Source of the DNA: Treponema socranskii subsp. buccale
GTDB taxonomy: Bacteria; Spirochaetota; Spirochaetia; Treponematales; Treponemataceae
NCBI RefSeq assembly: GCF_024181585.1
Contig: NZ_CP054258.1
Coordinates: 930,001-994,000, forward strand
Reading direction: 5' to 3'
Length of the DNA stretch: 64,000 bases
The stretch's first letter is position 1. Every line of letters begins with the position of its first letter. Positions 1 through 64,000 of this stretch are shown piece after piece. The notes beneath the pieces are model-generated. The model saw nothing but the letters and a program-made list of their open reading frames with translations. It searched no databases and was not told where the DNA came from. Position numbers and translations under genes: made by a program.

Positions 1-132
1 AGGCTCGACGGCGGTACGCAGGATGATGCGCTCAAACTTTATTCGTTTATCGTAAACTGGGTTTTAATGCACATCGCGCGCGCAGACCGTATCTGGGGAA
101 AATTCGTTTCGCAAAAATTGGAGCAGGAATAA
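1..132 (+). CDS. C-terminal end of a hemerythrin-like protein (partial)
   Basis: The window opens inside a reading frame that runs from base 1 to a TAA at 130-132, giving 43 residues. The fragment contains W-V-L-M-H-I-A-R-A-D-R. The H-I-x-x-x-D spacing matches the last iron-ligand motif (HxxxxD) of bacteriohemerythrins, which bind oxygen at a di-iron site in a four-helix bundle and are often linked to chemotaxis or oxygen sensing in spirochaetes. Only this motif is visible, so the family call is an inference. The rest of the gene lies upstream of the window. Confidence 0.5.
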   Translation, partial: RLDGGTQDDALKLYSFIVNWVLMHIARADRIWGKFVSQKLEQE

Positions 133-152
133 AAGCGTCGGAAAAAACCGGC

Positions 153-204
153 ACGCTTACGGGACAAGGAATCGGACATTTTACGATCCGTGTTCCGTAA
201 GCGT
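153..204. other. Inverted repeat between the hemerythrin-like gene and uvrB
   Basis: A 10-bp perfect stem (ACGCTTACGG at 153-162, complement at 195-204) encloses a loop of about 32 nt. It lies between the converging 3' ends of the partial gene and uvrB. There is no clear T run, so it may be a weak bidirectional terminator. The remaining bases up to 258 hold no gene I can support. Confidence 0.4.
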
Positions 205-258
205 AAACGTCGTAAAATGGCCGGTTCAAAAGGCTGTTGGTTTTTCGCGAACCGGAGG

Positions 259-2256
259 CTACGAGCCGTATTGATTTTCGATGTCGCGTATTTGATCGCG
301 GATGACGGCGGCCTTTTCGTATTCGAGGCGGTCGGCTGCTTCCGCCATTTCGTTTTTAAGAGCGGCGATAAGCTTTTTACGCTGCGAAGGCACAAAGAGG
401 TTCGCGCTTTTTTTGAGGACGGCCAGTTCGACCGCCGCCGTTTCTTCGGCTTCTTTTTCTTCATGCACTAAAATATCTTCGACCGCTTTTGCGATCGTTT
501 TCGGCGTAATGCCGTGTTCTTTGTTGTACGCTTCCTGAATTTCCCGCCGGTGCTTCGTTTCGTTCAGCGCTTCCTGCATCGCATCGCTCATTCTGTCCGC
601 ATACATGACGACCGTCCCGTCAGCATTGCGCGCCGCCCGCCCGATGATTTGGATCAAGCTCGTCGCCGATCTCAAAAATCCGATTTTATCGGCATCGAGG
701 ATCGCGATAAACGATACTTCCGGCAAATCGATCCCTTCGCGCAAAAGGTTGATGCCGATGAGCACGTCGAACTCTCCCGCACGCAGCCCTTTTAATAATT
801 CGACGCGCTCGAAGGTTTCGACTTCGGAGTGGATGTATTTTACTTTGAGCGAAAGACCGAGCAGGTAGTCGGTCAAATCTTCGGCCATTTTTTTTGTCAG
901 CGTCAAAACGAGACTGCGTTCGTTTTTTGCGATGCGCTTTTTGATTTCGTTGTAGATATCTTCCATCTGGCCTTCGCTCGGCCGCACTTCGACGATCGGA
1001 TCGAGAAGACCGGTGGGTCTGATGAGCTGTTCGACGACTTGCGTGCTCTGTTTTACCTCTTCTTTGCGGGGCGTTGCGCTCACGTAGATGACTTGGTTGA
1101 GCTTTGCGGAAAATTCGGCAAACTTGAGCGGGCGATTGTCGAGCGCGCTCGGCAGGCGGAAACCGAAATCGACGAGGTTTTGTTTTCGGCTCCGATCTCC
1201 TTCGTACATTGCGCCGAGCTGCGGGACGGTGACGTGTGCTTCGTCGAGCATGCACAAAAAATCGTCGGGAAAATAGTGGAGGAGCGTCGCAGGAGGCTCT
1301 CCCGTCTTCCGCCCCGTGATCGGTGCGGAATAGTTTTCGATGCCGGGACAGTAGCCCATCTCTTTCATCATTTCGATATCATACGTCGTGCGCGTTTTGA
1401 GGCGTTCGTATTCGAGCGGTTTTTTTTGCGCTTCAAGTTCGGCGAGGCGAGCGTCGAGTTCCCTTTGTATGCGTTCGGTTGCGGCGACGAGCAGTTCGTG
1501 CGGCACGACAAAGTGACGTGCGGGATAGATGACCGTTTCGTCCAAATCTTCGATCGTCTTTCCCGTCATCACGTTGAAGCGCTTTATCTTTGCGACTTCA
1601 TCCCAATCGAATTCGATTTTATACGCTTCGTCCGTTTCCATGTATGCCGGAAAGATTTCCATGACGTCGCCGCGGATTCTGAAATTGCCCCGCTCCAATA
1701 CGGCGTCGTTGCGCTTGTACTGCAGCGCGATGAGTTCTTCCGCGATCGTATGCGTAGTGCGCGATTCTCCCTTTTCGATGTGTACGCGCATCTCTTTGTA
1801 TAAGTCCGGCATACCGAGGCCGTAGATACACGACACCGTTGCAACGACGACGACGTCGCGCCGCTCCATAAGGCTGTACGTTGCAGCCAAGCGCATCCGG
1901 TCGATTTCATCGTTTATCGACGCATCTTTTTCTATATATAAATCCCGTGCGGGCACGTATGCTTCGGGTTGATAATAATCGTAGTACGAAACGAAGTATT
2001 CGACGGCGTTGTCGGGAAAAAAACTTTTAAACTCGCGATACAGCTGCGCCGAAAGGGTTTTGTTGTGGCTGATGATGAGCGTCGGACGCTGCACGCGTTC
2101 GATGATTTTCGCCATCGTAAAAGTTTTGCCGCTTCCGGTTACGCCTTTGAGCGTCTGGTACTTGTCGCCGCGTAAAAAACCTTCGGCGAGCGCGTCGATC
2201 GCCTGTTTTTGGTCGCCCGCCGGTTCGTACGGAGACACTACGTGAAATTTGCGCAT
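259..2256 (-). CDS. uvrB: UvrABC excision nuclease subunit B
   Basis: UvrB is the damage-verifying helicase of nucleotide excision repair. It is loaded by UvrA and recruits UvrC. The protein is 665 residues, the usual length. It starts MRKFHVVSPYEPAGDQ; the Walker A motif GVTGSGKT is at residues 38-45, the tyrosine-rich beta-hairpin (Y-F-V-S-Y-Y-D-Y-Y) follows at about 92-100, LDEAH and the RecA-like helicase motifs come next, and a C-terminal UVR motif (D-R-L-E-Y-E-K-A-A) binds UvrC. The frame extends 19 codons further upstream, but family alignment favours the ATG at 2256. That ATG has no Shine-Dalgarno and sits 6 nt after a -10 box, so the mRNA is probably leaderless. Confidence 0.97.
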   Translation of the reverse strand: MRKFHVVSPYEPAGDQKQAIDALAEGFLRGDKYQTLKGVTGSGKTFTMAKIIERVQRPTLIISHNKTLSAQLYREFKSFFPDNAVEYFVSYYDYYQPEAYVPARDLYIEKDASINDEIDRMRLAATYSLMERRDVVVVATVSCIYGLGMPDLYKEMRVHIEKGESRTTHTIAEELIALQYKRNDAVLERGNFRIRGDVMEIFPAYMETDEAYKIEFDWDEVAKIKRFNVMTGKTIEDLDETVIYPARHFVVPHELLVAATERIQRELDARLAELEAQKKPLEYERLKTRTTYDIEMMKEMGYCPGIENYSAPITGRKTGEPPATLLHYFPDDFLCMLDEAHVTVPQLGAMYEGDRSRKQNLVDFGFRLPSALDNRPLKFAEFSAKLNQVIYVSATPRKEEVKQSTQVVEQLIRPTGLLDPIVEVRPSEGQMEDIYNEIKKRIAKNERSLVLTLTKKMAEDLTDYLLGLSLKVKYIHSEVETFERVELLKGLRAGEFDVLIGINLLREGIDLPEVSFIAILDADKIGFLRSATSLIQIIGRAARNADGTVVMYADRMSDAMQEALNETKHRREIQEAYNKEHGITPKTIAKAVEDILVHEEKEAEETAAVELAVLKKSANLFVPSQRKKLIAALKNEMAEAADRLEYEKAAVIRDQIRDIENQYGS

Positions 2257-2262
2257 ACAGTA

Positions 2263-2291
2263 AATATACCGCACTGTAGAAAAAAAAGCAA
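2263..2291 (-). promoter_or_regulatory. uvrB promoter, leaderless type
   Basis: On the minus strand TTGCTT (2286-2291) and TATATT (2263-2268) are separated by 17 bp. The uvrB ATG begins only 6 nt after the -10 box, so transcription should start at or next to the A of the start codon. Confidence 0.55.
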
Positions 2292-2307
2292 AAACGTGCG
2301 TTTGCAA

Positions 2308-2336
2308 TTGCATAAGCCGTCTTTTTAAAGTACAAT
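2308..2336 (+). promoter_or_regulatory. Promoter of the lapA-like/SPOR operon
   Basis: TTGCAT (2308-2313) and TACAAT (2331-2336) are 17 bp apart, divergent from the uvrB promoter. A 7-bp perfect hairpin (CGAATTT, complement at 2358-2364) follows in the leader before the GAGG ribosome binding site of the first gene. Confidence 0.5.
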
Positions 2337-2383
2337 TATTTTCGGTTTCGAATTTTCAAATTCGATTATCCATGTGAGGATCT

Positions 2384-2695
2384 ATGATCGGACTTATAAT
2401 TTTTATAGTGATAGCGGTATTGATTGCGATTTTTACCGGCTTTAATCTCGGAAATGTCTGCGACGTCAACGTGATTTTCCACACGTTTCACAAAGTACCT
2501 GTGTTTATTACGATTATCATATCGTTTATCGCGGGTATCGTCGTCGCGCTGCCGTTTTCGTTCGGCAAAGGCAAAAGCATCGCCGCGAAAAAAATCGATA
2601 AGATAAAAGCGAAGGCGGCAAAGGACGCGCTGAAAAATGCCGAAAACGCAGACGGAAAAGCGCCGGCTGAAAATCGGATGACGGAAAATAAATGA
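2384..2695 (+). CDS. LapA-like (DUF1049) inner-membrane protein
   Basis: This 103-residue protein has two transmembrane helices (about 2-20 and 39-60) with a short polar link, followed by a basic Lys/Ala-rich cytoplasmic tail. The arrangement is that of the LapA/DUF1049 family, whose E. coli member takes part in lipopolysaccharide assembly. Many spirochaetes keep a homologue without a classical LPS pathway, so the role here is open. A GAGG ribosome binding site precedes the ATG. Its stop overlaps the start of the next gene (ATGA at 2692-2695), so the two are translationally coupled. Confidence 0.75.
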   Translation: MIGLIIFIVIAVLIAIFTGFNLGNVCDVNVIFHTFHKVPVFITIIISFIAGIVVALPFSFGKGKSIAAKKIDKIKAKAAKDALKNAENADGKAPAENRMTENK

Positions 2696-3831
2696 AGCGA
2701 CGATGCCCTTCATTTGCCGTTTTATTATTATTGATTTTTTTTGCACCTCTTGCGGCGGATGAAGCGCAGCCGCTTACCGCCCGAACCGTCGCCGACGCCG
2801 CTGCTGCAAAGCCGAACGTCGACGCGTCGATCGCATATATCGCCGAAAACTTACCGAAAGTTTCCGATCCGAAAGAAAAGCGCGCGCTTTATGCGTTTTT
2901 CGGCTCGCTTCAGGAACAGCTTGCGCGTTTCGACGATGCGCGCGCATCTTATGCCGCCGCCGCCGCTATCAGCGCAGGCGATGCCGACCGCATGCCGAAA
3001 AAGTCGTCGGAACAGCTTGTCCTCGATGCGGTGCGCTGTGCGCTCAGCTCAGGCGATTATGCGGCGGCGGAGCGCTATCTCAATTCGGCGGTGCGTAATT
3101 CGAACGACGAAGCGATTCAGGCGCGGATCAAACTCTATGCGCTTTGGGCAGACCTTTGCCGTGCAAACGTGAGCGCCGATTTGGATGAAAGCGTCGTCAT
3201 GCTGAAAGCGTATATATCGCTCAAGTCGATGGCAAGCGTAAAACCCGCAGTCCTTTTGACATTATGGTATCTTACGGGGGACGCATCTTATGCTGCGGCA
3301 TTGAAAAAAGAATTTCCGGCATCGCTTGAAACGGGAATCGTAAAAGGTATCGTGCAGATCCTTCCGGCACCGTTTTGGTATTTTTTGCCGAGGAAAGAAG
3401 CGGCGCTTCCCGAAATCGATTCGAGCGGGACTGAAAAAATTGCAAGTACTGAAAAAGATACGGAAGCGGCTGCGGTACAAAAAACGGAATCGAAAAAAAA
3501 TGCCGGTCAATCGCAGACCGCACAAAACGCTTCCGAGCGGGGAGCCTCGGCCGGCGTACAGGGGACGCGAACGGGAGTCGCACAGGGGCAAAGCGCGGCG
3601 GAAGGGCAGGGACGTGAAACTTCGCTTCGCAGATTGCAGCTCGGCTTGTTCCGCGAAAAAGCGAATGCCGACAGGCTTGTCGCCGCTCTGAAAGACAAAG
3701 GATTTACTGCCGCCGTGACGACGGAAACGAGGGCGAGCGGCACGACGTATTATATCGTAGCGGTTGACGAAACTGACGGCAGTATCGGCGATAAGCTCAG
3801 AACAGCGGGATTTGAATTTTATCCGCTGTGA
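2692..3831 (+). CDS. Exported SPOR-domain protein
   Basis: 379 residues with a signal peptide (about 1-22, cleaved near PLAADEA). The middle is Ala-rich helical with TPR-like repeats (about 50-135). A low-complexity Lys/Glu/Ser/Gln linker spans 240-305. The C-terminal domain (about 307-379; L-R-R-L-Q-L-G-L-F and Y-Y-I-V-A-V) fits the SPOR fold, which binds denuded peptidoglycan strands at division sites. It starts on the ATGA overlap with the lapA-like gene and is probably a cell-envelope or division factor. The SPOR call is firm; the rest has no family I recognise. Confidence 0.8.
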   Translation: MKRRCPSFAVLLLLIFFAPLAADEAQPLTARTVADAAAAKPNVDASIAYIAENLPKVSDPKEKRALYAFFGSLQEQLARFDDARASYAAAAAISAGDADRMPKKSSEQLVLDAVRCALSSGDYAAAERYLNSAVRNSNDEAIQARIKLYALWADLCRANVSADLDESVVMLKAYISLKSMASVKPAVLLTLWYLTGDASYAAALKKEFPASLETGIVKGIVQILPAPFWYFLPRKEAALPEIDSSGTEKIASTEKDTEAAAVQKTESKKNAGQSQTAQNASERGASAGVQGTRTGVAQGQSAAEGQGRETSLRRLQLGLFREKANADRLVAALKDKGFTAAVTTETRASGTTYYIVAVDETDGSIGDKLRTAGFEFYPL

Positions 3832-3958
3832 TCGATATGACGTTTTTAATTGAAATTGTTATACGTCTCCGATCTGCACGATAGTTTGCAGTTTACGCTC
3901 CTTATTCTTTCGGATGTAATAAAAGGTATGAAAGCCGACTGCGATTCCTTATGAGGAC

Positions 3959-3988
3959 ACAAAGCGCGACGTTTACGGCGCGCTTTGT
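3959..3988. terminator. Hairpin after the SPOR gene
   Basis: A 10-bp perfect stem (ACAAAGCGCG at 3959-3968, complement at 3979-3988) with a 10-nt loop lies 127 bp after the SPOR stop. It has no strong T run. It directly precedes the first copy of the repeat family and resembles the terminator hairpins that precede the other copies. Confidence 0.4.
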
Positions 3989-3990
3989 GA

Positions 3991-4356
3991 TAGGAGACGC
4001 GAAAAAATCCTGCGCGGGGAACTTCGCACTTCGTGCTCGTTGCAAGTTGCGCGGGGAACTTCACGCTGACGCGCTTGTCGCAAGTCGCGCGGGGAACTTC
4101 GCACTTCGTGCTCGTTGCAAGTTGCGCGGGGAACTTCGCGCTAACACGCTCGCGATTTCTCCGCACTGCTCGAAATTATTTTTTAAAGTCTGGAGTTGAA
4201 AAACGGCCGAGCCGTTTTTCTTTTATAGGAGACGCGAAAAAATCCTGCGCGGGGAACTTCGCGCTAACGCGCTCGTTGCAAGTCGCGCACTGCTCGGATT
4301 TGGTTGATGAAGTCGAGAGTTGAAAAACGCTTGGCGCGTTTTTCTTTTATTAACAC
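3991..4356. repeat. Composite repeat region A: 37/38-bp tandem units and terminator hairpins
   Basis: The block starts at ATAGGAGACGCG then AAAAAATCC. Units begin GCGCGGGGAACTTC and end GCAAGT(T/C). Complete units lie at 4012-4048 (37 bp), 4049-4086 (38 bp) and 4087-4123 (37 bp), with a partial fourth at 4124-4146 that runs into a CTCGCGATTTC arm and the loop motif CCGCACTGCTC (4161-4171). A second block at 4227-4297 holds one 38-bp unit (4247-4284). Perfect GC hairpins with T runs follow at 4198-4220 and 4322-4344. No credible gene lies in 3832-4470. The family recurs at 17747-18175 and 30775-30964. Confidence 0.85.
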
Positions 4357-4392
4357 GCTCGCGATTTCTCCGCACTGCTCGAAATCGCGAGC
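4357..4392. repeat. Constant-loop hairpin upstream of tyrS
   Basis: A perfect 12-bp inverted repeat, GCTCGCGATTTC (4357-4368) and its complement (4381-4392), encloses the 12-nt loop TCCGCACTGCTC. The loop matches those at 18152-18163 and 30941-30952, while the stem sequence is different. The right arm is followed by TC and the -35 box of the tyrS promoter. Confidence 0.85.
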
Positions 4393-4394
4393 TC

Positions 4395-4423
4395 TTGTCT
4401 TAATTCTCTCAATCATATAAAAT
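4395..4423 (+). promoter_or_regulatory. tyrS promoter abutting the hairpin
   Basis: TTGTCT (4395-4400) and TAAAAT (4418-4423) are separated by 17 bp. The -35 box starts 2 nt after the hairpin arm. Transcription should begin near 4430, leaving a leader of about 40 nt that carries an AAGGATG ribosome binding site. Confidence 0.55.
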
Positions 4424-4470
4424 CGAAAATGTATTTTTGGAAAAGTGATTTTAATAATTAAGGATGACGT

Positions 4471-5715
4471 ATGAACAGCACGCTTGCCGAATTGAAAGCG
4501 CGGGGATTTTATTCTCAATGTACCGATATCGATTCTCTTTCTTCCCGCATGGACTCGGGTCCCATTACTTTTTACGTCGGCTGCGATCCGACGGGGCCGA
4601 GTCTCCACATCGGGCACATGGTTCCGTTTTTTGCGCTGCGGCATCTGCGTTCTGCGGGAAATGTCGGTATCGCGCTCATCGGCGGCGGAACTGCGCGTAT
4701 AGGGGATCCGAGCGGCAAAACGGAAATGCGCAAAATGCTTTCGTATGAAGAGCTTGACAAAAACGTCGCGCGCATAGAAAAGCAGCTCGACGCCTTTATC
4801 GGTTTTGACGGCAAGACGGCGTTTTCGGACAACAATAAAAATTGGCTTGCGGATTTGAACTATATCGATTTTTTACGCGATATCGGTTCCTGTTTTTCCG
4901 TCAACAAAATGCTGTCGTTCGAAGCGTACAAAATGCGGCTCGAACGGGGGCTTTCGTTTATCGAATTCAATTATCAGCTTTTGCAGAGTTACGACTTTCT
5001 CATGCTGCACAAACGACACGGCTGTATTTTGCAGATCGGAGGCGACGACCAGTGGGGCAATATCACTGCGGGTGTCGATTTGATTCGGAGAAAGCTCGGC
5101 GGCACGACGGAAAAAAATATCGAACACGAATGTTTCGGTTTGACCTTCCCGCTCATCATGCGCGCGGACGGGCAAAAGATGGGCAAGAGCGAACACGGCG
5201 CGGTATTCCTCGACGCTTCGCTCACGAGCGTGTACGATTTTTTCCAATATTGGCGGAATGTCGCCGATGCGGACGTGCGCAAATTCCTTTTGCTCTTTAC
5301 GTTTTTGAGTATCGAAGAAATCGATAAAATCTGTGCAGGCAATATCAACGAAGCGAAAGAGCGGCTCGCATACGAAGCGACCGCCGTAATTCACGGCAAA
5401 GCCGAAGCCGACAAAGCGCTTTCGGGTGCAAAGGCCGCATTCGGAGGTGAAGGTGACAAAGCGCATATGCCGACGGCGGAAATCGCAAAGCAGGCGATCG
5501 AAGAGGGGATCGGAGTAGTCGATCTCTTTGCAATCGCACAGCCGGGCACTTCAAAAAGCGATAACCGCCGCCTCGTCGAGCAGGGGGGCGCGCAGGTAAA
5601 CGGCCGAGTTGTAAAAGACGTTCATGCGCTCATCACGATAAAAGAAGCGGATGCGGACGGCGAGTTTATTTTGAAAGCGGGCAAAAAGCGGATCATCCGC
5701 GTCATCGTAAAATAA
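4471..5715 (+). CDS. tyrS: Tyrosyl-tRNA synthetase
   Basis: This class I aminoacyl-tRNA synthetase charges tRNA-Tyr with tyrosine. 414 residues, close to the bacterial norm. HIGH is at 46-49 and the KMSKS-type loop reads KMGKS at 236-240. The tyrosine-binding segments F-Y-V-G-C-D-P-T and Y-Q-L-L-Q-S-Y-D are intact. An S4-like RNA-binding domain occupies about 348-410. The ATG at 4471 has an upstream AAGGATG. The gene stands alone, transcribed from a promoter that directly follows the hairpin at 4357-4392. Confidence 0.97.
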   Translation: MNSTLAELKARGFYSQCTDIDSLSSRMDSGPITFYVGCDPTGPSLHIGHMVPFFALRHLRSAGNVGIALIGGGTARIGDPSGKTEMRKMLSYEELDKNVARIEKQLDAFIGFDGKTAFSDNNKNWLADLNYIDFLRDIGSCFSVNKMLSFEAYKMRLERGLSFIEFNYQLLQSYDFLMLHKRHGCILQIGGDDQWGNITAGVDLIRRKLGGTTEKNIEHECFGLTFPLIMRADGQKMGKSEHGAVFLDASLTSVYDFFQYWRNVADADVRKFLLLFTFLSIEEIDKICAGNINEAKERLAYEATAVIHGKAEADKALSGAKAAFGGEGDKAHMPTAEIAKQAIEEGIGVVDLFAIAQPGTSKSDNRRLVEQGGAQVNGRVVKDVHALITIKEADADGEFILKAGKKRIIRVIVK

Positions 5716-5898
5716 GCGGCGCAGGGAGCGGATTACGGGAACGCCGTGCTAAAGTGTATACGGACGCAAAACTCTGAACAGATTATAGCGCAGAACAAGA
5801 TTTACTCTCGGCTGAAAAATTCAAAACTGAGGCTTTTTCATATTGAGATTCTGTTGAAATATAATTTAACGAAAGTACTTTTATGGGGCGATCAGTTG
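5716..5898. other. AT-rich intergenic stretch
   Basis: The bases between tyrS and the Abi-type gene are clearly richer in A and T than their neighbours. I see no gene, no repeat of the local families and no convincing terminator. A 61-codon frame at 5746-5931 lacks a ribosome binding site and any family resemblance. Confidence 0.4.
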
Positions 5899-6766
5899 TT
5901 ATTTTTTTGTCAGCAAATCAACCCAATTTAGAGGAAATGCGATATGTGCCAAATTGATATCGTCTTTATATTCTTTAAATAAATTTACTATCGGTTTTAG
6001 GATCGATGTATTCCATTTTTCCGCATCATAATACAATCCCTTTACCGACTGTATTATTGTCCAAAGTCTATATTTGTCTTTGCCTTCGGTTTTAAATCCT
6101 GCGGGAACGGAAGGAAAAATTCCGGTAATAAAGCCGTCCGTAATGTGCACAAATATTCCTTAAATCGGTACAACAACGCAGCCAGCTTTTTATATTATTT
6201 GCGGTAGAATGAAATACGGCACGCGCACGCTCTTTTTGATCTTGTGTATTTAAATCGGCAAAAAAGAATGACAGTATCCCGAGCGTAAACAATTCAACAA
6301 TTACCCGAATCGGAAACATATCATTGTATTTTTGTGTATGATGACGTACAAACGGAAGATTCCTATCGCTGTGTATTTTCTGCTCAATCAGTTTTTTAAA
6401 TTTTTCATGTTGATGTTTTGCAGAATAATTTTTCTCATTAAAATATCCGACAGCTCCGTATTTATGCGCATGAAAATAAGCGAACGCGGCTCTCGCAAAC
6501 ACTTCTATTTCTTCTATTGCGGAAAAGATTATACGTCGTAGTTTTCGATCGAATTCATAAATATTAAAAACCTGCTCAAAACTTGTGCCTTCAACATACG
6601 TATCGTCACTCTTTTTGAACGGTAAAAAATATGCGGACAGGCGATAATAATTTACCGTATTCAGTACAGCAATACAAAATGCATCATCTTTTGTCGTGCA
6701 TCCGCGCAACTTTAATTTAGCGAGTTGTTGTTCATAGGTTGTGGGATTTTTTATCGGATCAGGCAT
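5899..6766 (-). pseudogene. Abi_2 family abortive-infection protein, frameshifted near its end
   Basis: The main frame runs from the ATG at 6766 (MPDPIKNPTTYEQQLAKL). It shows Abi_2 family hallmarks: T-V-N-Y-Y-R-L-S-A-Y, the Y-E-F-D-R-K-L-R-R segment, and N-I-C-A-H-Y-G-R-L-Y near the end. It then runs into nonsense and stops at 6092. The natural continuation (I-F-P-S-V-P-A-G-F, ending L-N-W-V-D-L-L at 5899) lies in another frame. Removing one A from the A5 run at 6115-6119 would join them into one protein of about 290 residues. Abi_2 proteins are phage-defence effectors related to HEPN RNases (R-x-x-x-x-H is visible as R-N-I-C-A-H). The gene is AT-rich, suggesting transfer. The shift could be decay, phase switching or a sequencing slip. 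Confidence 0.75.
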
Positions 6767-6813
6767 AAAAAATGCCCCCCCATGGGACACATCAAAGAGA
6801 GGTGCGGGGGGGC
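6767..6813 (-). terminator. Terminator between the rluA-family gene and the Abi gene
   Basis: On the minus strand an 8-bp GC stem (6806-6813 with 6774-6781) is followed by a T6 run (6767-6772). The Abi ATG at 6766 comes immediately after the T run with no ribosome binding site between, so read-through and expression of the Abi gene should be low. Confidence 0.75.
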
Positions 6814-6846
6814 CTATTGAAATAATAATATTGGAAAAGTCAATTT

Positions 6847-7509
6847 TCAAATCTTTCGCACATCATTTAAAATCGCACCGAATGCTTTAGGCAATTCTAT
6901 ACGCACGATTTTTTCTTTTCCCGAAAGCGGAAAAGAAAGCTTCGACGCGCACAAGAGCAGCCGTTTTGTACCGCAGTATTTTTTTAATAATTTATTTTTT
7001 CCAAAGTTTCCGTGTTTGTCGTCGAACGCGACGGGGCATCCTTTCTTTGCCAAGTGGATACGTATTTGATGCATACGCCCCGTTTCGAGCGTCAGATGGA
7101 CGAGTGAAAGCGAAAGCGTTTCTCCGCCGCAGTCGATTTCGAAAATGTCGCTTACCGCATATTGCGTAACAGCCCGTTTTATTTCTCCGTGCTGCATGAC
7201 ATCGTCCCTTATCACGCCTTTTCGTTCAGCAAATGTCCCGATGCAAATCGCATCGTATTCTTTTTTTACTGCGCGGGAAGCGACGAGTTTTGACCACTTG
7301 GCGGCGGCAGCCTTTGTTTTTGCCGCGATCATAAGACCCGACGTATCTTTATCGAGGCGGTGTACGAGAAAAATTTCGTACCCCGTTTGTTCGGGAAGCT
7401 CTTTATCGAGCGGATGAGCGATACCTTCGCCGCCCTGTACCGAAACGCCTGCGGGTTTGTTTATAATGATGATCTCTTCGTTTTCGTATACAATGGGGAT
7501 CGCATTCAT
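6847..7509 (-). CDS. RluA-family pseudouridine synthase
   Basis: This enzyme isomerises uridine to pseudouridine in rRNA or tRNA. The family signature H-R-L-D-K-D-T-S-G-L is at residues 50-59, with the catalytic aspartate at 53. G-R-M-H-Q-I-R-I-H-L, the second conserved block, lies at about 155. At 220 residues there is no S4 domain, as in short RluA/RluC-like enzymes, so the target site cannot be named. I chose the ATG at 7509 (MNAIPIVYEN); an upstream codon at 7545 would overlap the divergent gene. Divergent from the exported protein at 7539. Confidence 0.88.
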   Translation of the reverse strand: MNAIPIVYENEEIIIINKPAGVSVQGGEGIAHPLDKELPEQTGYEIFLVHRLDKDTSGLMIAAKTKAAAAKWSKLVASRAVKKEYDAICIGTFAERKGVIRDDVMQHGEIKRAVTQYAVSDIFEIDCGGETLSLSLVHLTLETGRMHQIRIHLAKKGCPVAFDDKHGNFGKNKLLKKYCGTKRLLLCASKLSFPLSGKEKIVRIELPKAFGAILNDVRKI

Positions 7510-7538
7510 TTCGATAACTATAGACGAGGTGCCGTAAA

Positions 7539-8729
7539 ATGACAAGAAGCTTTGCGCGTTTTTTTCCCGCAGTCTGCGTATTTTTTATCACCCTGTGTAT
7601 TGAAAGCCCTCTTTTTTCCGAACCTCTCGTCGACAACACATACGGCTGGGCGCTCGACATGCCGGAAGGTTTCAAACTTTCGGACGCGACGGACGACGGC
7701 ACGTCCTACCTCTTTTCATACGCGAACGTTCCGGTCGTCACTGCGATAAAGCTCTCTAAAAGCGGTACCTATGAATCGAGCGCACAGGCCTTCGACGGTG
7801 CCGTCGGAAAATTGCCGGACGGAAAAGGCGAAAAAGAATCGTTCGAATGGCGCGGTACGGATTCCTCGCTCGGAACCTTTTCGATGAAGCTCGGCGGAGT
7901 AAGCTATAAGGGCTGGGCACTCGCGGTCGAACTCCCTTTAAACGGAGCGCACATCGCAGTTTTATGCTATGCGAATGAACGGAGTGAAAAAAACTGCGAA
8001 CCTTTTATCTTATCGATTTTAAACTCCCTCGCCGTCGACCGCGGAAGCTATAGGGAAGAAGGCATCGTCGCGCGCTATGCGTATCCCGCAGCCGAACGAA
8101 AGGATATAGAACTTTCGATCAACGGACGAACGATTCGTACGAGCATCGGTGCGGAAGACGAAGAGGCATCCGATTTCGTCATCGATATGGAATTCGCGGT
8201 TTTAAAAATGTACGCGGCAAGTCCGCTGTGGAAAGGAGCGTGGCAGCGCTATTACCGTGCGATTTTCCGTGACGGTTGCGGCCGTTTAAAGCGGACGGCC
8301 TTCGATGTGCAAAGCGCGCTTCAAGAAGATGCGGCGGCCGTAAATCCCGAACATCCCGATACCGCTTTTGCATCGCTCCTTTTGACTTGGGTGCAGGGGT
8401 TTCGCTATGAGCGCAAAATAAATGCCGCGGATTTTACATCTCTTCCCGCCGCCCTCACCGGAAGCGGATCGGACTGCGACACGCGAAGTCTTTTGCTCTG
8501 CGCTCTTCTCGAAAACGCGGGAACGAAGTGTGCGCTTTTCGTATCGCGCGATTACAGCCACGCCCTTTTCGGCGCCCTCGTTCCGTCCGTATCTCCGAAA
8601 GAAAATGCGCGCATGAGCTCGGGCGGAAAAGATTTTTTACTCGGAGAAACGACGGCTCACGTGTCCCTCGGTTTAATCGCTTCGGATTTCAGCGATCCGA
8701 AAAAATGGATTGCAGTGGAACTCCCGTAA
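7539..8729 (+). CDS. Exported protein with a transglutaminase-like domain
   Basis: 396 residues with an N-terminal signal peptide (about 1-27, ending near PLFSEP). The N-terminal half is beta-rich with no family I recognise. The C-terminal part has G-S-D-C-D-T-R-S (Cys 313) and, 28 residues later, Y-S-H-A-L-F-G (His 341). That is the Cys-His layout of transglutaminase/papain-like folds. The third catalytic residue is not obvious, so activity is uncertain. It may be a periplasmic peptidase-like or structural protein. A GAGG site precedes the ATG. Confidence 0.6.
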   Translation: MTRSFARFFPAVCVFFITLCIESPLFSEPLVDNTYGWALDMPEGFKLSDATDDGTSYLFSYANVPVVTAIKLSKSGTYESSAQAFDGAVGKLPDGKGEKESFEWRGTDSSLGTFSMKLGGVSYKGWALAVELPLNGAHIAVLCYANERSEKNCEPFILSILNSLAVDRGSYREEGIVARYAYPAAERKDIELSINGRTIRTSIGAEDEEASDFVIDMEFAVLKMYAASPLWKGAWQRYYRAIFRDGCGRLKRTAFDVQSALQEDAAAVNPEHPDTAFASLLLTWVQGFRYERKINAADFTSLPAALTGSGSDCDTRSLLLCALLENAGTKCALFVSRDYSHALFGALVPSVSPKENARMSSGGKDFLLGETTAHVSLGLIASDFSDPKKWIAVELP

Positions 8730-8743
8730 ATCGCCGATCGCGC

Positions 8744-9391
8744 TTACGCTTCGATTAATAATTTATATACTTCGTCGGTTGTCGCGGCGTTTAAAAGGCC
8801 GTCGCGGAGCTCCTTTTTTTTGAGCTTTGCCGAAAAATACGAAAGCGTCTGCAGATAGTACGAATGCTGGTTGTACGCCGCTGCTATCATAAATAAAAGG
8901 GAGACGGGCATATCGTCAATGGGCTGGAAATCGGTGACGGGCGTTTTGCACACGCCGACCGCCATGACCAAATCGGTGACGGACGAAAGGCGCACGTGCG
9001 GGATTGCGATGCCGCGTCCGATCGCCGTAGACATAAGCTCTTCCCGCTTTAAGATTTCGGAGACGAGTTCATCGGAACGTTTTACCTGCGGCGCGCTCGA
9101 AAGCGTATTTGCAAGTTCGACGAGAGCGTCGTGCCTTGAAGTTTGCGAAATAAAGATGACGCGGTTCGGCGCGAGGATGTTTTTTACCTGCACGACATCG
9201 TCTTTTATGCGGCCGCCCGAAGAAGAGAGGCGATCGTTGACCCACTTTTCGACTTCCGATTTTTTAAATCGCCACACGGTTCCGATTTTGCCTGCGGGGA
9301 TTTCGCCGCGCTGCGCCCAATCGTAGACGGTGCGGTCGGAAACGCGGAGATAATTTGCAACTTCTTCGATGGTGAGAATTGTGTCTTCCAT
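8744..9391 (-). CDS. Excisionase-type HTH fused to a PTS EIIA (PtsN-like) domain
   Basis: 215 residues. Residues 4-52 form a MerR/excisionase-like DNA-binding unit (L-T-I-E-E-V-A-N-Y-L-R-V-S then W-R-F-K-K-S-E-V). Residues 68-210 form an EIIA-Ntr/fructose domain with the phospho-accepting histidine at 132 (G-I-A-I-P-H-V-R). This joins a phosphorylation sensor of the PTS to DNA binding, as in the spirochaetal PtsN-like regulators; the targets are unknown. No EIIB or EIIC gene is nearby. The ATG at 9391 lacks a ribosome binding site and sits 9 nt after a CAGAAT -10 box, so it is probably leaderless. Confidence 0.85.
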   Translation of the reverse strand: MEDTILTIEEVANYLRVSDRTVYDWAQRGEIPAGKIGTVWRFKKSEVEKWVNDRLSSSGGRIKDDVVQVKNILAPNRVIFISQTSRHDALVELANTLSSAPQVKRSDELVSEILKREELMSTAIGRGIAIPHVRLSSVTDLVMAVGVCKTPVTDFQPIDDMPVSLLFMIAAAYNQHSYYLQTLSYFSAKLKKKELRDGLLNAATTDEVYKLLIEA

Positions 9392-9400
9392 AATTGAATA

Positions 9401-9429
9401 ATTCTGTACTATTTGCGATATCTTGTCAA
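9401..9429 (-). promoter_or_regulatory. Promoter of the HTH-EIIA gene, leaderless type
   Basis: TTGACA (9424-9429, minus strand) and CAGAAT (9401-9406) are 17 bp apart. The start codon follows the -10 box by 9 nt with no ribosome binding site. Confidence 0.5.
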
Positions 9430-9493
9430 TATTTACATTGTTTTCATAAAAACGGTATTATTTTACAGCCGGTCGGTGCCGAAACAGCGGGTT

Positions 9494-9922
9494 TCAGAGA
9501 CCGCCGCCGTTCGATGCAAGTTCGTGTAAACTGTCGTAGGGATACAGCACGCCGAGCGTTGTTTTGATGCAGCGCTTCCAGTCCGGGCCGAATACGACGG
9601 GCGTTTCATCCGGTGCGAATTCGCTGAGCACTTGGCGGCACGCGCCGCAGGGGCCGACCGGATAATCGGATGCGGGCGTCGCAATTGCGATCGCGATAAA
9701 AGTGCGTATGCCTTGTGAGGCGGCGGTAAAAATTGCGCTGCGCTCGGCGCAGTTCGTAAGCCCGAAAGATCGGTTTTCGATATTTGCTCCGGTGATGATT
9801 TTTCCGTCTTCCGTAAGCAGGGCGGCTCCGACGGGAAAATGCGAATAAGGAATGTACGCATACTTTGAAGCTTCGAGCGCTTTTTCAAAGAGAGAGTGCA
9901 ATTGTTCATCGGCTATTGTCAT
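9494..9922 (-). CDS. cdd: Cytidine deaminase
   Basis: Converts cytidine and deoxycytidine to uridine forms in pyrimidine salvage. 142 residues, typical of the tetrameric type. Zinc site: Cys 58 and Glu 60 in N-C-A-E-R, Cys 92 and Cys 95 in P-C-G-A-C-R. The ATG at 9922 has a GGAGG site 6 nt upstream; the longer frame beginning at 9949 would include that site, so it is not used. A minus-strand TATAAT at about 9973-9978 and a 15-bp palindrome at 9947-9961 lie between it and the divergent gene. Confidence 0.95.
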   Translation of the reverse strand: MTIADEQLHSLFEKALEASKYAYIPYSHFPVGAALLTEDGKIITGANIENRSFGLTNCAERSAIFTAASQGIRTFIAIAIATPASDYPVGPCGACRQVLSEFAPDETPVVFGPDWKRCIKTTLGVLYPYDSLHELASNGGGL

Positions 9923-9946
9923 AAAGCCTCCAATAAAACTACGCAT

Positions 9947-9961
9947 CAAGTCATTGACTTG
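9947..9961. promoter_or_regulatory. Palindrome between cdd and the divergent membrane protein
   Basis: CAAGTCA-T-TGACTTG is a perfect 7+1+7 palindrome lying in the cdd leader. It also carries a TTGACT that could serve as a -35 box for the plus-strand gene. It has the size of an operator for a dimeric repressor; no regulator is identified. Confidence 0.4.
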
Positions 9962-9992
9962 TTTTCCGTATTATTATAGCATATTTTCCATC

Positions 9993-11054
9993 ATGAAACA
10001 TAAAAAAGGTGCCGCTTTTTATGTCTTTTTGGGCATCGTATTCAGTATCGTATATATCATTTTAGCCGCCGAACCGCTTGCAAAAGAGCATCAGTTTATA
10101 CCGCAATGGAAACTCGATGTGAACGCGCAAATGGAAAAGGCGGATGCCGCAGGCGAAAAGCCGCTGTATTTTAAACTCGGACAGACGATAGGATATTTTA
10201 CCGAAAGCGGCAAGCTTTTATCGGTCGAAACGTTTCCGTTTAAAGCTGCGATTTCGGAACGATATTATGCTCCGTACAACACTTTCGGTTCGTCGATCGA
10301 TTTTTTTACGCCCGACGGAGAAAAGGCCGGCACGATAACGGAAAGCGGATTTCCCCTCTTCGATAAAGACCGCATCTTCGTCTTTTTGGCAGGCGGCGCT
10401 TCGTTCGTCGAGTGCGATTCCGACGGAAAACGCAAGTGGGAATACAACGGCACGGTTCCGATCACCGCTTTCGATTCGTCGCCTTCCGGCTGCGTTGCGG
10501 GATTTGCCGACGGGACGGTGAGGCAATTTTCATCCGACGGAACGATGATTCAGAAATTCTCGCCCGGCGGAAGCGACTTTCAAGTGATCCTCGGCGCAGC
10601 CCTTTCTTCCGACGGTTCCATGATCGCATTGGTTGCGGGACAAAACCGTCAGCGTTTCGTGTTGATGAGAAAATACGATGCGCAAACGAAGATCGTCTTT
10701 CACGAATACATCGCGCAAAGCGACCCTCGCCAGCGTCTCGTCGAGTTCAGCAAAGACGGATCTACCGTGTGGTACAATTATAAAGACACGCTCGGCATCG
10801 TCGATACGAAGGGCGGCAAAGCCTCTCATCTTCCGATCCGAGGACAGGCGATTTCGCTTGAAGAGTGCGGCGATCTCGTGTTCGTGCTGACAAAAGACGA
10901 TGCGCGATATACGGTATATGCAATTGAAAAATTCGACACGATGAGCGCCTCGTTTTCGTTTGAAGCGCAAACCGCATTTATCCGTACGGACGGCGAAAAC
11001 CTCTTTGTCGGAAAAGATTCGACAATCTCTCGAATGACGATTATAAAAAATTAA
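9993..11054 (+). CDS. Membrane-anchored beta-propeller-like protein
   Basis: 353 residues. A single N-terminal transmembrane anchor (about 7-27) is followed by repeats of about 40-45 residues that often contain D-G or S-x-D-G turns (F-T-P-D-G-E, F-S-S-D-G-T, L-S-S-D-G-S, F-S-K-D-G-S). These are typical of WD40/PQQ-like propellers. The ATG at 9993 is chosen because it opens the hydrophobic anchor; the longer frame reads through cdd. It is followed after 10 bp by the M23-like gene, probably in one operon. Function unknown; an envelope scaffold is possible. Confidence 0.65.
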   Translation: MKHKKGAAFYVFLGIVFSIVYIILAAEPLAKEHQFIPQWKLDVNAQMEKADAAGEKPLYFKLGQTIGYFTESGKLLSVETFPFKAAISERYYAPYNTFGSSIDFFTPDGEKAGTITESGFPLFDKDRIFVFLAGGASFVECDSDGKRKWEYNGTVPITAFDSSPSGCVAGFADGTVRQFSSDGTMIQKFSPGGSDFQVILGAALSSDGSMIALVAGQNRQRFVLMRKYDAQTKIVFHEYIAQSDPRQRLVEFSKDGSTVWYNYKDTLGIVDTKGGKASHLPIRGQAISLEECGDLVFVLTKDDARYTVYAIEKFDTMSASFSFEAQTAFIRTDGENLFVGKDSTISRMTIIKN

Positions 11055-11064
11055 CGGGAAAACT

Positions 11065-11940
11065 ATGAAGCGAAAATCGATATGTACCGTACCGCTGCTC
11101 GCACTGCTGCTCCTTGCAGCTTTGCCGCTTACTGCGTTCGACTGGCCGCAGGATGAAGTGATGTCGGATACGTTTTATTCGTATTTCGGACAGCTCCGCG
11201 GCGGCATAATCAGCACGTCTCTCATATTTGCCGATACGTCGGACATAAAAGCGGCCGACAACGGATATGTCGTTGCGATCATAAACGAATACGAAGACGA
11301 TTCCGTATTTTTTCCGTCGGCGCTCGGAAACGCCGTCATACTCGCGCACGGAGACGATCTCATGACGGTATACGGGAATATCGACAAAGAAACGATCCCC
11401 GCTTCTCTCTACACGTCGGAAAAAGCGGTGACGGGAACCGTTTTCGGATCGAGCGGAAACGCCGGCTGGCAGCAGGGGCGTTCGAGCCTCGAATTTCAAA
11501 CGATCGATACGGCAAGCGGCAACGCGGTAAATCCTCGCGTCCTCATGCCGAGAGTCGGTAAAGAACTTTCGCTTTCGCTTTCAGGTATCACGCTTGAGGG
11601 CAAGGATGTGCGCTACGATTTGCTTGTTCAGCGCACGCTGCCTGCAGGTTCGTACCGAGTGTACCGCCAGCGGCAAAGCGTTGCGATGCCGTATAAAACG
11701 CGCATCGTCGTAAACGGCATCGTCGCCGATGAAATCTCGTACGACCAGCTTATTCAAAACGGGGTCTCCGTCTATGCCGTCGGACGGAAAAATTATCCGA
11801 AAGAAGCGCTTTATCCCGATGCGCGCCTGCAGCTTTTGGGGGAGGCGACGCTCACTCCGGGAAAAAACACGCTCGGCATCGCTCTCACCGATATATTGGG
11901 GGAAGTGACGGCGACATCGTATTCTTTGACGATTTATTAA
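11065..11940 (+). CDS. Exported M23-like (LytM) protein, probably inactive
   Basis: 291 residues with a signal peptide (about 1-24). Residues 45-145 follow the LytM core: A-A-D-N-G-Y-V-V-A, a long loop, G-N-A-V-I-L-A-H-G, L-M-T-V-Y-G-N-I, V-F-G-S-S-G-N-A-G, and S-S-L-E-F. In active M23 enzymes the zinc ligands are H-x(n)-D at the start of the core and H-x-H near the end. Here the first position is replaced (S-D-I-K) and H-x-H reads S-L-E, so catalysis is unlikely. Such degenerate LytM proteins often activate amidases (EnvC/NlpD type). The C-terminal 140 residues are unassigned beta structure. Confidence 0.75.
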   Translation: MKRKSICTVPLLALLLLAALPLTAFDWPQDEVMSDTFYSYFGQLRGGIISTSLIFADTSDIKAADNGYVVAIINEYEDDSVFFPSALGNAVILAHGDDLMTVYGNIDKETIPASLYTSEKAVTGTVFGSSGNAGWQQGRSSLEFQTIDTASGNAVNPRVLMPRVGKELSLSLSGITLEGKDVRYDLLVQRTLPAGSYRVYRQRQSVAMPYKTRIVVNGIVADEISYDQLIQNGVSVYAVGRKNYPKEALYPDARLQLLGEATLTPGKNTLGIALTDILGEVTATSYSLTIY

Positions 11941-11969
11941 AACCGAAATAATTTATCAATAAATTTAAA

Positions 11970-12003
11970 AAGGCATCGAAAAACCGAAATCTTTCGATGC
12001 CTT
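11970..12003. terminator. Bidirectional terminator between the M23-like gene and metQ
   Basis: A 12-bp perfect stem (AAGGCATCGAAA at 11970-11981, complement at 11992-12003) with a 10-nt loop sits between converging genes. A/T runs on each side fit termination in both directions. Confidence 0.8.
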
Positions 12004-12008
12004 CGATG

Positions 12009-12800
12009 TTAAAACACCGCGACGACTTCTCCGTTCGGATAATGTTCGGCTATGTAATCTTTTACCTTTTGGCTCGTCATCGCTTTGACAAGCGCTTTAA
12101 TGCGTTCGTCGTTTTGTGAGCCGTCTTTGACGCAGAGTATATTGACATAGGGTGAATCCGCACCTTCGACGAGGAGTCCGTCTTTCGAAGCGGTGAGGCC
12201 GGCGGGAAGCGCGTAATTTCCGTTGATGACCGCAGCGTCGACGTCGTCGAGCGTGCGCGGAAGAGAGGCCGCTTCGATTTCGCGGAATTTGAGATTCAAG
12301 CGGTTTTCGATGATGTCGGCGGGAACGGCGGTGAGGCCGGCTTTATCGTCGAGTTTGATCAGTCCCTTTGACTGCAGCAAAAGCAACGCTCGTCCTTCGT
12401 TCGTCGGATCGTTCGGAATCGCGATTACCGCTCCGTTTTGCAGATCGTCCGCGCTTTTTATTTTGTGCGAATACAATGCGAGCGGTTCGATGTGGATGCC
12501 CGCAACGCTTACGAGATGAAAGCCGCGCTCTTTGTTGAACGACTCCATATACGGAAGATGCTGAAAATAATTCGCATCGATCTGTCCCGATTCGACCGCT
12601 TCGTTCGGCACGACGTAATCGGTGAATTCCTGCACTTTCAGCGTAATGCCTTCTTTTGCAAGATCGTCGACGAGCAGATTGAGGATCGCCGCGTGCGGTT
12701 CGGGCGTTGCACCGACCGTCAGCACTTTCGCTTCCGATTTTTTCGAGCAGCCGACCGATACCGCGGCGGCCGCTGCAATGGCTAAAATACTCTTTTTCAT
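12009..12800 (-). CDS. metQ: Methionine ABC transporter substrate-binding lipoprotein (MetQ/NlpA)
   Basis: Binds methionine outside the membrane and hands it to MetI/MetN. 263 residues from the ATG at 12800. The signal peptide ends in a relaxed spirochaetal lipobox (V-S-V-G-C, lipidated Cys about 18). NlpA family blocks follow: V-G-A-T-P-E-P-H, D-Y-V-V-P-N-E-A, D-A-N-Y-F-Q-H, I-A-I-P-N-D-P-T-N-E-G-R-A-L-L-L-L, and A-A-V-I-N-G-N-Y-A. No metN or metI is in the window, so this is an orphan binding protein. The upstream leader (12801-12893) holds an intrinsic terminator and a competing antiterminator, implying control by attenuation. Confidence 0.93.
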   Translation of the reverse strand: MKKSILAIAAAAAVSVGCSKKSEAKVLTVGATPEPHAAILNLLVDDLAKEGITLKVQEFTDYVVPNEAVESGQIDANYFQHLPYMESFNKERGFHLVSVAGIHIEPLALYSHKIKSADDLQNGAVIAIPNDPTNEGRALLLLQSKGLIKLDDKAGLTAVPADIIENRLNLKFREIEAASLPRTLDDVDAAVINGNYALPAGLTASKDGLLVEGADSPYVNILCVKDGSQNDERIKALVKAMTSQKVKDYIAEHYPNGEVVAVF

Positions 12801-12812
12801 GATTTCTCCCAT

Positions 12813-12848
12813 AAAAAATTGGGAAACTTCCGTTTTCGAAGTTTTCCC
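12813..12848 (-). terminator. Leader terminator in front of metQ
   Basis: On the minus strand GGGAAAACTTC (12838-12848) pairs with GAAGTTTCCC (12821-12830) with one bulge, around a 7-nt loop, followed by AA and a T6 run (12813-12818). The metQ ribosome binding site (GGGAG) follows at once. A terminator between promoter and start codon marks a transcription attenuator. Confidence 0.8.
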
Positions 12849-12900
12849 TAACCGTATGAAAATGAAGCACACCGGAACGCCGGTGTTGCCGATAGCGGCG
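12849..12900 (-). promoter_or_regulatory. Candidate sensing domain and antiterminator of the metQ leader
   Basis: Read on the minus strand, the leader has a 7-bp hairpin, ACACCGG (12880-12886) and CCGGTGT (12869-12875). Next comes CTTCATTTTC (12858-12867), which can pair with the GAAAACGGAAG segment of the terminator hairpin and so block its formation. I do not recognise the S-box, SAM-II, SAM-III or T-box consensus. With metQ downstream, methionine or S-adenosylmethionine would be the expected signal. Confidence 0.5.
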
Positions 12901-12929
12901 ACTATATATATTATTTCCTACTTTGTCAA
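12901..12929 (-). promoter_or_regulatory. metQ promoter
   Basis: TTGACA (12924-12929, minus strand) and TATAGT (12901-12906) are separated by exactly 17 bp. Transcription should start near 12893, giving a leader of about 90 nt before the metQ ATG. Confidence 0.8.
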
Positions 12930-12980
12930 TAAGTTAAATGGCAATTCCAACCCGAAATCGCCCGCTCACATGCCTTTGTA

Positions 12981-14156
12981 TCATATGCCTTTGTCGGCTC
13001 TGCGGATAATGCCGCCCCCTGCGATAACGCCGTCGATGTAGAGCACGGCGGACTGTCCCGGCGCTGCGGCGTGTGCGGTTTCCCGGAACGCGATGCGGTA
13101 CGGCGTGCCGGCAAATGATTCCCCGTTTTGCGCCGTATAAGGTTCTACTCGTGCCCGTATCGGACGGGATGCGAGGCGGATCTTTACGAACGCGTCGAAG
13201 GGAGCGTTCGGTACGACATTGCCCGGCCACACAAAATCATCGGCGATGAGAGAACGTACATCCAAATCTTCGCTTCCCGAAAGGATAACGAGATTGTTTT
13301 CCGCGTCGATCGAATGGACGTACAGAGGCTTCACCGATGATACGCCGAGGCCCCGCCTTTGCCCTATTGTATAGTGTTCGATGCCGCGGTGACAGCCGAG
13401 CACGTGTCCGTCAAGATCGATGATGTCGCCCGGTATCGATTCTTTATCGGAAAACAACGCATCGAAATATTCGGGCGAGATGAAATCCTGGCTTTCGGCC
13501 TTTTCCGAAGCCGCGAGATTATTTTCCCTCGCGATACGAAACACATCTTTTTTTTCGATCTCCGCAAGCGGAAAGCGCACTTTTTCAAGCGTCGCCGACG
13601 GGATCCGATATAAAAAATACGTTTGATCCTTTGCGCTGTCGAGCGCGGTCGCAATCATTGCGGGTTTCGTATCGGTATGCCAAAGTCCCGCCTCCGGCCG
13701 CACGATGCGCGCATAGTGACCGGTACAAAAATAATCGTAGTCGATGCCCTGCTTTTGCACGCCTTCGAGCAGCGCGCCGAATTTAACAAAACTGTTGCAG
13801 CGGATGCACGGATTCGGCGTCCTGCCTGCGCGGTACTCCGCTTTAAAATAATCGACCACTTGTTTTTGATATTCGTCTTTTACGTCTATGACGCGATAAG
13901 GAATGCCGTTTTCATTACAGAATTTTTCACACGCCGCTATATCTTCCGATTTATCGGTACCGTAACAGGAAGAACGCAGTTTTTTTCCGTCGGGCAGTTC
14001 GGGTACATCGCCTTTCCACAGCGACATCGTCACTCCGATGACGTTGCAGCCTTTTTGCTTGAGAAGCAGGGCTGTAACCGTCGAATCGACACCGCCTGAA
14101 AGACCAACGACGACAGTATCGCCCGCTTCAGGCAGTTTTTGCGCAATAAAATTCAT
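12981..14156 (-). CDS. mnmA: tRNA-specific 2-thiouridylase MnmA
   Basis: Thiolates U34 of tRNA-Lys, -Glu and -Gln. 391 residues with the PP-loop S-G-G-V-D-S at 20-25, N-P-C-I-R-C-N-S-F-V-K-F in the tRNA-binding region, G-H-Y-A-R, and the C-terminal beta-barrel. The sulfur-carrying pair of the E. coli enzyme is Cys102 and Cys199. Here the first site is C-I-R-C, and the second (normally S-Q-x-x-C-F) reads S-Q-D-F-I-S, so the second cysteine is absent. This may be the subclass that uses a metal centre instead of a persulfide. A TACACT -10 box (14163-14168) lies 6 nt before the ATG with no ribosome binding site: probably leaderless. Confidence 0.95.
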   Translation of the reverse strand: MNFIAQKLPEAGDTVVVGLSGGVDSTVTALLLKQKGCNVIGVTMSLWKGDVPELPDGKKLRSSCYGTDKSEDIAACEKFCNENGIPYRVIDVKDEYQKQVVDYFKAEYRAGRTPNPCIRCNSFVKFGALLEGVQKQGIDYDYFCTGHYARIVRPEAGLWHTDTKPAMIATALDSAKDQTYFLYRIPSATLEKVRFPLAEIEKKDVFRIARENNLAASEKAESQDFISPEYFDALFSDKESIPGDIIDLDGHVLGCHRGIEHYTIGQRRGLGVSSVKPLYVHSIDAENNLVILSGSEDLDVRSLIADDFVWPGNVVPNAPFDAFVKIRLASRPIRARVEPYTAQNGESFAGTPYRIAFRETAHAAAPGQSAVLYIDGVIAGGGIIRRADKGI

Positions 14157-14207
14157 ATCGGCAGTGTAGCGAAAAAAGCGGATTTATAAAAGTGCGCGCA
14201 TTTTATA

Positions 14208-14579
14208 TTATTGTTTAATTTTTTGTAAAATCCAATCGCGAAGCACGACAGCGTTATTGTTTTCACTATCCTTTGCGCCGTAGAGCAACGTTACGTTTTT
14301 CGTTTTAAGCTTTTGTGCGCATTCGAGTGCAAATTGTTTCGCTTCATCGTTTTTTGCAAGCTCCTTTTTGTATGCGGCACGAAATGCCGGAAATTTTTCC
14401 GGTTCGTGATTGAAATCTTTGCGTATTTCGTTCGACGGCGCGATATCTTTGAACCAGCCGTCTATGGCGGCGTCTTCTTTTTTCAGTCCTCGCGGCCACA
14501 GGCGATCTACGAGACAGCGCTCTCCGTCGTCGTCCGCAGCCGGAAGATATACCCGTTTTATAAGTAATTTTCCTTTCAT
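14208..14579 (-). CDS. DUF488 family protein
   Basis: 123 residues with the DUF488 signature: L-V-D-R-L-W-P-R-G near the N-terminus (R-x-W-P-R-G type), W-F-K-D-I-A-P-S, and L-L-Y-G-A-K near the C-terminus. Members are common small cytosolic proteins of unknown function. The ATG at 14579 is preceded by GGAG; the frame opens four codons earlier with TTG inside that site, so ATG is preferred. Its 5'-leader (14593-14700) is the third copy of the structured leader shared with ftsY and the island's sugar-binding protein. Confidence 0.85.
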   Translation of the reverse strand: MKGKLLIKRVYLPAADDDGERCLVDRLWPRGLKKEDAAIDGWFKDIAPSNEIRKDFNHEPEKFPAFRAAYKKELAKNDEAKQFALECAQKLKTKNVTLLYGAKDSENNNAVVLRDWILQKIKQ

Positions 14580-14592
14580 AGTTAGCTCCAAT

Positions 14593-14700
14593 AAAACTTT
14601 TGCAGGAAATTAGAGCCTTCGGCTCGTTCTGCAAAGAACTGATTCTACGTGTCCGCTTTCGCAGACTTCGAATCAATTTCCGAAAAAGTTTATAACCGTG
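14593..14700 (-). promoter_or_regulatory. Structured 5'-leader, copy 3 (DUF488)
   Basis: On the minus strand the block CGCACGG then TTATAAACTTTT opens the element. AAACTTTT pairs with AAAAGTTTT (14593-14601). Inside a TC/TGC internal loop, GGAAATT (14675-14681) pairs with AATTTCC (14605-14611). The apical part holds extra hairpins, for example GAGCC-GAA-GGCTC and GTCTGC-GAAA-GCGGAC. The GGAG ribosome binding site follows. The outer stem and loop match copies at 41575-41717 and 53466-53677. The rest of 14701-14845 holds nothing I can support. Confidence 0.7.
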
Positions 14701-14845
14701 CGTATTTACATAAGAATATCATTTATTGCGGAGTTCCGCAATGTGTTTATTTTTATACCGGTCACGTTCTATGCCGTCTTTTCGCGGCGCCTGCCGCGCG
14801 GCACTGTGCCTTCGACTCCCTTTGCTTGCTAGATATGTATTCGGT

Positions 14846-14880
14846 AAAAAAAACTGACTTGAAAAGTTTCAAATCAGTCT
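14846..14880 (-). terminator. Terminator of tRNA-Gly
   Basis: Just downstream of the tRNA on the minus strand, ACTGATTTGAAA and its near-complement form a stem with one mismatch, followed by a T8 run (14846-14853). This ends the tRNA transcript before the next gene. Confidence 0.8.
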
Positions 14881-14884
14881 CCTA

Positions 14885-14957
14885 AGCGGTAGAAGGGAGT
14901 CGAACCCTCGTCTCCAGCTTGGAAGGCTGGGGTAATGAGCCGTTATACGACTACCGC
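14885..14957 (-). tRNA. tRNA-Gly (anticodon TCC)
   Basis: A 73-nt cloverleaf on the minus strand. The acceptor stem GCGGTAG pairs with CTACCGC. The anticodon stem CCAGC/GCTGG holds the loop CTTCCAA, so the anticodon is TCC (reads GGA). The T arm has GGTTCGACTCC. CCA is not encoded. Confidence 0.95.
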
Positions 14958-14969
14958 AAAAGCGACACC

Positions 14970-14998
14970 ACTATATCGAAAACGGCGGAATGTGTCAA
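14970..14998 (-). promoter_or_regulatory. tRNA-Gly promoter
   Basis: TTGACA (14993-14998, minus strand) and TATAGT (14970-14975) with a 17-bp spacer lie just upstream of the tRNA 5' end at 14957. Confidence 0.85.
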
Positions 14999-15096
14999 CG
15001 GCGCGTATTGATTATGTGTGCCGAATCGTCACCGATACTGCAGGACAACATTTCGTCTGTACTCTGCGGCGCTTCACTCCGCAAAAGCCTCGTCTC

Positions 15097-16512
15097 TTAC
15101 GCCAAATGAGATGTGAGCCACGATTTGAACGCTTCGTAATCGTTTTCCATCGGGACGGCGTTGTCGGGGAGCTGCATCACTTGCATGAGCCTGTCGGGCA
15201 TGGGAGGCTCTCTTCCGCAGGCTTCGGCGACGACCTTGCTGAACTTTGCGGGATCGGCCGTTTCGAGGATGATACCGATGCTCTTTTTTTCAGTGACGAA
15301 GCGCGCCCAATCGGGGACGTTCGGTGTAAGGCCGGGCTTTTCGCTTGAGCCTTTGATGCCGCCCATGAGATTTTGCATGGAGCCGCTTTTGATGTCGTCC
15401 CACGCTTTCCATGCGATAGCTCCGTGCGGATCGGTGATATAGCCCGTTTTTGCGTGGCACGATCGGACGGCGTTCATGATGCCGTTGTTGTCGAGCCAGT
15501 ACGACGCAAAGAGACTTCGCACTTCTTCGAGCGAATACATTGCGGCGATGCGCTCGTAATTGCTCGGCGCACCGACATCCATCGCGTTTGCGTAGGTTTC
15601 GACGGACGCACGGGCGCGGTATTCTCCTGTGGCGATCCAGTCGGGTACGGTGTGATTCGTATTTGTCGCGGCGATGAAACCGGTGATCGGCGCTCCCATT
15701 TCGCGCGCGATGAGTCCCGACGTGAGATTTCCGAAATTGCCCGACGGGACGGACATGATGACGGCAGGGTCGTCGATTTTGCTGTCGAGCTTTGCCCGAT
15801 CGCGAGAAGCGAGAGAAGCGTACATATAATAAAAACTCTGCGGCAAAAGGCGCGCGATGTTTATCGAATTTGCGGAAGAGAGCCGGAAATCTTTTCGCAA
15901 TTCGGCATCGGTAAAGGCTTTTTTGACGAGCTTTTGGCAATCGTCGAAAGTACCGCGCACTTTGAGCGCTCGCACGTTTCCGGTAAAGGTTGAAAGCTGT
16001 TTTTCCTGCAGGGCGCTCACTTTTCCTTCGGGGTAGAGGATCGTCACGTCGAGACCCGCCACATTGTGGAATGCGCTTCCCACGGCGCTTCCCGTATCGC
16101 CCGAAGTCGCGACGAGGATATGAAGCGTACCCTTTTCGGTTTTATTAAAAAACGACATGACACGCGCCATAAAGCGGGCGCCGAAATCTTTAAACGCGCA
16201 CGTCGGTCCGTGAAAGAGTTCGAGTACATAGGTAATCGAATCGAGAGGTATGAATTTCGGCGAAAACGGATACGCGTCTTCGATAATGCCTTTGAGTTCG
16301 TCGTCCGGTATTTCACCTTCGACGTAAGGTTTTGCCATATTGAATGCGATATCGCGGAAACACGGGGCGGGCGTTTTATTGATAAGCGCCCGATCGATGT
16401 GCGGAAACGCTTCGGGCATATAGAGACCGCCGGTTAAGGGATTCATGCCGCTCATGACGGCGGTTCGAAAATCGGTTTTTATGCTTGCGTCTCGCGTATC
16501 GGTGTATTTCAT
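15097..16512 (-). CDS. thrC: Threonine synthase
   Basis: This PLP enzyme makes threonine from O-phosphohomoserine. 471 residues, the long form. The PLP lysine is in F-H-G-P-T-C-A-F-K-D-F-G-A-R-F. A-T-S-G-D-T-G-S-A and the phosphate-binding S-V-P-S-G-N-F-G-N are intact. The ATG at 16512 follows a strong GGAAGGAG site. No other threonine genes are adjacent. It lies downstream of the exported-protein gene on the same strand, about 80 bp away. Confidence 0.95.
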   Translation of the reverse strand: MKYTDTRDASIKTDFRTAVMSGMNPLTGGLYMPEAFPHIDRALINKTPAPCFRDIAFNMAKPYVEGEIPDDELKGIIEDAYPFSPKFIPLDSITYVLELFHGPTCAFKDFGARFMARVMSFFNKTEKGTLHILVATSGDTGSAVGSAFHNVAGLDVTILYPEGKVSALQEKQLSTFTGNVRALKVRGTFDDCQKLVKKAFTDAELRKDFRLSSANSINIARLLPQSFYYMYASLASRDRAKLDSKIDDPAVIMSVPSGNFGNLTSGLIAREMGAPITGFIAATNTNHTVPDWIATGEYRARASVETYANAMDVGAPSNYERIAAMYSLEEVRSLFASYWLDNNGIMNAVRSCHAKTGYITDPHGAIAWKAWDDIKSGSMQNLMGGIKGSSEKPGLTPNVPDWARFVTEKKSIGIILETADPAKFSKVVAEACGREPPMPDRLMQVMQLPDNAVPMENDYEAFKSWLTSHLA

Positions 16513-16594
16513 ACCATCTCCTTCCGAAAATTAATAATTACCGTAAGCACATTTTTTATTGGGTCATGGTTTTAAAACGCGACATTCAATACCG

Positions 16595-17593
16595 TTACAT
16601 TCCGTAGAGTATCGCGTGCACCGTTTGCGATGCGATTTTTTTACGGCACGCTTCCGCGGCGAGATATTGCGATGTCCCCGATTCCGATGCCGTCTGCCGC
16701 GTTTTATACAACACTTCGCCGTTTTTCATATTGACGCATACGACGTCCGCGACGAGGGTACACACATACGCACCGTTATCCTGTCGTTGTAAAGGAGCGG
16801 CAAATTTTATCGAACCCGATACCATAAAGCTCGCCGAATCGCCGACGATGGCGCGCGTCGCTTTGTAAAGAGCGTCGATGTTTCGGTTCAGATAATTCGG
16901 AGAGGGGATGGGAGAGTTTCCCGATCGGACGCCGGAATTGATAAAGTCTCTCAGAATGTAACGCGAATTGGTAAGCGCGCGGTCTTTTTCATCGAAATCG
17001 AACACGTAGAGGATACCGCTTTTTTTTACCAAGTCGGTACGGACTTTGAAGGGCGCCGTAACGCTTACGGCACGGGCGGCTTCGACGGTTTCGGGGTTCG
17101 AATTGACGGGCGTCGGATAAAAACTTACGACTTCGTCGAACGATGAAGTCGGTACGGCGGGCATAAACTCAATCCGTCCGTTTTCGTCGGTCGTCAAAAC
17201 GGTTGTGTCGTAGACGATCGAATCGTCCGTACGCGATGCGGGGTACGAAACGGTGATCGGTATGCCGGAAACTTCTTTTCCGTCAGCGTCTTTTACGAGG
17301 AGCGTATATGCTGAAAGAAAAGGGGTGTGTTTTACGGTTTGCTTCGGAAAAGAAACGACATTTAACGCGATGCCGGAAATTTTCGCTAAAAATTCGTTTT
17401 GTTCGATGACGTCGGGGCTCGGCGTTTCCTGTGCTTCGATCGGAGTTTCGACCGCCGCTTCCGCGGCCGGTGCGGGAAGCTGTTTGCCCGCCGATTTTGC
17501 GCCTTTGCCCGATGCATGCGCGCTCGATAAAAACGCCGAAAAAAGCAATGCCGCCAAAGTGACCGGACGGCGCCTGTTCTTTAAACTAATCAT
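16595..17593 (-). CDS. Exported protein with an Ig-like middle domain
   Basis: 332 residues from the ATG at 17593 (MISLKNRRRPVTLAALL). A signal peptide ends near A-H-A-S-G. The middle (about 95-200) is Ig-like beta structure with a V-K-D-A-D-G-K-E-V-S-G-I-P-I turn typical of bacterial Ig-like repeats. The C-terminal 130 residues (S-G-S-I-K-F-A-A-P, V-A-D-V-V-C-V-N, S-Q-Y-L-A-A-E-A-C-R-K-K-I) resemble the LPP20/FlgT-like envelope fold. Function unknown; probably periplasmic. Confidence 0.6.
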   Translation of the reverse strand: MISLKNRRRPVTLAALLFSAFLSSAHASGKGAKSAGKQLPAPAAEAAVETPIEAQETPSPDVIEQNEFLAKISGIALNVVSFPKQTVKHTPFLSAYTLLVKDADGKEVSGIPITVSYPASRTDDSIVYDTTVLTTDENGRIEFMPAVPTSSFDEVVSFYPTPVNSNPETVEAARAVSVTAPFKVRTDLVKKSGILYVFDFDEKDRALTNSRYILRDFINSGVRSGNSPIPSPNYLNRNIDALYKATRAIVGDSASFMVSGSIKFAAPLQRQDNGAYVCTLVADVVCVNMKNGEVLYKTRQTASESGTSQYLAAEACRKKIASQTVHAILYGM

Positions 17594-17746
17594 ACGATAC
17601 CTTGCTGAAATTATTAATTTAAAAATCGAATGCACAATACATCTGAAAACCGACGTTTTCGGACAGTTTCGCTCCCTATAATGACAGTATATCGTTTTTT
17701 CGAAAAAATCTCAAGTTTCCATGATTTGGATTTTAAGCAGGGAGTT

Positions 17747-18139
17747 GAAAAACGGCCAAGCCGTTTTTCTCTCATAGGAGACGCGAAAAAATCCTGCGCG
17801 GGGAACTTCGCGCTCCGCGCTCGTTGCAAGTTGCGCGGGGAACTTCGCGCTCCGCGCTCGTTGCAAGTTGCGCGGGGAACTTCGCGCTTCGCGCTCGTTG
17901 CAAGTGGCGCACTGCTCGGAATTTATTTTTGAAGTCTGGAGTGGAAAAACGGCCAAGCCGTTTTTCTCTCATAGGAGACGCGAAAAAATCCTGCGCGGGG
18001 AACTTCGCGCTTCGCGCTCGTTGCAAGTTGCGCGGGGAACTTCGCGCTCCGCGCTCGTTGCAAGTCGCGCACTGCTCGGAATTTATTTTTGAAGTCTGGA
18101 GTGGAAAAACGGCCAAGCCGTTTTTCTCTCATAGGAGAC
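17747..18139. repeat. Composite repeat region B: 37-bp tandem units and terminator hairpins
   Basis: Three exact 37-bp units (17796-17832, 17833-17869, 17870-17906) and two more (17993-18029, 18030-18066) start GCGCGGGGAACTTCGCGC and end TCGTTGCAAGT(T/G/C). Each array is preceded by GCGAAAAAATCC-T and followed by GCGCACTGCTCGG. Perfect terminator hairpins GAAAAACGGC-CAA-GCCGTTTTTC lie at 17747-17769, 17944-17966 and 18104-18126. The arms GCGAAAAAATCC recur at 17783, 17980 and 18140. Those distances (197 and 160 bp) differ by exactly one 37-bp unit. The rest of 17594-18215 holds no gene. Confidence 0.9.
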
Positions 18140-18175
18140 GCGAAAAAATCCTGCGCACTGCTCGGATTTTTTCGC
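18140..18175. repeat. Constant-loop hairpin upstream of alr
   Basis: A perfect 12-bp inverted repeat, GCGAAAAAATCC (18140-18151) and its complement (18164-18175), around the 12-nt loop TGCGCACTGCTC. The same left arm precedes the 37-bp arrays at 17783 and 17980, so the arrays look like insertions into the loop of this element. TC and the alr -35 box follow. Confidence 0.9.
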
Positions 18176-18177
18176 TC

Positions 18178-18206
18178 TTGCCCAAAAGGCGCTGTCTATC
18201 TAAAAT
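18178..18206 (+). promoter_or_regulatory. alr promoter abutting the hairpin, leaderless type
   Basis: TTGCCC (18178-18183) and TAAAAT (18201-18206) are 17 bp apart. The alr ATG follows the -10 box by 9 nt, so the transcript would begin within a few bases of the start codon; there is no ribosome binding site. Confidence 0.55.
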
Positions 18207-18215
18207 AGGCGTACT

Positions 18216-19358
18216 ATGAGAAGTACGCGGGCGGTCGTTTATAAAAACAATTTGATACACAATCTTTCCGTCGTTAAATCTTTTCTTAAAAACGATGTGA
18301 AAATCTGCGCTGCGGTAAAAGCGAACGGCTACGGTTCGGGTGCGGTTTTTGCCGCAAAGACGGCGCTCGCTTGCGGTGCATCCTTTTGTGCGGTCGCGAC
18401 CGTAGACGAAGGGATCGAACTCCGCGAAAGCGGCATCGCCTCTCCGATTTTACTTTTAAGTCTGTGTACGCCGGATGAAATGAAAGACGCCGTTTTGTAT
18501 AAGCTTACCCCTCTCGTGTGCGACGAAGCGTATGCGGAACTTTTCAATGTCGCTGCCGGAAAATACGCTTCGGGAAAATTTTCCGTGCACATTGCAGTCG
18601 ATACCGGTATGCGCCGCATCGGATGTTCCGTCGATGAAGCTTCGCGTTTTGCAAAGCGCATCGTAAACTTGCCGCACCTTACACTCGGAGGTGTGTGTAC
18701 GCATTTTTCTTCGGCGGATGAAACGGATGATGAAGCAAGGCGGTATACGGACGATCAATTTTCGCATTTTATGCGCGCCGTCAAATCGATCGAAGACGAA
18801 GGCATCGATCCGGGCATCCGGCACTGCGCGGCGTCTGCGGCGCTGCTCGATCGGCCGGAAATGCAGCTCGATATGGTGCGGCCGGGAATCGCCATGTACG
18901 GCTATTTTGACGGGAGTATCGACGGCGCTTACTGTGCCGAGCGGGGAAAGCCGTGTACGCTTGAGCCCGTGATGGCTCTTGAAAGCGAAGTCGTTGCGAT
19001 CAAATCGATAAAAAAAGGGGAGGCGGTTTCGTATAACCGCACGTGGACTGCCGAATGCGATACCGCCGTCGCAACGCTTCCGATCGGTTACGCCGACGGA
19101 TTGCCGCGGAGCTTGTCTCCCGGTTTGTGCGTTGCGATCAACGGAAAAAATTATCCCGTCGTCGGGCGCATCTGTATGGATCAATGTATGGTCGATGTCG
19201 GCTCAGGTGGAGTGCATCGCTGGGATAAAGCCGTCATATTCGGCCCTGAAAATTCCGGCGCGCTGCAAACGGCGGCGGACATCGCAAAGGCTTCCGGCAC
19301 GATTTCGTATGAGATTTTGACGGGCATCGCAAAGCGCGTGCCTCGCACGGAAGTGTAG
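18216..19358 (+). CDS. alr: Alanine racemase
   Basis: This PLP enzyme interconverts L- and D-alanine for peptidoglycan. 380 residues. The PLP lysine is Lys 35 (A-V-K-A-N-G-Y-G), the catalytic tyrosine is Tyr 273 (S-Y-N-R-T-W), and the substrate region G-R-I-C-M-D-Q-C-M-V-D-V is intact. The gene follows the hairpin-promoter element directly. Confidence 0.96.
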   Translation: MRSTRAVVYKNNLIHNLSVVKSFLKNDVKICAAVKANGYGSGAVFAAKTALACGASFCAVATVDEGIELRESGIASPILLLSLCTPDEMKDAVLYKLTPLVCDEAYAELFNVAAGKYASGKFSVHIAVDTGMRRIGCSVDEASRFAKRIVNLPHLTLGGVCTHFSSADETDDEARRYTDDQFSHFMRAVKSIEDEGIDPGIRHCAASAALLDRPEMQLDMVRPGIAMYGYFDGSIDGAYCAERGKPCTLEPVMALESEVVAIKSIKKGEAVSYNRTWTAECDTAVATLPIGYADGLPRSLSPGLCVAINGKNYPVVGRICMDQCMVDVGSGGVHRWDKAVIFGPENSGALQTAADIAKASGTISYEILTGIAKRVPRTEV

Positions 19359-19369
19359 CGCGGAAAATC

Positions 19370-19399
19370 TTGTTTGCGTACACGATTATGGTGTATACT
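19370..19399 (+). promoter_or_regulatory. brnTA promoter with a candidate operator
   Basis: TTGTTT (19370-19375) and TATACT (19394-19399) are 18 bp apart. TACAC (19379-19383) and GTGTA (19391-19395) form an inverted repeat in the spacer and the -10 box, where an autoregulating BrnA-BrnT complex would block transcription. Confidence 0.45.
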
Positions 19400-19413
19400 G
19401 ATAGCGGCAGAGG

Positions 19414-19713
19414 ATGCGGAAGGTGTTATCATTTGAGTGGGATCCGGATAAAGAAAAGCGCAATATTGAAAAACATAACGGGATCTCGTTCCGAATAGCG
19501 GTTAAAGTTTTTTCCGACAACAAACGTATTGAAAAATATGATTCACAGCATTCAACATTCGATGAAGAGAGATGGGATGTAATCGGTATGGTTGATGATA
19601 TTCTTTTTGTTGTTTATACGGAAGTGGATGAAAATAGAGTCAGAATTATTTCTGCGCGCCTTGCGGAAAAGGAGGAAATCGATGAATACTTTAATAACTA
19701 TGACGCTCGATGA
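19414..19713 (+). CDS. brnT: BrnT-family ribonuclease toxin
   Basis: 99 residues matching BrnT: F-E-W-D-P-D-K-E-K-R-N-I-E-K-H-N-G-I-S-F at the N-terminus and R-V-I-I-S-A-R-type residues (R-I-I-S-A-R-L-A) near the end. BrnT toxins are RelE-fold RNases that slow translation. The antitoxin gene follows and overlaps its 3' end by 32 bp, the usual BrnT-then-BrnA order. Confidence 0.88.
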   Translation: MRKVLSFEWDPDKEKRNIEKHNGISFRIAVKVFSDNKRIEKYDSQHSTFDEERWDVIGMVDDILFVVYTEVDENRVRIISARLAEKEEIDEYFNNYDAR

Positions 19714-20017
19714 AGTGAAAAAAAATCCGCTTACCGAAGAAGAAAAGAATGTTATCCGCCGCGCAGCAGCTCAGGTTCGTGCCGGTACTGCAGAAGACGA
19801 TCCTGATTGCCCGAAGCAGACAAAAGAGGAACTCGCAAAATTTCGTCCATGGTATGAAGTTCATCCCGAATGGCGCGAAGCGAAAAAAACGGAAATTCAT
19901 TTGCAGATCGATACCGATGTTCTCGAATGGTACAAATCGCAGGGCAGGGAATACCAAACAAAGATGAATGACGTTTTGCGTGCTCATGCGTTTTTACAAA
20001 GACGCGCGGAACATTAA
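19682..20017 (+). CDS. brnA: BrnA-family antitoxin
   Basis: 111 residues from the ATG at 19682, which has an AAGGAGG site. The frame extends further upstream inside brnT, but the ribosome binding site fixes this start. The C-terminal half (H-L-Q-I-D-T-D-V-L-E-W-Y-K-S-Q-G-R-E-Y-Q) is the ribbon-helix-helix segment of BrnA, which binds the operator. The N-terminal part should wrap the toxin. Its stop overlaps the converging folC stop. Confidence 0.85.
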   Translation: MNTLITMTLDEVKKNPLTEEEKNVIRRAAAQVRAGTAEDDPDCPKQTKEELAKFRPWYEVHPEWREAKKTEIHLQIDTDVLEWYKSQGREYQTKMNDVLRAHAFLQRRAEH

Positions 20018-21345
20018 CAAAAATGCATAACGCGCTTCGCATCGGCGGCGAGGTAAAAAGAGCCTGAAACGAGCAGGACGGCGGGAGCCGCTTCGGCTTC
20101 TTTAAATGCGCTTCGTACCGCTTTTTCAAAATCGCTTTCACAGGTAAACGAAAGGCCGGCATTTTTACAGGCGGCCTCTGCGCGTTCTATGTCGCCGTGT
20201 TTTGTAAACCCCGGTTTTGTCAGCGTAATCGAATGAAATGTGCCGCGAAAAAGACGGGCAATCGCTTCGGCGTTTTTGTCGGCTGCAAGCGCAAAAAGCA
20301 GCCGGCGAGGGCGGGACGGGAAGAGTGCGGTAAGGACTGAAAGCGTATTTTGCATGCTCGAAACCGTATGCGCTCCGTCAAAGACGACGACGGCATTGCG
20401 GTACGGCACGATTTCAAAGCGGGCGGGAAGGCTTGCCTTTGCGAGTCCCTTTTCGATAAGGGCTTCGTCGAGCGAGGGAAGCGCCGTTTTTACCGCGAGG
20501 GCGGCTTGGGCTGCGTTTTGCGCCTGTACCGGACCGAGCATGTGCAGCGTTGTTTGCACGGGGCGGGAAAACAGCGGACTTTCGAAACATAGATTCAGGC
20601 GGTAATCATTCGTGTAAGAAATTTCTCGAAATCGTATCATATCGTCTACAAAAGTGCACGGCGCAGCGAGGCTTCGGGCGGTTTTTTGAAATACTCGGTA
20701 GACAGAATGCGTCGCTTGGTGCGAAACGATGACGGGAACGAAAGGTTTTATGATGCCCGCTTTTTCGGCGGCGATTTTTTCAAGCGTGTCGCCGAGGTAT
20801 TCGGTGTGCTCGAGTTCGATCGGCGTGATGCAGCAGAGTTTCGGCGTGACGACGTTTGTCGCGTCGAGCCTGCCGCCCAATCCGACTTCAAATACGTTCC
20901 AATCGGTGCGCGCGCGGCGAAAGCACAAAAACGCGTAGAGCGTCGCAAGTTCGAACCATGTAACGGGGCGCGGGATTTTTTTTTCGGTTTCTGCCGACTG
21001 TACCGCATGCATCAGTTCCGCTGCTGCGCCTTCGTATACGGCATCGTCGAAAAAGCCGTCGGGGCGTGAGATGCGTTCACGAAAATCGAGTACGTGCGGA
21101 GACGTATACAGGCCGACGGAAAAACCCGCTTCCTGTAAAATGCATGCGATCATCTTTGAAACCGAACCTTTGCCCTTTGAACCGGCGACGTGAAAGCACG
21201 GAGATGAGGCTTCCGGATGTCCGAGCCGTTCGCAAAAAAAACGCATCGTGTCGAGCCAAAACATATTTTTTTGCGGAAGCTTTTCGAAATTGATAAAAGA
21301 ATCGAGCCATCTTTCAAAGCTGCGCGTCGCGGAGGAATTTTCCAT
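20014..21345 (-). CDS. folC: Folylpolyglutamate/dihydrofolate synthase
   Basis: Adds glutamate to folates (and may make dihydrofolate). 443 residues of the Mur ligase fold: P-loop G-S-K-G-K-G-S at 55-61, T-S-P-H-V-L-D-F-R-E-R-I next, then the Mg-binding H-T region, and the C-terminal domain with V-F-D-G-A-H-T. A TATACT -10 box (21353-21358) lies 7 nt upstream of the ATG without a ribosome binding site, suggesting a leaderless mRNA. Confidence 0.93.
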   Translation of the reverse strand: MENSSATRSFERWLDSFINFEKLPQKNMFWLDTMRFFCERLGHPEASSPCFHVAGSKGKGSVSKMIACILQEAGFSVGLYTSPHVLDFRERISRPDGFFDDAVYEGAAAELMHAVQSAETEKKIPRPVTWFELATLYAFLCFRRARTDWNVFEVGLGGRLDATNVVTPKLCCITPIELEHTEYLGDTLEKIAAEKAGIIKPFVPVIVSHQATHSVYRVFQKTARSLAAPCTFVDDMIRFREISYTNDYRLNLCFESPLFSRPVQTTLHMLGPVQAQNAAQAALAVKTALPSLDEALIEKGLAKASLPARFEIVPYRNAVVVFDGAHTVSSMQNTLSVLTALFPSRPRRLLFALAADKNAEAIARLFRGTFHSITLTKPGFTKHGDIERAEAACKNAGLSFTCESDFEKAVRSAFKEAEAAPAVLLVSGSFYLAADAKRVMHFC

Positions 21346-21401
21346 GACGGCGAGTATAGCACGGATTCGCTTCTAAGTGCAGGGGCAAACGCTGCGTATC
21401 A

Positions 21402-21435
21402 TTGACATATATATATATATATATATATATATACT
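21402..21435 (+). promoter_or_regulatory. gtr promoter region with an (AT)13 tract
   Basis: TTGACA (21402-21407) is followed by an uninterrupted AT dinucleotide run (21407-21433) and TATACT (21430-21435). The run fills the whole spacer, now 22 bp if TATACT is used. Changes in the repeat number would move -35 and -10 relative to each other. Confidence 0.5.
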
Positions 21436-21448
21436 CATATGCAGTACC

Positions 21449-22429
21449 ATGAAAAAAATGACGTTGGCGTTTGTACTGCCTTGTTATAATGAAGAAGCCG
21501 CTCTTCCGAAAACCGCCGATGCGTTAAAACAAAAACTTGCAGCCCTTAAAGCCGACGACCGATTTAAATCGATTGCGTTTTATAAAGTTTATTTTGTCGA
21601 CGACGGTTCATCCGATAATACGTGGCATATCATTCAAAATCTCGCAGCTGAAGATCCGACTTTTTGCGGTGTAAAGCTTGCTGCAAACAGAGGACATCAA
21701 AATGCACTGTTGGCGGGGCTTATGACCGCAAAAGAAAAAGCCGATGCGGTTATTTCAATGGATGCGGATTTGCAGGATGATATAAACGCCGCCGATGAAA
21801 TGATTTTAAAATTTCTTGACGGGGCGGATATCGTATACGGCGTACGATCGGAACGGAAACGGGATACGTTTTTCAAACGATTTACCGCCGAAAGTTTTTA
21901 CAGGTTTTTACGCTTTTTTTCGGACAATCCTAAAAATATTATTTTCAATCATGCCGATTACCGCCTGATGAGCCGCCGTGCATTGTACGGTTTATCGGAA
22001 TACACGGAAGTAAACCTTTATCTTCGCGGAATCATTCCTTCTATCGGCTATCGTCAGGATTCGGTTTACTACGGACGGAACGAGCGCGTTGCCGGTGTCA
22101 GTAAGTATCCGCTGAAAAAGATGATAGCCTTTGCGGTACAGGGGATTACGTCTCTTTCAGTAAAGCCGATGCGGATAATCACTGCACTCGGATTTTTTAT
22201 CTTTTTGGCGAGCATCGGAATGCTCATCTATTTTTTAATTCGGCACTTTACCGGCAAAACGATCGTCGGCTGGTCGTCGCTTGCCGTTTCGATTTGGGCT
22301 ATCGGCGGCTTGATTCAAATGTCGATCGGTGTACTCGGCGAATACATCGGAAAAATCTATTTGGAAACGAAGCGTCGTCCGCGCTATATTATTGAAACCG
22401 TGCTTGACGACAGCAAAACGGAAATATAA
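21449..22429 (+). CDS. gtrB: GtrB/PglC-type family 2 glycosyltransferase
   Basis: Transfers a sugar from a nucleotide donor to undecaprenyl phosphate on the cytoplasmic face. 326 residues: an N-terminal GT-A domain with V-L-P-C-Y-N-E-E, D-D-G-S-S-D-N-T and M-D-A-D-L-Q-D, then two C-terminal transmembrane helices (about 230-255 and 265-290). The first two codons (MKKMTLAF) give a normal family start; the longer frame merely reads through the AT repeat. It opens a gtr cluster with the next two genes. Confidence 0.92.
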   Translation: MKKMTLAFVLPCYNEEAALPKTADALKQKLAALKADDRFKSIAFYKVYFVDDGSSDNTWHIIQNLAAEDPTFCGVKLAANRGHQNALLAGLMTAKEKADAVISMDADLQDDINAADEMILKFLDGADIVYGVRSERKRDTFFKRFTAESFYRFLRFFSDNPKNIIFNHADYRLMSRRALYGLSEYTEVNLYLRGIIPSIGYRQDSVYYGRNERVAGVSKYPLKKMIAFAVQGITSLSVKPMRIITALGFFIFLASIGMLIYFLIRHFTGKTIVGWSSLAVSIWAIGGLIQMSIGVLGEYIGKIYLETKRRPRYIIETVLDDSKTEI

Positions 22430-22444
22430 AGGGAGCAAACGGAA

Positions 22445-24270
22445 ATGAACGCTTTTTCGAAAAAAAAGATGTAACGCTTTTGATCGTATCGACGGCGGCT
22501 TTTATCGCAAGCGTCGTTGTGATCGCATATTCCCCGCAGATTTTTACATTTATTCAAAACCTTATCGAAACGAAAGTTTTGCATCGACCGTTGAATCCTG
22601 CAATGATCCGTCAGAAAATTACGCCGTTCATCGGATTTCCCGTTTTTACGGTTATTTTTTTCGATGCTTTGTTTTTTGTTAAATTTTCAAAAAAAACGAA
22701 AATAATTTTGATCGTGCAGTTTTTTATCGCAGCGGCGTTTTTGACGGCAGTCTGCGCTTTTTCGCGCTGCATACAAAACATGGACAGCGATATGGCCTCG
22801 GAAATCATGCTTGCAAAAGAATGTTTTACGCATAAAACATTTTGGCCGCGCTCGTGGTATTATTCAACCGAATTCCGCCTTTTAAACACACAGCTTATCG
22901 CAGCACCCCTGTTTGCATTTACGTCGAGTTGGATTACGGTAAAAGTCGTTTCCGCGATTATCCTCTGTTTTGCGCTGCCGCTTTCGCTGTGGTTTTTGCT
23001 CGGAACGCTCGGCGTAAAAACTCTGTGGATAAAGCTTTTGTGTACGCTGTTTGTTTTTGTACCTTGGTCGCGTGTGATGTGGGGGATGGTACAATTCGGA
23101 AATTATTATATTCCGCATATTGCGATGAGCTTTGTTTACATAGGATTCTTTTTATCGCTCGCATATTCGGAGCTTTCGGAAAAAAAACGAAAAACGTTTT
23201 GCATACTGTTTTTCGCGCTTGCCTTTATTTCAGGTGCGTCCGGTATACGATACGTTTTGAATTTCCAGCTTCCGATTGCCGTTGCAATCCTCTCTTGTGC
23301 CGTTTATCGTCTTGTCAACAAAAAGGAATCGTTCGCTTTTTCCCGTTTTTTTATAAAAGACAGACCGGTATTTTATGCCGTCATGAATATTTTTGTAAGC
23401 GCTTTCGGATATATCGTGAACTCGTCGGTGCTTTCAAAATTATTTTATTTTTTGAAATATAACGATAAAAAGTTTAATGCGATCGGTGACGTAAACTTTT
23501 CCGATGTGTATCGTGCAGTATTCGAAATCTTCGGTTATCATAGCGATGCCCTTGTGTTCGGCCCTGCGGGGATAAACAATGTCATGCTCTATATCGCGTT
23601 TATCTTCTTCATCGTCTGTTTTATCGTCTGCATAAAAAAATACGAATCTGCCCATAAGCGATTTTTCTTTATCATAACGGCGGTTATGATCGTTTTGAAT
23701 TCGTTTGCGATAATTCATATCGAATACGGCGAACGATATTTTATTCCGTCTCTTGTGTATTGTGTGCCGTGTTTTGCACTGTTTCTCGAAAGTCAAACCC
23801 TTTCCGTGCTGAAAAAATACCTTGTCGGTCTGTCGCTTTCCGTTGTCCTCATTGCGGGAGCATTCATTACCTATATCGATATTTTGACTTCCGACGGAAA
23901 TAGTGATAAGCGTGCGGTGTGCCGCTTTCTCGATGACAACTACGATTTCGGCTACGCGACGTTTTGGAATGCGAATATCTTTACGATGATGACGGACGGC
24001 AGACTTGAATTCGGAAATCTGTATCCCGATACGATAGACGGCGTCGATTATATTCCGGAAAAATTTCAATGTCATTTATGGTTGACGCCGAAGCGTTTTT
24101 ATCGCGATGATTACAAATCGGATGAACCGATTTTTTTCCTTGTAACTCAAAAAGAATATGCCGACTCGCCGAAACGGACTGTATTTAAAAACGGCAGACA
24201 GGTTTATTCGGACGATTTTTATCGCGTATTCGAATTCGAAAATAAAAAAGCGTTTATCGACGGATTTTAA
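22445..24270 (+). CDS. Polytopic membrane glycosyltransferase, GtrC-like, with an A8 tract after the start
   Basis: About 600 residues, with roughly ten or more transmembrane helices and a C-terminal periplasmic domain. It occupies the place of the serotype-specific transferase that moves the lipid-linked sugar onto a surface glycan. The frame is open from about 22468. The best start, ATG at 22445 with GGGAG upstream, runs M-N-A-F-S-K-K-K-M and stops after ten codons. With nine A instead of eight at 22460-22467 it would read into the main frame (K-K-K-D-V-T-L-L-I-V-S). As written, only a TTG at 22480 could start translation. This is the layout of a phase-variable gene in the off state, or a sequencing error in a homopolymer. 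Confidence 0.75.
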
Positions 24271-24271
24271 T

Positions 24272-24673
24272 ATGCTCGATAAAAAATTTTCCCAGCCGAT
24301 AAAATTCATCATCGTCGGAATCGTGAATACAGCCGTCGGCTGGGCAGTGATGTTCGTGTTGTATAATGCGTTTCATGCCGGCTATTGGCTGTCGTCGGCT
24401 GCAAATTATATCGTCGGCAGCGTTTGCAGTTTTTTTTTGAATAAATATTTTACGTTCCGTTCAAAACGTTTGAATGTAAAAGAAGCGCTGCGTTTTGTGC
24501 TGTGTATCGCTTTTTGTTATGCCGTCAGCTACGGTATCGCGCGTCCCGCAATTCGCCTGCTTTTTTCTCCGTATGCAAAACAGATACAGGATAACGCCGC
24601 GATGGTTTTGGGGAGTATCGTTTTTACCGCGATGAATTTTTTCGGACAAAAATATGTCGTTTTTAAAAAGTGA
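24272..24673 (+). CDS. gtrA: GtrA-like flippase
   Basis: 133 residues with four transmembrane helices and the GtrA motifs K-F-I-I-V-G-I-V-N-T and F-F-L-N-K-Y-F-T-F. GtrA proteins are thought to flip undecaprenyl-phosphate sugars across the membrane. The ATG is 2 nt after the preceding stop, so it is coupled to the GtrC-like gene. The three genes form the classic gtr set, in the order B, C, A. Confidence 0.9.
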   Translation: MLDKKFSQPIKFIIVGIVNTAVGWAVMFVLYNAFHAGYWLSSAANYIVGSVCSFFLNKYFTFRSKRLNVKEALRFVLCIAFCYAVSYGIARPAIRLLFSPYAKQIQDNAAMVLGSIVFTAMNFFGQKYVVFKK

Positions 24674-24692
24674 TGACGAAAATTCCCGCGCG

Positions 24693-24721
24693 TTGAAAAG
24701 AAGTACGAAATTTGCTAAAAT
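24693..24721 (+). promoter_or_regulatory. Aconitase promoter
   Basis: TTGAAA (24693-24698) and TAAAAT (24716-24721) with a 17-bp spacer lie in the gap after gtrA. A GAGG ribosome binding site precedes the ATG at 24752. Confidence 0.7.
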
Positions 24722-24751
24722 ACGTCCCGTGTAAAACATCGAGGTAACGCT

Positions 24752-26776
24752 ATGTCCTTAACGCTCACGGAAAAATTATTGCAGGCACACATCATTCCCG
24801 ACGCATGTCCCGACACGAAATTCGTACCGGGAGAGCCGATACGGAGAGGAGACGATATCGCGATCCGCATCGATCAAACATTGACGCAGGATGCGACGGG
24901 AACGATGACTTATCTCCAATTCGAAACGATCGGCGTCCCCCGCGTCAAAACGGAACTCTCCGTTTCTTACGTCGATCACAACACGCTGCAAACCGATTTT
25001 AAAAATATGGACGATCACCGTTATCTGCAGAGCGTTGCCGAAAAATACGGCCTTTATTTTTCACGGCCGGGAAACGGCATCTGTCATCAAGTACACCTCG
25101 AACGTTTCGGAAAGCCGGGTAAAACGCTGCTCGGCAGCGACAGCCACACGCCGACCGGCGGCGGTATCGGTATGATCGCGATCGGAGCGGGCGGACTCGA
25201 CGTCGCCGTCGCAATGGGCGGCGGCGCCTTTCACTTGGCGATGCCGAAAGTCTTCGGCGTACAGCTCACCGGCTGCCTTCGCAAAGGCGTCAGCGCAAAA
25301 GACATCATCCTCGAAGTGCTGAGGCGTGAAACGGTAAAAGGAGGAGTCGGCGCGGTTTACGAATATTTCGGGTCGGGCGTCGAAACGCTCACCGTTCCGC
25401 AGCGCGCGACGATTACGAATATGGGTGCGGAACTCGGCGCAACCTGTTCTATTTTCCCGTCGGACGCAAAGACGAAAACCTTTCTCGCGTCGATGGGGAG
25501 GGCAAAAGACTGGACGAAACTGGAAGCCGACATCGGCGCCGAATACGATAAAATCATTCAAATCGATTTGACAAAACTGTCGGCGCTCGCCGCTCAGCCG
25601 CATTCTCCGGATGCCGTCACTGCGGTAAAAAATCTTTCGGGCAAAGCGGTAACGCAGGTCGTCATCGGTTCGTGTACGAACAGTTCCCTCGACGATTTGG
25701 AAACGGTCGCTGCGATCGTCAAAGGCAAACACATAGCGCCGGGAGTCGAAGCGGGCATAGCGCCGGGAAGCCGGGCGACGCTCATGATGGCGGAAAAAGC
25801 GGGTATACTCGGCACGCTCATCGAAGCGGGCTTCCGCATCCTTGAAAGCGCGTGCGGTCCGTGCATCGGTATGGGCTTTGCGCCGAACAGCGAAGGGGTA
25901 TCGCTTCGCACGTTCAACCGCAATTTTAAAGGCAGAAGCGGAACGGCCGATGCAAAGGTTTACCTTGTTTCCCCCGAAACGGCCGCCGCATCCGCGGTTA
26001 CGGGCGTCGTCACCGAAGCCGAAACGCTTTCGTATACCGACCGCGCATACGTGCGCTCTCGCCGCGTGAGTCTTCTCGACGGAAACGACGCCCGGCTCGA
26101 TGCAAAAATTATTAAAAAAGCTGCGAAAGACGAAGGCATGCTCATCCCGCCGCTCCCGCAGGAAAAAGCGGAAAAAGTCGAAGTTATCCGCGGACCGAAT
26201 ATCAAAAAATGTCCGCCCTGTCCGCCGTGCGCGTCGTCCCTCAAATTGCCGGTGCTGCTGAAAGCGGGCGACAATATTTCGACCGACGATATCATGCCGG
26301 CGGGAACGAAAGTGCTTCCGTTCCGTTCGAATATCCCCGAGATAAGCAAATTCACTTTTTCGCGCATCGATGAAACTTTTTACGACCGTGCGGAGCGAAT
26401 GCGTTTTGCCGGCTGTTTTATCGTCGCAGGCGAAAATTACGGACAGGGGTCTTCACGCGAACATGCAGCTCTCGGCCCGATGTATCTCGGCGTGCGTGCG
26501 GTCATCGCAAAAAGCTTTGCGCGCATTCATAAAGCGAATCTCGTAAACTACGGTATCATTCCTATCGAATTTGCAAACCCCGCCGATTATGAAGCGATCG
26601 GGCAAAACGATGTGCTTGAAATCGGAAATATCGCCGAAGCGCTGAAGACGGGATGTCCGTTCGAAATATCCGTCAACGGAAAAAAAATCGGCGGTACGAA
26701 CGAGCTTGCCAAGCGCAGCCGCTTAATCCTGCTTGCCGGAGGACTCGCATCCTATACCCGTAAGGGCGGAAATTAA
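24752..26776 (+). CDS. acn: Aconitate hydratase
   Basis: Interconverts citrate and isocitrate through a [4Fe-4S] cluster. 674 residues, the length of mitochondrial-type bacterial enzymes. Cluster cysteines are Cys 308 (G-S-C-T-N-S-S) and Cys 368/371 (A-C-G-P-C-I-G). The small C-terminal swivel domain begins near D-N-I-S-T-D-D and includes Y-G-Q-G-S-S-R-E-H. Residues 489-495 carry a local C-P-P-C-P-P-C run in the interdomain linker, which is unusual. No citrate synthase or isocitrate dehydrogenase is nearby, so whether it serves glutamate synthesis or another 3-step branch is open. Confidence 0.93.
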   Translation: MSLTLTEKLLQAHIIPDACPDTKFVPGEPIRRGDDIAIRIDQTLTQDATGTMTYLQFETIGVPRVKTELSVSYVDHNTLQTDFKNMDDHRYLQSVAEKYGLYFSRPGNGICHQVHLERFGKPGKTLLGSDSHTPTGGGIGMIAIGAGGLDVAVAMGGGAFHLAMPKVFGVQLTGCLRKGVSAKDIILEVLRRETVKGGVGAVYEYFGSGVETLTVPQRATITNMGAELGATCSIFPSDAKTKTFLASMGRAKDWTKLEADIGAEYDKIIQIDLTKLSALAAQPHSPDAVTAVKNLSGKAVTQVVIGSCTNSSLDDLETVAAIVKGKHIAPGVEAGIAPGSRATLMMAEKAGILGTLIEAGFRILESACGPCIGMGFAPNSEGVSLRTFNRNFKGRSGTADAKVYLVSPETAAASAVTGVVTEAETLSYTDRAYVRSRRVSLLDGNDARLDAKIIKKAAKDEGMLIPPLPQEKAEKVEVIRGPNIKKCPPCPPCASSLKLPVLLKAGDNISTDDIMPAGTKVLPFRSNIPEISKFTFSRIDETFYDRAERMRFAGCFIVAGENYGQGSSREHAALGPMYLGVRAVIAKSFARIHKANLVNYGIIPIEFANPADYEAIGQNDVLEIGNIAEALKTGCPFEISVNGKKIGGTNELAKRSRLILLAGGLASYTRKGGN

Positions 26777-26814
26777 TATTAATAAAATACGATTTTTGAA
26801 AGTGCGGGAGAAAT

Positions 26815-27528
26815 ATGAAAGTTCACAACGTAATGGAAGAATTGATAACAACGCGCGTCAATCTCATGTACGAGCGGCTCAATGAGGCGAAACCCTCATG
26901 GTTTACCTGCGACTGCGAAGATTGCCGGCTCGATGTCGTAAGTTATGTACTCAATCGCATTCCTCCGCGCTATGTCGTTTCGGGCAGGGGCGTCGTGCAT
27001 ACGATGAAGCTTGTTCCGACGCCGCAGATAAAAGCGGATATCGATGCGCTTGTCATAGAAGCCGTACGCGCAATCAATTCGACCAAGCGTCCGTATCACA
27101 AAGACGTCGCACCGAATGCACATTCGGAAAAGCATGAGATTTCGTTCAATTTCCCGATTTTTTCAGGAAGCGTTTTCGACGGCGCGTCTTTCGAGCCGCT
27201 TATCGACTGTACGATCACGCTTAAATACGGTGAGGACAACGCGGATATGATCGACAAAACGTGGTCGAATCCGTGCAAAACATACGCAGCGACAAACGGA
27301 TCGTATTCATTTTGGGTTAAACCTTTTAAAGCGGACAAAGTCGGCGAAAGCAAATACTTTACGTTTACGGTGGCAGTTGCCGCAAAGGGGTATACGCCTG
27401 CAAGTCACGCGTTCAGTATTCCGCTTATAAGCGAAGCGGAACAGCGTAACGAAGCGAGTACCGCTTATTCACTGAAAATACAGGATCTGTTTTTATTTCG
27501 AAGCGATGTAAAAAATCCTATGGAGTGA
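26815..27528 (+). CDS. ComFB-domain protein with a C-terminal beta domain
   Basis: 237 residues. The first 95 match ComFB: M-E-E-L-I, C-D-C-E-D-C with R-L-D-V-V-S-Y-V-L-N, and P-P-R-Y-V-V-S. ComFB-type proteins include recently described cyclic-di-GMP binders. The cysteines C-x-C-x-x-C suggest a metal site. From about 110 on, the protein becomes an Ig/CNA-B-like beta sandwich (G-S-V-F-D-G-A, then T-Y-A-A-T-N-G-S-Y-S-F), the kind used for carbohydrate or protein docking. GGGAG precedes the ATG. No signal peptide is present. Confidence 0.75.
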   Translation: MKVHNVMEELITTRVNLMYERLNEAKPSWFTCDCEDCRLDVVSYVLNRIPPRYVVSGRGVVHTMKLVPTPQIKADIDALVIEAVRAINSTKRPYHKDVAPNAHSEKHEISFNFPIFSGSVFDGASFEPLIDCTITLKYGEDNADMIDKTWSNPCKTYAATNGSYSFWVKPFKADKVGESKYFTFTVAVAAKGYTPASHAFSIPLISEAEQRNEASTAYSLKIQDLFLFRSDVKNPME

Positions 27529-27633
27529 TCGGAAAACGCCGGTTAGGACGAAAGCGTCCGTACCGCGCGTTTCCCGCGTCCGTTTTTGTCCGGTTCCGTT
27601 CGAAAGTTTTCGTTTTCGGACAGAGCTTTGAAT
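27529..27633. other. Gap between converging comFB and aldolase genes
   Basis: A short hairpin (GGACG, AAAG-type loop, CGTCC at 27546-27559) is visible but has no T run. No gene or repeat is seen here. Confidence 0.3.
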
Positions 27634-28284
27634 CTATCCGTTTTTTACCTGTCCGTAGTTTTTAAATTTTTCGATTACCCGCTCCATTTCGTCATCCGGC
27701 AGCACGAAGGGTTTTCCCGCGCACATCGCCCGGTACTGCACTTCGGCACAAAATTCCATACCCCGCGCCAAACCGAAGGCCGAAGCTAAATCTTTTCCGA
27801 CGGCGAGCATACCGTGATTTGCCAAAAGAAGTGCGTCGCTTTTTCCGATCGCGTCTTTTGCAGCTTTTGCCAATTCGGTCGTGCCGAAGGTTCGGTACGG
27901 AGCGCAAGGAACTTCCGGAGCACCCGCATCCGCGACGACATAGTGCACCGCGCGGATGGGCTCACGGAGACATGCAAGTACGGTGCAGTACATCGAATGC
28001 GTGTGCACGACCGCCCTCGCTTCGGGTTTTACCTCGTACATCGCCGCATGCAGCGCCCATTCGCTCGACGGCTTTCTGTCCCCTTCGACGGTTTTTCCGT
28101 CCAAGCCGACTACGACGATGTCGCTTTCTTTCGTATCGAAATACGGAATCCCCGACGGACTGATGATCATGAGTTTTTTTTTCGGATCGAAAATACTTAT
28201 ATTTCCGCTCGTTCCCGATGTGAGATGCTCCGTAATCAAACGCTTACCGAAGTCGACGATGGCTTTGCGCTCTTTGTCATACAT
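27634..28284 (-). CDS. Class II aldolase, FucA-like
   Basis: 216 residues. Zinc ligands H-T-H-S (about 91-93) and N-H-G-M (about 153), plus S-G-T-S-G-N-I-S phosphate-binding residues and the S-S-E-W glutamate, fit L-fuculose-1-phosphate aldolase-type enzymes. With mtnK and mtnA directly upstream, the likely substrate is 5-methylthioribulose-1-phosphate or 5-deoxyribulose-1-phosphate, cleaved to dihydroxyacetone phosphate and an aldehyde, as known for DHAP-shunt aldolases. The start at 28284 has a GGAGGAG site. The longer frame to 28326 overlaps mtnA and is not needed. Confidence 0.85.
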   Translation of the reverse strand: MYDKERKAIVDFGKRLITEHLTSGTSGNISIFDPKKKLMIISPSGIPYFDTKESDIVVVGLDGKTVEGDRKPSSEWALHAAMYEVKPEARAVVHTHSMYCTVLACLREPIRAVHYVVADAGAPEVPCAPYRTFGTTELAKAAKDAIGKSDALLLANHGMLAVGKDLASAFGLARGMEFCAEVQYRAMCAGKPFVLPDDEMERVIEKFKNYGQVKNG

Positions 28285-28312
28285 ATGGCATCTCCTCCGT
28301 GCACCTTTTTCA

Positions 28313-29365
28313 TCAATAATATTCATCGACCTTTGTGTCGAAATATTCGTTCAGCGTATAGGGCGTAAAGACGCCTTTATCGGTGACGACGCCGCTTATC
28401 AAATGCGGAGGCGTGATGTCGAACGAAGGGTAGATCCCTTTGACGCCCGGAAGCGTATTCGCCTTTCCGCCCGAACTCAGCACGAGGGACGGGTCTCTCT
28501 CTTCGATGACGATATCGCGCATCGTCATTTTATCCGCGTCCGGTATGCCCGTCACGAAATACGGGATGCCGAAGTGCTTTGCCAAAATCGCGATTTGAAA
28601 CGTGCCGATTTTATTTGCAATGTGACCGTCGCGGGCGATGGTGTCTGCCGCCGACGTAAAGACGTCGATGCCTTTTTTTTGCATCGCGTAGGCGACCATA
28701 TTGTCCGTGATGACCGTCGTATCGAAACCCATTTCATAACAGCAGCTCGACGTAAGGCGCGCACCCTGCAGATACGGCCGCGTTTCCGCGCAGTAGAGTT
28801 TCAACGCATTGCCGCTTTTTTTCGCCGCACGCAGCATCATACCGACGATCGTTTCGCCGAAACACTGCGTAAGCACCGTTCCGCCTTTCGGAAAAAGAGA
28901 AGCGAGGTATTCGCCGACTTTTTCCATCGTACCGTAGCGGCGCTCAAGCGAATCGATTGTCCGCTCGAAGATCGCCTCACACACGTTTTTTCCGGCCGCA
29001 AGAGCGCTTTCGGCCGCTTTGAGGCAGCCATCCGTGACGATACTCATCCTGTTTGCCGTCGTCGGTCTTGCATGCGATATGTCGTGCGCCGCTTGGCGCA
29101 AAAACTCGAGCTGAGAAGCGGCGCTTTTATTTTTTACTTCGTAAGCCGCGAGCGCCATACCCATACCTGCCGCCGTATAGGGGCCTGCGCTCTGCGTAAC
29201 CATATCGGCGATCGCCTGTGCAACTTCCCGATACGAAGCGCATTCGACGAATTTTATTTCCGTAGGATAGATGCGTCTGTCCAATATGCGTACTTTTCCG
29301 TTTTCGTACCACGCGACGTTTTCGTATCTCAGCAAAAAGGGCAAGTCGAAATCACACCGCTTCAT
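28313..29365 (-). CDS. mtnA: 5-methylthioribose-1-phosphate isomerase
   Basis: Converts methylthioribose-1-phosphate to the ribulose form. 350 residues of the eIF2B-alpha-like fold. The catalytic cysteine is in T-S-S-C-C-Y-E and the aspartate in S-A-A-D-T-I-A, followed by H-I-A-N-K-I-G-T. Its ATG overlaps the mtnK stop (ATGA at 29362-29365). 28 bp separate its stop from the aldolase start. Confidence 0.92.
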   Translation of the reverse strand: MKRCDFDLPFLLRYENVAWYENGKVRILDRRIYPTEIKFVECASYREVAQAIADMVTQSAGPYTAAGMGMALAAYEVKNKSAASQLEFLRQAAHDISHARPTTANRMSIVTDGCLKAAESALAAGKNVCEAIFERTIDSLERRYGTMEKVGEYLASLFPKGGTVLTQCFGETIVGMMLRAAKKSGNALKLYCAETRPYLQGARLTSSCCYEMGFDTTVITDNMVAYAMQKKGIDVFTSAADTIARDGHIANKIGTFQIAILAKHFGIPYFVTGIPDADKMTMRDIVIEERDPSLVLSSGGKANTLPGVKGIYPSFDITPPHLISGVVTDKGVFTPYTLNEYFDTKVDEYY

Positions 29366-30600
29366 AGTTCACCTCGTTTCGCGCAGCTGAAGATATCGTT
29401 TGCCGCCTGCACAAGATCGCTTCCCGATTTCATATCCTCCGTCCGCTTTATAAAGATTTTTCCGAGCAGGATGAGACTCCTCTCGAGCGGTACTTTCAGC
29501 GCTATATCCGTCACGGAAGTCACTTCCGACACTTTCGCATCCCCGACAACTCTTCTGATGATTTCCGTCCCCGCATAGCCTGCCGAATCGGCAAGCACGC
29601 CTTCCGTATACGCATTTTTAAAGCGCTCGTTTTTATACAGAGGGAATTCGACAAGCTCATCGTATTTTTTTTCAAACTTCGTTTTGAACGAATCGAAAAC
29701 GTCCGCAATCGTCTTTTGCAGCCACGATAAAAATTCCGCATTTTCAGGCTTCGTCCAATACGCGTTCGCATACGCGAAAAAGAGATTTCCGATGACGTTT
29801 CCGACATCGTAGCCCATAGGTCCGTAAAACGCGAATTCCGGATCGATGACTTTTATGCCGTCATCGTTTACGAAAATGGAACCGGTATGCAAGTCTCCGT
29901 GAACGAGCGCCTGCGCGTGATTCATAAAATCGTCCCTGAGTCGCGCGACGCACGCGTGCAGCGCTTTGTCCTCGTACAACGCTTTTTCGACAAAGCTTGC
30001 GTTTTCCGGTATGACGACGTTCCGCTTTTTATAATCCCAGTACGGTTCGGTAAATACCAAATCTTCGGAAATATCGCAGAGTTCGGGATTCGTAAAAAGC
30101 TTGACGCGCTCTTTTTTTTCAGCCCTTCCGATAACCAAATCCGTCGTCGGAAGCAGGGTATCCGCAAGAAAGGTCGAAAGCTCATCGCTCAATGCCGAAA
30201 AGATTTTCCCCGCGGCAAGCTCTTTGCGCAAATTCTTATACGCCGAAATGTCTTCCATGGCTAGTGCGAACATCGCTTCGTCGTAGTGATAGATTTCGGG
30301 CACGAAGCCGGGCGCAAGCGATTTTTCGATTTTCAAAATCTCCGCTTCGATTTTGTTTCGGTGCATATCGAGCGGACGTCCGGATGAGCGGAGCAGGGTA
30401 TCCGCCTGTTTTATAACGAGGGACTTGCCGCTCGTTTTACCGAACACTTTGAACACATAGTTGATATTGCCGTCGCCGATTTCAGAGCAGCCGAGCTCTT
30501 CGTCCGCGTCAAAATAGCCGAGTTTGTCCCTCGCATATTCGATTGCCGTCCGTACGTCGAGTAAAAAATGTTTTGCGTATTTTTCTTTATCTGACATCAT
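29362..30600 (-). CDS. mtnK: 5-methylthioribose kinase
   Basis: Phosphorylates methylthioribose released from methylthioadenosine. 412 residues of the APH/choline-kinase fold. H-G-D-L-H-T-G-S is the catalytic loop, D-P-E-F-A-F-Y-G-P-M-G-Y-D-V-G the metal-binding segment, and E-I-G-D-G-N-I-N-Y-V-F-K the nucleotide loop. First gene of a three-gene minus-strand operon. Its start lies 32 bp after the tRNA-Val 3' end with no promoter and no clear ribosome binding site between, so it is likely read from the tRNA promoter. Two adjacent ATGs (30600 and 30597) are possible starts. Confidence 0.92.
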   Translation of the reverse strand: MMSDKEKYAKHFLLDVRTAIEYARDKLGYFDADEELGCSEIGDGNINYVFKVFGKTSGKSLVIKQADTLLRSSGRPLDMHRNKIEAEILKIEKSLAPGFVPEIYHYDEAMFALAMEDISAYKNLRKELAAGKIFSALSDELSTFLADTLLPTTDLVIGRAEKKERVKLFTNPELCDISEDLVFTEPYWDYKKRNVVIPENASFVEKALYEDKALHACVARLRDDFMNHAQALVHGDLHTGSIFVNDDGIKVIDPEFAFYGPMGYDVGNVIGNLFFAYANAYWTKPENAEFLSWLQKTIADVFDSFKTKFEKKYDELVEFPLYKNERFKNAYTEGVLADSAGYAGTEIIRRVVGDAKVSEVTSVTDIALKVPLERSLILLGKIFIKRTEDMKSGSDLVQAANDIFSCAKRGEL

Positions 30601-30632
30601 TGAAACGCGTGCGCCGATGCGCGGAGTGTGTT

Positions 30633-30706
30633 TGGACGATGAGGGATTCGGACCCCCGACACCCTGGGTGTAAACCAGGTACTCTAACCGGCTGAGCTAA
30701 TCGTCC
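30633..30706 (-). tRNA. tRNA-Val (anticodon TAC)
   Basis: A 74-nt cloverleaf on the minus strand. Acceptor GGACGAT pairs with ATCGTCC. The anticodon stem CCTGG/CCAGG has the loop TTTACAC, so the anticodon is TAC (reads GUA). The T arm contains GGTCCGAATCC. CCA is not encoded. It leads directly into mtnK. Confidence 0.95.
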
Positions 30707-30718
30707 GCGTATTTTTTG

Positions 30719-30747
30719 AGTATAAAGAAATATTCAGGCGCTGTCAA
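30719..30747 (-). promoter_or_regulatory. tRNA-Val/mtn promoter
   Basis: TTGACA (30742-30747, minus strand) and TATACT (30719-30724) with exactly 17 bp between them is a near-ideal promoter. It is the only one visible for tRNA-Val and the mtnK-mtnA-aldolase genes. Confidence 0.85.
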
Positions 30748-30774
30748 CTTAGCGCTTATCGCTTATCGCATGTT

Positions 30775-30928
30775 CTATTGCTCGGATTTGCTCTTTTAAG
30801 TCCGGAGGCGAAAAACTCCTGCGGCGTTTTTCTTTTATCAATACGCTCGCGATTTCTCCGCACTGCTCGAAATCGCTCTGTAAGTCGAAAGGCGAAAAAC
30901 GGCCGAGCCGTTTTTCTTTTATCAACAC
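30775..30928. repeat. Composite repeat region C: constant-loop hairpin and terminators, no 37-bp units
   Basis: Begins with a half-element (ATTGCTCGGATTTGC). It contains a hairpin GAAAAACTCC-type stem at 30810-30832, a constant-loop hairpin with an 8-bp stem GCGATTTC (30849-30856, complement 30869-30876), and a perfect terminator hairpin GAAAAACGGC-CGA-GCCGTTTTTC at 30894-30916. It is the same family as 3991-4392 and 17747-18175. The intergenic 30707-31044 holds no gene. Confidence 0.8.
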
Positions 30929-30964
30929 GCGCGCAAATCCTCCGCATTGCTCGGATTTGCGCGC
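30929..30964. repeat. Constant-loop hairpin upstream of phoH
   Basis: Perfect 12-bp inverted repeat GCGCGCAAATCC (30929-30940) and its complement (30953-30964) around TCCGCATTGCTC. The stem differs from those before tyrS and alr while the loop is the same but for one base. TC and the -35 box follow. Confidence 0.9.
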
Positions 30965-30966
30965 TC

Positions 30967-30995
30967 TTGCATAAATTATCCTCTGCCTTTATAAT
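30967..30995 (+). promoter_or_regulatory. phoH promoter abutting the hairpin
   Basis: TTGCAT (30967-30972) and a perfect TATAAT (30990-30995) with a 17-bp spacer. Position relative to the hairpin is identical to the tyrS and alr promoters. Confidence 0.65.
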
Positions 30996-31044
30996 TTTAT
31001 ACAATATTTGACGGTGGTGATCGGAGAGCGGGTGTTGGAGGGTT

Positions 31045-31986
31045 GTGGACAGCGCTTATACGATAGTCGTGCCGGATGCCGATGTTTTGTCCTGCGTCTG
31101 CGGTACGAACGACAGCAATTTGAAACTCATCGAAGAGCATTTGGGCGTGCCGGTGTTTACGCGGGGGAATGAGCTTTCCGTAGATGAAGAGGATCCTGTC
31201 GTCCGCGAGAAATTCCGCTTTATTATCGACAGGATTCTCGACGAAATAGAAAGCGGCGACGAAGACGGTAAAAACATCATCGCGTCCGTTTTAAATACGC
31301 AGCCGCACCTCGATATTTCGCGCTGTGCGATTTCGATCCCCGGAGGTTTCAGGAAAATCTATCCGCGTTCGGACAATCAGGCGCGCTATATCGATATGCT
31401 CCGCTCGTTCGACATGGTCATCTGCACGGGAGCCGCGGGCAGCGGCAAAACCTTTCTCGCCGTCGCCGAAGCGCTGAAAATGCTCCTTTCCCACAATACA
31501 TCGAAACTCGTCGTGACGCGTCCCGTCGTTGAAGCCGGAGAAAGCCTCGGCTATCTGCCCGGCGATTTGGAACAAAAGCTCAATCCCTATCTGCGTCCGT
31601 TTTACGACGCTATGGAATCACTCGTACCGCGCGAAACGGTGAGGCGTCTTGTCGAATCGGGCGCGGTCGAAACGGCGCCGCTTGCGTATATGCGCGGGCG
31701 GACGCTCGAAGCGAGCGTGGTCATCCTCGATGAAGCGCAAAACACGACTCGCGAACAGATGAAGATGTTTTTGACACGCATGGGCGAAAACACGAAAGTG
31801 TTTGTAACCGGCGACATCACGCAGATCGATCTGCCGCGCCGCACGGAAAGCGGGCTCGTTCACGCGCTCGGATTATTAAAATCGATTCCGGAAATCGGAA
31901 CGATGAAGCTGACGGCGGACGACGTGATCCGCGCTCAGCTCGTAAAAAAGATAGTAAAGGCGTATGAAGATGAAGAAAGACAATGA
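31045..31986 (+). CDS. phoH: PhoH family ATPase
   Basis: 313 residues. Walker A G-A-A-G-S-G-K-T is at 129-136, with Walker B V-V-I-L-D-E-A-Q-N near 222. A KH-like N-terminal segment precedes the ATPase. PhoH-like proteins often lie with ybeY and a 7TM-HD gene, as here, and are tied to rRNA and RNA quality control. The GTG at 31045 is the first possible start (a TGA lies upstream); its GGAGGG site is unusually close. Overlaps the next gene by 23 bp. Confidence 0.9.
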   Translation: MDSAYTIVVPDADVLSCVCGTNDSNLKLIEEHLGVPVFTRGNELSVDEEDPVVREKFRFIIDRILDEIESGDEDGKNIIASVLNTQPHLDISRCAISIPGGFRKIYPRSDNQARYIDMLRSFDMVICTGAAGSGKTFLAVAEALKMLLSHNTSKLVVTRPVVEAGESLGYLPGDLEQKLNPYLRPFYDAMESLVPRETVRRLVESGAVETAPLAYMRGRTLEASVVILDEAQNTTREQMKMFLTRMGENTKVFVTGDITQIDLPRRTESGLVHALGLLKSIPEIGTMKLTADDVIRAQLVKKIVKAYEDEERQ

Positions 31987-33700
31987 CAATCGCGGTTTTG
32001 CGGCGGTATGTACCGAATATATTAAAAAGCATTGGCGCGTTATCCTTTTGATCGTCGCCGGCTATATCGCCGTTTCCGCTCTCAATTTCGTAAACATTGC
32101 AACGAGCCAGACGATTGCGTCGTTTTCACTCGACGATTTTGAAATAGGGCAGATCGCCGACCGCGATATCATAGCCCCTCGAAATATTTCGGCGACGTTC
32201 GATAACCCTATCGTGATTCAAAAAGGCGAGCGGATCATCCACAAGGGATTTGCGATCGAGCAGGAAAATTACGACAAACTCCGAAAGCTCGCCGAATCGC
32301 CCGCATATTTCGATTACCGCAAATTCCTCAACAACGAATTGTTTTTGCTTGTGCTCGGCGTCGTGTGGTTTTTGCTGTTCGCCTTCCTTCCGTTCGGCAG
32401 AAAAATCCTTTTAAACGAACTGGTGCTGCAAGTCGTTTTTTTCCTGCTCATCTATGCCGCCGCCGCGTTTGCGCTTAAAACGGCTTCCTTTTCCTCACCG
32501 TATATGCTGCCGGTGATCATCCCGTCGGCATTCTGTACGCTGCTCGTTGCGATTTTGTACGGTCAGCTTCCTTCGGTGTTGTTTTGCGTTCTCGCCGCGT
32601 TCGGTGTATACAATGCAGCTGGCTGGGCGCTCATTCCGTTTTTGTACACGATACTTTCATGTCTTGCGGCGGCGAATATCGTGCGGCGAATCGAGCGGCG
32701 GATCGACATGGTCGTCGCGTCTCTTTTGCTTGCCCTCGTCGATATCGTGTGCATGATCGTGCTCATCGTCATCGACAACGAAAGCTTTCAGCAAATGCCG
32801 GTCGCTCTCGCGGGCGCCGCATTCAACGGATTTATCTCCGGCATTCTCGCGCTCGGTTTTTTGACTCCGCTTGAATTGCTGTTGAATACCGCATCGGTAT
32901 TCCGTCTCATGGATTTAAGCGATCTCAACAATCCGACGATGCGCCGGCTCATGCTCACCGCGAGCGGCACCTATACGCATTCGCTCATGGTCGCGCAGCT
33001 TGCCGAAAGCGCGTGCCGCGAAATCGGTGCAAATTCGCTTGTCGCCCGCGTCGGCGCGTATTATCACGACATCGGCAAAATGGATCAAAGCGAATACTTC
33101 GTCGAAAACCAAACGGGTACGAATAAGCACGACGATATCAATCCTTCCCTTTCCGTTGCCGTCATCAAAAGCCATGTAAAGCGCGGCGTCGAAAAAGCGC
33201 ACCAACTGCACTTGCCGCAGCAGATCATCGACATCATCGCAGAGCATCACGGAAACAGCGTCATTTCATATTTTTACAATGCGGCAAAAGAAAAGGATCC
33301 GAACGTCAGTCCAGAAGAATTCCGTTATACCGGTACTCCTCCGACGACCCGTGAAAGCGCCGTCGTCATGCTCGCCGATACCGTCGAAGCCGCATGCCGC
33401 ACGCTTGAAAACCCGTCCGCATCGCGCCTCGATAAATTCATTCAAACGCTGTTCAACGCCAAAGTCGAGCACGGTCAGCTCGACAACTGCGATTTGACGT
33501 TCCGCGATATGGCAAAGATAAAGGGCGCTTTCGTTCAACTGCTCGCAGGCTACTATCACAACAGAATCGAATACCCGAATCAAAAAAATCCCGACGACGA
33601 TAAAAATGACGGCAGAGAAAACAAAACTTCCGCCGGAAAGGACGATAAAAAAGGGGACGATAAGATAAACGATAAAAAAGAAGAAAAAAAAGCAAGGTGA
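31964..33700 (+). CDS. 7TM-HD cyclic-di-AMP phosphodiesterase (PgpH-like)
   Basis: 578 residues: one N-terminal transmembrane helix (about 24-45), an extracytoplasmic region (about 46-120), about seven helices (120-300), then a cytoplasmic HD domain with T-H-S-L at about 342 and H-D at 368-369 (Y-Y-H-D-I-G-K-M), plus H-H-G in A-E-H-H-G-N-S. PgpH-type enzymes hydrolyse cyclic-di-AMP. The last 45 residues are a highly charged Lys/Asp tail. Its start overlaps phoH; a second ATG two codons in (31970) is also possible. Overlaps ybeY by 4 bp. Confidence 0.88.
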   Translation: MKMKKDNDNRGFAAVCTEYIKKHWRVILLIVAGYIAVSALNFVNIATSQTIASFSLDDFEIGQIADRDIIAPRNISATFDNPIVIQKGERIIHKGFAIEQENYDKLRKLAESPAYFDYRKFLNNELFLLVLGVVWFLLFAFLPFGRKILLNELVLQVVFFLLIYAAAAFALKTASFSSPYMLPVIIPSAFCTLLVAILYGQLPSVLFCVLAAFGVYNAAGWALIPFLYTILSCLAAANIVRRIERRIDMVVASLLLALVDIVCMIVLIVIDNESFQQMPVALAGAAFNGFISGILALGFLTPLELLLNTASVFRLMDLSDLNNPTMRRLMLTASGTYTHSLMVAQLAESACREIGANSLVARVGAYYHDIGKMDQSEYFVENQTGTNKHDDINPSLSVAVIKSHVKRGVEKAHQLHLPQQIIDIIAEHHGNSVISYFYNAAKEKDPNVSPEEFRYTGTPPTTRESAVVMLADTVEAACRTLENPSASRLDKFIQTLFNAKVEHGQLDNCDLTFRDMAKIKGAFVQLLAGYYHNRIEYPNQKNPDDDKNDGRENKTSAGKDDKKGDDKINDKKEEKKAR

Positions 33701-34227
33701 TAAAAAGAATGATAAAAAATCGGATGCGGAAAAATCGAATGGCTGACAGGGTCGTCGTTACCGTTCCCGAAAATACCGCGCTTCCGTCATGGATTGAAAA
33801 CGTCGCACCCTTTACGCAAAAGGCGCTCGATGTGCTCGGTTTTTCAGGGGAGGAGATTTCGATTTTGCTGTGCGACGATGCGTATATGTCGTTTCTCAAC
33901 AAAACATACCGCGGCATCGAAGGAGCGACCGATGTGCTTTCGTTTGAAAACGGCGCTTCATATATCGACGAGGAAGGCGTGACATGGAAGTGCGCGGGCG
34001 ATATCGCGATCAGTCTCGACACGCTTTCGAAAAATGCGGCCGCGTTCGAGACGGATGAAGACTCTGAGCTCAAGCGTCTCATCGTACACGGTCTTTTGCA
34101 TTTAAACGGATACGATCACGGAAAAGAGCATATCGAAGCGGGTAAAGCTCCCGAATGCGATATGCTCGTCATACAGGAACAGGCGCTTGCGAAATTGTGC
34201 GGCGAAAAAATAATCGGGAACCTCTGA
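33697..34227 (+). CDS. ybeY: rRNA maturation endoribonuclease YbeY
   Basis: 176 residues with the metal-binding signature H-G-L-L-H-L-N-G-Y-D-H, His 131, 135 and 141. Required for 16S rRNA 3'-end maturation in many bacteria. The first 14 residues are very basic (M-I-K-R-M-I-K-N-R-M-R-K-N-R); a later methionine at 33739 (MADRVVVTV) may be the true start. Coupled to the 7TM-HD gene by ATGA overlap. Confidence 0.92.
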   Translation: MIKRMIKNRMRKNRMADRVVVTVPENTALPSWIENVAPFTQKALDVLGFSGEEISILLCDDAYMSFLNKTYRGIEGATDVLSFENGASYIDEEGVTWKCAGDIAISLDTLSKNAAAFETDEDSELKRLIVHGLLHLNGYDHGKEHIEAGKAPECDMLVIQEQALAKLCGEKIIGNL

Positions 34228-34249
34228 ACACTTCGGTTTTTAGAGGTTC
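34218..34249 (+). terminator. Hairpin between ybeY and the corC-like gene
   Basis: GAACCTCT (34218-34225) and AGAGGTTC (34242-34249) form an 8-bp stem that includes the ybeY stop codon; TTTG follows. Probably a weak terminator or processing site within the operon. Confidence 0.5.
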
Positions 34250-34273
34250 TTTGAAAATGCGGTAAGGTGGTAT

Positions 34274-35077
34274 ATGGGATTATTCGGTTTAGGACACAAA
34301 AAAGAAGAAGCGGCTTCCGACGCGGAAGCGGTCAGTCCCGAACAGCAGGAGATTATCAACGAAGAAAAGCGGAGCATGATACGCGGCATCGAAGATCTGT
34401 CGCACACGACGGTAAAGGAAGTGATGATTCCGCGCATCGACGTCGATTTTATTTCCGTCGATACCGAACTCGACGAGCTCATGGAAAAAATCGCCAAAAG
34501 CGGTCACTCGCGCATTCCGGTCTACAGCGAGTCCATCGACAATGTCGTCGGCATACTCTACGTCAAAGATTTGATTCACATTTTCGCTTCTCACGAAACG
34601 GTCGATCTCGAAAAGATCCTGCGCAAAGCGTATTTTATTCCCGAATCGAAGCGTATCGATTCGCTCCTTCGCGAGTTTAAACGTCGGCACCTGCACATCG
34701 CGATCGCGATCGACGAGTACGGCGGCATTTCCGGCATCGTCACGATGGAAGATATCATCGAAGAGATCGTCGGCGACATTCAGGACGAGTTCGACAACGA
34801 GCGGGAAGATATCATCACGCTCGGAAACAATATTTGGCTGTGTGATGCGCGCATAGATTTGGACGATTTGAACGAAACGATCGGCGCGGAGTTTCCGACA
34901 GAAGATTTCGATACGCTCGGCGGCTTTGTATTCGATTTACTCGGAAAGATTCCGGTAAAATACGAGAAGACGTCGTGGGGCGGATTCGATTTTATCGTAC
35001 AGGATATGGAAGGTCACCGCATCAATATGATAAAAGTAATTCGAAAAAGCGGAGATGAAAACGAGGATGACAAATAA
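34274..35077 (+). CDS. CorC/TlyC-type CBS-domain protein
   Basis: 267 residues, no membrane helix. A pair of CBS domains (about 50-108 and 115-170; M-I-P-R-I-D, G-H-S-R-I-P-V-Y, I-A-I-D-E-Y-G-G-I-S-G) and a CorC_HlyC domain (about 190-262). Members bind nucleotides and are linked to Mg or Co efflux or to ribosome-related functions; the old haemolysin name is not supported. GGTGGT precedes the ATG. Confidence 0.88.
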   Translation: MGLFGLGHKKEEAASDAEAVSPEQQEIINEEKRSMIRGIEDLSHTTVKEVMIPRIDVDFISVDTELDELMEKIAKSGHSRIPVYSESIDNVVGILYVKDLIHIFASHETVDLEKILRKAYFIPESKRIDSLLREFKRRHLHIAIAIDEYGGISGIVTMEDIIEEIVGDIQDEFDNEREDIITLGNNIWLCDARIDLDDLNETIGAEFPTEDFDTLGGFVFDLLGKIPVKYEKTSWGGFDFIVQDMEGHRINMIKVIRKSGDENEDDK

Positions 35078-35078
35078 T

Positions 35079-37274
35079 ATGACAGATAAGCGGAATGCGG
35101 GTAAAAACCGCTTTTCCCGTTTTCACATATCGATGAAGTGCGTCATCGATCCGGCTGCGCAAAAAAAACGACAAACCGTTTTCTGTGTGCTGTGCGTTCT
35201 CCTTTTGACGTTTCCGCTTTTTGCTTCTCCTCCGACGGCTGCCGAATTGTATTCGCGCGGCGTCGAACGGCAGAGAAGCGAAGAGTGGTACGAAGCGACG
35301 GAACTTTTTTTGGAAGCCGTGCGCATAAATCCCGCTTACGCAGATGCGTGGTTCCGCCTCGCCGAGTGTGCGTATCAGCTCGGCCAATACGACACGGCGC
35401 TCGGCTATCTTTCGTCCGCCGAAAAATATGCGCGGAACAGCACGACCGCGCAAAATCTTCGGGGTATGTGTCAAATCGCGCTCGGAAATTTTTCCGAAGC
35501 GCGGCGTATATTCGAGCGAATATTGGCACAGTATCCGAACGACGTCAACGCGAGATTCGGGATGGCGGAACTCGATCTTTTCAGCGGAAGGATTTCCGCC
35601 GCCGAAGGAAAATACGCCGAAGCGCTCGAGCGTGATCCGTCGAACCGCAAAGCGCTTTTAAGCCTCGCTTTCGTTTCAGCCGAGCGGGGTAATAGCTCCG
35701 CTGCCGCCCGCTATATGTCGCAGGCGCTGCGCTATCATTCGGGCGAAGCGGAAGTGCACTATATGAACGCAAAGCTTGCCGCAATGCAGGGCAATCTTTC
35801 AGCCGCGGAAAAGGCGGCTCGAACGGCGGTTGAAATAAACGGCCGTTACGACAAAGCCTATGAACTGCTCGCTTCTATATTGTATTCGGAAAAAAAATAT
35901 GCCGATGCGATCGACGTTTCGGATTTCAGAATAGCGAGGTCGAGAAACGCGGGCGGCGCGTGGTATTTAAAAGGCCTCTCCCGGTACCGCGAGGGAAATG
36001 CGGCGGCCGCGATCGCAACGTGGACGACGGGGCTTTCGGTCGATCCCTTCGACGAAGTGATGCGCGCGGCACTTGAACTCGAGGTCAATAAAACCGTCCC
36101 GATCGAAGATGCGCGGAGAAAGGAATGGTCGAAGTGGCACATAAAAAATGCGGGCGAATATATGAAGCGCTTCGACGGTACGGGCGCAAGTTACGAGTAC
36201 CAGCGGGCGCTGAAAGTAAATCCGACGGATACCGCCGCGCGCAGAGCCTTTGCCGAAATGCTCGACATAAACGGTTTGCACGAACTCTGCCTCGAGCAGC
36301 TTAAATTCGTACAGGATAACCGCGATCCCCTTTCAAGCGTTTCTTCGGAAGCGCGCCGTACGAGCGAAAGGCGCTTGGACGATACCGTCGAAGCTTACGA
36401 TTCGCTTTTACAGGATTCGCTCGCAAAGCGGTGGAACGTCGAACCTTTTTACCTCGATAAAATTCGCTGGCATATCGGCCTGTACCATGAGCAAGCTCCC
36501 GCGCAATTCGTTCACGCGGATTTTCCGATGATCACCGCCCGGTTCGCCGCCGATATGTTTTCGGGTGTTTCCGCCACTTTCGTACGCGCGAGATCCGCTC
36601 CCGTTTCGGGTTTCGGGGAAGCGTATCGAAAAGCGCAAAGCGCGGGCGAAGATTATTTTATTATGCTTTCGTTCGACGAAGGCGAACGCGACATCGTTCT
36701 CGATGCGACGATGTATTCCGGCCGTACGGGGTCGGCAGTCCGCCGCATGTCCTTTTACGGTACCGGAAGCGGGCGCTATACGAACGTGCTGCGCAGGTTT
36801 CGCTCCGCAGTTCTTGCAAGTTTGCCCGTTCGCGGAAAAATCCTCGACAGAAGCGGGACGAATTTATTAATCGATGTCGGACGATCGGAACTGCTGCAAA
36901 AAGGCGCGGTGTTCGCCGTCGTGCCGAAGGGCGCGCTCAAAACGGCGGATTCGAATATCGGATTGACGTATGCCGACAGGGACGTGCTCGGTACGCTTAC
37001 GATCACCGAAGCGGGAGAAGAAGTGTCTGAAGGCGAGTTCGTAAAGAGCGGATTTTACGATCGGGTAAATACGGGCGATGAAGTTGTTCTTGTTTCGATG
37101 CCGGATAAAGCTGCGGAAAGCAAAGCGGGAAACGCTTCCCGCGTCGTCGATAACGCCCCTGCCGCCCGTGCGAGGGGAGGTGCCGTATCGGAAAAACCGA
37201 AAGCGATTTCCGCGAACGATTTGGGCGAACGGCGGAATCCAGCACTCGTCGATATCATCCGCAGCATTTATTAA
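35079..37274 (+). CDS. Exported TPR protein
   Basis: About 731 residues from the ATG at 35079 (35055 and 35067 are in-frame alternatives that overlap the preceding gene). A hydrophobic segment (about 30-50) acts as signal or anchor. Roughly ten tetratricopeptide repeats follow (about 50-380; A-x-x-W-F-R-L-A-E-C-A-Y and G-x-x-x-x-A-I-A-T-W types). The C-terminal part is beta-rich, with K-I-L-D-R-S-G-T-N-L-L-I-D-V-G resembling SH3-like barrels. Probably an envelope scaffold. Confidence 0.75.
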   Translation: MTDKRNAGKNRFSRFHISMKCVIDPAAQKKRQTVFCVLCVLLLTFPLFASPPTAAELYSRGVERQRSEEWYEATELFLEAVRINPAYADAWFRLAECAYQLGQYDTALGYLSSAEKYARNSTTAQNLRGMCQIALGNFSEARRIFERILAQYPNDVNARFGMAELDLFSGRISAAEGKYAEALERDPSNRKALLSLAFVSAERGNSSAAARYMSQALRYHSGEAEVHYMNAKLAAMQGNLSAAEKAARTAVEINGRYDKAYELLASILYSEKKYADAIDVSDFRIARSRNAGGAWYLKGLSRYREGNAAAAIATWTTGLSVDPFDEVMRAALELEVNKTVPIEDARRKEWSKWHIKNAGEYMKRFDGTGASYEYQRALKVNPTDTAARRAFAEMLDINGLHELCLEQLKFVQDNRDPLSSVSSEARRTSERRLDDTVEAYDSLLQDSLAKRWNVEPFYLDKIRWHIGLYHEQAPAQFVHADFPMITARFAADMFSGVSATFVRARSAPVSGFGEAYRKAQSAGEDYFIMLSFDEGERDIVLDATMYSGRTGSAVRRMSFYGTGSGRYTNVLRRFRSAVLASLPVRGKILDRSGTNLLIDVGRSELLQKGAVFAVVPKGALKTADSNIGLTYADRDVLGTLTITEAGEEVSEGEFVKSGFYDRVNTGDEVVLVSMPDKAAESKAGNASRVVDNAPAARARGGAVSEKPKAISANDLGERRNPALVDIIRSIY

Positions 37275-37277
37275 TTA

Positions 37278-38183
37278 TTAATTTTTCGGCAGCTGCATGA
37301 AGTCGAGGGACGAATCGATCCATTTTTTTGCGAGGGCGGGGTAGTCGCCGATTACGTATAAAAACGCGTTGACCGCATCGGCGTAGTTTCCGCTGAAGTA
37401 ATACGATTCGCCCAAATAAAAACGCGCTCGGGACGTAACCGCTTCGTTCCTGTTCGTTGCAAGCAGACGCAAGAGTTCGGTTTCGGCATCCTTGTATTTC
37501 CGTTTGATAAACGTCGTTTTCAAAACGTCGAACAAAAGGTAATCGTCGCCTCCGTCGGGCGAAATCAAATCCTCTTCGAACACATAGGGCGAAAGCGGCG
37601 TACGTGCGGTTTCCGCGGAACCTGCGAGAAGGCGCGCCTGCATAAGCGCATTTTTGCTCATAGCCGTCCGTTTATTTTCGTTTACGCTTTCGATTAAATC
37701 GATGTAGGGAAGCGGCGTTTCGCGCATGACGCCTTCGGGGTAGAGCTTTTCCCGTGCGGATGCGCTCGTATCCTTTGCGGCATTTTTTCGGGGAATCCGA
37801 GCGTGCACGCCGTTTACCGTTGCGTTTACCGAGGGAATGACGATATCGTAGCGCCCTTTTCCCGTAACGGCGACGACGGTGTAATAATAATCTTTATAAT
37901 CGGGAACGTTGTCGGTAAACGACGCGCTGTCTTTTACAAGCTCCGCGACGGGTACGAGGGACGCTATCTGCGAAAAAGAGGCGGCCGGCTCTTCCGTTCG
38001 GAATACGACGAGAGAAGTGACGGCGGGTTCGGGATTTTCAGGCGGCGTCCACGTCACGGAAATGCGCTTTGCCGATCCGGCTTCGGCTTTTATCCCGGTG
38101 ACGATGGGGCGCTCCGATGCAAAAGCGGCGAAAGATACGGATATAAAGACTGCCGTGATGACAAGCGGTCGAAAGAGCTTCAT
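37278..38183 (-). CDS. Exported fibronectin type III and TPR-like protein
   Basis: 301 residues from the ATG at 38183 (MKLFRPLVITAVF), with a signal peptide cleaved near F-A-S-E-R. A fibronectin type III domain (about 25-115; I-S-V-T-W-T-P-P-E and Y-Y-Y-T-V-V-A-V) is followed by a disordered stretch and a C-terminal TPR-like region (Y-L-G-E-S-Y-Y-F-S-G-N-Y-A-D-A). No function is known. The longer frame to 38240 runs into the divergent promoter. Confidence 0.65.
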   Translation of the reverse strand: MKLFRPLVITAVFISVSFAAFASERPIVTGIKAEAGSAKRISVTWTPPENPEPAVTSLVVFRTEEPAASFSQIASLVPVAELVKDSASFTDNVPDYKDYYYTVVAVTGKGRYDIVIPSVNATVNGVHARIPRKNAAKDTSASAREKLYPEGVMRETPLPYIDLIESVNENKRTAMSKNALMQARLLAGSAETARTPLSPYVFEEDLISPDGGDDYLLFDVLKTTFIKRKYKDAETELLRLLATNRNEAVTSRARFYLGESYYFSGNYADAVNAFLYVIGDYPALAKKWIDSSLDFMQLPKN

Positions 38184-38233
38184 GTGATTATGATAGCGCG
38201 AAACGGCGCGAAAATCAATTCGCGCGTGGCCGT

Positions 38234-38262
38234 TTGACATAATTCGCTCTTTCTTTTATGCT
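38234..38262 (+). promoter_or_regulatory. Promoter of the Cas2-like gene, leaderless type
   Basis: TTGACA (about 38234-38239) and TATGCT (about 38257-38262) are 17 bp apart; the ATG at 38271 follows 8 nt later with no ribosome binding site. Confidence 0.6.
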
Positions 38263-38270
38263 TATGCGAT

Positions 38271-38591
38271 ATGTTCGTGTCGGTTGTTCTCGATCCGGGC
38301 GGAGTCGATACGGCTCAGTCGCTCGCTTCGGTGCTCGCTCATTACGGATTTCACAAAGTGCAGCGCGCATGCTGGGAAAGCGCCGACGTCGGCGTTTTGC
38401 AGCTTTCGCAGCTCAAGCGTGAAATCGATCGCGTGACGAATTACTACGATACGGTGCGCATGTATCAGTATCCCGTGCGCGGCATGTTTTCCATAACGGA
38501 ACTCCATCGTAAAAAATGGAGGAGATGCGTTTTGAAAGCGGACGATGCGGAAAACGAAGGCGGTATAAATCCGTCGAAGGAACATGTCTGA
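38271..38591 (+). CDS. Orphan Cas2-like ferredoxin-fold protein
   Basis: 106 residues. The first strand (M-F-V-S-V-V-L-D-P), the helix ending in Y-G-F-H-K-V-Q-R-A-C-W-E-S, the second helix (L-K-R-E-I-D-R-V) and the strand D-T-V-R-M-Y-Q-Y match the beta-alpha-beta pattern of Cas2/VapD proteins. There is no CRISPR array and no cas1 in the window. The Cas2 catalytic Asp is present after the first strand (D8). It may be a stand-alone nuclease or toxin-like relative. No ribosome binding site; leaderless promoter. Confidence 0.55.
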   Translation: MFVSVVLDPGGVDTAQSLASVLAHYGFHKVQRACWESADVGVLQLSQLKREIDRVTNYYDTVRMYQYPVRGMFSITELHRKKWRRCVLKADDAENEGGINPSKEHV

Positions 38592-38698
38592 AAATTGTAA
38601 TTTCAAAAAGCGATATTATTAATCCGGATACCGGTTATTGATTTTGAATGGTGCCGGTTGTTGATATGAAATGCGATTATTAATTTTGGAGTGTCTAT

Positions 38699-39836
38699 AT
38701 GATAGAAGATTTAAAAATGCCCGTTTCCGCCCTTCGCGAAGATATTATGAACGTTTGGGGGCGTCTTTGACGCTGCGAGTATAGATAAAAAGATCGCCGA
38801 AAAAGAAGCGTCCACCGCATCTGTCGGCTTTTGGGACGACAGCGAAAAAGCCGGCGTCGTCATGAACGAAATCAAACGCTTGAAAAACCGCGTCGAGCCG
38901 TGGCGCGCTTTATTGAAAAAACAGGACGATTTGGAAGCGATGCTGGAGCTCGCCGAAGAAAGCGGCGGTGCGGATGAAGAAGCGGAAGTCGAGCAGATGT
39001 ATGAAGAGACAAAAGCCGAATTCGAAAAGCTCAACATCTTGAATCTGCTTTCAGGCGAAGTCGATCCGAACGACGCTTTCCTTTCGATCCACGCGGGAGC
39101 CGGAGGAACGGAAGCGGAAGACTGGACTTTTATGCTGAGCCGCATGTATACGAGGTGGGCGGAGCGGCACGGATTTAAAATCGAAATCGTCGATCAGGAA
39201 GAAGCGGAAGGCGGACTGAAATCCGTTACGATGCAGATTTCGGGCGATTACGCGTACGGTTATTTGAAATGCGAAGCGGGAATCCATCGGCTCGTGCGTA
39301 TCAGCCCCTTTGACGCGAACGCGAGAAGGCATACCTCTTTTTCTTCGGTGTACGTGTATCCCGTTCTCGACGATACGATCGAAGTGAATATCCGGCCGGA
39401 AGACCTCCGCGTGGACACATACCGCGCGGGCGGCAAGGGAGGACAGCACGTCAATAAAACCGAATCGGCAGTGCGTTTTACGCATATTCCGACGGGCATC
39501 GTCGTCGCGTGTCAAAGCGAACGCAGTCAGCTTATGAACCGCGAAATCGCGATGAATATTCTGCGCTCGCGTTTGTATGAGTATTACCGCGAACAAAGAG
39601 AAAAAGAGAATTCCAAATACAGCGGAGAAAAAAAAGACATATCGTGGGGCAATCAAATCCGCTCCTATGTGTTCCAGCCGTACACGATGGTCAAAGATCA
39701 CCGTACGAAGTGCGAGTCGGGCAATATCCAGGCGGTTATGGACGGCGACATCGATCAGTTTATGGACGCATTTCTCATTGCCCGGTGGAAAGGTCTTCCG
39801 ATGGAAGGCGGCGGAGACGATGACGAAGAAGTGTAA
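38699..39836 (+). CDS. prfB: Peptide chain release factor 2 with programmed +1 frameshift
   Basis: Terminates at UGA and UAA codons. Translation starts at ATG 38699 and meets an in-frame TGA at 38768-38770 in the context CTT-TGA-C; a +1 shift continues as L-D-A-A-S-I. The whole protein is about 378 residues. The RF2 S-P-F recognition loop is in R-I-S-P-F-D, and G-G-Q, which triggers peptide release, is at 247-249. The frameshift gives autoregulation by RF2 level. The stop overlaps the next gene by 17 bp. Confidence 0.95.
38756..38771 (+). promoter_or_regulatory. RF2 programmed frameshift site
   Basis: TGGGGG (38756-38761) acts as the internal Shine-Dalgarno-like stimulator, followed by CGT and the slippery CTT-TGA-C. 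The usual stimulator is AGGGGG; the G run and its spacing are kept. Confidence 0.85.
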
Positions 39837-41565
39837 ATATTTGATTTCGAGTTTTCCAAAGATCGAATTTTTCCGACCGTTTCGCCGTTCAAGCGTTAAA
39901 TTTTTTTTCTGCGGCTTTATTTATCTTTTCTGTCTGATTTCGATTGCGCCCGCCGCCGATACGTCCGCACGTTTCGATTGGGTTATCGGAGCTGAAAAAT
40001 TTACGTTTGCAAATAAAAAAGACGTCTCTCCGTCCGACGATGCTGCTTCCCGTACCGTTCCTTCTCTCATACTCGAACAGCTTGCGGAAAACCTCGAGCG
40101 TGTGCCGACGGCGGAAGAACGGCTCGACCGAAGCGAATATGCGCTTTCGAAAAGCAGAACGGATCTCTTTTTACAGCTTTCGCGGGAAGTGCAAGTGCGG
40201 GATTCTCTTTTGCTCGGCAATCACACCGAAAAGCAGCTTGCAGCGAAAGTGCGGGAGGCGGGAAAAAAAATTGCGGAATTGAAAATAAAAATCGAAGAAA
40301 ATCTTATCGAAGAGGAAAGACAACGCGAAAAAGCCGCTCCCGATATGGAACGCGAAAAGCGGAGAAAGGAAAACATCGAAGCGGGCGCGGTCGTGGAAGA
40401 AAAAAGACCCGATGCGGAGCGCAGCGACAGAGAGCGATTTATTAATTTATTTCGGCGCGATGAAGATGAAGCGCCTGCAAGCGAGCGCGTGAGTTTGTAT
40501 AAAGACGATTTTTCCGTACTTTTCGATGCGGGAGAAGAGGCGAAAAAAACGGGGTATGAAAGTCGCTCGTTCGAAAACGCCGTTGTCGCCGCAAAGATCA
40601 ACGCGCTTTTAACCGGTACGATGACCTCTTACGGAGGTTATGTTTCCGTAAGCGTGTCGCTCATCGTCTATCCGGGCGCGAAAGTTATCGGTACCGTAAC
40701 CGATGTCGGAAGTTTGTCCGACATTCGTTCCCTTGCCGTGCGTATTGCCAGACGCCTTACGCCTGAAATAACGAACGGCATGCCCGTGGAATTGCTTTTT
40801 ACGGTTTCGCCGCCGGAAGCGGCCGAACACATTACGATCAGCGTCGACGATATCGTGTACCGGGAAATCCCCGACCGCCTTGTCGTGCAGGCGGGGGTGC
40901 ATTCCGTTTTGTTTTCCGCCCCCGGTTTTAAACAGGCGGGCACATCCTATGCGTTTCGAGGGGCGAGGACTTTTGCGATTTCCGCCGAACTCGTGCCTGA
41001 TAATCCGTCGTCGCTTTTTATCCGTTTAAAAAAACCGATCGTCGGGACGCTCTTTGCAAACGGAGCGGAAGCGGGTAAAACGGATGAAGAAAATCTTCCG
41101 TTGAAATTGACAATCAATAACGAACCCGTACTCGGTCAGTTTATCACGGAAGACGGATCGGCAGCTCCGTTTTATATCGCCTATCGAATGCTCAAAGAAA
41201 ACGCTTCGCTTGCTTTCCGCGCCGAGCCCTTTGACCGAAGCAAATATATCGATACGAGGCGGCGCTGGTTGTATACGTCATACAGCGTGCTCATCACATC
41301 GCTTTTGGCGACATTCTATACCTACGGCAATTTTTATGCGCAAAACGCCGCGTATGCAAAAGGCTATATCGATATCGGAAACGTAAAAGGATGGCAAACC
41401 GCTTCTCAAGCTTGTGTCGGCGTATCGGTCGGATGCGGTGCGTGGTTTATATACGAGCTCGTGCGGTACTTTATTGCCGCGGACAAAGTACTTCCCGCCC
41501 GCGCCGTAAAAGACGGCAAAATTGACGATGCGGGAGATGCCGCGTCGATTTCGACCGGAAGATAA
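39820..41565 (+). CDS. Exported PEGA-domain-like protein with C-terminal membrane helices
   Basis: About 581 residues from the ATG at 39820, which lies in the end of prfB with GGAG upstream. A signal peptide (about 22-45) precedes a charged, coiled-coil region (about 100-200, Glu/Lys/Arg-rich). The middle (about 330-480) has PEGA-like segments (V-D-D-I-V-Y-R-E-I-P and V-H-S-V-L-F-S-A-P-G-F). Two hydrophobic segments near 490-560 should be membrane helices. Function unknown. Confidence 0.65.
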   Translation: MTKKCKYLISSFPKIEFFRPFRRSSVKFFFCGFIYLFCLISIAPAADTSARFDWVIGAEKFTFANKKDVSPSDDAASRTVPSLILEQLAENLERVPTAEERLDRSEYALSKSRTDLFLQLSREVQVRDSLLLGNHTEKQLAAKVREAGKKIAELKIKIEENLIEEERQREKAAPDMEREKRRKENIEAGAVVEEKRPDAERSDRERFINLFRRDEDEAPASERVSLYKDDFSVLFDAGEEAKKTGYESRSFENAVVAAKINALLTGTMTSYGGYVSVSVSLIVYPGAKVIGTVTDVGSLSDIRSLAVRIARRLTPEITNGMPVELLFTVSPPEAAEHITISVDDIVYREIPDRLVVQAGVHSVLFSAPGFKQAGTSYAFRGARTFAISAELVPDNPSSLFIRLKKPIVGTLFANGAEAGKTDEENLPLKLTINNEPVLGQFITEDGSAAPFYIAYRMLKENASLAFRAEPFDRSKYIDTRRRWLYTSYSVLITSLLATFYTYGNFYAQNAAYAKGYIDIGNVKGWQTASQACVGVSVGCGAWFIYELVRYFIAADKVLPARAVKDGKIDDAGDAASISTGR

Positions 41566-41574
41566 CGGAGATAC

Positions 41575-41717
41575 GATAAAAAGCGCCGTCTGAAATATCG
41601 CCGTCGCTTTTTATCTCGAGTTTGCTTTGCAAACTCGATTATTGAGCGTGTGCGCGTTTGCGCACGGCTAAAAACTTTTTCGAAAGTTGCAACTTTCTGC
41701 AAAAGTTTTTATGGGAG
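41575..41717 (+). promoter_or_regulatory. Structured 5'-leader, copy 1 (ftsY)
   Basis: Begins with GATAAAAAGCG/CGCTTTTTATC (41575-41615, 11-bp stem, probably the upstream terminator). It continues with CGAGTTTGC-TTT-GCAAACTCG, then GTGCGC-GTTT-GCGCAC, CGGCTAAAAAC, and the core AAAACTTTT (41671-41679) pairing with AAAAGTTTT (41701-41709). Within a TC/TGC internal loop GAAAGTT pairs with AACTTTC. GGGAG and the ftsY ATG follow at once. Confidence 0.7.
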
Positions 41718-41722
41718 ATATT

Positions 41723-42601
41723 ATGGCAAAGATTTCTTTTGCACAGCGGATGCGCGATTTATTCGGGGGGCGCGATAAAGACGATGAAGAGTTGTTCGAC
41801 GATTTAACCGATGCGCTCATCGAGGGAGATGTCGGTGCAAAGGCGGCGGTCGAAATTGCGGATGAGCTGAGAGTTTCGTGTCAAAAAAATCATGCGCACG
41901 GAAAAGACGAAGTCATGCACGAACTCGAAGCGATTCTTTTGCGCTGCGTCAAAGAAACTTCTCTTGCTCCCGTTCCCGGTAAAACGAATGTGTGGATGCT
42001 TCTCGGTGTAAACGGCGTCGGAAAAACGACGACGAGCGCAAAGCTTGCGAACGCGTTTAAAGATGCGATTTCGGGCGAAGTGGTGCTCGCTTCAGCCGAT
42101 ACTTTCCGCGCCGCCGCGATCGAGCAGCTTGCTCTGCACGGGAAAAACCTCGGCGTGCGCGTCGTAAGTCACCAGCACGGATCGGATCCCGCTGCCGTCG
42201 TCTTCGATGCGGTCGATGCCGTCCGTGCAAAGGGCGGAGGCCTCGTACTTGCCGATACTGCAGGCCGCCTGCACAATAAAGAAAATCTCGTGCGCGAACT
42301 CGGAAAGATTGACCGTACCTGTCTCCAAAAGGCGGATGAAAATTGTTATAAGCGTATTCTCGTCGTGGATGCGACGACGGGTCAAAACGCGTTTCGTCAA
42401 GCGGAAGTTTTCGGAGAAGCCGTTTCCGTCGACGCGCTTGTTTTGACAAAATACGATTCGACGGCAAAGGGCGGCGTCGCCGTTTCCGTCGGCAAAGAGC
42501 TCGGCCTTCCGGTCGCCTTTGTGTGTACCGGAGAAAAATACGGCGACATCGCGCCGTTCAGTGCCGAACGCTACGTAAAAGAATTTTTAGGACTGGATTG
42601 A
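41723..42601 (+). CDS. ftsY: Signal recognition particle receptor FtsY
   Basis: 292 residues: an NG-only form lacking the acidic A domain. The N-domain four-helix bundle (about 1-90) is followed by the GTPase: G-V-N-G-V-G-K-T-T-T, D-T-A-G-R-L, T-K-Y-D-S-T-A-K-G-G. Docks SRP-ribosome complexes to SecYEG. The ATG at 41723 follows GGGAG inside the structured leader; a longer frame to 41687 reads through that leader. Confidence 0.96.
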   Translation: MAKISFAQRMRDLFGGRDKDDEELFDDLTDALIEGDVGAKAAVEIADELRVSCQKNHAHGKDEVMHELEAILLRCVKETSLAPVPGKTNVWMLLGVNGVGKTTTSAKLANAFKDAISGEVVLASADTFRAAAIEQLALHGKNLGVRVVSHQHGSDPAAVVFDAVDAVRAKGGGLVLADTAGRLHNKENLVRELGKIDRTCLQKADENCYKRILVVDATTGQNAFRQAEVFGEAVSVDALVLTKYDSTAKGGVAVSVGKELGLPVAFVCTGEKYGDIAPFSAERYVKEFLGLD

Positions 42602-42602
42602 C

Positions 42603-43685
42603 GTGAAACCGTTTTGCGCCGCATTTATATTGTGCTGTCTCGTTTGTGCCGGCCGAGCTTTCGGTGCGGGAAGCGCCGAGCGGAAACCCGCTTTGCCGGC
42701 CGAAAAAAACGGCAGTACGGCGGATGCTTCGGTAAAAGAAAATTTTGCGGGAGAAAAAAAAGAAGACGGGAGAGGACGCACCGCAGCGGAAGACGGAAGC
42801 GCTTCGGGCGGGCGTACCGTGCAGGGATCTGATGCGCTGCAATCCGCCGCTTCGGGCGAAAACGCATCAAGTGAAGGCGGGAATGAAAAAACCGAAACGA
42901 AAGAGATGCCGGATACAGCGCAGACGGCAGACGTAAAATCGCCGGATGCGGACGGTTCGGAAAGAGATGCGATCGACAGGTTTTCGCGTGATGCCGAAGG
43001 AAAGCTCAAAGCCTTTGCATTCGAAGCGGAGCGCTTTACGCTTTCGGATGTAAACGGTGAGAGCGTTACCGTAAACGCTTCCGGAGAAAAAGCGGTGCGG
43101 AAAACCTACGACGCTCTTATGCGCCTTGTCAAGCGCGATGTATGGAAGATCGCTTCGACGGCGAAAGAAAGTGTGCGTGAAAGCAGCGAAACGTTTTATT
43201 ATAACGCCGACAGAACGTATCCCGCATCTTCGGTCGCGGAAAGTGAAGGACGCCGATCGGAAACGCTCTATGACGATGAGGGAAGGGCGATTTCCTTTAC
43301 GGAATTTTTTGTCGATAAGGGAGGCGCGCGAATTCCCGATATGAAGATGACTCGGCGCTATACGGACGGAAATAAAATCCTCGAAGAAGAAAAATCGCGC
43401 TGGGAATACGCCGATGAAAAAAAAACACGGCTTTCGGCAATCCGCGTGCAAAAAAAAACATACGACTATGCCGCGGGCGGAGAAAATCCGAATTATTGTT
43501 TTTATGAAGACGGAAAACTCCGCATAAAAACGATATACGCGCAAAACGATGCATACGTAACGACGCTCTATTTCGATGACGGCTATACCGTGATTTCGGA
43601 GTATGCCGCAGGGGAAAAAATTCGCGAAACGATAAAACACGGAGACCGCATACTGCGGACAAAAAAATATGATTCGAAAAATTAA
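42603..43685 (+). CDS. Exported or lipoprotein with YD-like repeats
   Basis: 360 residues starting at GTG, 1 nt after the ftsY stop. A signal sequence (about 1-21) contains cysteines (C-C-L-V-C-A-G) that could form a relaxed lipobox. A long low-complexity Gly/Glu/Ala linker (25-125) precedes a C-terminal region (150-360) of repeating beta hairpins with Y-D-D-E-G, Y-T-D-G-N, Y-E-D-G-K and F-D-D-G-Y turns. These are similar to YD or MORN-like repeats. It overlaps the next permease gene by 17 bp, so it probably works with the lipoprotein exporter. Confidence 0.7.
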   Translation: MKPFCAAFILCCLVCAGRAFGAGSAERKPALPAEKNGSTADASVKENFAGEKKEDGRGRTAAEDGSASGGRTVQGSDALQSAASGENASSEGGNEKTETKEMPDTAQTADVKSPDADGSERDAIDRFSRDAEGKLKAFAFEAERFTLSDVNGESVTVNASGEKAVRKTYDALMRLVKRDVWKIASTAKESVRESSETFYYNADRTYPASSVAESEGRRSETLYDDEGRAISFTEFFVDKGGARIPDMKMTRRYTDGNKILEEEKSRWEYADEKKTRLSAIRVQKKTYDYAAGGENPNYCFYEDGKLRIKTIYAQNDAYVTTLYFDDGYTVISEYAAGEKIRETIKHGDRILRTKKYDSKN

Positions 43686-44976
43686 TAATATATTCCGTTT
43701 CCGCTGGATCGCATTCGTGTCGAGTCGCTTTTCCCGCGTGGACAGAAAAGGGCGATCCGCCGTTACGTCGTTTTTCGCTTCTCTCGGAATCTGTTTCGGC
43801 ATTATGACGCTCATCGTAGTCATGAGCGTTATGAACGGCTTTCAAATGGAATTCAAAGATGCGATCATGGAAATTTCATCGTATCACATTCAAGTACGCG
43901 GCATAACGGACGATACGGAAAAGAGCTTTGTGTCGTGGTGCGAAGGCGAAAAAGATATCGTTTCGGTAAATCCTTTTTACGAAGCGCAGAGCTTTACGGT
44001 CGGTCCTTCGGGCGGACAGGCGGCGGCTCTCATCCGTGCACTGCCTCACGATATCGCTGAAAGGGATGCGGGGTTTGCACGGGAAGTGCTCATGGTTTCC
44101 GGCAGCTTTTCGATCGAAGACGAAGACGAAATCGTGCTCGGCTCGTCCCTTGCGGATTCGCTCGGAGCGCGGACGGGAAGCGAAGTGACGCTTCTTGCGC
44201 TTTCGGGCGGAAGCGATGTCGCGCTTCTCTCTCGTGAGCGGCGGTTCCGCGTTTCGGGCATTTTTCACTCGGGATATGCCGATATCAATGCATCGTATGC
44301 GTTTATCAATCTCGAAGCGGGAAAAAAGAATTTCGGACGAAGCGCGGAAAAAGCGTACGGTTTGAAACTGCGGCGCGAATCGTCCGATGCGCACGTTATC
44401 GGGAAAATTAATAAATTGTTTCCGCAGCTTTCGGTCGTGTCATGGAGACAGTACAACCGATCGTTTTTCGGCGTACTTAGAGTGGAAAAAAATATGCTCA
44501 TGATCCTCGTGCTTTTAATTTTTGTCGTCGTTGCGATCAATATCTACAGCGGTATGCGCCGCCTTGTGTACGAACGGAGAAGCGAAATTTCGATTTTGGC
44601 GGCGCTCGGCGGAAAAAGCGGCGAAGTGAAATCGATTTTTATCGTGCGCGGATTTTTTACCGGCTGTGCCGGCGCTGCAGGCGGCGTGCTTTTGGGACTG
44701 GCGCTCTGTGTGAATATCGGAAGCGTGTTTTCCTTCGCATCGGGAGCGATGTATTGGACGCAGTATTTTTTTACCCTTTTATTTTCCCCCGAAAACGCGC
44801 TTTTTGTCCGCGAAAATCCGATGTTTATGCTCTATGCGTCCGTTCCCGCACGTATCTTTCCGCTTGAAGTTTTTATGATCGCTCTGTTCGGTATCGCTTC
44901 TCCTCTTGCCGCTTCCTACGCTGCAAGCAGGGACGTTTTGAAAATGACGGTTGCGGAGGTGCTTCACGATGAGTGA
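43669..44976 (+). CDS. LolC/LolE-type ABC permease (first)
   Basis: 435 residues with an N-terminal helix (about 38-60), a large periplasmic MacB/Lol domain (about 60-270), and three more helices (near 280, 330, 400). The Lol signature G-I-M-T-L-I-V-V-M-S-V-M-N-G-F is intact. With the ATPase next to it, the complex should extract lipoproteins from the inner membrane. Overlaps both neighbours. Confidence 0.88.
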   Translation: MIRKINNIFRFRWIAFVSSRFSRVDRKGRSAVTSFFASLGICFGIMTLIVVMSVMNGFQMEFKDAIMEISSYHIQVRGITDDTEKSFVSWCEGEKDIVSVNPFYEAQSFTVGPSGGQAAALIRALPHDIAERDAGFAREVLMVSGSFSIEDEDEIVLGSSLADSLGARTGSEVTLLALSGGSDVALLSRERRFRVSGIFHSGYADINASYAFINLEAGKKNFGRSAEKAYGLKLRRESSDAHVIGKINKLFPQLSVVSWRQYNRSFFGVLRVEKNMLMILVLLIFVVVAINIYSGMRRLVYERRSEISILAALGGKSGEVKSIFIVRGFFTGCAGAAGGVLLGLALCVNIGSVFSFASGAMYWTQYFFTLLFSPENALFVRENPMFMLYASVPARIFPLEVFMIALFGIASPLAASYAASRDVLKMTVAEVLHDE

Positions 44977-45655
44977 AATCGTTCATATTGAAAATCTTGA
45001 AAAAACCTATGTTTCATCGGGTGAAACGCTTACCGTTTTAAAAGCGCTCGATCTTTCGGTCGAAGCGGGCAGTAAAACCGTTATCACCGGTGAAAGCGGC
45101 TGCGGCAAAAGTACACTGCTCAATATCATCGGCGGAATCGATTCCGCGACGTCGGGTATCGTGCGCGCAGGCGGATGGGATCTCACTGCTCTCGACGAGG
45201 ACGATCAGGCAGAATACCGCTCGCATTTTCTCGGATTCGTATTTCAGTTTCATTATTTATTAAAGGATTTTACCGCGCTTGAAAACGTCTATCTTCCTGC
45301 CTATATGGCCGGCGTTTCAAAAAAAGAAGCGATGAGCCGTGCCGAGCGTTTGCTCGAAGATGTCGGTCTGAAAGACCGCCTGCATCATCTGCCGTCGGAG
45401 CTGTCGGGCGGCGAACGACAAAGGGCGGCGGTTGCGCGCTCTCTTATCAACGATCCGCAGCTCATCCTTGCCGACGAACCGACGGGAAACCTCGATCCCG
45501 TAAACGCCGAAATCGTCGGCGATATGCTTTTTTCGATTGCCGACAGATACGGTAAAACGCTCATCATGGTAACGCACGATCAAAATCTTGCCGCAAAGGG
45601 ATCGGTGCGATATTCGATTGCCGGCGGAAAGCTTGCGGCGGCGGATCGGTCATGA
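44969..45655 (+). CDS. LolD-type ABC ATPase
   Basis: 228 residues; ATG at 44969 has GGAGG. Walker A G-E-S-G-C-G-K-S-T, signature L-S-G-G-E-R-Q-R, Walker B L-I-L-A-D-E-P-T-G-N-L-D. It is the energising subunit for the flanking permeases. Its stop overlaps the next start (ATGA). Confidence 0.93.
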   Translation: MSEIVHIENLEKTYVSSGETLTVLKALDLSVEAGSKTVITGESGCGKSTLLNIIGGIDSATSGIVRAGGWDLTALDEDDQAEYRSHFLGFVFQFHYLLKDFTALENVYLPAYMAGVSKKEAMSRAERLLEDVGLKDRLHHLPSELSGGERQRAAVARSLINDPQLILADEPTGNLDPVNAEIVGDMLFSIADRYGKTLIMVTHDQNLAAKGSVRYSIAGGKLAAADRS

Positions 45656-46983
45656 CGGTAAAAAGTTCCCTTTTATTGGCATGCCGCATTCTCTTTCCGA
45701 AATCCGCTAAAAGATCGGCTGCCCGTCAAAGCCTTTCGGGTTCTCTTTTGTGCATAGGCATAAGCCTCGTACCGCTCATCGTCGTGCTTGCCGTTTCGAA
45801 CGGCATGATTCAGGGTATGACGGAACGCATCATCGGCCTTTCAAGCTCCCACATCGAAGCGGTTCTCGAAAAAGGTATACCTGCCGTTTCGGATGCCGCT
45901 TCACTCGAAGATTTTGCATCCCGCCTCAAAGCGGTAGAAGGCGTTACGAACGCGTATCCCGAAGCGGGAAGCGCAGCCCTTGCCGCTTCATCTTCGTTTC
46001 GCATAGGCGTGCAAGTGCGCGCCGTCCTTCCGGAAATCTTTACGGAAAATAAATCTTTTGCTTCATTTTTCCGCGTCACGGACGGCGATATCGGCAATTT
46101 TAAAAGGGGAACAAAAGCCGCCGTCATCGGAGAGGAGACGGCTCGTCGTCTGGGGCTGCATTCGGGCGATACGTTCCGCCTGATAAGCGCTTCCGTAAAC
46201 GAAAGGGGAACGGTGCTGCCGAAAGCGGCTTTGCTTTCCGTTGCGGCAATCGTCTCTTCGGGGTATCGGGAACTCGATGCGGCGTGGCTCTTTGTGCCGC
46301 TCGATACGGGTTTCGACATCATCAGATCGGGAACGGGCGAGTATTCGGTACTTGTCGAAACCGAAAACGCGTTTTCTCCCGAACTTGTACGCATTCAAAA
46401 TTCGCTGCGCGATGAGTTTCCCTTCGACGCCGATTTTTATCGATGGGATGAACTCAATCTGGACAAGTATGAAAATTTCGCGTCGACGAAAGTCATGCTC
46501 GTCTTTATCATGCTGCTCATCGTACTCGTCGCATCGGTAAATATTTCCTCATCGCTTGTCATGCTCGTTGCTGAAAAGCGGCGCGAAATCGCCGTTATAA
46601 AAAGTCTCGGCGGAAGCGCACACGGTATTGCGCTCACATTTCTCGCTGCGGGAACGGCAGCCGGTTTCGGCGGCGTGCTCATCGGTCTTCCCATAGGGCT
46701 TGCGTGTGCGGTAAACGTAAACCGTATTATCGGTTTTTTGGAAAAAGGCGTAAACGCTGCGGCGGAATTTTTGTATATTATAAAGGGGTACGATATTCAT
46801 TCCTTTGCGCATATCGCTCTCCTCGATCCCGAGTATTATCTTCCGGAAATACCCGTCGTCATTCCGTTCCGCGATACCGCGGTTATCGTCATTTCGACGG
46901 TGCTTTTGGCTCTCGCGGCCTCCGTCATACCGGCCTGGAAAGCGGGACATGAAAAACCGCTCGAAACATTGCGCAAAGTGTGA
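45652..46983 (+). CDS. LolC/LolE-type ABC permease (second)
   Basis: 443 residues, same topology as the first permease: helix at about 30-52, periplasmic domain, helices near 280, 330 and 400. L-S-G-S-L-L-C-I-G-I-S and V-L-A-V-S-N-G-M-I replace the Lol motif. The two differing permeases around one ATPase suggest a LolC-LolD-LolE heteromer. Together with the upstream repeat protein this makes a four-gene operon with ftsY in front. Confidence 0.85.
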   Translation: MTVKSSLLLACRILFPKSAKRSAARQSLSGSLLCIGISLVPLIVVLAVSNGMIQGMTERIIGLSSSHIEAVLEKGIPAVSDAASLEDFASRLKAVEGVTNAYPEAGSAALAASSSFRIGVQVRAVLPEIFTENKSFASFFRVTDGDIGNFKRGTKAAVIGEETARRLGLHSGDTFRLISASVNERGTVLPKAALLSVAAIVSSGYRELDAAWLFVPLDTGFDIIRSGTGEYSVLVETENAFSPELVRIQNSLRDEFPFDADFYRWDELNLDKYENFASTKVMLVFIMLLIVLVASVNISSSLVMLVAEKRREIAVIKSLGGSAHGIALTFLAAGTAAGFGGVLIGLPIGLACAVNVNRIIGFLEKGVNAAAEFLYIIKGYDIHSFAHIALLDPEYYLPEIPVVIPFRDTAVIVISTVLLALAASVIPAWKAGHEKPLETLRKV

Positions 46984-46989
46984 TATAGT
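46961..46989 (+). promoter_or_regulatory. mcsA operon promoter, leaderless type
   Basis: TCGAAA (46961-46966) and TATAGT (46984-46989) are 17 bp apart. The mcsA ATG follows the -10 box by 9 nt and lacks a ribosome binding site. I see no direct heptamer repeat of the kind bound by CtsR. Confidence 0.45.
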
Positions 46990-46998
46990 ATATGCGCT

Positions 46999-47532
46999 AT
47001 GTTGTGTGATTTTTGCCGTAAACGCGAAGCGGTGTTCTTTATCGAACAGACAACGAAAACGTCTCAAAAAAAAATCCATATCTGCATGGAGTGCGCCGTC
47101 AAAAACGGACTCTCTCCGGATCCTGATCATATTCAAAAATCGATTCGTTCGCTTTTCGACGCCGTCGAAAAAACGGAAGCAGCCGATACGATGGAAGCGG
47201 GCAGGCTTTGTCCCGTATGCGCTACGAGTTTTGCCGCTATAAAAAAGACAGGCAAGGTCGGATGCTCCGAATGCTATGAAATCTTTAAGGCGGAACTGCC
47301 TGAGCTTATGGCAAAGCACGGTATTACGGGAACGTATACCGGTTCGATACCGAGACGGATCGCGACTTTCCGCTCGCATCTGACCGACCGCATCGATTTG
47401 AAGGCGAAACTCGAACAGTCGATACAAAACGAAGATTACGAAAAAGCGGCGATTTACCGCGATTACCTTCGCGCTCTCGAAAAAAAGGCGGTCGCCGACG
47501 GTTCGGGTGGGAAGGGAGCGGCCGATGCCTAG
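46999..47532 (+). CDS. mcsA: McsA, activator of protein arginine kinase
   Basis: 177 residues. Two N-terminal zinc-binding pairs: C-D-F-C and C-M-E-C, then C-P-V-C and C-S-E-C. A C-terminal UVR motif (Q-N-E-D-Y-E-K-A-A-I-Y-R-D) contacts McsB or ClpC. McsA activates McsB, which marks proteins for ClpCP by arginine phosphorylation. Overlaps mcsB by 8 bp. Confidence 0.9.
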   Translation: MLCDFCRKREAVFFIEQTTKTSQKKIHICMECAVKNGLSPDPDHIQKSIRSLFDAVEKTEAADTMEAGRLCPVCATSFAAIKKTGKVGCSECYEIFKAELPELMAKHGITGTYTGSIPRRIATFRSHLTDRIDLKAKLEQSIQNEDYEKAAIYRDYLRALEKKAVADGSGGKGAADA

Positions 47533-48610
47533 TGCGGATTCTCTTTCGGATGTACCGTGGTATTCCTGTGCGGGAATCGACAACGACGTCGTCGTGTCCA
47601 CCCGTGTGCGCCTTGCCCGAAACCTCGCCGATTTTTTATTTCCGTCGGCGGCGAAAAAAGATGAAGCCGAGCGTGTACAGACGCTCGTGTTCGATTCGTT
47701 TTCGCATTTTGAAAATCCCGACGATTATCGCGTCGTAAATACGGAAACGCTCGACGCTCTCGGAAAAAAAATTTTGGAAGAGCGCGGCGTGCTCGACGGA
47801 AGCGGAGCTTCCGGTATCGTTATGAAGGGAGACGGCCGCCTTTCGTGCCGCGTCAACAGCACCGACCACGTGCGCATCGCGTCTTTTGAGCCGGGCTTGA
47901 ATTGCGCGGGTGCATTCGACGCGTGCCGCCTTTGCGACGACGGTATGCAAAAGACGCTGCAGTTCGCCGCCTCTTACGAATTCGGCTATCTTACGTCGAT
48001 CCTTTCCGATGCGGGAAGCGGTATGAAAGTTTCGATCCGTGTCCACTTGCCTTCGCTCGTATTTTCGGGTGAAGCGGATGCCGTTCTCAACGGTGTGCGC
48101 GCAAAGGGTCTCGACGTGTTTTCGGTGTACGGTTCGGGCGACGGGTACGGGGCATCGCTCGGCGCATATTACGATATTGCGACTTCGTCGTCGCTTTCCG
48201 GCAGCGAATTCGATCAGACGGCGAGTGTCGAAAGCGCAGGGAAATACCTCGCCGAAGCCGAACGCAAGTTTCGAAGGCGATGTGCCGAAAATAAACCGAC
48301 ACAGATGCGCAATCTTATACTGCGAGCTTTCGCCGAAGCTAAGTTCAGCGCACTTCTTTCGCTCAGACAAAGCGTTTCGATCGTTTCCGCCGTCAAATGG
48401 GGACTCGATTCGGGTATTTTAAAAGGAGTCGACGACAAAGTGCTTTGCGGGCTGCTTTACCGCGTGCAGGACGGGCACCTTGAGTTTTTGCTGAAAAACG
48501 GCAGCTTTGCATTTGAAGCGGATATTCAAAACGATGTACGCTTGAAAATCGAACGGCTGCGTGCACTCATCGTGCAGGAAACCTTTGAAGCCGTACAGTT
48601 TAATTTGTAA
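47525..48610 (+). CDS. mcsB: Protein arginine kinase McsB
   Basis: 361 residues of the guanidino-kinase fold: S-T-R-V-R-L-A-R-N-L near the N-terminus, N-S-T-D-H-V-R-I for phosphate binding, and R-A-S-V-type residues replaced by the McsB pattern L-P-S-L-V. Start ATG at 47525 after GGGAG inside mcsA; an upstream in-frame start at 47507 is less likely. Phosphorylates arginines on misfolded proteins. Confidence 0.92.
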   Translation: MPSADSLSDVPWYSCAGIDNDVVVSTRVRLARNLADFLFPSAAKKDEAERVQTLVFDSFSHFENPDDYRVVNTETLDALGKKILEERGVLDGSGASGIVMKGDGRLSCRVNSTDHVRIASFEPGLNCAGAFDACRLCDDGMQKTLQFAASYEFGYLTSILSDAGSGMKVSIRVHLPSLVFSGEADAVLNGVRAKGLDVFSVYGSGDGYGASLGAYYDIATSSSLSGSEFDQTASVESAGKYLAEAERKFRRRCAENKPTQMRNLILRAFAEAKFSALLSLRQSVSIVSAVKWGLDSGILKGVDDKVLCGLLYRVQDGHLEFLLKNGSFAFEADIQNDVRLKIERLRALIVQETFEAVQFNL

Positions 48611-48625
48611 TTTTTGGGGGATATG

Positions 48626-51220
48626 ATGAACGGAATCGGATTTTCACCGCGTGCACAGCGCCTTGTCGCAGCCCTTGCGCAGGATGAAGGACGGAAAAGC
48701 GGCGCGGATCAGCTTTTGCCGGAACACGTGCTGCTCGCTCTTTTGAAAAGTGCGGACGGACTCGGGTATGCGCTGCTCCGCTCTCTTCATATCAATTTCC
48801 TTTCGTTTCAGCGCGCTCTCGAACGGCAATTCAAATCGTATGCGGTATCCGTCGCCCTCGCGGATCTGCCGCCGAGCCGCCGTTTAAAAGCGATGCTCGA
48901 CATCGCAGGCATGGAGTCCCGTGCCCTCGGAAACGATTATGTGGGCACGGAGCATATCGTGCTTTCGGCTATCAGAGAAGAGGGCAGCGCAACGGCGCGG
49001 TTTTTTGAAAATGCCGACATGACGATCGAAGACGCGCGGCGCATCGTTCCGGAAATCCAAGCGCATTCCCCTTCATCGGTAAATGAAAAAGCGTCCCGTT
49101 CGTTTTCGAAAACCGCGCTCGAGAATTTCTTCGGGGCACCGGCGAACGCGTCGCTTTCTTCGTCGGATGCGGGTATGCAGACGGCGCAAAGTCAAGTGCG
49201 TCAAAGCAGAAGCGAGCGGACGTTCCTCGGCGAGTTCAGCCGAGACATCACAAAAATTGCGCGGGAAGAAAAAGACGATCCCGTCGTCGGACGGAGCAAG
49301 GAGATACAGCGCATCGTGCAAGTGCTTTCGCGCCGCACGAAAAACAATCCCGTGCTCATCGGAGAACCGGGTGTCGGTAAAACGGCGATCGTAGAAGGTC
49401 TCGCGCAGAGAATCGCAAAGGGCAACGTGCCGCGCAATCTGCTCAAAAAGCGTATCCTCTCCCTCGATTTGGCCGCTCTCATCGCGGGTACGAAATATCG
49501 CGGAGAGTTCGAAGATCGCATGAAAAAAATGATGAAAGAAGTTCGGGACGATAAAAACATCATTTTATTTATCGACGAACTGCACACGATCATCGGTGCG
49601 GGAGGCCCTGAAGGGACGATGGACGCATCGAACATGCTCAAGCCCGCGTTGAGCAGAGGCGAGATACAGATCATCGGTGCGACGACGACGAAGGAATACA
49701 GCCGTTATATCGAAAAGGACTCCGCGCTCGAACGCCGCTTCCAAACGGTGAAAGTCGAAGAGCCGACGGACGACGACACGGTGGGCATCCTTGAAGGGAT
49801 AAAAAAACGCTACGAAGATTTTCACGGCATCGTGTTCGACGACGACGTTATCCCGGCGATCGTTAAATTCTCCAGACGCTATATCCCCGAACGATTTCTT
49901 CCCGACAAAGCGATCGATATACTCGACGAAGCGGGCGCGGCAAAAAAAATACAGGAAGAAGCGAAACCCGCAGAGCTCGCGGAAGTGGAACGAAGCATCG
50001 AAAAGCTTGCAGCGGAAAAAAGGAGGCTCGTCGAAGAACAGGATTACGAACGGGCTGCTCTCGTGCGCGACAAAGTGCTCGAACTGCGCAGAAAGCTCGA
50101 CCTCTACAGCGAATATTGGCGGAACAGCAATCTGCAAAACAGAAGACACGTTACCGAACAGGATATCTGCCGCATCATCGGAGCGATGACCGGCATTCCC
50201 GTCGAACAGCTCGATTCGTCCGAAACGAAACGCCTCGTACACATGGAAGAAGAGATGCACAAAAGCGTTATCGGACAGGACGAGGCGGTGCACCTCATCG
50301 CGGGCGCGGTTCGAAGAAGCAGGGCGGGCGTTTCGTCTCCGAAGCATCCGCTCGGCTCGTTTATCTTTCTCGGCCCGACGGGAGTGGGAAAAACACAGCT
50401 TGCAAAAGCGCTCGCGAAATTTTTATTCGGCAGCGAAGATATGCTTGTGCGTATCGATATGTCCGACTATATGGAAAAGCACAACGCGAGCCGGCTCGTC
50501 GGAGCGCCTCCGGGCTATGTCGGCTACGAAGAAGGCGGCGTGCTCACCGAAGCGGTGCGCCGCCGGCCGTATTCGGTCGTCCTCCTCGACGAAATCGAAA
50601 AAGCGCATCCCGACGTATTCAATTTGCTTTTACAGCTGCTCGAAGAAGGCGAACTCAGCGACAACCTCGGTCACACCGTAAACTTCCGGAACACCGTCGT
50701 CATCATGACGAGCAATGCGGGTGCGCGGCAGATTACGAGCGGAAGCCGTGTCGGGTTTTTGCCGTCGGGCGAAGGACTTTTGTCGTACGACGATATAAAA
50801 GCGAGCGCGCTCGGAGAGCTTAAAAAAATGCTGAGTCCCGAGCTTTTAAACCGCATCGACGACGTCGTCGTTTTCGGCGCGCTTACGAAAGAAGAAGTCG
50901 GCCGGATACTCGACATACAGATCAAAGAGCTTGACGACAGAATGCGCGAGCAAAATATTGCCATTTCCGTAAAGCCTAAAGCACGGGAATACCTTATCGA
51001 ACACGGGTACGAACCGGAATCGGGTGCCCGCCCGATGCGCCGCCTTATCCGCCGTGAAATCGAAGATCCGCTTTCCGTCGAAATCCTTTCGGGGGAGGGA
51101 GAAAAGTCGAACAGCGTTTCTGTCGAATGCGTGAACGACAAACTCAGTGTCAAATTCGTTAAACCGAAGAAGGTCGAAACGGTGCTTGCAAATTCCCTGA
51201 CGCAAGACGGACGGAAATGA
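48626..51220 (+). CDS. clpC: ClpC-type AAA+ unfoldase, C-terminus replaced by island insertion
   Basis: 864 residues. Clp N-domain (1-145), NBD1 with G-E-P-G-V-G-K-T, a UVR motif in the middle domain ([11 protein letters not shown]), NBD2 with G-P-T-G-V-G-K-T, and the ClpB_D2 C-terminal domain. Works with ClpP on McsB-marked proteins. ATG at 48626 after GGGGG. It ends N-S-L-T-Q-D-G-R-K-stop at 51218-51220. The same DNA recurs at 61656-61703 and there continues in frame to Q-P-A-S-K-R-stop, which must be the ancestral tail. Confidence 0.95.
51191..51217. repeat. Left 27-bp direct repeat of the island
   Basis: AATTCCCTGACGCAAGACGG then ACGGAAA (51191-51217). It matches 61656-61682 at 26 of 27 positions, the single difference at base 21. 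It codes for the last residues of ClpC and its last base is the A of the next gene's ATG. Confidence 0.9.
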
Positions 51221-53346
51221 GAGGAAAATTTTCAAATTATAAAAAAAGTAAATCGCAGTTTTTAGAAATATTTTTACCCGTTACCGCGCTCACAACGATA
51301 TGTGTTGTTATCGTAACGTTGTTAATTTCCATTGTGTATATATCAAATTATGAAAAAACTACCGCTGTGCAATACAGGTTGTCGTTGACGATGGTGAGTT
51401 CGCTGTATCAGCAGATGCGTACGAATACGATGCCCGTATTGAATGATTTATTTGAAAACGGAGATATACAGGATTATCTTTTCTGCAATTCGGGTACGGA
51501 GCGAAAATATGAAACGCTTACAAAAGTACAGGCTTTGACGGATGCCGCCGTTACGCGAAACGATTATATTCATTCGATTTACCTGTATAACGGAGTTTAC
51601 GGATATTTTTCATCGTATGCGGGTTATGAGGGCGGCGTATGTTTCAGTGACGCAAGTCTCGATACGTTTTTAATGCAGGCGGATCGAATGCCTATGATTT
51701 TTACCATGCGAACTGCGAGGTTTTTTTCAAAAGCGGACTATACCAATAGTGATGAACTTATAGAAAAAAATTTGTATACTATGGTGATTTCTCATAAAAC
51801 GGATAATCCCGCCAAAACATATGCGTTGATTGTAAATCTGTCGGAATCCGAAGCAAGAGAACTCTTTACGCGCAAAACGGGGGAACTTGCGCCTGTATTT
51901 TTTATTATCGATAACCGTAAGTATTTTTTGTCGCATCCCGATCCTTCATTTTTCAATACTCCGATACAATCCGGTTCGATCTATGACAAGATATGTTCGT
52001 TTCCCTCCATTCGGGAAGACGGAAGAGGATATAAATGTTTGAAAAGCGACGGAGAAAAATATTTTATCTGTTATGAAGATCAACAGATAATGGGATGGAG
52101 GCTGTTTTATATTATTCCGTATTCACGACTGATACGAGGCTTTTATACCTTTATTAAAAATATTATAACGATTACTATAGCGGTTTTTACCGTGACGGTT
52201 ATTGCAATAATAATTATTGCGCATAAAGTCGACTTGGCTTTAAGTTATGAAAGAAGATTTCTTGCTTATATACAAGGCAGGGGAGATAAGATCGAGTATC
52301 CTCTTGTAAAGACGACCGCATACGGAATTTCACTCTTTCGGATCACTCCGAAAAAGTTAAAGGCGCTACCCAAAGAATATCACACCGATTTGAAAAAAAA
52401 TATATACACTGCGGCTTTCCAATATTTACAAAGAAAAAGCCGCATTATCGGGTTTGATGATTTTTCTTTTATTTGGCTTTCAGTGTTGAGTCCGAAAGAT
52501 ATGTATACGAAGCTTTGTGATTTTGTCGATGTAGTGCATGATAAATTCGAAGCGGACCTCACCGCTGTTGTTTCCGATGCCGCAGTCGGTATGGCTGAAT
52601 TGCCTCAGGAAGTATCGCGTTTAAGAGAAATGATGAAAGATTTGTATTTGGTAAACCGCGGCGGTATCGATTATGCCGTAAGGCAAGATATGAAAATGAC
52701 AGTGATAAATATCAGGGAATTCGAAGCCGTTCTGATCGCTAAAGATGCAAAACAATTTGCAGTTTGTATGGAAAAAGCCGTTGCGGCCATACGGGAAAAT
52801 CCGTCTTGGTTCAGTTTTAATTTATTTATTGCAAATCTTGTATATGTTTTGAATCGATATTTACATGATGAAATAGATTTGTATTATCCGGGAGGAATAA
52901 ATATCTTAGCTGAAGATATGTCCGCACTGGAAGAGATTCGTGGTTTGCTTGAAATCTCGGCTCGTATCGAGCGTATTCTAATGCATAGCAGAGAAGCCGG
53001 TAAAAATGCTAAAAATTATGAAACGGTAAACGCTATAAATCGTTATATCAAAGCAAATATTAAAAATACCATGCTCAATTCCGATATGATTGCCGATCAT
53101 ATCGGAATGTCTTTGAATTATACCAGAGTTTTATATCGGCAAATAACGGGAAAATCTTTTAATGATGTTATAGGTGAAATGCGCCTTTTGCTTGTTGAGG
53201 ATTTATTGCTGCACAGCGATAAAACAATCGATGAGATTCGGCAGGAAGCCGGTTTTACCAATTATTCATATTTTTGCACGTATTTTAAAAATAAATTCGG
53301 TGTTTCACCGACGCATTACAGAATTCTTCATAGTAAAACAAAATAA
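51217..53346 (+). CDS. Membrane-bound AraC-family regulator (YesN/YesS-like sensor)
   Basis: 709 residues. Transmembrane helices near 18-40 and 300-322 bracket an extracytoplasmic dCache-like domain. The cytoplasmic part ends in a two-helix-turn-helix AraC domain (about 610-705; I-A-D-H-I-G-M-S-L-N-Y and E-I-R-Q-E-A-G-F-T-N-Y-S-Y-F with P-T-H-Y-R). Such proteins sense sugars outside and activate adjacent transporter genes, here those at 53685-61657. Its ATG overlaps the clpC stop (ATGA), so it is translationally coupled to clpC. Clearly richer in A/T than clpC. Confidence 0.88.
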   Translation: MRGKFSNYKKSKSQFLEIFLPVTALTTICVVIVTLLISIVYISNYEKTTAVQYRLSLTMVSSLYQQMRTNTMPVLNDLFENGDIQDYLFCNSGTERKYETLTKVQALTDAAVTRNDYIHSIYLYNGVYGYFSSYAGYEGGVCFSDASLDTFLMQADRMPMIFTMRTARFFSKADYTNSDELIEKNLYTMVISHKTDNPAKTYALIVNLSESEARELFTRKTGELAPVFFIIDNRKYFLSHPDPSFFNTPIQSGSIYDKICSFPSIREDGRGYKCLKSDGEKYFICYEDQQIMGWRLFYIIPYSRLIRGFYTFIKNIITITIAVFTVTVIAIIIIAHKVDLALSYERRFLAYIQGRGDKIEYPLVKTTAYGISLFRITPKKLKALPKEYHTDLKKNIYTAAFQYLQRKSRIIGFDDFSFIWLSVLSPKDMYTKLCDFVDVVHDKFEADLTAVVSDAAVGMAELPQEVSRLREMMKDLYLVNRGGIDYAVRQDMKMTVINIREFEAVLIAKDAKQFAVCMEKAVAAIRENPSWFSFNLFIANLVYVLNRYLHDEIDLYYPGGINILAEDMSALEEIRGLLEISARIERILMHSREAGKNAKNYETVNAINRYIKANIKNTMLNSDMIADHIGMSLNYTRVLYRQITGKSFNDVIGEMRLLLVEDLLLHSDKTIDEIRQEAGFTNYSYFCTYFKNKFGVSPTHYRILHSKTK

Positions 53347-53684
53347 TATTTAAATTTCAAAATCGTAAATCGTTGTTTTTCAAAATCGATATATGAATTT
53401 TAAATCAAGACAAAATCAAAAAACGGGTTAATAATATTCTTATCCGAATACCGAAAAGGAGGTGTGATAAAAAGCGCCGTCTGAAATATCGCCGACACTT
53501 TTTATCTCGAGTTTGCTTGGATGTTTGCAGAAGACGTGTATACGTGTTATTTCGATAAAAATCGCATGAATACGATACGTTTTGTTTTGCAAACTCGACT
53601 ATTGAACGTGTGCGCACACGCGCACGGCTAAAAACTTTTTCGGAAATTCATATTTCCTGCAAAAGTTTTTATGGGAGGACTGTT
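53347..53684. other. Gap upstream of the sugar-binding protein
   Basis: The first part (53347-53460) is AT-rich with no feature I can support. The rest is the structured leader described at 53466-53675. No gene is present. Confidence 0.5.
53466..53675 (+). promoter_or_regulatory. Structured 5'-leader, copy 2 (sugar-binding protein)
   Basis: Same order as copy 1: GATAAAAAGCG hairpin with one mismatch (53466-53506), CTCGAGTTTGC and GCAAACTCGA now separated by an extra 60-70 nt, GTGTGCGCACACGCGCACGG, CTAAAAAC, then AAAACTTTT pairing with AAAAGTTTT (53661-53669). Inside the TC/TGC loop GGAAAT (53642-53647) pairs with ATTTCC (53652-53657). This stem differs from copy 1 on both sides. GGGAGG and the ATG follow. 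Confidence 0.7.
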
Positions 53685-55004
53685 ATGCAAAGACGAAGTA
53701 AATTATTTCTAAAAGTGTTTATCACAGCATCTTTTGCCGTTCAAAGTTTGTTTGCAATGGGCGATGCGGATACGACGAGTAAAAATACGGCAACTGCGGG
53801 GCCTGTCGTTATTACGTATTATACATGGGATGACGCCGCGCATAAATCGTTGATAGAAAAATTTAATGCAACCCATTCAAATGTCAGAGTTGAGGGAAAA
53901 ATACTTCCCGCCGCGGATTACGAAACAAAAATCGCTACGCTGCTTTCCGGCCGTGCCGAAATGGATTGCTTTATGGAAAAGCGTCAGACGGATGCATTCA
54001 CTCGCATGGATAACGGTTTTATAGAGCCGCTCAATAAATACATCGATAAGACGGGTAAACCGAATACGGCCGTTGAAGCGTATAAAACATCTTTAAGCTA
54101 TGACGGAAAGATTATGGGTATTCCATGGCGGGGAGGAGCGTATTATACCTATTTCAATAAAAATGTATTTAAAAAAGCGGGACTTAAAACGCCCGATTGG
54201 TATGCGGAAAGAGGAGAGTGGACATGGGCAAAATTTGAAGAACTTGCACGGGCGATCCATGCAGCCGATTCTTCTCTTATCGGGGCTTCCATCTATTTTT
54301 GGGGATCGAATGCAACGTATATGGCAAATCAGGCGGGAGAAACTTTTATAAGCAATGCCGGAAAAATCGGTGCGATGGATAATCTCTTGAAACAGATTGC
54401 TATGCGGAAGCGTCTTGAATCGGTCGGTGCCATGTGGTCTCTGATCGATATGAAAGTTACGAAGACGCACTATTCCAAACAGTTTTACGACGGAAAACTC
54501 GGTATGCTTTTAATCGGCGAATGGTTTCCGGGTCAGATGACGACCGGTGAACGGGACGGACTTCTTGCAGCAGGTTTTAAAAAAGCCGATTACGGTATTA
54601 CAAGATTGCCGTGCGATAAACAGCGTTATGTGACTATGGGACTTCCTACCTTTAACAGCATAACTTCATATTCAAAAAATAAAGATGCCGCTTTTGAATT
54701 TATTTCGTGGATGGGCGGTGCAGAAGCCGCATCTCTTGCCGCTTCGTTCGGTGTTCTCCCTGCCGTCAGTTCTCCCGAAGTGGAAAAAATCTTAAGCGGC
54801 AGCCTGCCCGACGCTTCTTCGGTAAAATATTATCTTGAACCGAAGGTTTCGAATAATACGGCTACCTTTTCAAAATACGGTTCGCGTGTTGAAACTGTTA
54901 TCAATACGATGCAGGAAGCTTATCTTCTGAACAAACTGACAGATGCTCAGTTCAGGGAGCAGTGGGCAAAGGAGATGAAAAATATCGTAGATACGTCGTA
55001 TTGA
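53685..55004 (+). CDS. ABC sugar transporter, family 1 solute-binding protein
   Basis: 439 residues. A signal peptide (about 1-24) has no lipobox cysteine, so it is probably soluble or anchored by its signal. The fold shows I-T-Y-Y-T-W-D at the first strand, G-I-P-W-R-G-G-A-Y-Y-T-Y-F-N-K-N, and W-M-G-G-A-E-A-A-S near the end. ATG at 53685 behind GGGAGG. With the two permeases it forms a carbohydrate importer; the glycosidases downstream suggest oligosaccharides containing uronic acid. Confidence 0.9.
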   Translation: MQRRSKLFLKVFITASFAVQSLFAMGDADTTSKNTATAGPVVITYYTWDDAAHKSLIEKFNATHSNVRVEGKILPAADYETKIATLLSGRAEMDCFMEKRQTDAFTRMDNGFIEPLNKYIDKTGKPNTAVEAYKTSLSYDGKIMGIPWRGGAYYTYFNKNVFKKAGLKTPDWYAERGEWTWAKFEELARAIHAADSSLIGASIYFWGSNATYMANQAGETFISNAGKIGAMDNLLKQIAMRKRLESVGAMWSLIDMKVTKTHYSKQFYDGKLGMLLIGEWFPGQMTTGERDGLLAAGFKKADYGITRLPCDKQRYVTMGLPTFNSITSYSKNKDAAFEFISWMGGAEAASLAASFGVLPAVSSPEVEKILSGSLPDASSVKYYLEPKVSNNTATFSKYGSRVETVINTMQEAYLLNKLTDAQFREQWAKEMKNIVDTSY

Positions 55005-55030
55005 CAGTCTTGCACTGTAATCAAATGAAT

Positions 55031-55063
55031 AAAGCTCCTGTCGGCTCGGGCAGGAGCTTTGCA
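55031..55063 (+). terminator. Hairpin after the binding-protein gene
   Basis: AAAGCTCCTG and CAGGAGCTTT form a 10-bp perfect stem with a 10-nt loop in the gap before the permease gene. It may end part of the transcript, leaving more binding protein than permease. Confidence 0.75.
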
Positions 55064-55098
55064 ATGAAAATGTATCCCTGCGAATTCAGGAGGCGAAA

Positions 55099-55998
55099 AT
55101 GAACGGAAAACACGGGGGGATGCGGCGGCTGACCGTTTTGTCTTTTCTGTTTCCCAGCTTTATAGGTTTTTTTATATTTATACTTATTCCGTTGGTTATG
55201 GCCGTCGTTTTGTCTTTTACCAATTATTCGGGCGGCGCGAGATTTCGGTTCGTCGCATTGAAAAATTATACAGTAGCATTTGCAGATGAAAATTTTTTAA
55301 AAAGTCTTTTTCTCACATTTCAATACATGATCTGTACTGTCTTTTTTCAAATTGCACTGGGTCTGCTTTTTGCGTTATTTCTTGCGCGACCGTTTCGCGG
55401 CAGTACGTTTTTTCGAAGTGCATTTTATATTCCGAATATACTTTCTTCAGTCGCTGTCGGTTTGGCGTTTATGTTTATCTTCGAACCGTCATCGGGTTTT
55501 ATGAACGGGCTTTTGAAGGCGGTAGGTTTGCCGACGTCAAAGTGGCTTGCAGGAGAAAAATCTTCTCTCCTTGTTATAATGCTGGTTTCGATTTGGCAAA
55601 ATGTAGGCTATTATATGGTGCTGCTTATCGGTGCGCTGCAAAACGTAAACGGTTCCCTGTATGAGGCTGCGAAAATGGACGGCGCCGGCAAATTGCAGCA
55701 ATTTTTGGCCGTTACGCTTCCCGGTATTTCGCCTGTACTTTTTTATGCCGTTATACTTGCGATAATACGCGGGTTTCAGTCATTTGATTATATTTACGTT
55801 ATGACAGGCGGGCAGCTCGGGGGAGGGCCTGCCGGCAGTACAAATGTATTGGCATTCGATATTTATACAAACGCGTTTACGCATTATCGTTTGGGCTATG
55901 CATCCGCCGAATCCGTCGTCTTATTGATAATTATTCTTATCGTCACTTTGATTCAGAATTACGGTCAAAAAAAGTGGGTAGTTTATGATATCGTTTAA
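55099..55998 (+). CDS. ABC sugar permease, MalF/UgpA-like
   Basis: 299 residues, six transmembrane helices. The EAA loop reads Y-E-A-A-K-M-D-G-A-G-K, where the ATPase docks. No ATPase gene is in the island; a shared MsmK-type ATPase elsewhere is expected. Its stop overlaps the next gene by 14 bp. Confidence 0.92.
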   Translation: MNGKHGGMRRLTVLSFLFPSFIGFFIFILIPLVMAVVLSFTNYSGGARFRFVALKNYTVAFADENFLKSLFLTFQYMICTVFFQIALGLLFALFLARPFRGSTFFRSAFYIPNILSSVAVGLAFMFIFEPSSGFMNGLLKAVGLPTSKWLAGEKSSLLVIMLVSIWQNVGYYMVLLIGALQNVNGSLYEAAKMDGAGKLQQFLAVTLPGISPVLFYAVILAIIRGFQSFDYIYVMTGGQLGGGPAGSTNVLAFDIYTNAFTHYRLGYASAESVVLLIIILIVTLIQNYGQKKWVVYDIV

Positions 55999-56806
55999 TA
56001 AAAATATCAAAATAGGGAAATATATTTTTTTGATTATAATAACGATAATTTCGCTTTTTCCGATAGTGCTCGTTTTGTCTTCGTCGTTTAAAAATGAAAG
56101 CGAAATATTCGATTTTCCGTTTCATTTGATTCCTCGTCAAATTATTTTTTCCAACTTTATCCGGTTGAGTCGGAACTTTCCGTTGTATATCTGGAATTCC
56201 GTTAAGCTGACATCGATTATCGCGGTTTTGCAGCTCTTTTCGGCGTCAACCGGCGGATACGTGTTTTCCAAACTGAAATGGAAGGGGCGGAACTTTATCT
56301 TCGGTTTATACCTTGCCTCGATGATGATTCCATTACAAGCCGTTACCATTCCGCAGTTTATCATAATGCGGAATCTCAATCTTTATGACACGCATGCGGC
56401 TATTATCCTTTTGAGCACGTTTACGGCTTTCGGAACTTTTCTCATTCGACAATATTTTTTATCCGTACCGGATACCTATCTCGAAGCTGCACGTATCGAC
56501 GGCGCTCGTGAATGGACAATATTTTTTAATATTATGCTGCCGATGGCAAAACCCGTTTTGGTCACTCAAGCCGTACTGTCATTTCGTTTTTTTTGGAACG
56601 ACTTTTTTACTCCGCTCATTTATCTGACAACGCCGGAACTGAAAACGCTGCCTTTGGGTATGACGGATTTTGTACGTGAACAGTATGTATACTGGGGACC
56701 GCAGATGGCGGCCGCATTGATTTCTATTATTCCCGTTTTAATAATTTTTATGTTCGGACAAAGATATTTTATTGAAGGAGTCTCTTCTTCAGGATTAAAG
56801 GGGTAG
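55985..56806 (+). CDS. ABC sugar permease, MalG/UgpE-like
   Basis: 273 residues with six helices; the EAA loop reads L-E-A-A-R-I-D-G-A-R. Partner of the preceding permease. The next gene starts 4 bp after its stop. Confidence 0.92.
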   Translation: MISFNKNIKIGKYIFLIIITIISLFPIVLVLSSSFKNESEIFDFPFHLIPRQIIFSNFIRLSRNFPLYIWNSVKLTSIIAVLQLFSASTGGYVFSKLKWKGRNFIFGLYLASMMIPLQAVTIPQFIIMRNLNLYDTHAAIILLSTFTAFGTFLIRQYFLSVPDTYLEAARIDGAREWTIFFNIMLPMAKPVLVTQAVLSFRFFWNDFFTPLIYLTTPELKTLPLGMTDFVREQYVYWGPQMAAALISIIPVLIIFMFGQRYFIEGVSSSGLKG

Positions 56807-56810
56807 GATT

Positions 56811-58586
56811 ATGAAAGAACAAAGCGGCAACTTCCAGTCGGAAATTCACGAAAAAGATTATCGGGCGAAATTTATTCCGCTTCGCAAAACGGTACAAAAT
56901 GCGATTTGTATGGACGGACGAGAAACGGAATCGCTTAACGGCTCATGGCATTTTACGGTCGATCCGTATGAAACATCGTTGCGTGCCGGATGGTACGCCG
57001 AAAAACGCTTTTCGGAGGACGGTCGCGAAATGCCCTGCGATTTCGATTTTCAGGCATGGCCGACAATCGCGGTGCCTTCGTGCTGGAATATGATTTCACC
57101 CGAGCTTTTTTATTATGAAAATATAGGTGTGTATTATAGAGAGTTTACATATATCGAGAGGAAGGCAGGGGAGAGGACTTTCATTCAGTTTGAAGGAGCG
57201 CAATACCGTACCTATGTATTTTTAAATAATAAACCGATTGCGTTCCATGACGGAGGATCGACACCGTTTACGGTCGAGACAACGGGGCTGTTGCAGCGTT
57301 TTAATAAAATTATGGTGTTTGTCGATGCTGCACGCTCCGATTCCCGCGTTCCGATGAGCAATACGGATTGGTTTAATTACGGAGGATTATATCGTGATGT
57401 CTATTTTGTACGGACGCCTCAAGTTTTAATCAAGGATTGGTTTGTTCGGCTTGTTCCCGGATCCGGTTATAAAAAAATTGCGATTGACTTTCAAATAGAG
57501 GGGACAAAAACAGGCGAGGCTCGATTTTGTATTCCCGAATTGGAGCTCGATGAAGTCATTTCGGTTGCGGATGGAAAAGGCCGTGCGGAAATCGAGGTTT
57601 CACCCGAATTGTGGAGTCCTGAAAATCCTAAGTTATACGATGTTTCGCTTTCGTTCGGAGAAGATGCCGTATCGGATAGGATCGGTTTCCGCGAAATTAA
57701 AGTCGAAAACGGAAAGATTTATCTTAACGGAAAAGCACGTTACCTGAAGGGCGTATGCGTACATGAAGATCATGAAAAGTTCGGCAAAACTACCGATGAT
57801 GAGATAATACGTGCGACAATACGGGATCTGAAAGATATGCACGGCATATTTTTGCGCTTGGCGCATTATCCTCACACGAGGCGTTTTGCAAAAATTGCCG
57901 ATGAAACGGGTGTGCTGTTATGGGAAGAAATTCCCGTCTATTGGGCGATTGATTTTTCGAATCCCGATACGTACGATGATGCGGAAAATCAGCTTTCGGA
58001 ATTGATCGTGCGAGATAAAAATCGTGCATCCGTGATCATTTGGTCGGTGGGAAATGAAAATGCCGATACCGACGACAGGTTGTCATTTATGCGTAATCTT
58101 GTGCAGACGGCAAAGCGGCTTGATCCGACTCGGCTTGTCAGTGCGGCTTGTCTTGTCAATCGGGAAAAAATGTGCCTTGAAGATCGTCTTATGAACGAAT
58201 TGGATGTTATCGGCAATAACGAGTATTACGGTTGGTATGAACCGAATTTCGACGATTTGATTACAATCCTTAGCAATACAAAATTGACAAAACCGGTCAT
58301 TATCACCGAATTCGGTGCGGGCGCCGGATATGGGAATCACGGTACGGAAAATACGCTTTGGACGGAAGAATATCAGGAAACGCTGTATAAAAAGCAATTT
58401 GCGGTAATGAAAAGAAGCGATTTCATTCAAGGAACGACTCCGTGGATTTTGTATGATTTTCGTGCCGTGCGCAGACAAAATCGGTATCAAAAAGGTTTTA
58501 ATCGCAAAGGATTGATTGACGCCGATCGCAAAAGAAGAAAATTGGCCTTTAAAGTCGTTGCGGATTATTATGCAGGTATTGATTAA
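56811..58586 (+). CDS. GH2 beta-glucuronidase
   Basis: 591 residues with the sugar-binding, Ig-like and TIM-barrel domains of GH2. Acid/base Glu 416 (V-G-N-E-N) and nucleophile Glu 500 (I-T-E-F-G-A-G). The N-x-K motif (N564-R-K566-G) that binds the glucuronate carboxylate marks it as a beta-glucuronidase rather than a beta-galactosidase. No signal peptide, so it acts in the cytoplasm on imported glucuronides. Confidence 0.88.
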   Translation: MKEQSGNFQSEIHEKDYRAKFIPLRKTVQNAICMDGRETESLNGSWHFTVDPYETSLRAGWYAEKRFSEDGREMPCDFDFQAWPTIAVPSCWNMISPELFYYENIGVYYREFTYIERKAGERTFIQFEGAQYRTYVFLNNKPIAFHDGGSTPFTVETTGLLQRFNKIMVFVDAARSDSRVPMSNTDWFNYGGLYRDVYFVRTPQVLIKDWFVRLVPGSGYKKIAIDFQIEGTKTGEARFCIPELELDEVISVADGKGRAEIEVSPELWSPENPKLYDVSLSFGEDAVSDRIGFREIKVENGKIYLNGKARYLKGVCVHEDHEKFGKTTDDEIIRATIRDLKDMHGIFLRLAHYPHTRRFAKIADETGVLLWEEIPVYWAIDFSNPDTYDDAENQLSELIVRDKNRASVIIWSVGNENADTDDRLSFMRNLVQTAKRLDPTRLVSAACLVNREKMCLEDRLMNELDVIGNNEYYGWYEPNFDDLITILSNTKLTKPVIITEFGAGAGYGNHGTENTLWTEEYQETLYKKQFAVMKRSDFIQGTTPWILYDFRAVRRQNRYQKGFNRKGLIDADRKRRKLAFKVVADYYAGID

Positions 58587-58654
58587 AAAGGCCGAATTTC
58601 AGGTGCCTTGTAGTATGCTGTAAAAATATACATTTATCGAAATGAGGTTGTACC

Positions 58655-59824
58655 GTGCAGCAGATACGAAAAAAAGACGATTTTTTAAATCACGCACTTC
58701 AAGATCGTGATTTTTGGCAAAGGGCAATGGATTATGCGATCGCGAAAACGGAAGAGAACAGTAAAACGTTTACGGACGGTTATCCGGCTCCTGCCAGTGT
58801 CGATTTGATATATCCGAAAATTCCCAACGATGAATGGACAAGCGGATTTTGGAACGGAATGCTTTGGCAGGCATATAATGCGACCGGAATCGATGCGTTC
58901 CGTATTGCAGCGGAAGCAACGCTGTCCGACTATGAAAACCGACTTAGGAATCGCATAGAAACACAAACGCATGATTTGGGTTTTTTGTATATACTTTCGG
59001 CAAAGGCGGAGTATCTGACTACGGGCAATAAAAACGCTCTGAAGATTGCATTGAAAGCCGCCGATTTGCTGATGGAACGCTATAATCCCGCTTCAGGTGT
59101 GATTCAAGCATGGGGCAGTGCCGATGACGTCGAAAACAGAGGCAGGATCATTATCGACTGTCTTATGAATACTCCGCTTTTATTTTGGGCATCGGAAGTA
59201 ACACAATCGGATACATACGCGCAAGCTGCGAAAAGTCATGTCGAAAAATCGAAGCGTTTTTTAATTCGAGACGATGATACGACATTCCATACATATTATT
59301 TTGATGTTACCGACGGCAGAGCGCTTCGCGGAAAAACGGCTCAAGGATTCAGCGATTCTTCCTGTTGGGCACGAGGGCAGGCATGGGGGATTTACGGATT
59401 TTGTTTGAATTATCGGTATACCGGCGATTTTTCTCTGCTTATGTCGGCAAAGCGTTTGGCTCATCATTTTCTTAACCGTTTGCCGCAAGATGCCGTATGC
59501 TATTGGGATCTTATATTTACTTCGGGAACTGAAGAGCGGGACAGCTCGGCGGCTGCAATCGCTGCATGCGGCTTAATGGAACTTGCGTCGCTGCTTCCCC
59601 TTGCCGATAAAGATAGACCGGTGTATGAAGCTGCAGCGCTTGTGATTATGGAATCTTTAGCCGCGTCTTATACTACCGAGGGATTGAAATCGAACGGTAT
59701 TTTGCAACATGCGGTTTACGGTAAGCCGTTCGGTAAAGGGGTCGACGAATGCAATATTTGGGGTGACTATTTTTATATGGAAGCGCTGGATCGTATTCTT
59801 TTTCATCATAAGCTTTTTTGGTAA
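58655..59824 (+). CDS. GH88 unsaturated glucuronyl hydrolase
   Basis: 389 residues, an alpha6/alpha6 barrel. Candidate catalytic residues Asp 107 (T-H-D-L-G-F) and Asp 168 (I-I-D-C-L-M-N), and the conserved C-W-A-R-G-Q-A-W-G-I-Y-G. Removes unsaturated glucuronic acid from oligosaccharides released by polysaccharide lyases such as those acting on hyaluronan, chondroitin or heparin. GTG start behind GAGG. No signal peptide. Confidence 0.9.
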   Translation: MQQIRKKDDFLNHALQDRDFWQRAMDYAIAKTEENSKTFTDGYPAPASVDLIYPKIPNDEWTSGFWNGMLWQAYNATGIDAFRIAAEATLSDYENRLRNRIETQTHDLGFLYILSAKAEYLTTGNKNALKIALKAADLLMERYNPASGVIQAWGSADDVENRGRIIIDCLMNTPLLFWASEVTQSDTYAQAAKSHVEKSKRFLIRDDDTTFHTYYFDVTDGRALRGKTAQGFSDSSCWARGQAWGIYGFCLNYRYTGDFSLLMSAKRLAHHFLNRLPQDAVCYWDLIFTSGTEERDSSAAAIAACGLMELASLLPLADKDRPVYEAAALVIMESLAASYTTEGLKSNGILQHAVYGKPFGKGVDECNIWGDYFYMEALDRILFHHKLFW

Positions 59825-59830
59825 GCGAAA

Positions 59831-61657
59831 ATGCAAACGTATAAATCGGCAATAACTGAAAATCCATTGAAAACCCGCGATGATGTTGCCCAAAGTCTTT
59901 TTCAATTACTCATGCCGTGTTCGGATAAATTTATCATGGGTAATACCGGCTTATTCAATTATAACGGAAGCACGACCTATTGCGACAGAGTAGGACTTTT
60001 TGAAGGGTGGAGCAGGCTTTTGTGGGGGATCGGACCTTTGCTTGCCGGCGGTTATGTATGGGAAGGATTGTCGATATATCAAGAGGGGCTCTCCAACGGA
60101 ACGAATCCCGATTCTCCGTTTTATTGGGGCGATATTAAGGATTTTGATCAGCGTATCGTTGAAACTGCGGCAATCGCATTGGCTATGATACTCAATAAAA
60201 AAGTTCTGTGGGAACAATATACCGAAACGGAACAGAACAGAATTTATACGTGGCTGAACTCGGTAAATGATCGTACATTCAGCGAAAACAATTGGAAATT
60301 TTTTCGTATTTTGGTGAATCTTTTTTTTGAACAAGTCGGGCGTCCTCCGAATGAAAGCGTACTTGAAAAAGATCTTGCCCTTATTGAAAGTTTTTATGTA
60401 GAGGACGGCTGGTATAAAGATGCCGTTCCTTTTGATAATTACAATCCCTTTGCAATTCAGTTCTATTCGATGATTTATTACCGTTTCAGAAAAGACAAAG
60501 ATACGGAACGTTGCAAGCGATATGAACGGCGGGTAAAACTGTTTGCCCGTCAGCATATTCACTATTTCACAAATGACGGGCTTTTCGTTCCCTACGGAAG
60601 AAGTCTGACGTATCGTTTTGCCGTGGTAAGTTTTTATTCAGCTTGTGCTTTTGCCGGAATTGAAGTTTTGCCGTGGGGAATTATGAAAGGCATCGTTTTG
60701 AGAAATATGCGGTGGTGGTTCCGGCAGCCGATCTTCGATCGCGACGGTATGCTCACAGTCGGTTATCGTTATCCGAATCTTATGATCGCCGAACAATATA
60801 ACGGACAGGGTTCTCCTTATTGGGCGTGTAAAACCTATCTCATGCTTGCACTGCCTTCCGAGCATCCGTTTTGGACGGCTGAAGAACAAGCGCTGCCCGG
60901 TTTGCCCGAAACGGTGTGTCTTCCGGTTCCGCATATACTTTTTTCCCGAACTCCCGAAGATGTGGTTTTGCTCAACGGAGGGCAGTATCCCGACTATCAG
61001 ATGAATCATGCCGCCGATAAATATGCAAAATTTGCGTACAGTGCAAAATTCGGTTTTTCATGTTCGCTGAGTAATTACGATTTCGAAAAAACAGGCTGCG
61101 ATTCCATGCTCTATATCGGGACGGGAGACGGCTATTGGCGGCAAAGGCGAAAGAGCGATAGCGTCGAAATGTATTCCGATTACTGTAAAAGCATTTGGAA
61201 GCCGTATGACGATACGGAAATATGTACCTATCTGATACCGGCAGGATATTTTCATATACGGATTCACATTATCATGTCGGATAGGGATTTATTGACAAAA
61301 GAGGGCGGCTTTGCGATTGCGCGTTACAAGGATTTCGATCCTGAACTGCCTATATTTGCGGAGTCAAAAGGAATATCCGATATTTCATTGATATTTCCGT
61401 GGGGCTTTTCTTATATAGCCGATCCGTCCGGCAAGAGGGAAGCGTCGTATGTAATGCCTTCACCTAATTTGAACTGTATGGCGCCGTGTGTTTTGGTACC
61501 CGTTCTTTCGGGAAAGATAGTGCGGGGCAAAAAGAATTGTCATATCTGCATTACGGGGGCATCTTCGAATACGGACGATATGACAAAAGTTCCGAACGTT
61601 CAGTATGATGATGTGAACGGATCTTTAACCGTCAACGGTAAAAAAATCAAACTTTAA
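59831..61657 (+). CDS. DUF2264 protein, candidate glucuronidase
   Basis: 608 residues. The N-terminal part is the alpha/alpha-barrel of DUF2264 (W-S-R-L-L-W-G, F-W-G-D-I-K-D type, F-D-N-Y-N-P-F-A-I-Q-F-Y); the rest is beta-rich. Some family members have been assigned uronic-acid glycosidase activity, which suits the neighbours. It starts 7 bp after the GH88 gene. Its stop codon overlaps the right direct repeat, so the island ends exactly here. Confidence 0.8.
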   Translation: MQTYKSAITENPLKTRDDVAQSLFQLLMPCSDKFIMGNTGLFNYNGSTTYCDRVGLFEGWSRLLWGIGPLLAGGYVWEGLSIYQEGLSNGTNPDSPFYWGDIKDFDQRIVETAAIALAMILNKKVLWEQYTETEQNRIYTWLNSVNDRTFSENNWKFFRILVNLFFEQVGRPPNESVLEKDLALIESFYVEDGWYKDAVPFDNYNPFAIQFYSMIYYRFRKDKDTERCKRYERRVKLFARQHIHYFTNDGLFVPYGRSLTYRFAVVSFYSACAFAGIEVLPWGIMKGIVLRNMRWWFRQPIFDRDGMLTVGYRYPNLMIAEQYNGQGSPYWACKTYLMLALPSEHPFWTAEEQALPGLPETVCLPVPHILFSRTPEDVVLLNGGQYPDYQMNHAADKYAKFAYSAKFGFSCSLSNYDFEKTGCDSMLYIGTGDGYWRQRRKSDSVEMYSDYCKSIWKPYDDTEICTYLIPAGYFHIRIHIIMSDRDLLTKEGGFAIARYKDFDPELPIFAESKGISDISLIFPWGFSYIADPSGKREASYVMPSPNLNCMAPCVLVPVLSGKIVRGKKNCHICITGASSNTDDMTKVPNVQYDDVNGSLTVNGKKIKL

Positions 61658-61682
61658 TTCCCTGACGCAAGACGGGCGGAAA
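61656..61682. repeat. Right 27-bp direct repeat of the island
   Basis: Copy of 51191-51217 with one difference (G instead of A at base 21). It begins in the DUF2264 stop codon. Confidence 0.9.
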
Positions 61683-61703
61683 CAGCCGGCTTCTAAAAGA
61701 TAA
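61656..61703 (+). pseudogene. Displaced 3' end of clpC
   Basis: Read in the clpC frame this gives [15 protein letters not shown] and a TAA at 61701-61703. The resident clpC ends after N-S-L-T-Q-D-G-R-K. The fragment shows the original gene end and the original order clpC then phosphoribosyltransferase. Confidence 0.85.
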
Positions 61704-61766
61704 AATATTTTCCCGAAAGCTTTATCCGAAGCGATGTACGGATACCTCTTTTTCGTGTTCTCCGTG

Positions 61767-61795
61767 TTGAGCATTCCTTTGATTACGATTATAAT
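61767..61795 (+). promoter_or_regulatory. Promoter of the phosphoribosyltransferase gene
   Basis: TTGAGC (61767-61772) and TATAAT (61790-61795) with 17 bp between. A GAGG site precedes the ATG at 61816. Confidence 0.7.
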
Positions 61796-61815
61796 GACGA
61801 AATGAGGTTATCACG

Positions 61816-62427
61816 ATGATAAAGGAATTTCTTCCGTTCGATGTTGTTCGAAACGATGCGCTTAAAATTGCGCATAAAATGCACTCCGACGGATTTGTAC
61901 CGGATGTGATTTATTGTTCGCTGCGCGGAGGCGCGTATATGGCAAACGTTATCAGCGAATATTACAAACTCGTACGGAAGGATTATCATCCCGTCTTGTA
62001 TGCGTCCGTCGTTGCAAGATCGTATACCGACGTTCAGCAGCACGAAAAAGTGTACGTCGACGGATGGACGTATGCGCCCGAATATCTTCGTCCCGGCGAT
62101 AAAATCATGCTCGTCGACGATATCTTCGATTCCGGCCGTACGATCAATTCGCTTGTCGAAATATTTTTACAGAGAGGAGTTCCCCGCAGCAATATCAAAA
62201 TCGTCGTGCACGATTATAAGCGCTTTACGTATCACAAAGAACAGCAGTCCATTCAGCCCGATTATTGGTGCAGGCTTTTGGAAATCACAAAGCCGGAAGA
62301 GGATCGCTGGATTCACTATTTGAGCCATGAACTCGTCGGGCTTTCAAAAGAAGAACTCGAAGAGTATTATTTTAAAGATGATCCCGAACTGCGTCCCGTG
62401 CTCGAGCCGCTTTTGGGGAAAGTCTGA
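61816..62427 (+). CDS. Phosphoribosyltransferase domain protein
   Basis: 203 residues. The PRPP-binding loop L-V-D-D-I-F-D-S-G-R-T is at 99-109 and the pyrophosphate loop is S-L-R-G-G-A (35-40). Resembles purine-salvage type I enzymes, but the base-binding hood is not diagnostic. The base specificity cannot be told. Confidence 0.85.
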   Translation: MIKEFLPFDVVRNDALKIAHKMHSDGFVPDVIYCSLRGGAYMANVISEYYKLVRKDYHPVLYASVVARSYTDVQQHEKVYVDGWTYAPEYLRPGDKIMLVDDIFDSGRTINSLVEIFLQRGVPRSNIKIVVHDYKRFTYHKEQQSIQPDYWCRLLEITKPEEDRWIHYLSHELVGLSKEELEEYYFKDDPELRPVLEPLLGKV

Positions 62428-62446
62428 TGTAACAGGAAAACCGGCG

Positions 62447-64000
62447 ATGAAAAAACGCGTATGCCTTATCGCTTTGGCGGTTTTGATTTCGGCAGCCGCT
62501 TCGGCAACTGTGAAAATTATTAATCCCGTACAGGGTGTATGGGCGAATAAGCAGCTGCTCGTGCTTGAACTTTCCGAAGGTGAAAACGCATACTATTCGC
62601 TCAACGGCTCCGATCCGCTCGATTCGGGTTTTGCATATGACGGTCCCGTAGCGCTCGATGTTTCAGGCGATGTCGAAGTTCGTATCGTTGCCGTCGATTC
62701 ACGCGGACTCTCTCGTGAATACCGCGTTTCATATACCGTCGCGCCCGTTCCGTTTCCGTCCGCGTATTCGATAGGTGAAATCGCCGATGCCGTTTCGGAC
62801 GGTATCTTGGAATACACTGCAGGGGACGTGCTCTCTCTTCCGTCCGAACTCGAATACAGTCTCGGCGGTCTGCCCGAATCCTTTCAAAAGGGACGCGCGA
62901 TTTCATACAGCGCCGATTGCATTCTCTCGCGTTTTATTCCGTGCGTTCTCTCGGACGGGACTGCGAAGTGGCGTTTTATTATAAAAACGAAACCTTCTCT
63001 TTCCGGTTCTTTTGCAGTCCGCGACGTTCCGTTTAAAATCACCGATTGGGATACGCTGTCTTTTACGAGCGATGCGCTGATTTACCGCATTGACGATGCA
63101 TATTGGGTGAGCGGAAACGAAAGCGCCGTCCTTGACAGAACCGTGCCGCACACGATTTTTTGGCAGAGCGTTGCCTTTGCTCCCGCCAATCCCGTAAGCT
63201 CCTTTGTGCTTCCGCCAAAACCCGAAACTCTTGTCGAGCGGCGTGAAGACGGTTCGATTTCGCTTGCGCTTCGGGGAGAAGGCTTCCGATTCGGCAGCAG
63301 AATTGAAAACGGAGAGGAGACGATGCTTTTTGAAGCGGCGGGAATCGATACGTTTTTCGGAGATGAAGTGTCGGGCACATTTGATGCGGACGTCTATTAC
63401 GATTCGGTGTATCAGGGACGGCTTTCTTTTCCGTACACTGTCGACCGGCGTTCTCCTTCGGTGCCGACTTTCGTTTCGTCGGCAAAATCTTTTTATTCGA
63501 GAAAGGCGGTCGAACTTTCGCTTTCTGGGGACGGGGAGTCCGATCTCTTTGTCGCCGTGAGCAATCCGGTGATGCTGTTCGGAACGATGACAAAAGAAGA
63601 CGCCGCTTCTCTTTTCGACGTCGTGCATGCGGATTCGTTTTTGCCGTTCACCGCTCCTCTTGTCCTTGATTCGCCTTCCGACGATGCGGTTTATTATAAA
63701 ATCTGCGCCTATGCGGTCGATCGAAGCGGTAACAAAAGTGCGCTTGTTTCATACGATGTTTTGATCGACAAATATAATTATTATGTCGATGCATCCGCCG
63801 ATAAAGAGAGCGCCGACGGAACGAGGGACAATCCCTATACGACTCTCGCCGAATGCTTTGCCGCTGCCGAAGAAAACCGCTTTGCGAATATTACGATCAA
63901 AGGCACGCTCGTTATGCCCGAAGGAGAAACGCTTATCGATTCGAACTGTGTCATCCGAGGCGAAGATGATGCGCGCCTCGTCTTTGCGTCAGGCGGTTTT
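62447..64000 (+). CDS. Exported chitobiase-C-like and beta-helix protein (3' end outside window)
   Basis: Open from the ATG at 62447 to the window end, 518 codons. A signal peptide (about 1-21) is followed by a chitobiase/beta-hexosaminidase C-terminal-like domain (Y-Y-S-L-N-G-S-D-P-L, residues 50-95), a long beta-rich part, then V-D-A-S-A-D-K-E-S-A-D-G-T-R-D-N-P-Y with T-L-A-E-C, the usual start of a right-handed beta-helix (Asp-rich turn, DUF1565-like). Likely a surface or periplasmic protein. Confidence 0.8.
   Translation, partial: MKKRVCLIALAVLISAAASATVKIINPVQGVWANKQLLVLELSEGENAYYSLNGSDPLDSGFAYDGPVALDVSGDVEVRIVAVDSRGLSREYRVSYTVAPVPFPSAYSIGEIADAVSDGILEYTAGDVLSLPSELEYSLGGLPESFQKGRAISYSADCILSRFIPCVLSDGTAKWRFIIKTKPSLSGSFAVRDVPFKITDWDTLSFTSDALIYRIDDAYWVSGNESAVLDRTVPHTIFWQSVAFAPANPVSSFVLPPKPETLVERREDGSISLALRGEGFRFGSRIENGEETMLFEAAGIDTFFGDEVSGTFDADVYYDSVYQGRLSFPYTVDRRSPSVPTFVSSAKSFYSRKAVELSLSGDGESDLFVAVSNPVMLFGTMTKEDAASLFDVVHADSFLPFTAPLVLDSPSDDAVYYKICAYAVDRSGNKSALVSYDVLIDKYNYYVDASADKESADGTRDNPYTTLAECFAAAEENRFANITIKGTLVMPEGETLIDSNCVIRGEDDARLVFASGGF

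Follow-up and report, generated by a model that had tools for sequence, protein, structure and literature searches.

The window analysed here is a stretch of 64,000 nucleotides (positions 930001–994000) of the 2.8-Mb single-contig genome of Treponema socranskii subsp. buccale; outside the window, the stretches around matches were read. The window carries the tyrS, alr and phoH genes, which were identified by family matches to TIGR00234, TIGR00492 and PF02562 (PhoH), respectively. The promoter of each gene is directly preceded by a DNA palindrome with a constant loop, and all features described below in window coordinates lie on the plus strand. In the alr copy (18140–18175), the left arm (GCGAAAAAATCC, 18140–18151), the constant loop (TGCGCACTGCTC, 18152–18163) and the right arm (GGATTTTTTCGC, 18164–18175) are followed by TC, TTGCCC, a 17-bp spacer and TAAAAT (18201–18206). 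On its 5′ side, the left arm adjoins a conserved sequence, GGAGACGC (18134–18141), which takes the form TAACACGC or CAACACGC in other units. The conserved right end of the element, GCTCTTG (18174–18180), runs into the TTG of the −35 box (18178–18180) of the alr promoter (TTGCCC-17-TAAAAT, 18178–18206), which is present in relatives without the array. At tyrS, the last palindrome (4357–4392, loop 4369–4380) is followed by GCTCTTG and the promoter TTGTCT-17-TAAAAT (4395–4423), with the TTG at 4395 and the −10 box at 4418–4423. At phoH, the last palindrome (30929–30964, loop 30941–30952) likewise leads through GCTCTTG into the promoter TTGCAT-17-TATAAT (30967–30995), with the TTG at 30967 and the −10 box at 30990–30995. 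Folded as single-strand DNA, the palindromes have z-scores of −4.2 to −5.6. The succession of stem, loop, TC, TTG, 17 bp and −10 box at tyrS, alr and phoH is exactly that claimed in an earlier note on this DNA, with coordinates and gene families confirmed. The alr −10 box ends 10 nt 5′ of the ATG (18201–18216), and the alr mRNA is therefore probably leaderless or near-leaderless.

The earlier picture of lone hairpins requires revision. Each hairpin is the last unit of a tandem array with a unit of ~85–88 bp, and the loop may carry inserts of 36–37 bp. The alr array (17747–18180) contains three units, with terminator-like hairpins at 17747–17769, 17944–17966 and 18104–18126. The tyrS array (3993–4397) is composed of palindrome units with 36–37-bp loop inserts, and the phoH array (30798–30969) contains two units. 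A unit combines a terminator-like hairpin, accompanied by GGAGACGC or a variant, with a palindrome that bears the loop TSCGCAYTGCTC, in the order AAGTCnnnAG, GAAAAACGnnnnnnCGTTTTTC (the terminator-like hairpin), TTTTATA, GGAGACGC, left arm, loop TSCGCAYTGCTC and right arm. The terminator-like hairpin is present in every unit modelled; that of the last alr unit (GAAAAACGGCCAAGCCGTTTTTC, 18104–18126) has a z-score of −7.1 when folded as DNA and is conserved in covariance model R1. The constant-loop palindrome in the window has no T-run of its own and comes after the terminator-like hairpin. Internal units pair over the inner ~6–8 bp alone before the next AAGTC begins, and the full 12–13-bp stem is found only in the last unit, which ends with GCTCTT. 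This right end is constant and the left ends vary. A 7-bp repeat, TTTATTC, flanks the copy at genome position 276437, and no constant target duplication was seen at the other loci.

Some loops are enlarged by one to five tandem inserts of 36–37 bp (GCGCGGGGAACTTCGCGCTYCGCGCTCGTTGCAAGT). The first alr unit holds three tandem 36-bp inserts within its loop (17796–17905) and the second holds two (17993–18065). Certain arrays include additional modules that again form hairpins, in which similar loops are carried by different stems. The number of units and the inserts differ between orthologous arrays, at tyrS and at other loci, as in a modular tandem array. The 36–37-bp insert is also found free, in ~3–9 tandem copies away from constant-loop hairpins (genome 666552–666886, 1462374–1462693, 2049818–2049933 and 1182624–1182819; L090–L093), mostly in a common ATCGTTTCCT context. 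At L012, L013, L014, L086 and L087, a multi-hairpin module (CACGGCANGGATGCCGTG, CGCATTTTGC..GCAAAATGCG and a hairpin with the loop ACACGGATGT) lies inside the loop of some units, and its hairpins likewise each have a similar loop and differing stems.

The exact loop pattern occurs 27 times in the genome, compared with one occurrence of the pattern read backwards. Across relatives, a count of the bare 12-mer gave mostly few matches per genome, as chance predicts, and covariance models of the terminator plus palindrome (R1) and of the hairpin only (R2) were therefore used. R1 identified 49 places in this genome at E ≤ 0.01. R2 identified 30 copies in this genome, 41–42 in T. socranskii subsp. 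paredis (G163), 25 in T. sp. Marseille-Q4130 (G173) and 17 in T. socranskii subsp. socranskii (G139), which amounts to 17–42 copies in each of the four genomes of the T. socranskii group. The latter three genomes are very close to that of the window (alr 93–96% identical). Elsewhere in the genus, R2 found 1–7 copies in 44 of 142 genomes (about a third), and it found 1–3 copies in a few genomes outside the genus. In a scan of 84,980 species with one genome each, stems of at least 8 bp accompanied 37 of 44 matches from Treponema/Spirochaetaceae, compared with 2 of 41 other matches (manual count). The family is almost confined to Treponema. The loop-plus-inner-stem pattern had no match in scans of IMG/VR, and the 471-bp alr array had none in phage and plasmid collections. 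No Rfam family covers the hairpin itself, and, apart from tRNA and TD-1, Rfam yielded weak, sub-threshold matches only. The earlier note knew of no described element of this kind, and literature searches on Treponema repeats and on TD-1/TD-2 yielded no description either; TD-1/TD-2 go unmentioned in the main text of the 2010 paper on structured RNAs. The element contributes intergenic sequence to Treponema of the mouth and gut and has apparently gone undescribed.

The relation of the element to promoters was evaluated at the 12 TTG-type loci, defined by GCTC followed by TTG and by the absence of a tRNA. The −10 box is located at exactly 17 bp in 10 of them and at 16 and 18 bp in the other two. 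The mean −10 score at 17 bp is 4.3 of 6, compared with about 2 at most other spacings, and in 5000 shuffles a mean of one locus fell at 17 bp and none of the shuffles reached 10, as befits a sigma-70 promoter module. The same composite of terminator, hairpin, GCTCTTG, 17 bp and −10 box is found in two distant rumen Treponema (L172 and L302). The claim that the hairpins stand against −35 boxes thus holds at these loci, but roughly two in three terminal hairpins of this genome lie away from −35 boxes; the association with promoters is genuine without being exclusive. Copies are flush with the stop codons of convergent genes (genome 201982, 276437 and 546744), follow the stop codon of one gene (L059, L060, L166 and L173) that is taken for yebC from its reading frame, occur at tRNA 3′ ends (1330175–1330368, 689138 and 2354080) or stand before TD-1-like leaders (about 14 copies). 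No unifying theme is apparent among the neighbouring genes. Because TTG and TTA (a stop codon on the other strand) both begin with TT, an element ending in GCTC followed by TT fits either; the frequent exact abutment on −35 boxes and stop codons has only a partial explanation.

Several of these placements have features of their own. In the tRNA-gene copies, the outer stem duplicates part of the 3′ end of the tRNA, for example GGGACTTGAA...TTCAAGTCCC (L018 about 2375–2650, genome 1330175–1330450; also L061 and L071), and more constant-loop hairpins with the loops CATCCNTG and CCTCCTG are located inside. Relatives of the TD-1 RNA (RF03155), scoring 34–52 bits, lie directly 3′ of the hairpin subfamily GGGAGACACTCGCGATTTC...GCGTTCTTATCTCGAG (L075 807–985 and 1106–1283 on the minus strand, L021, L076, L079 and L085) and are missed by the RF03155 gathering score of 64.5. 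In L074 (about 1538–1590), the right arm holds the likely Shine–Dalgarno sequence (ATGGAG) of an ORF beginning MAKYEFQTEVNQ, probably htpG, and the palindrome could mask this sequence in the mRNA.

The stems vary in a strongly coordinated manner. In an alignment of 53 hairpins, 92% of cells are paired, compared with 63% in shuffles. Most of these hairpins were selected for an uninterrupted run of 8 or more pairs, which inflates this percentage but leaves the pattern of pair types unaffected. The covariation score is 0.70, compared with 0.17 after shuffling, and drops to about 0.1 when the partner is shifted by one column. Nine columns of the loop plus closing base are invariant, and the stems share little. 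Genus-wide, conservation resides in the loop, and the stems differ by locus and species yet remain complementary. The earlier description of self-complementary stems that differ by locus around a near-invariant loop is upheld by the covariation score and by the 27-to-1 ratio of the loop pattern to its reverse. G-U pairs make up ~9 of 586 paired cells (about 1.5%, manual count from the pair table). RNA helices are usually several-fold richer in G-U, and the pairing therefore seems to be maintained at the DNA level.

Ten orthologous loci, each present in at least two of the four close genomes, were compared for the course of stem change. Differences at paired positions are two-sided in 88 cases and one-sided (G-U) in 7, and 19 of 384 comparisons involve a mismatch. 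The loop differs by ~7% and the next ~30 nt downstream by ~4%, a value that leaves out the rows comparing the own copy at 546744 with relatives, where a one-base register shift gives 27 of 30 differences. At phoH, the left arm is GCGCGCAAATCC in the own genome, GCGAAAAAATCC in G163 and GCGCATAATTCC in G173 and G139; the right arm matches in each case, with one mismatch in G139, and TTGCATAAATTATCCTCTGCCTTTATAAT is identical in all four genomes. Stem change is thus wholesale replacement rather than stepwise compensation. The earlier note had read compensated stems as a sign of selection for the folded form, which does not follow: both sides change together, G-U is nearly absent and alleles are shared between loci, and whole-hairpin replacement or template switching fits these data at least as well. 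The low G-U content points to DNA-level correction or whole-hairpin exchange over RNA selection.

Two mechanisms fit the replacement of stems, namely conversion or transposition of whole hairpins between loci and replication template switching. The stem allele GCGAAAAAATCC is common to non-orthologous loci (own alr, G163 tyrS, G163 phoH and G173 tyrS), which favours whole-hairpin conversion or transposition. Other stem alleles, such as GTAAATAATTCC and CTAGCGGATTCC, occur at one locus only and leave room for template switching during replication, which has been shown to account for multi-base compensatory changes (PMC8794818).

G163 and G173 lack the alr array but have an intact promoter: ...CCCGCTTGCCCTG is followed there by TTGCCC or TTGCTC AAAAGGCGCCGTCTATCTAAAAT, with 17 bp to TAAAAT. 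By parsimony over four genomes only, the array was most simply gained in the window lineage, where it replaced about 27 bp and ended exactly at the TTG. Empty sites were found at four more loci, 434470 (in G173 and G139), 2289229 (G163), 276437 (G173) and 2758382 (G139), which brings the number of loci with empty sites to five. Promoters at the empty sites are intact without the element; the neighbour at 276437 is the stop codon of a convergent gene and not a promoter. Between the two options raised by the earlier note, a promoter switch and a mobile hairpin, presence and absence at orthologous sites favour the latter. No transposase or recombinase tied to the element was found: this genome has a single, broken Y1 match, and copy number is not correlated with Y1 genes. 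The broken gene is IS200-like and contains three in-frame stop codons, two TGA and one TAA (genome 1680846–1681196).

In our assessment, with a probability of about 0.6, each hairpin represents the final unit of a modular palindromic repeat that recombines and carries a putative terminator, and such repeats would form a Treponema-specific family that is mobile or spreading and resembles BOX and REP elements in behaviour. The data show the anatomy, the strong covariation, the stem replacement at orthologous loci, the presence or absence and the flush placement. Recombination would spread entire hairpins to other loci or convert those already there, and incoming copies may be joined through a few shared bases such as TT(G); the only joins to survive would be those that spare the −35 box or stop codon of the neighbour. 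Perfect stems may be kept by whole-hairpin conversion or by replication template switching. The constant loop is probably recognised by some hairpin-binding or single-strand-binding activity, given that it is conserved while the stems have largely diverged, and such recognition would keep the loop. The main effect on neighbours would be that the putative terminators insulate and separate transcription units, with no regulated switching of the adjoining promoter; transcript 3′ ends would then fall at GAAAAACG..CGTTTTTC of the terminator-like hairpin. The promoter composite that recurs in the distant rumen Treponema (L172 and L302) is a feature that a purely parasitic repeat need not show. A bolder version is conceivable but speculative: a dedicated Treponema enzyme acting on hairpin or single-strand DNA might read the constant loop and install or repair perfect palindromes beside promoters and gene ends, each event using one arm as the template for the other. 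If true, the DNA palindromes would form a system that renews itself, with the loop as its only conserved information.

Two alternatives would assign the hairpin a role in the expression of its neighbours. A structured RNA, acting in transcripts as the 3′-end structure of a convergent or upstream gene or as a leader, would account for the strong covariation, for the several copies located immediately after stop codons and followed by a terminator-like hairpin (L060, L166 and L173), for the L074 copy that overlaps a likely Shine–Dalgarno sequence and for the TD-1-like leaders after about 14 copies. The promoter-type hairpins are, however, located upstream of the −35 box and after terminator-like hairpins, the G-U fraction is unusually low for selection at the RNA level and the hairpin itself belongs to no Rfam family, which makes this alternative unlikely. 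A protein-bound promoter switch, in which a regulator bound to the cruciform or loop just upstream of the −35 box would govern a regulon that includes tyrS, alr and phoH, is quite unlikely. It would suit the fixed place against the −35 box at 12 loci with the −10 box at 16–18 bp, the loop kept across the genus and the composite in L172 and L302, but most terminal copies lie away from promoters, close relatives carry the same promoters without the element and the adjoining genes lack a common theme. The switch is thus not supported as a general function.

The remaining alternatives concern the origin of the palindrome. Movement by a Y1 (HUH) transposase that reads the hairpin as single-stranded DNA, as for REP/RAYT elements, is suggested by the single-strand hairpin, the intergenic arrays, the bulged base at the stem foot and the GGAG that precedes the hairpin in many copies. 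The tetranucleotide is not constant, however: GGAG is replaced by TAAC or CAAC in other window units and by GATA, TTAA or GAAC in other species. Y1_Tnp (PF01797) is broken here and absent from most same-genus genomes, including hairpin-bearing ones, and in REPs the stem rather than the loop is the conserved part; a REP/RAYT-like origin is very unlikely. It is highly improbable that the structures are ordinary paired terminators with stems perfect by happenstance and loops alike through common descent without recognition. A terminator-like hairpin is present in each modelled unit, as this explanation would have it, but the constant-loop palindrome of the window follows the terminator and lacks a T-run, and a loop conserved genus-wide on largely diverged stems is not expected from common descent alone. 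Integron attC sites were also considered and rejected. They have conserved GTTRRRY/RYYYAAC at the arm ends and a variable apex; in the alignment read by eye, the arms are variable, ending in GCTCTT or GTTCTT, and the apex is conserved, the reverse of attC.

The modular palindromic repeat favoured here illustrates that stem covariation is distinct from selection for the fold, two things that are often confused, and repeats of this kind could be misread as functional RNAs in RNA searches based on covariation. The repeat adjoins essential promoters. With two-arm changes at most of the ten orthologous loci and few G-U intermediates, it provides a natural test bed for whole-hairpin conversion and template switching in bacteria.

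Among known systems, the element is filed as a kind of bacterial interspersed palindromic repeat. Some rolling-circle origins have a conserved nick site in a loop on a variable stem, and the constant loop on a variable palindromic stem is alike by analogy, but the Treponema repeat has no replicon context. REP, BIME and REPIN sequences are short intergenic palindromes that form arrays near gene ends, with conserved stems and a tie to RAYT Y1 transposases. The Treponema repeat is alike in size and place, but its loop is the conserved part and this genome has no intact Y1 gene. The TD-1 RNA differs in extent. Its matches, up to 52.0 bits and below the gathering score, are directly 3′ of one hairpin subfamily, its Rfam model starts after the hairpin, which is not part of TD-1, and RF03155 has no match in the window. 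Correia elements of Neisseria are a small promoter-linked repeat in which 26-bp inverted repeats bound a longer interior (PMC3049150). The promoter link is similar, but inverted repeats of the Correia type around a longer interior were not seen here. BOX elements of Streptococcus pneumoniae are modular intergenic repeats with variable tandem internal units and strong hairpins, which cluster with other repeats and affect downstream expression (PMC3049150). BOX and the Treponema repeat are both modular, tandem and intergenic. The BOX modules (boxA, boxB and boxC) are described as fixed sequence families, whereas the Treponema repeat is set apart by its free stem, its fixed loop and an end flush with a −35 box or stop codon.
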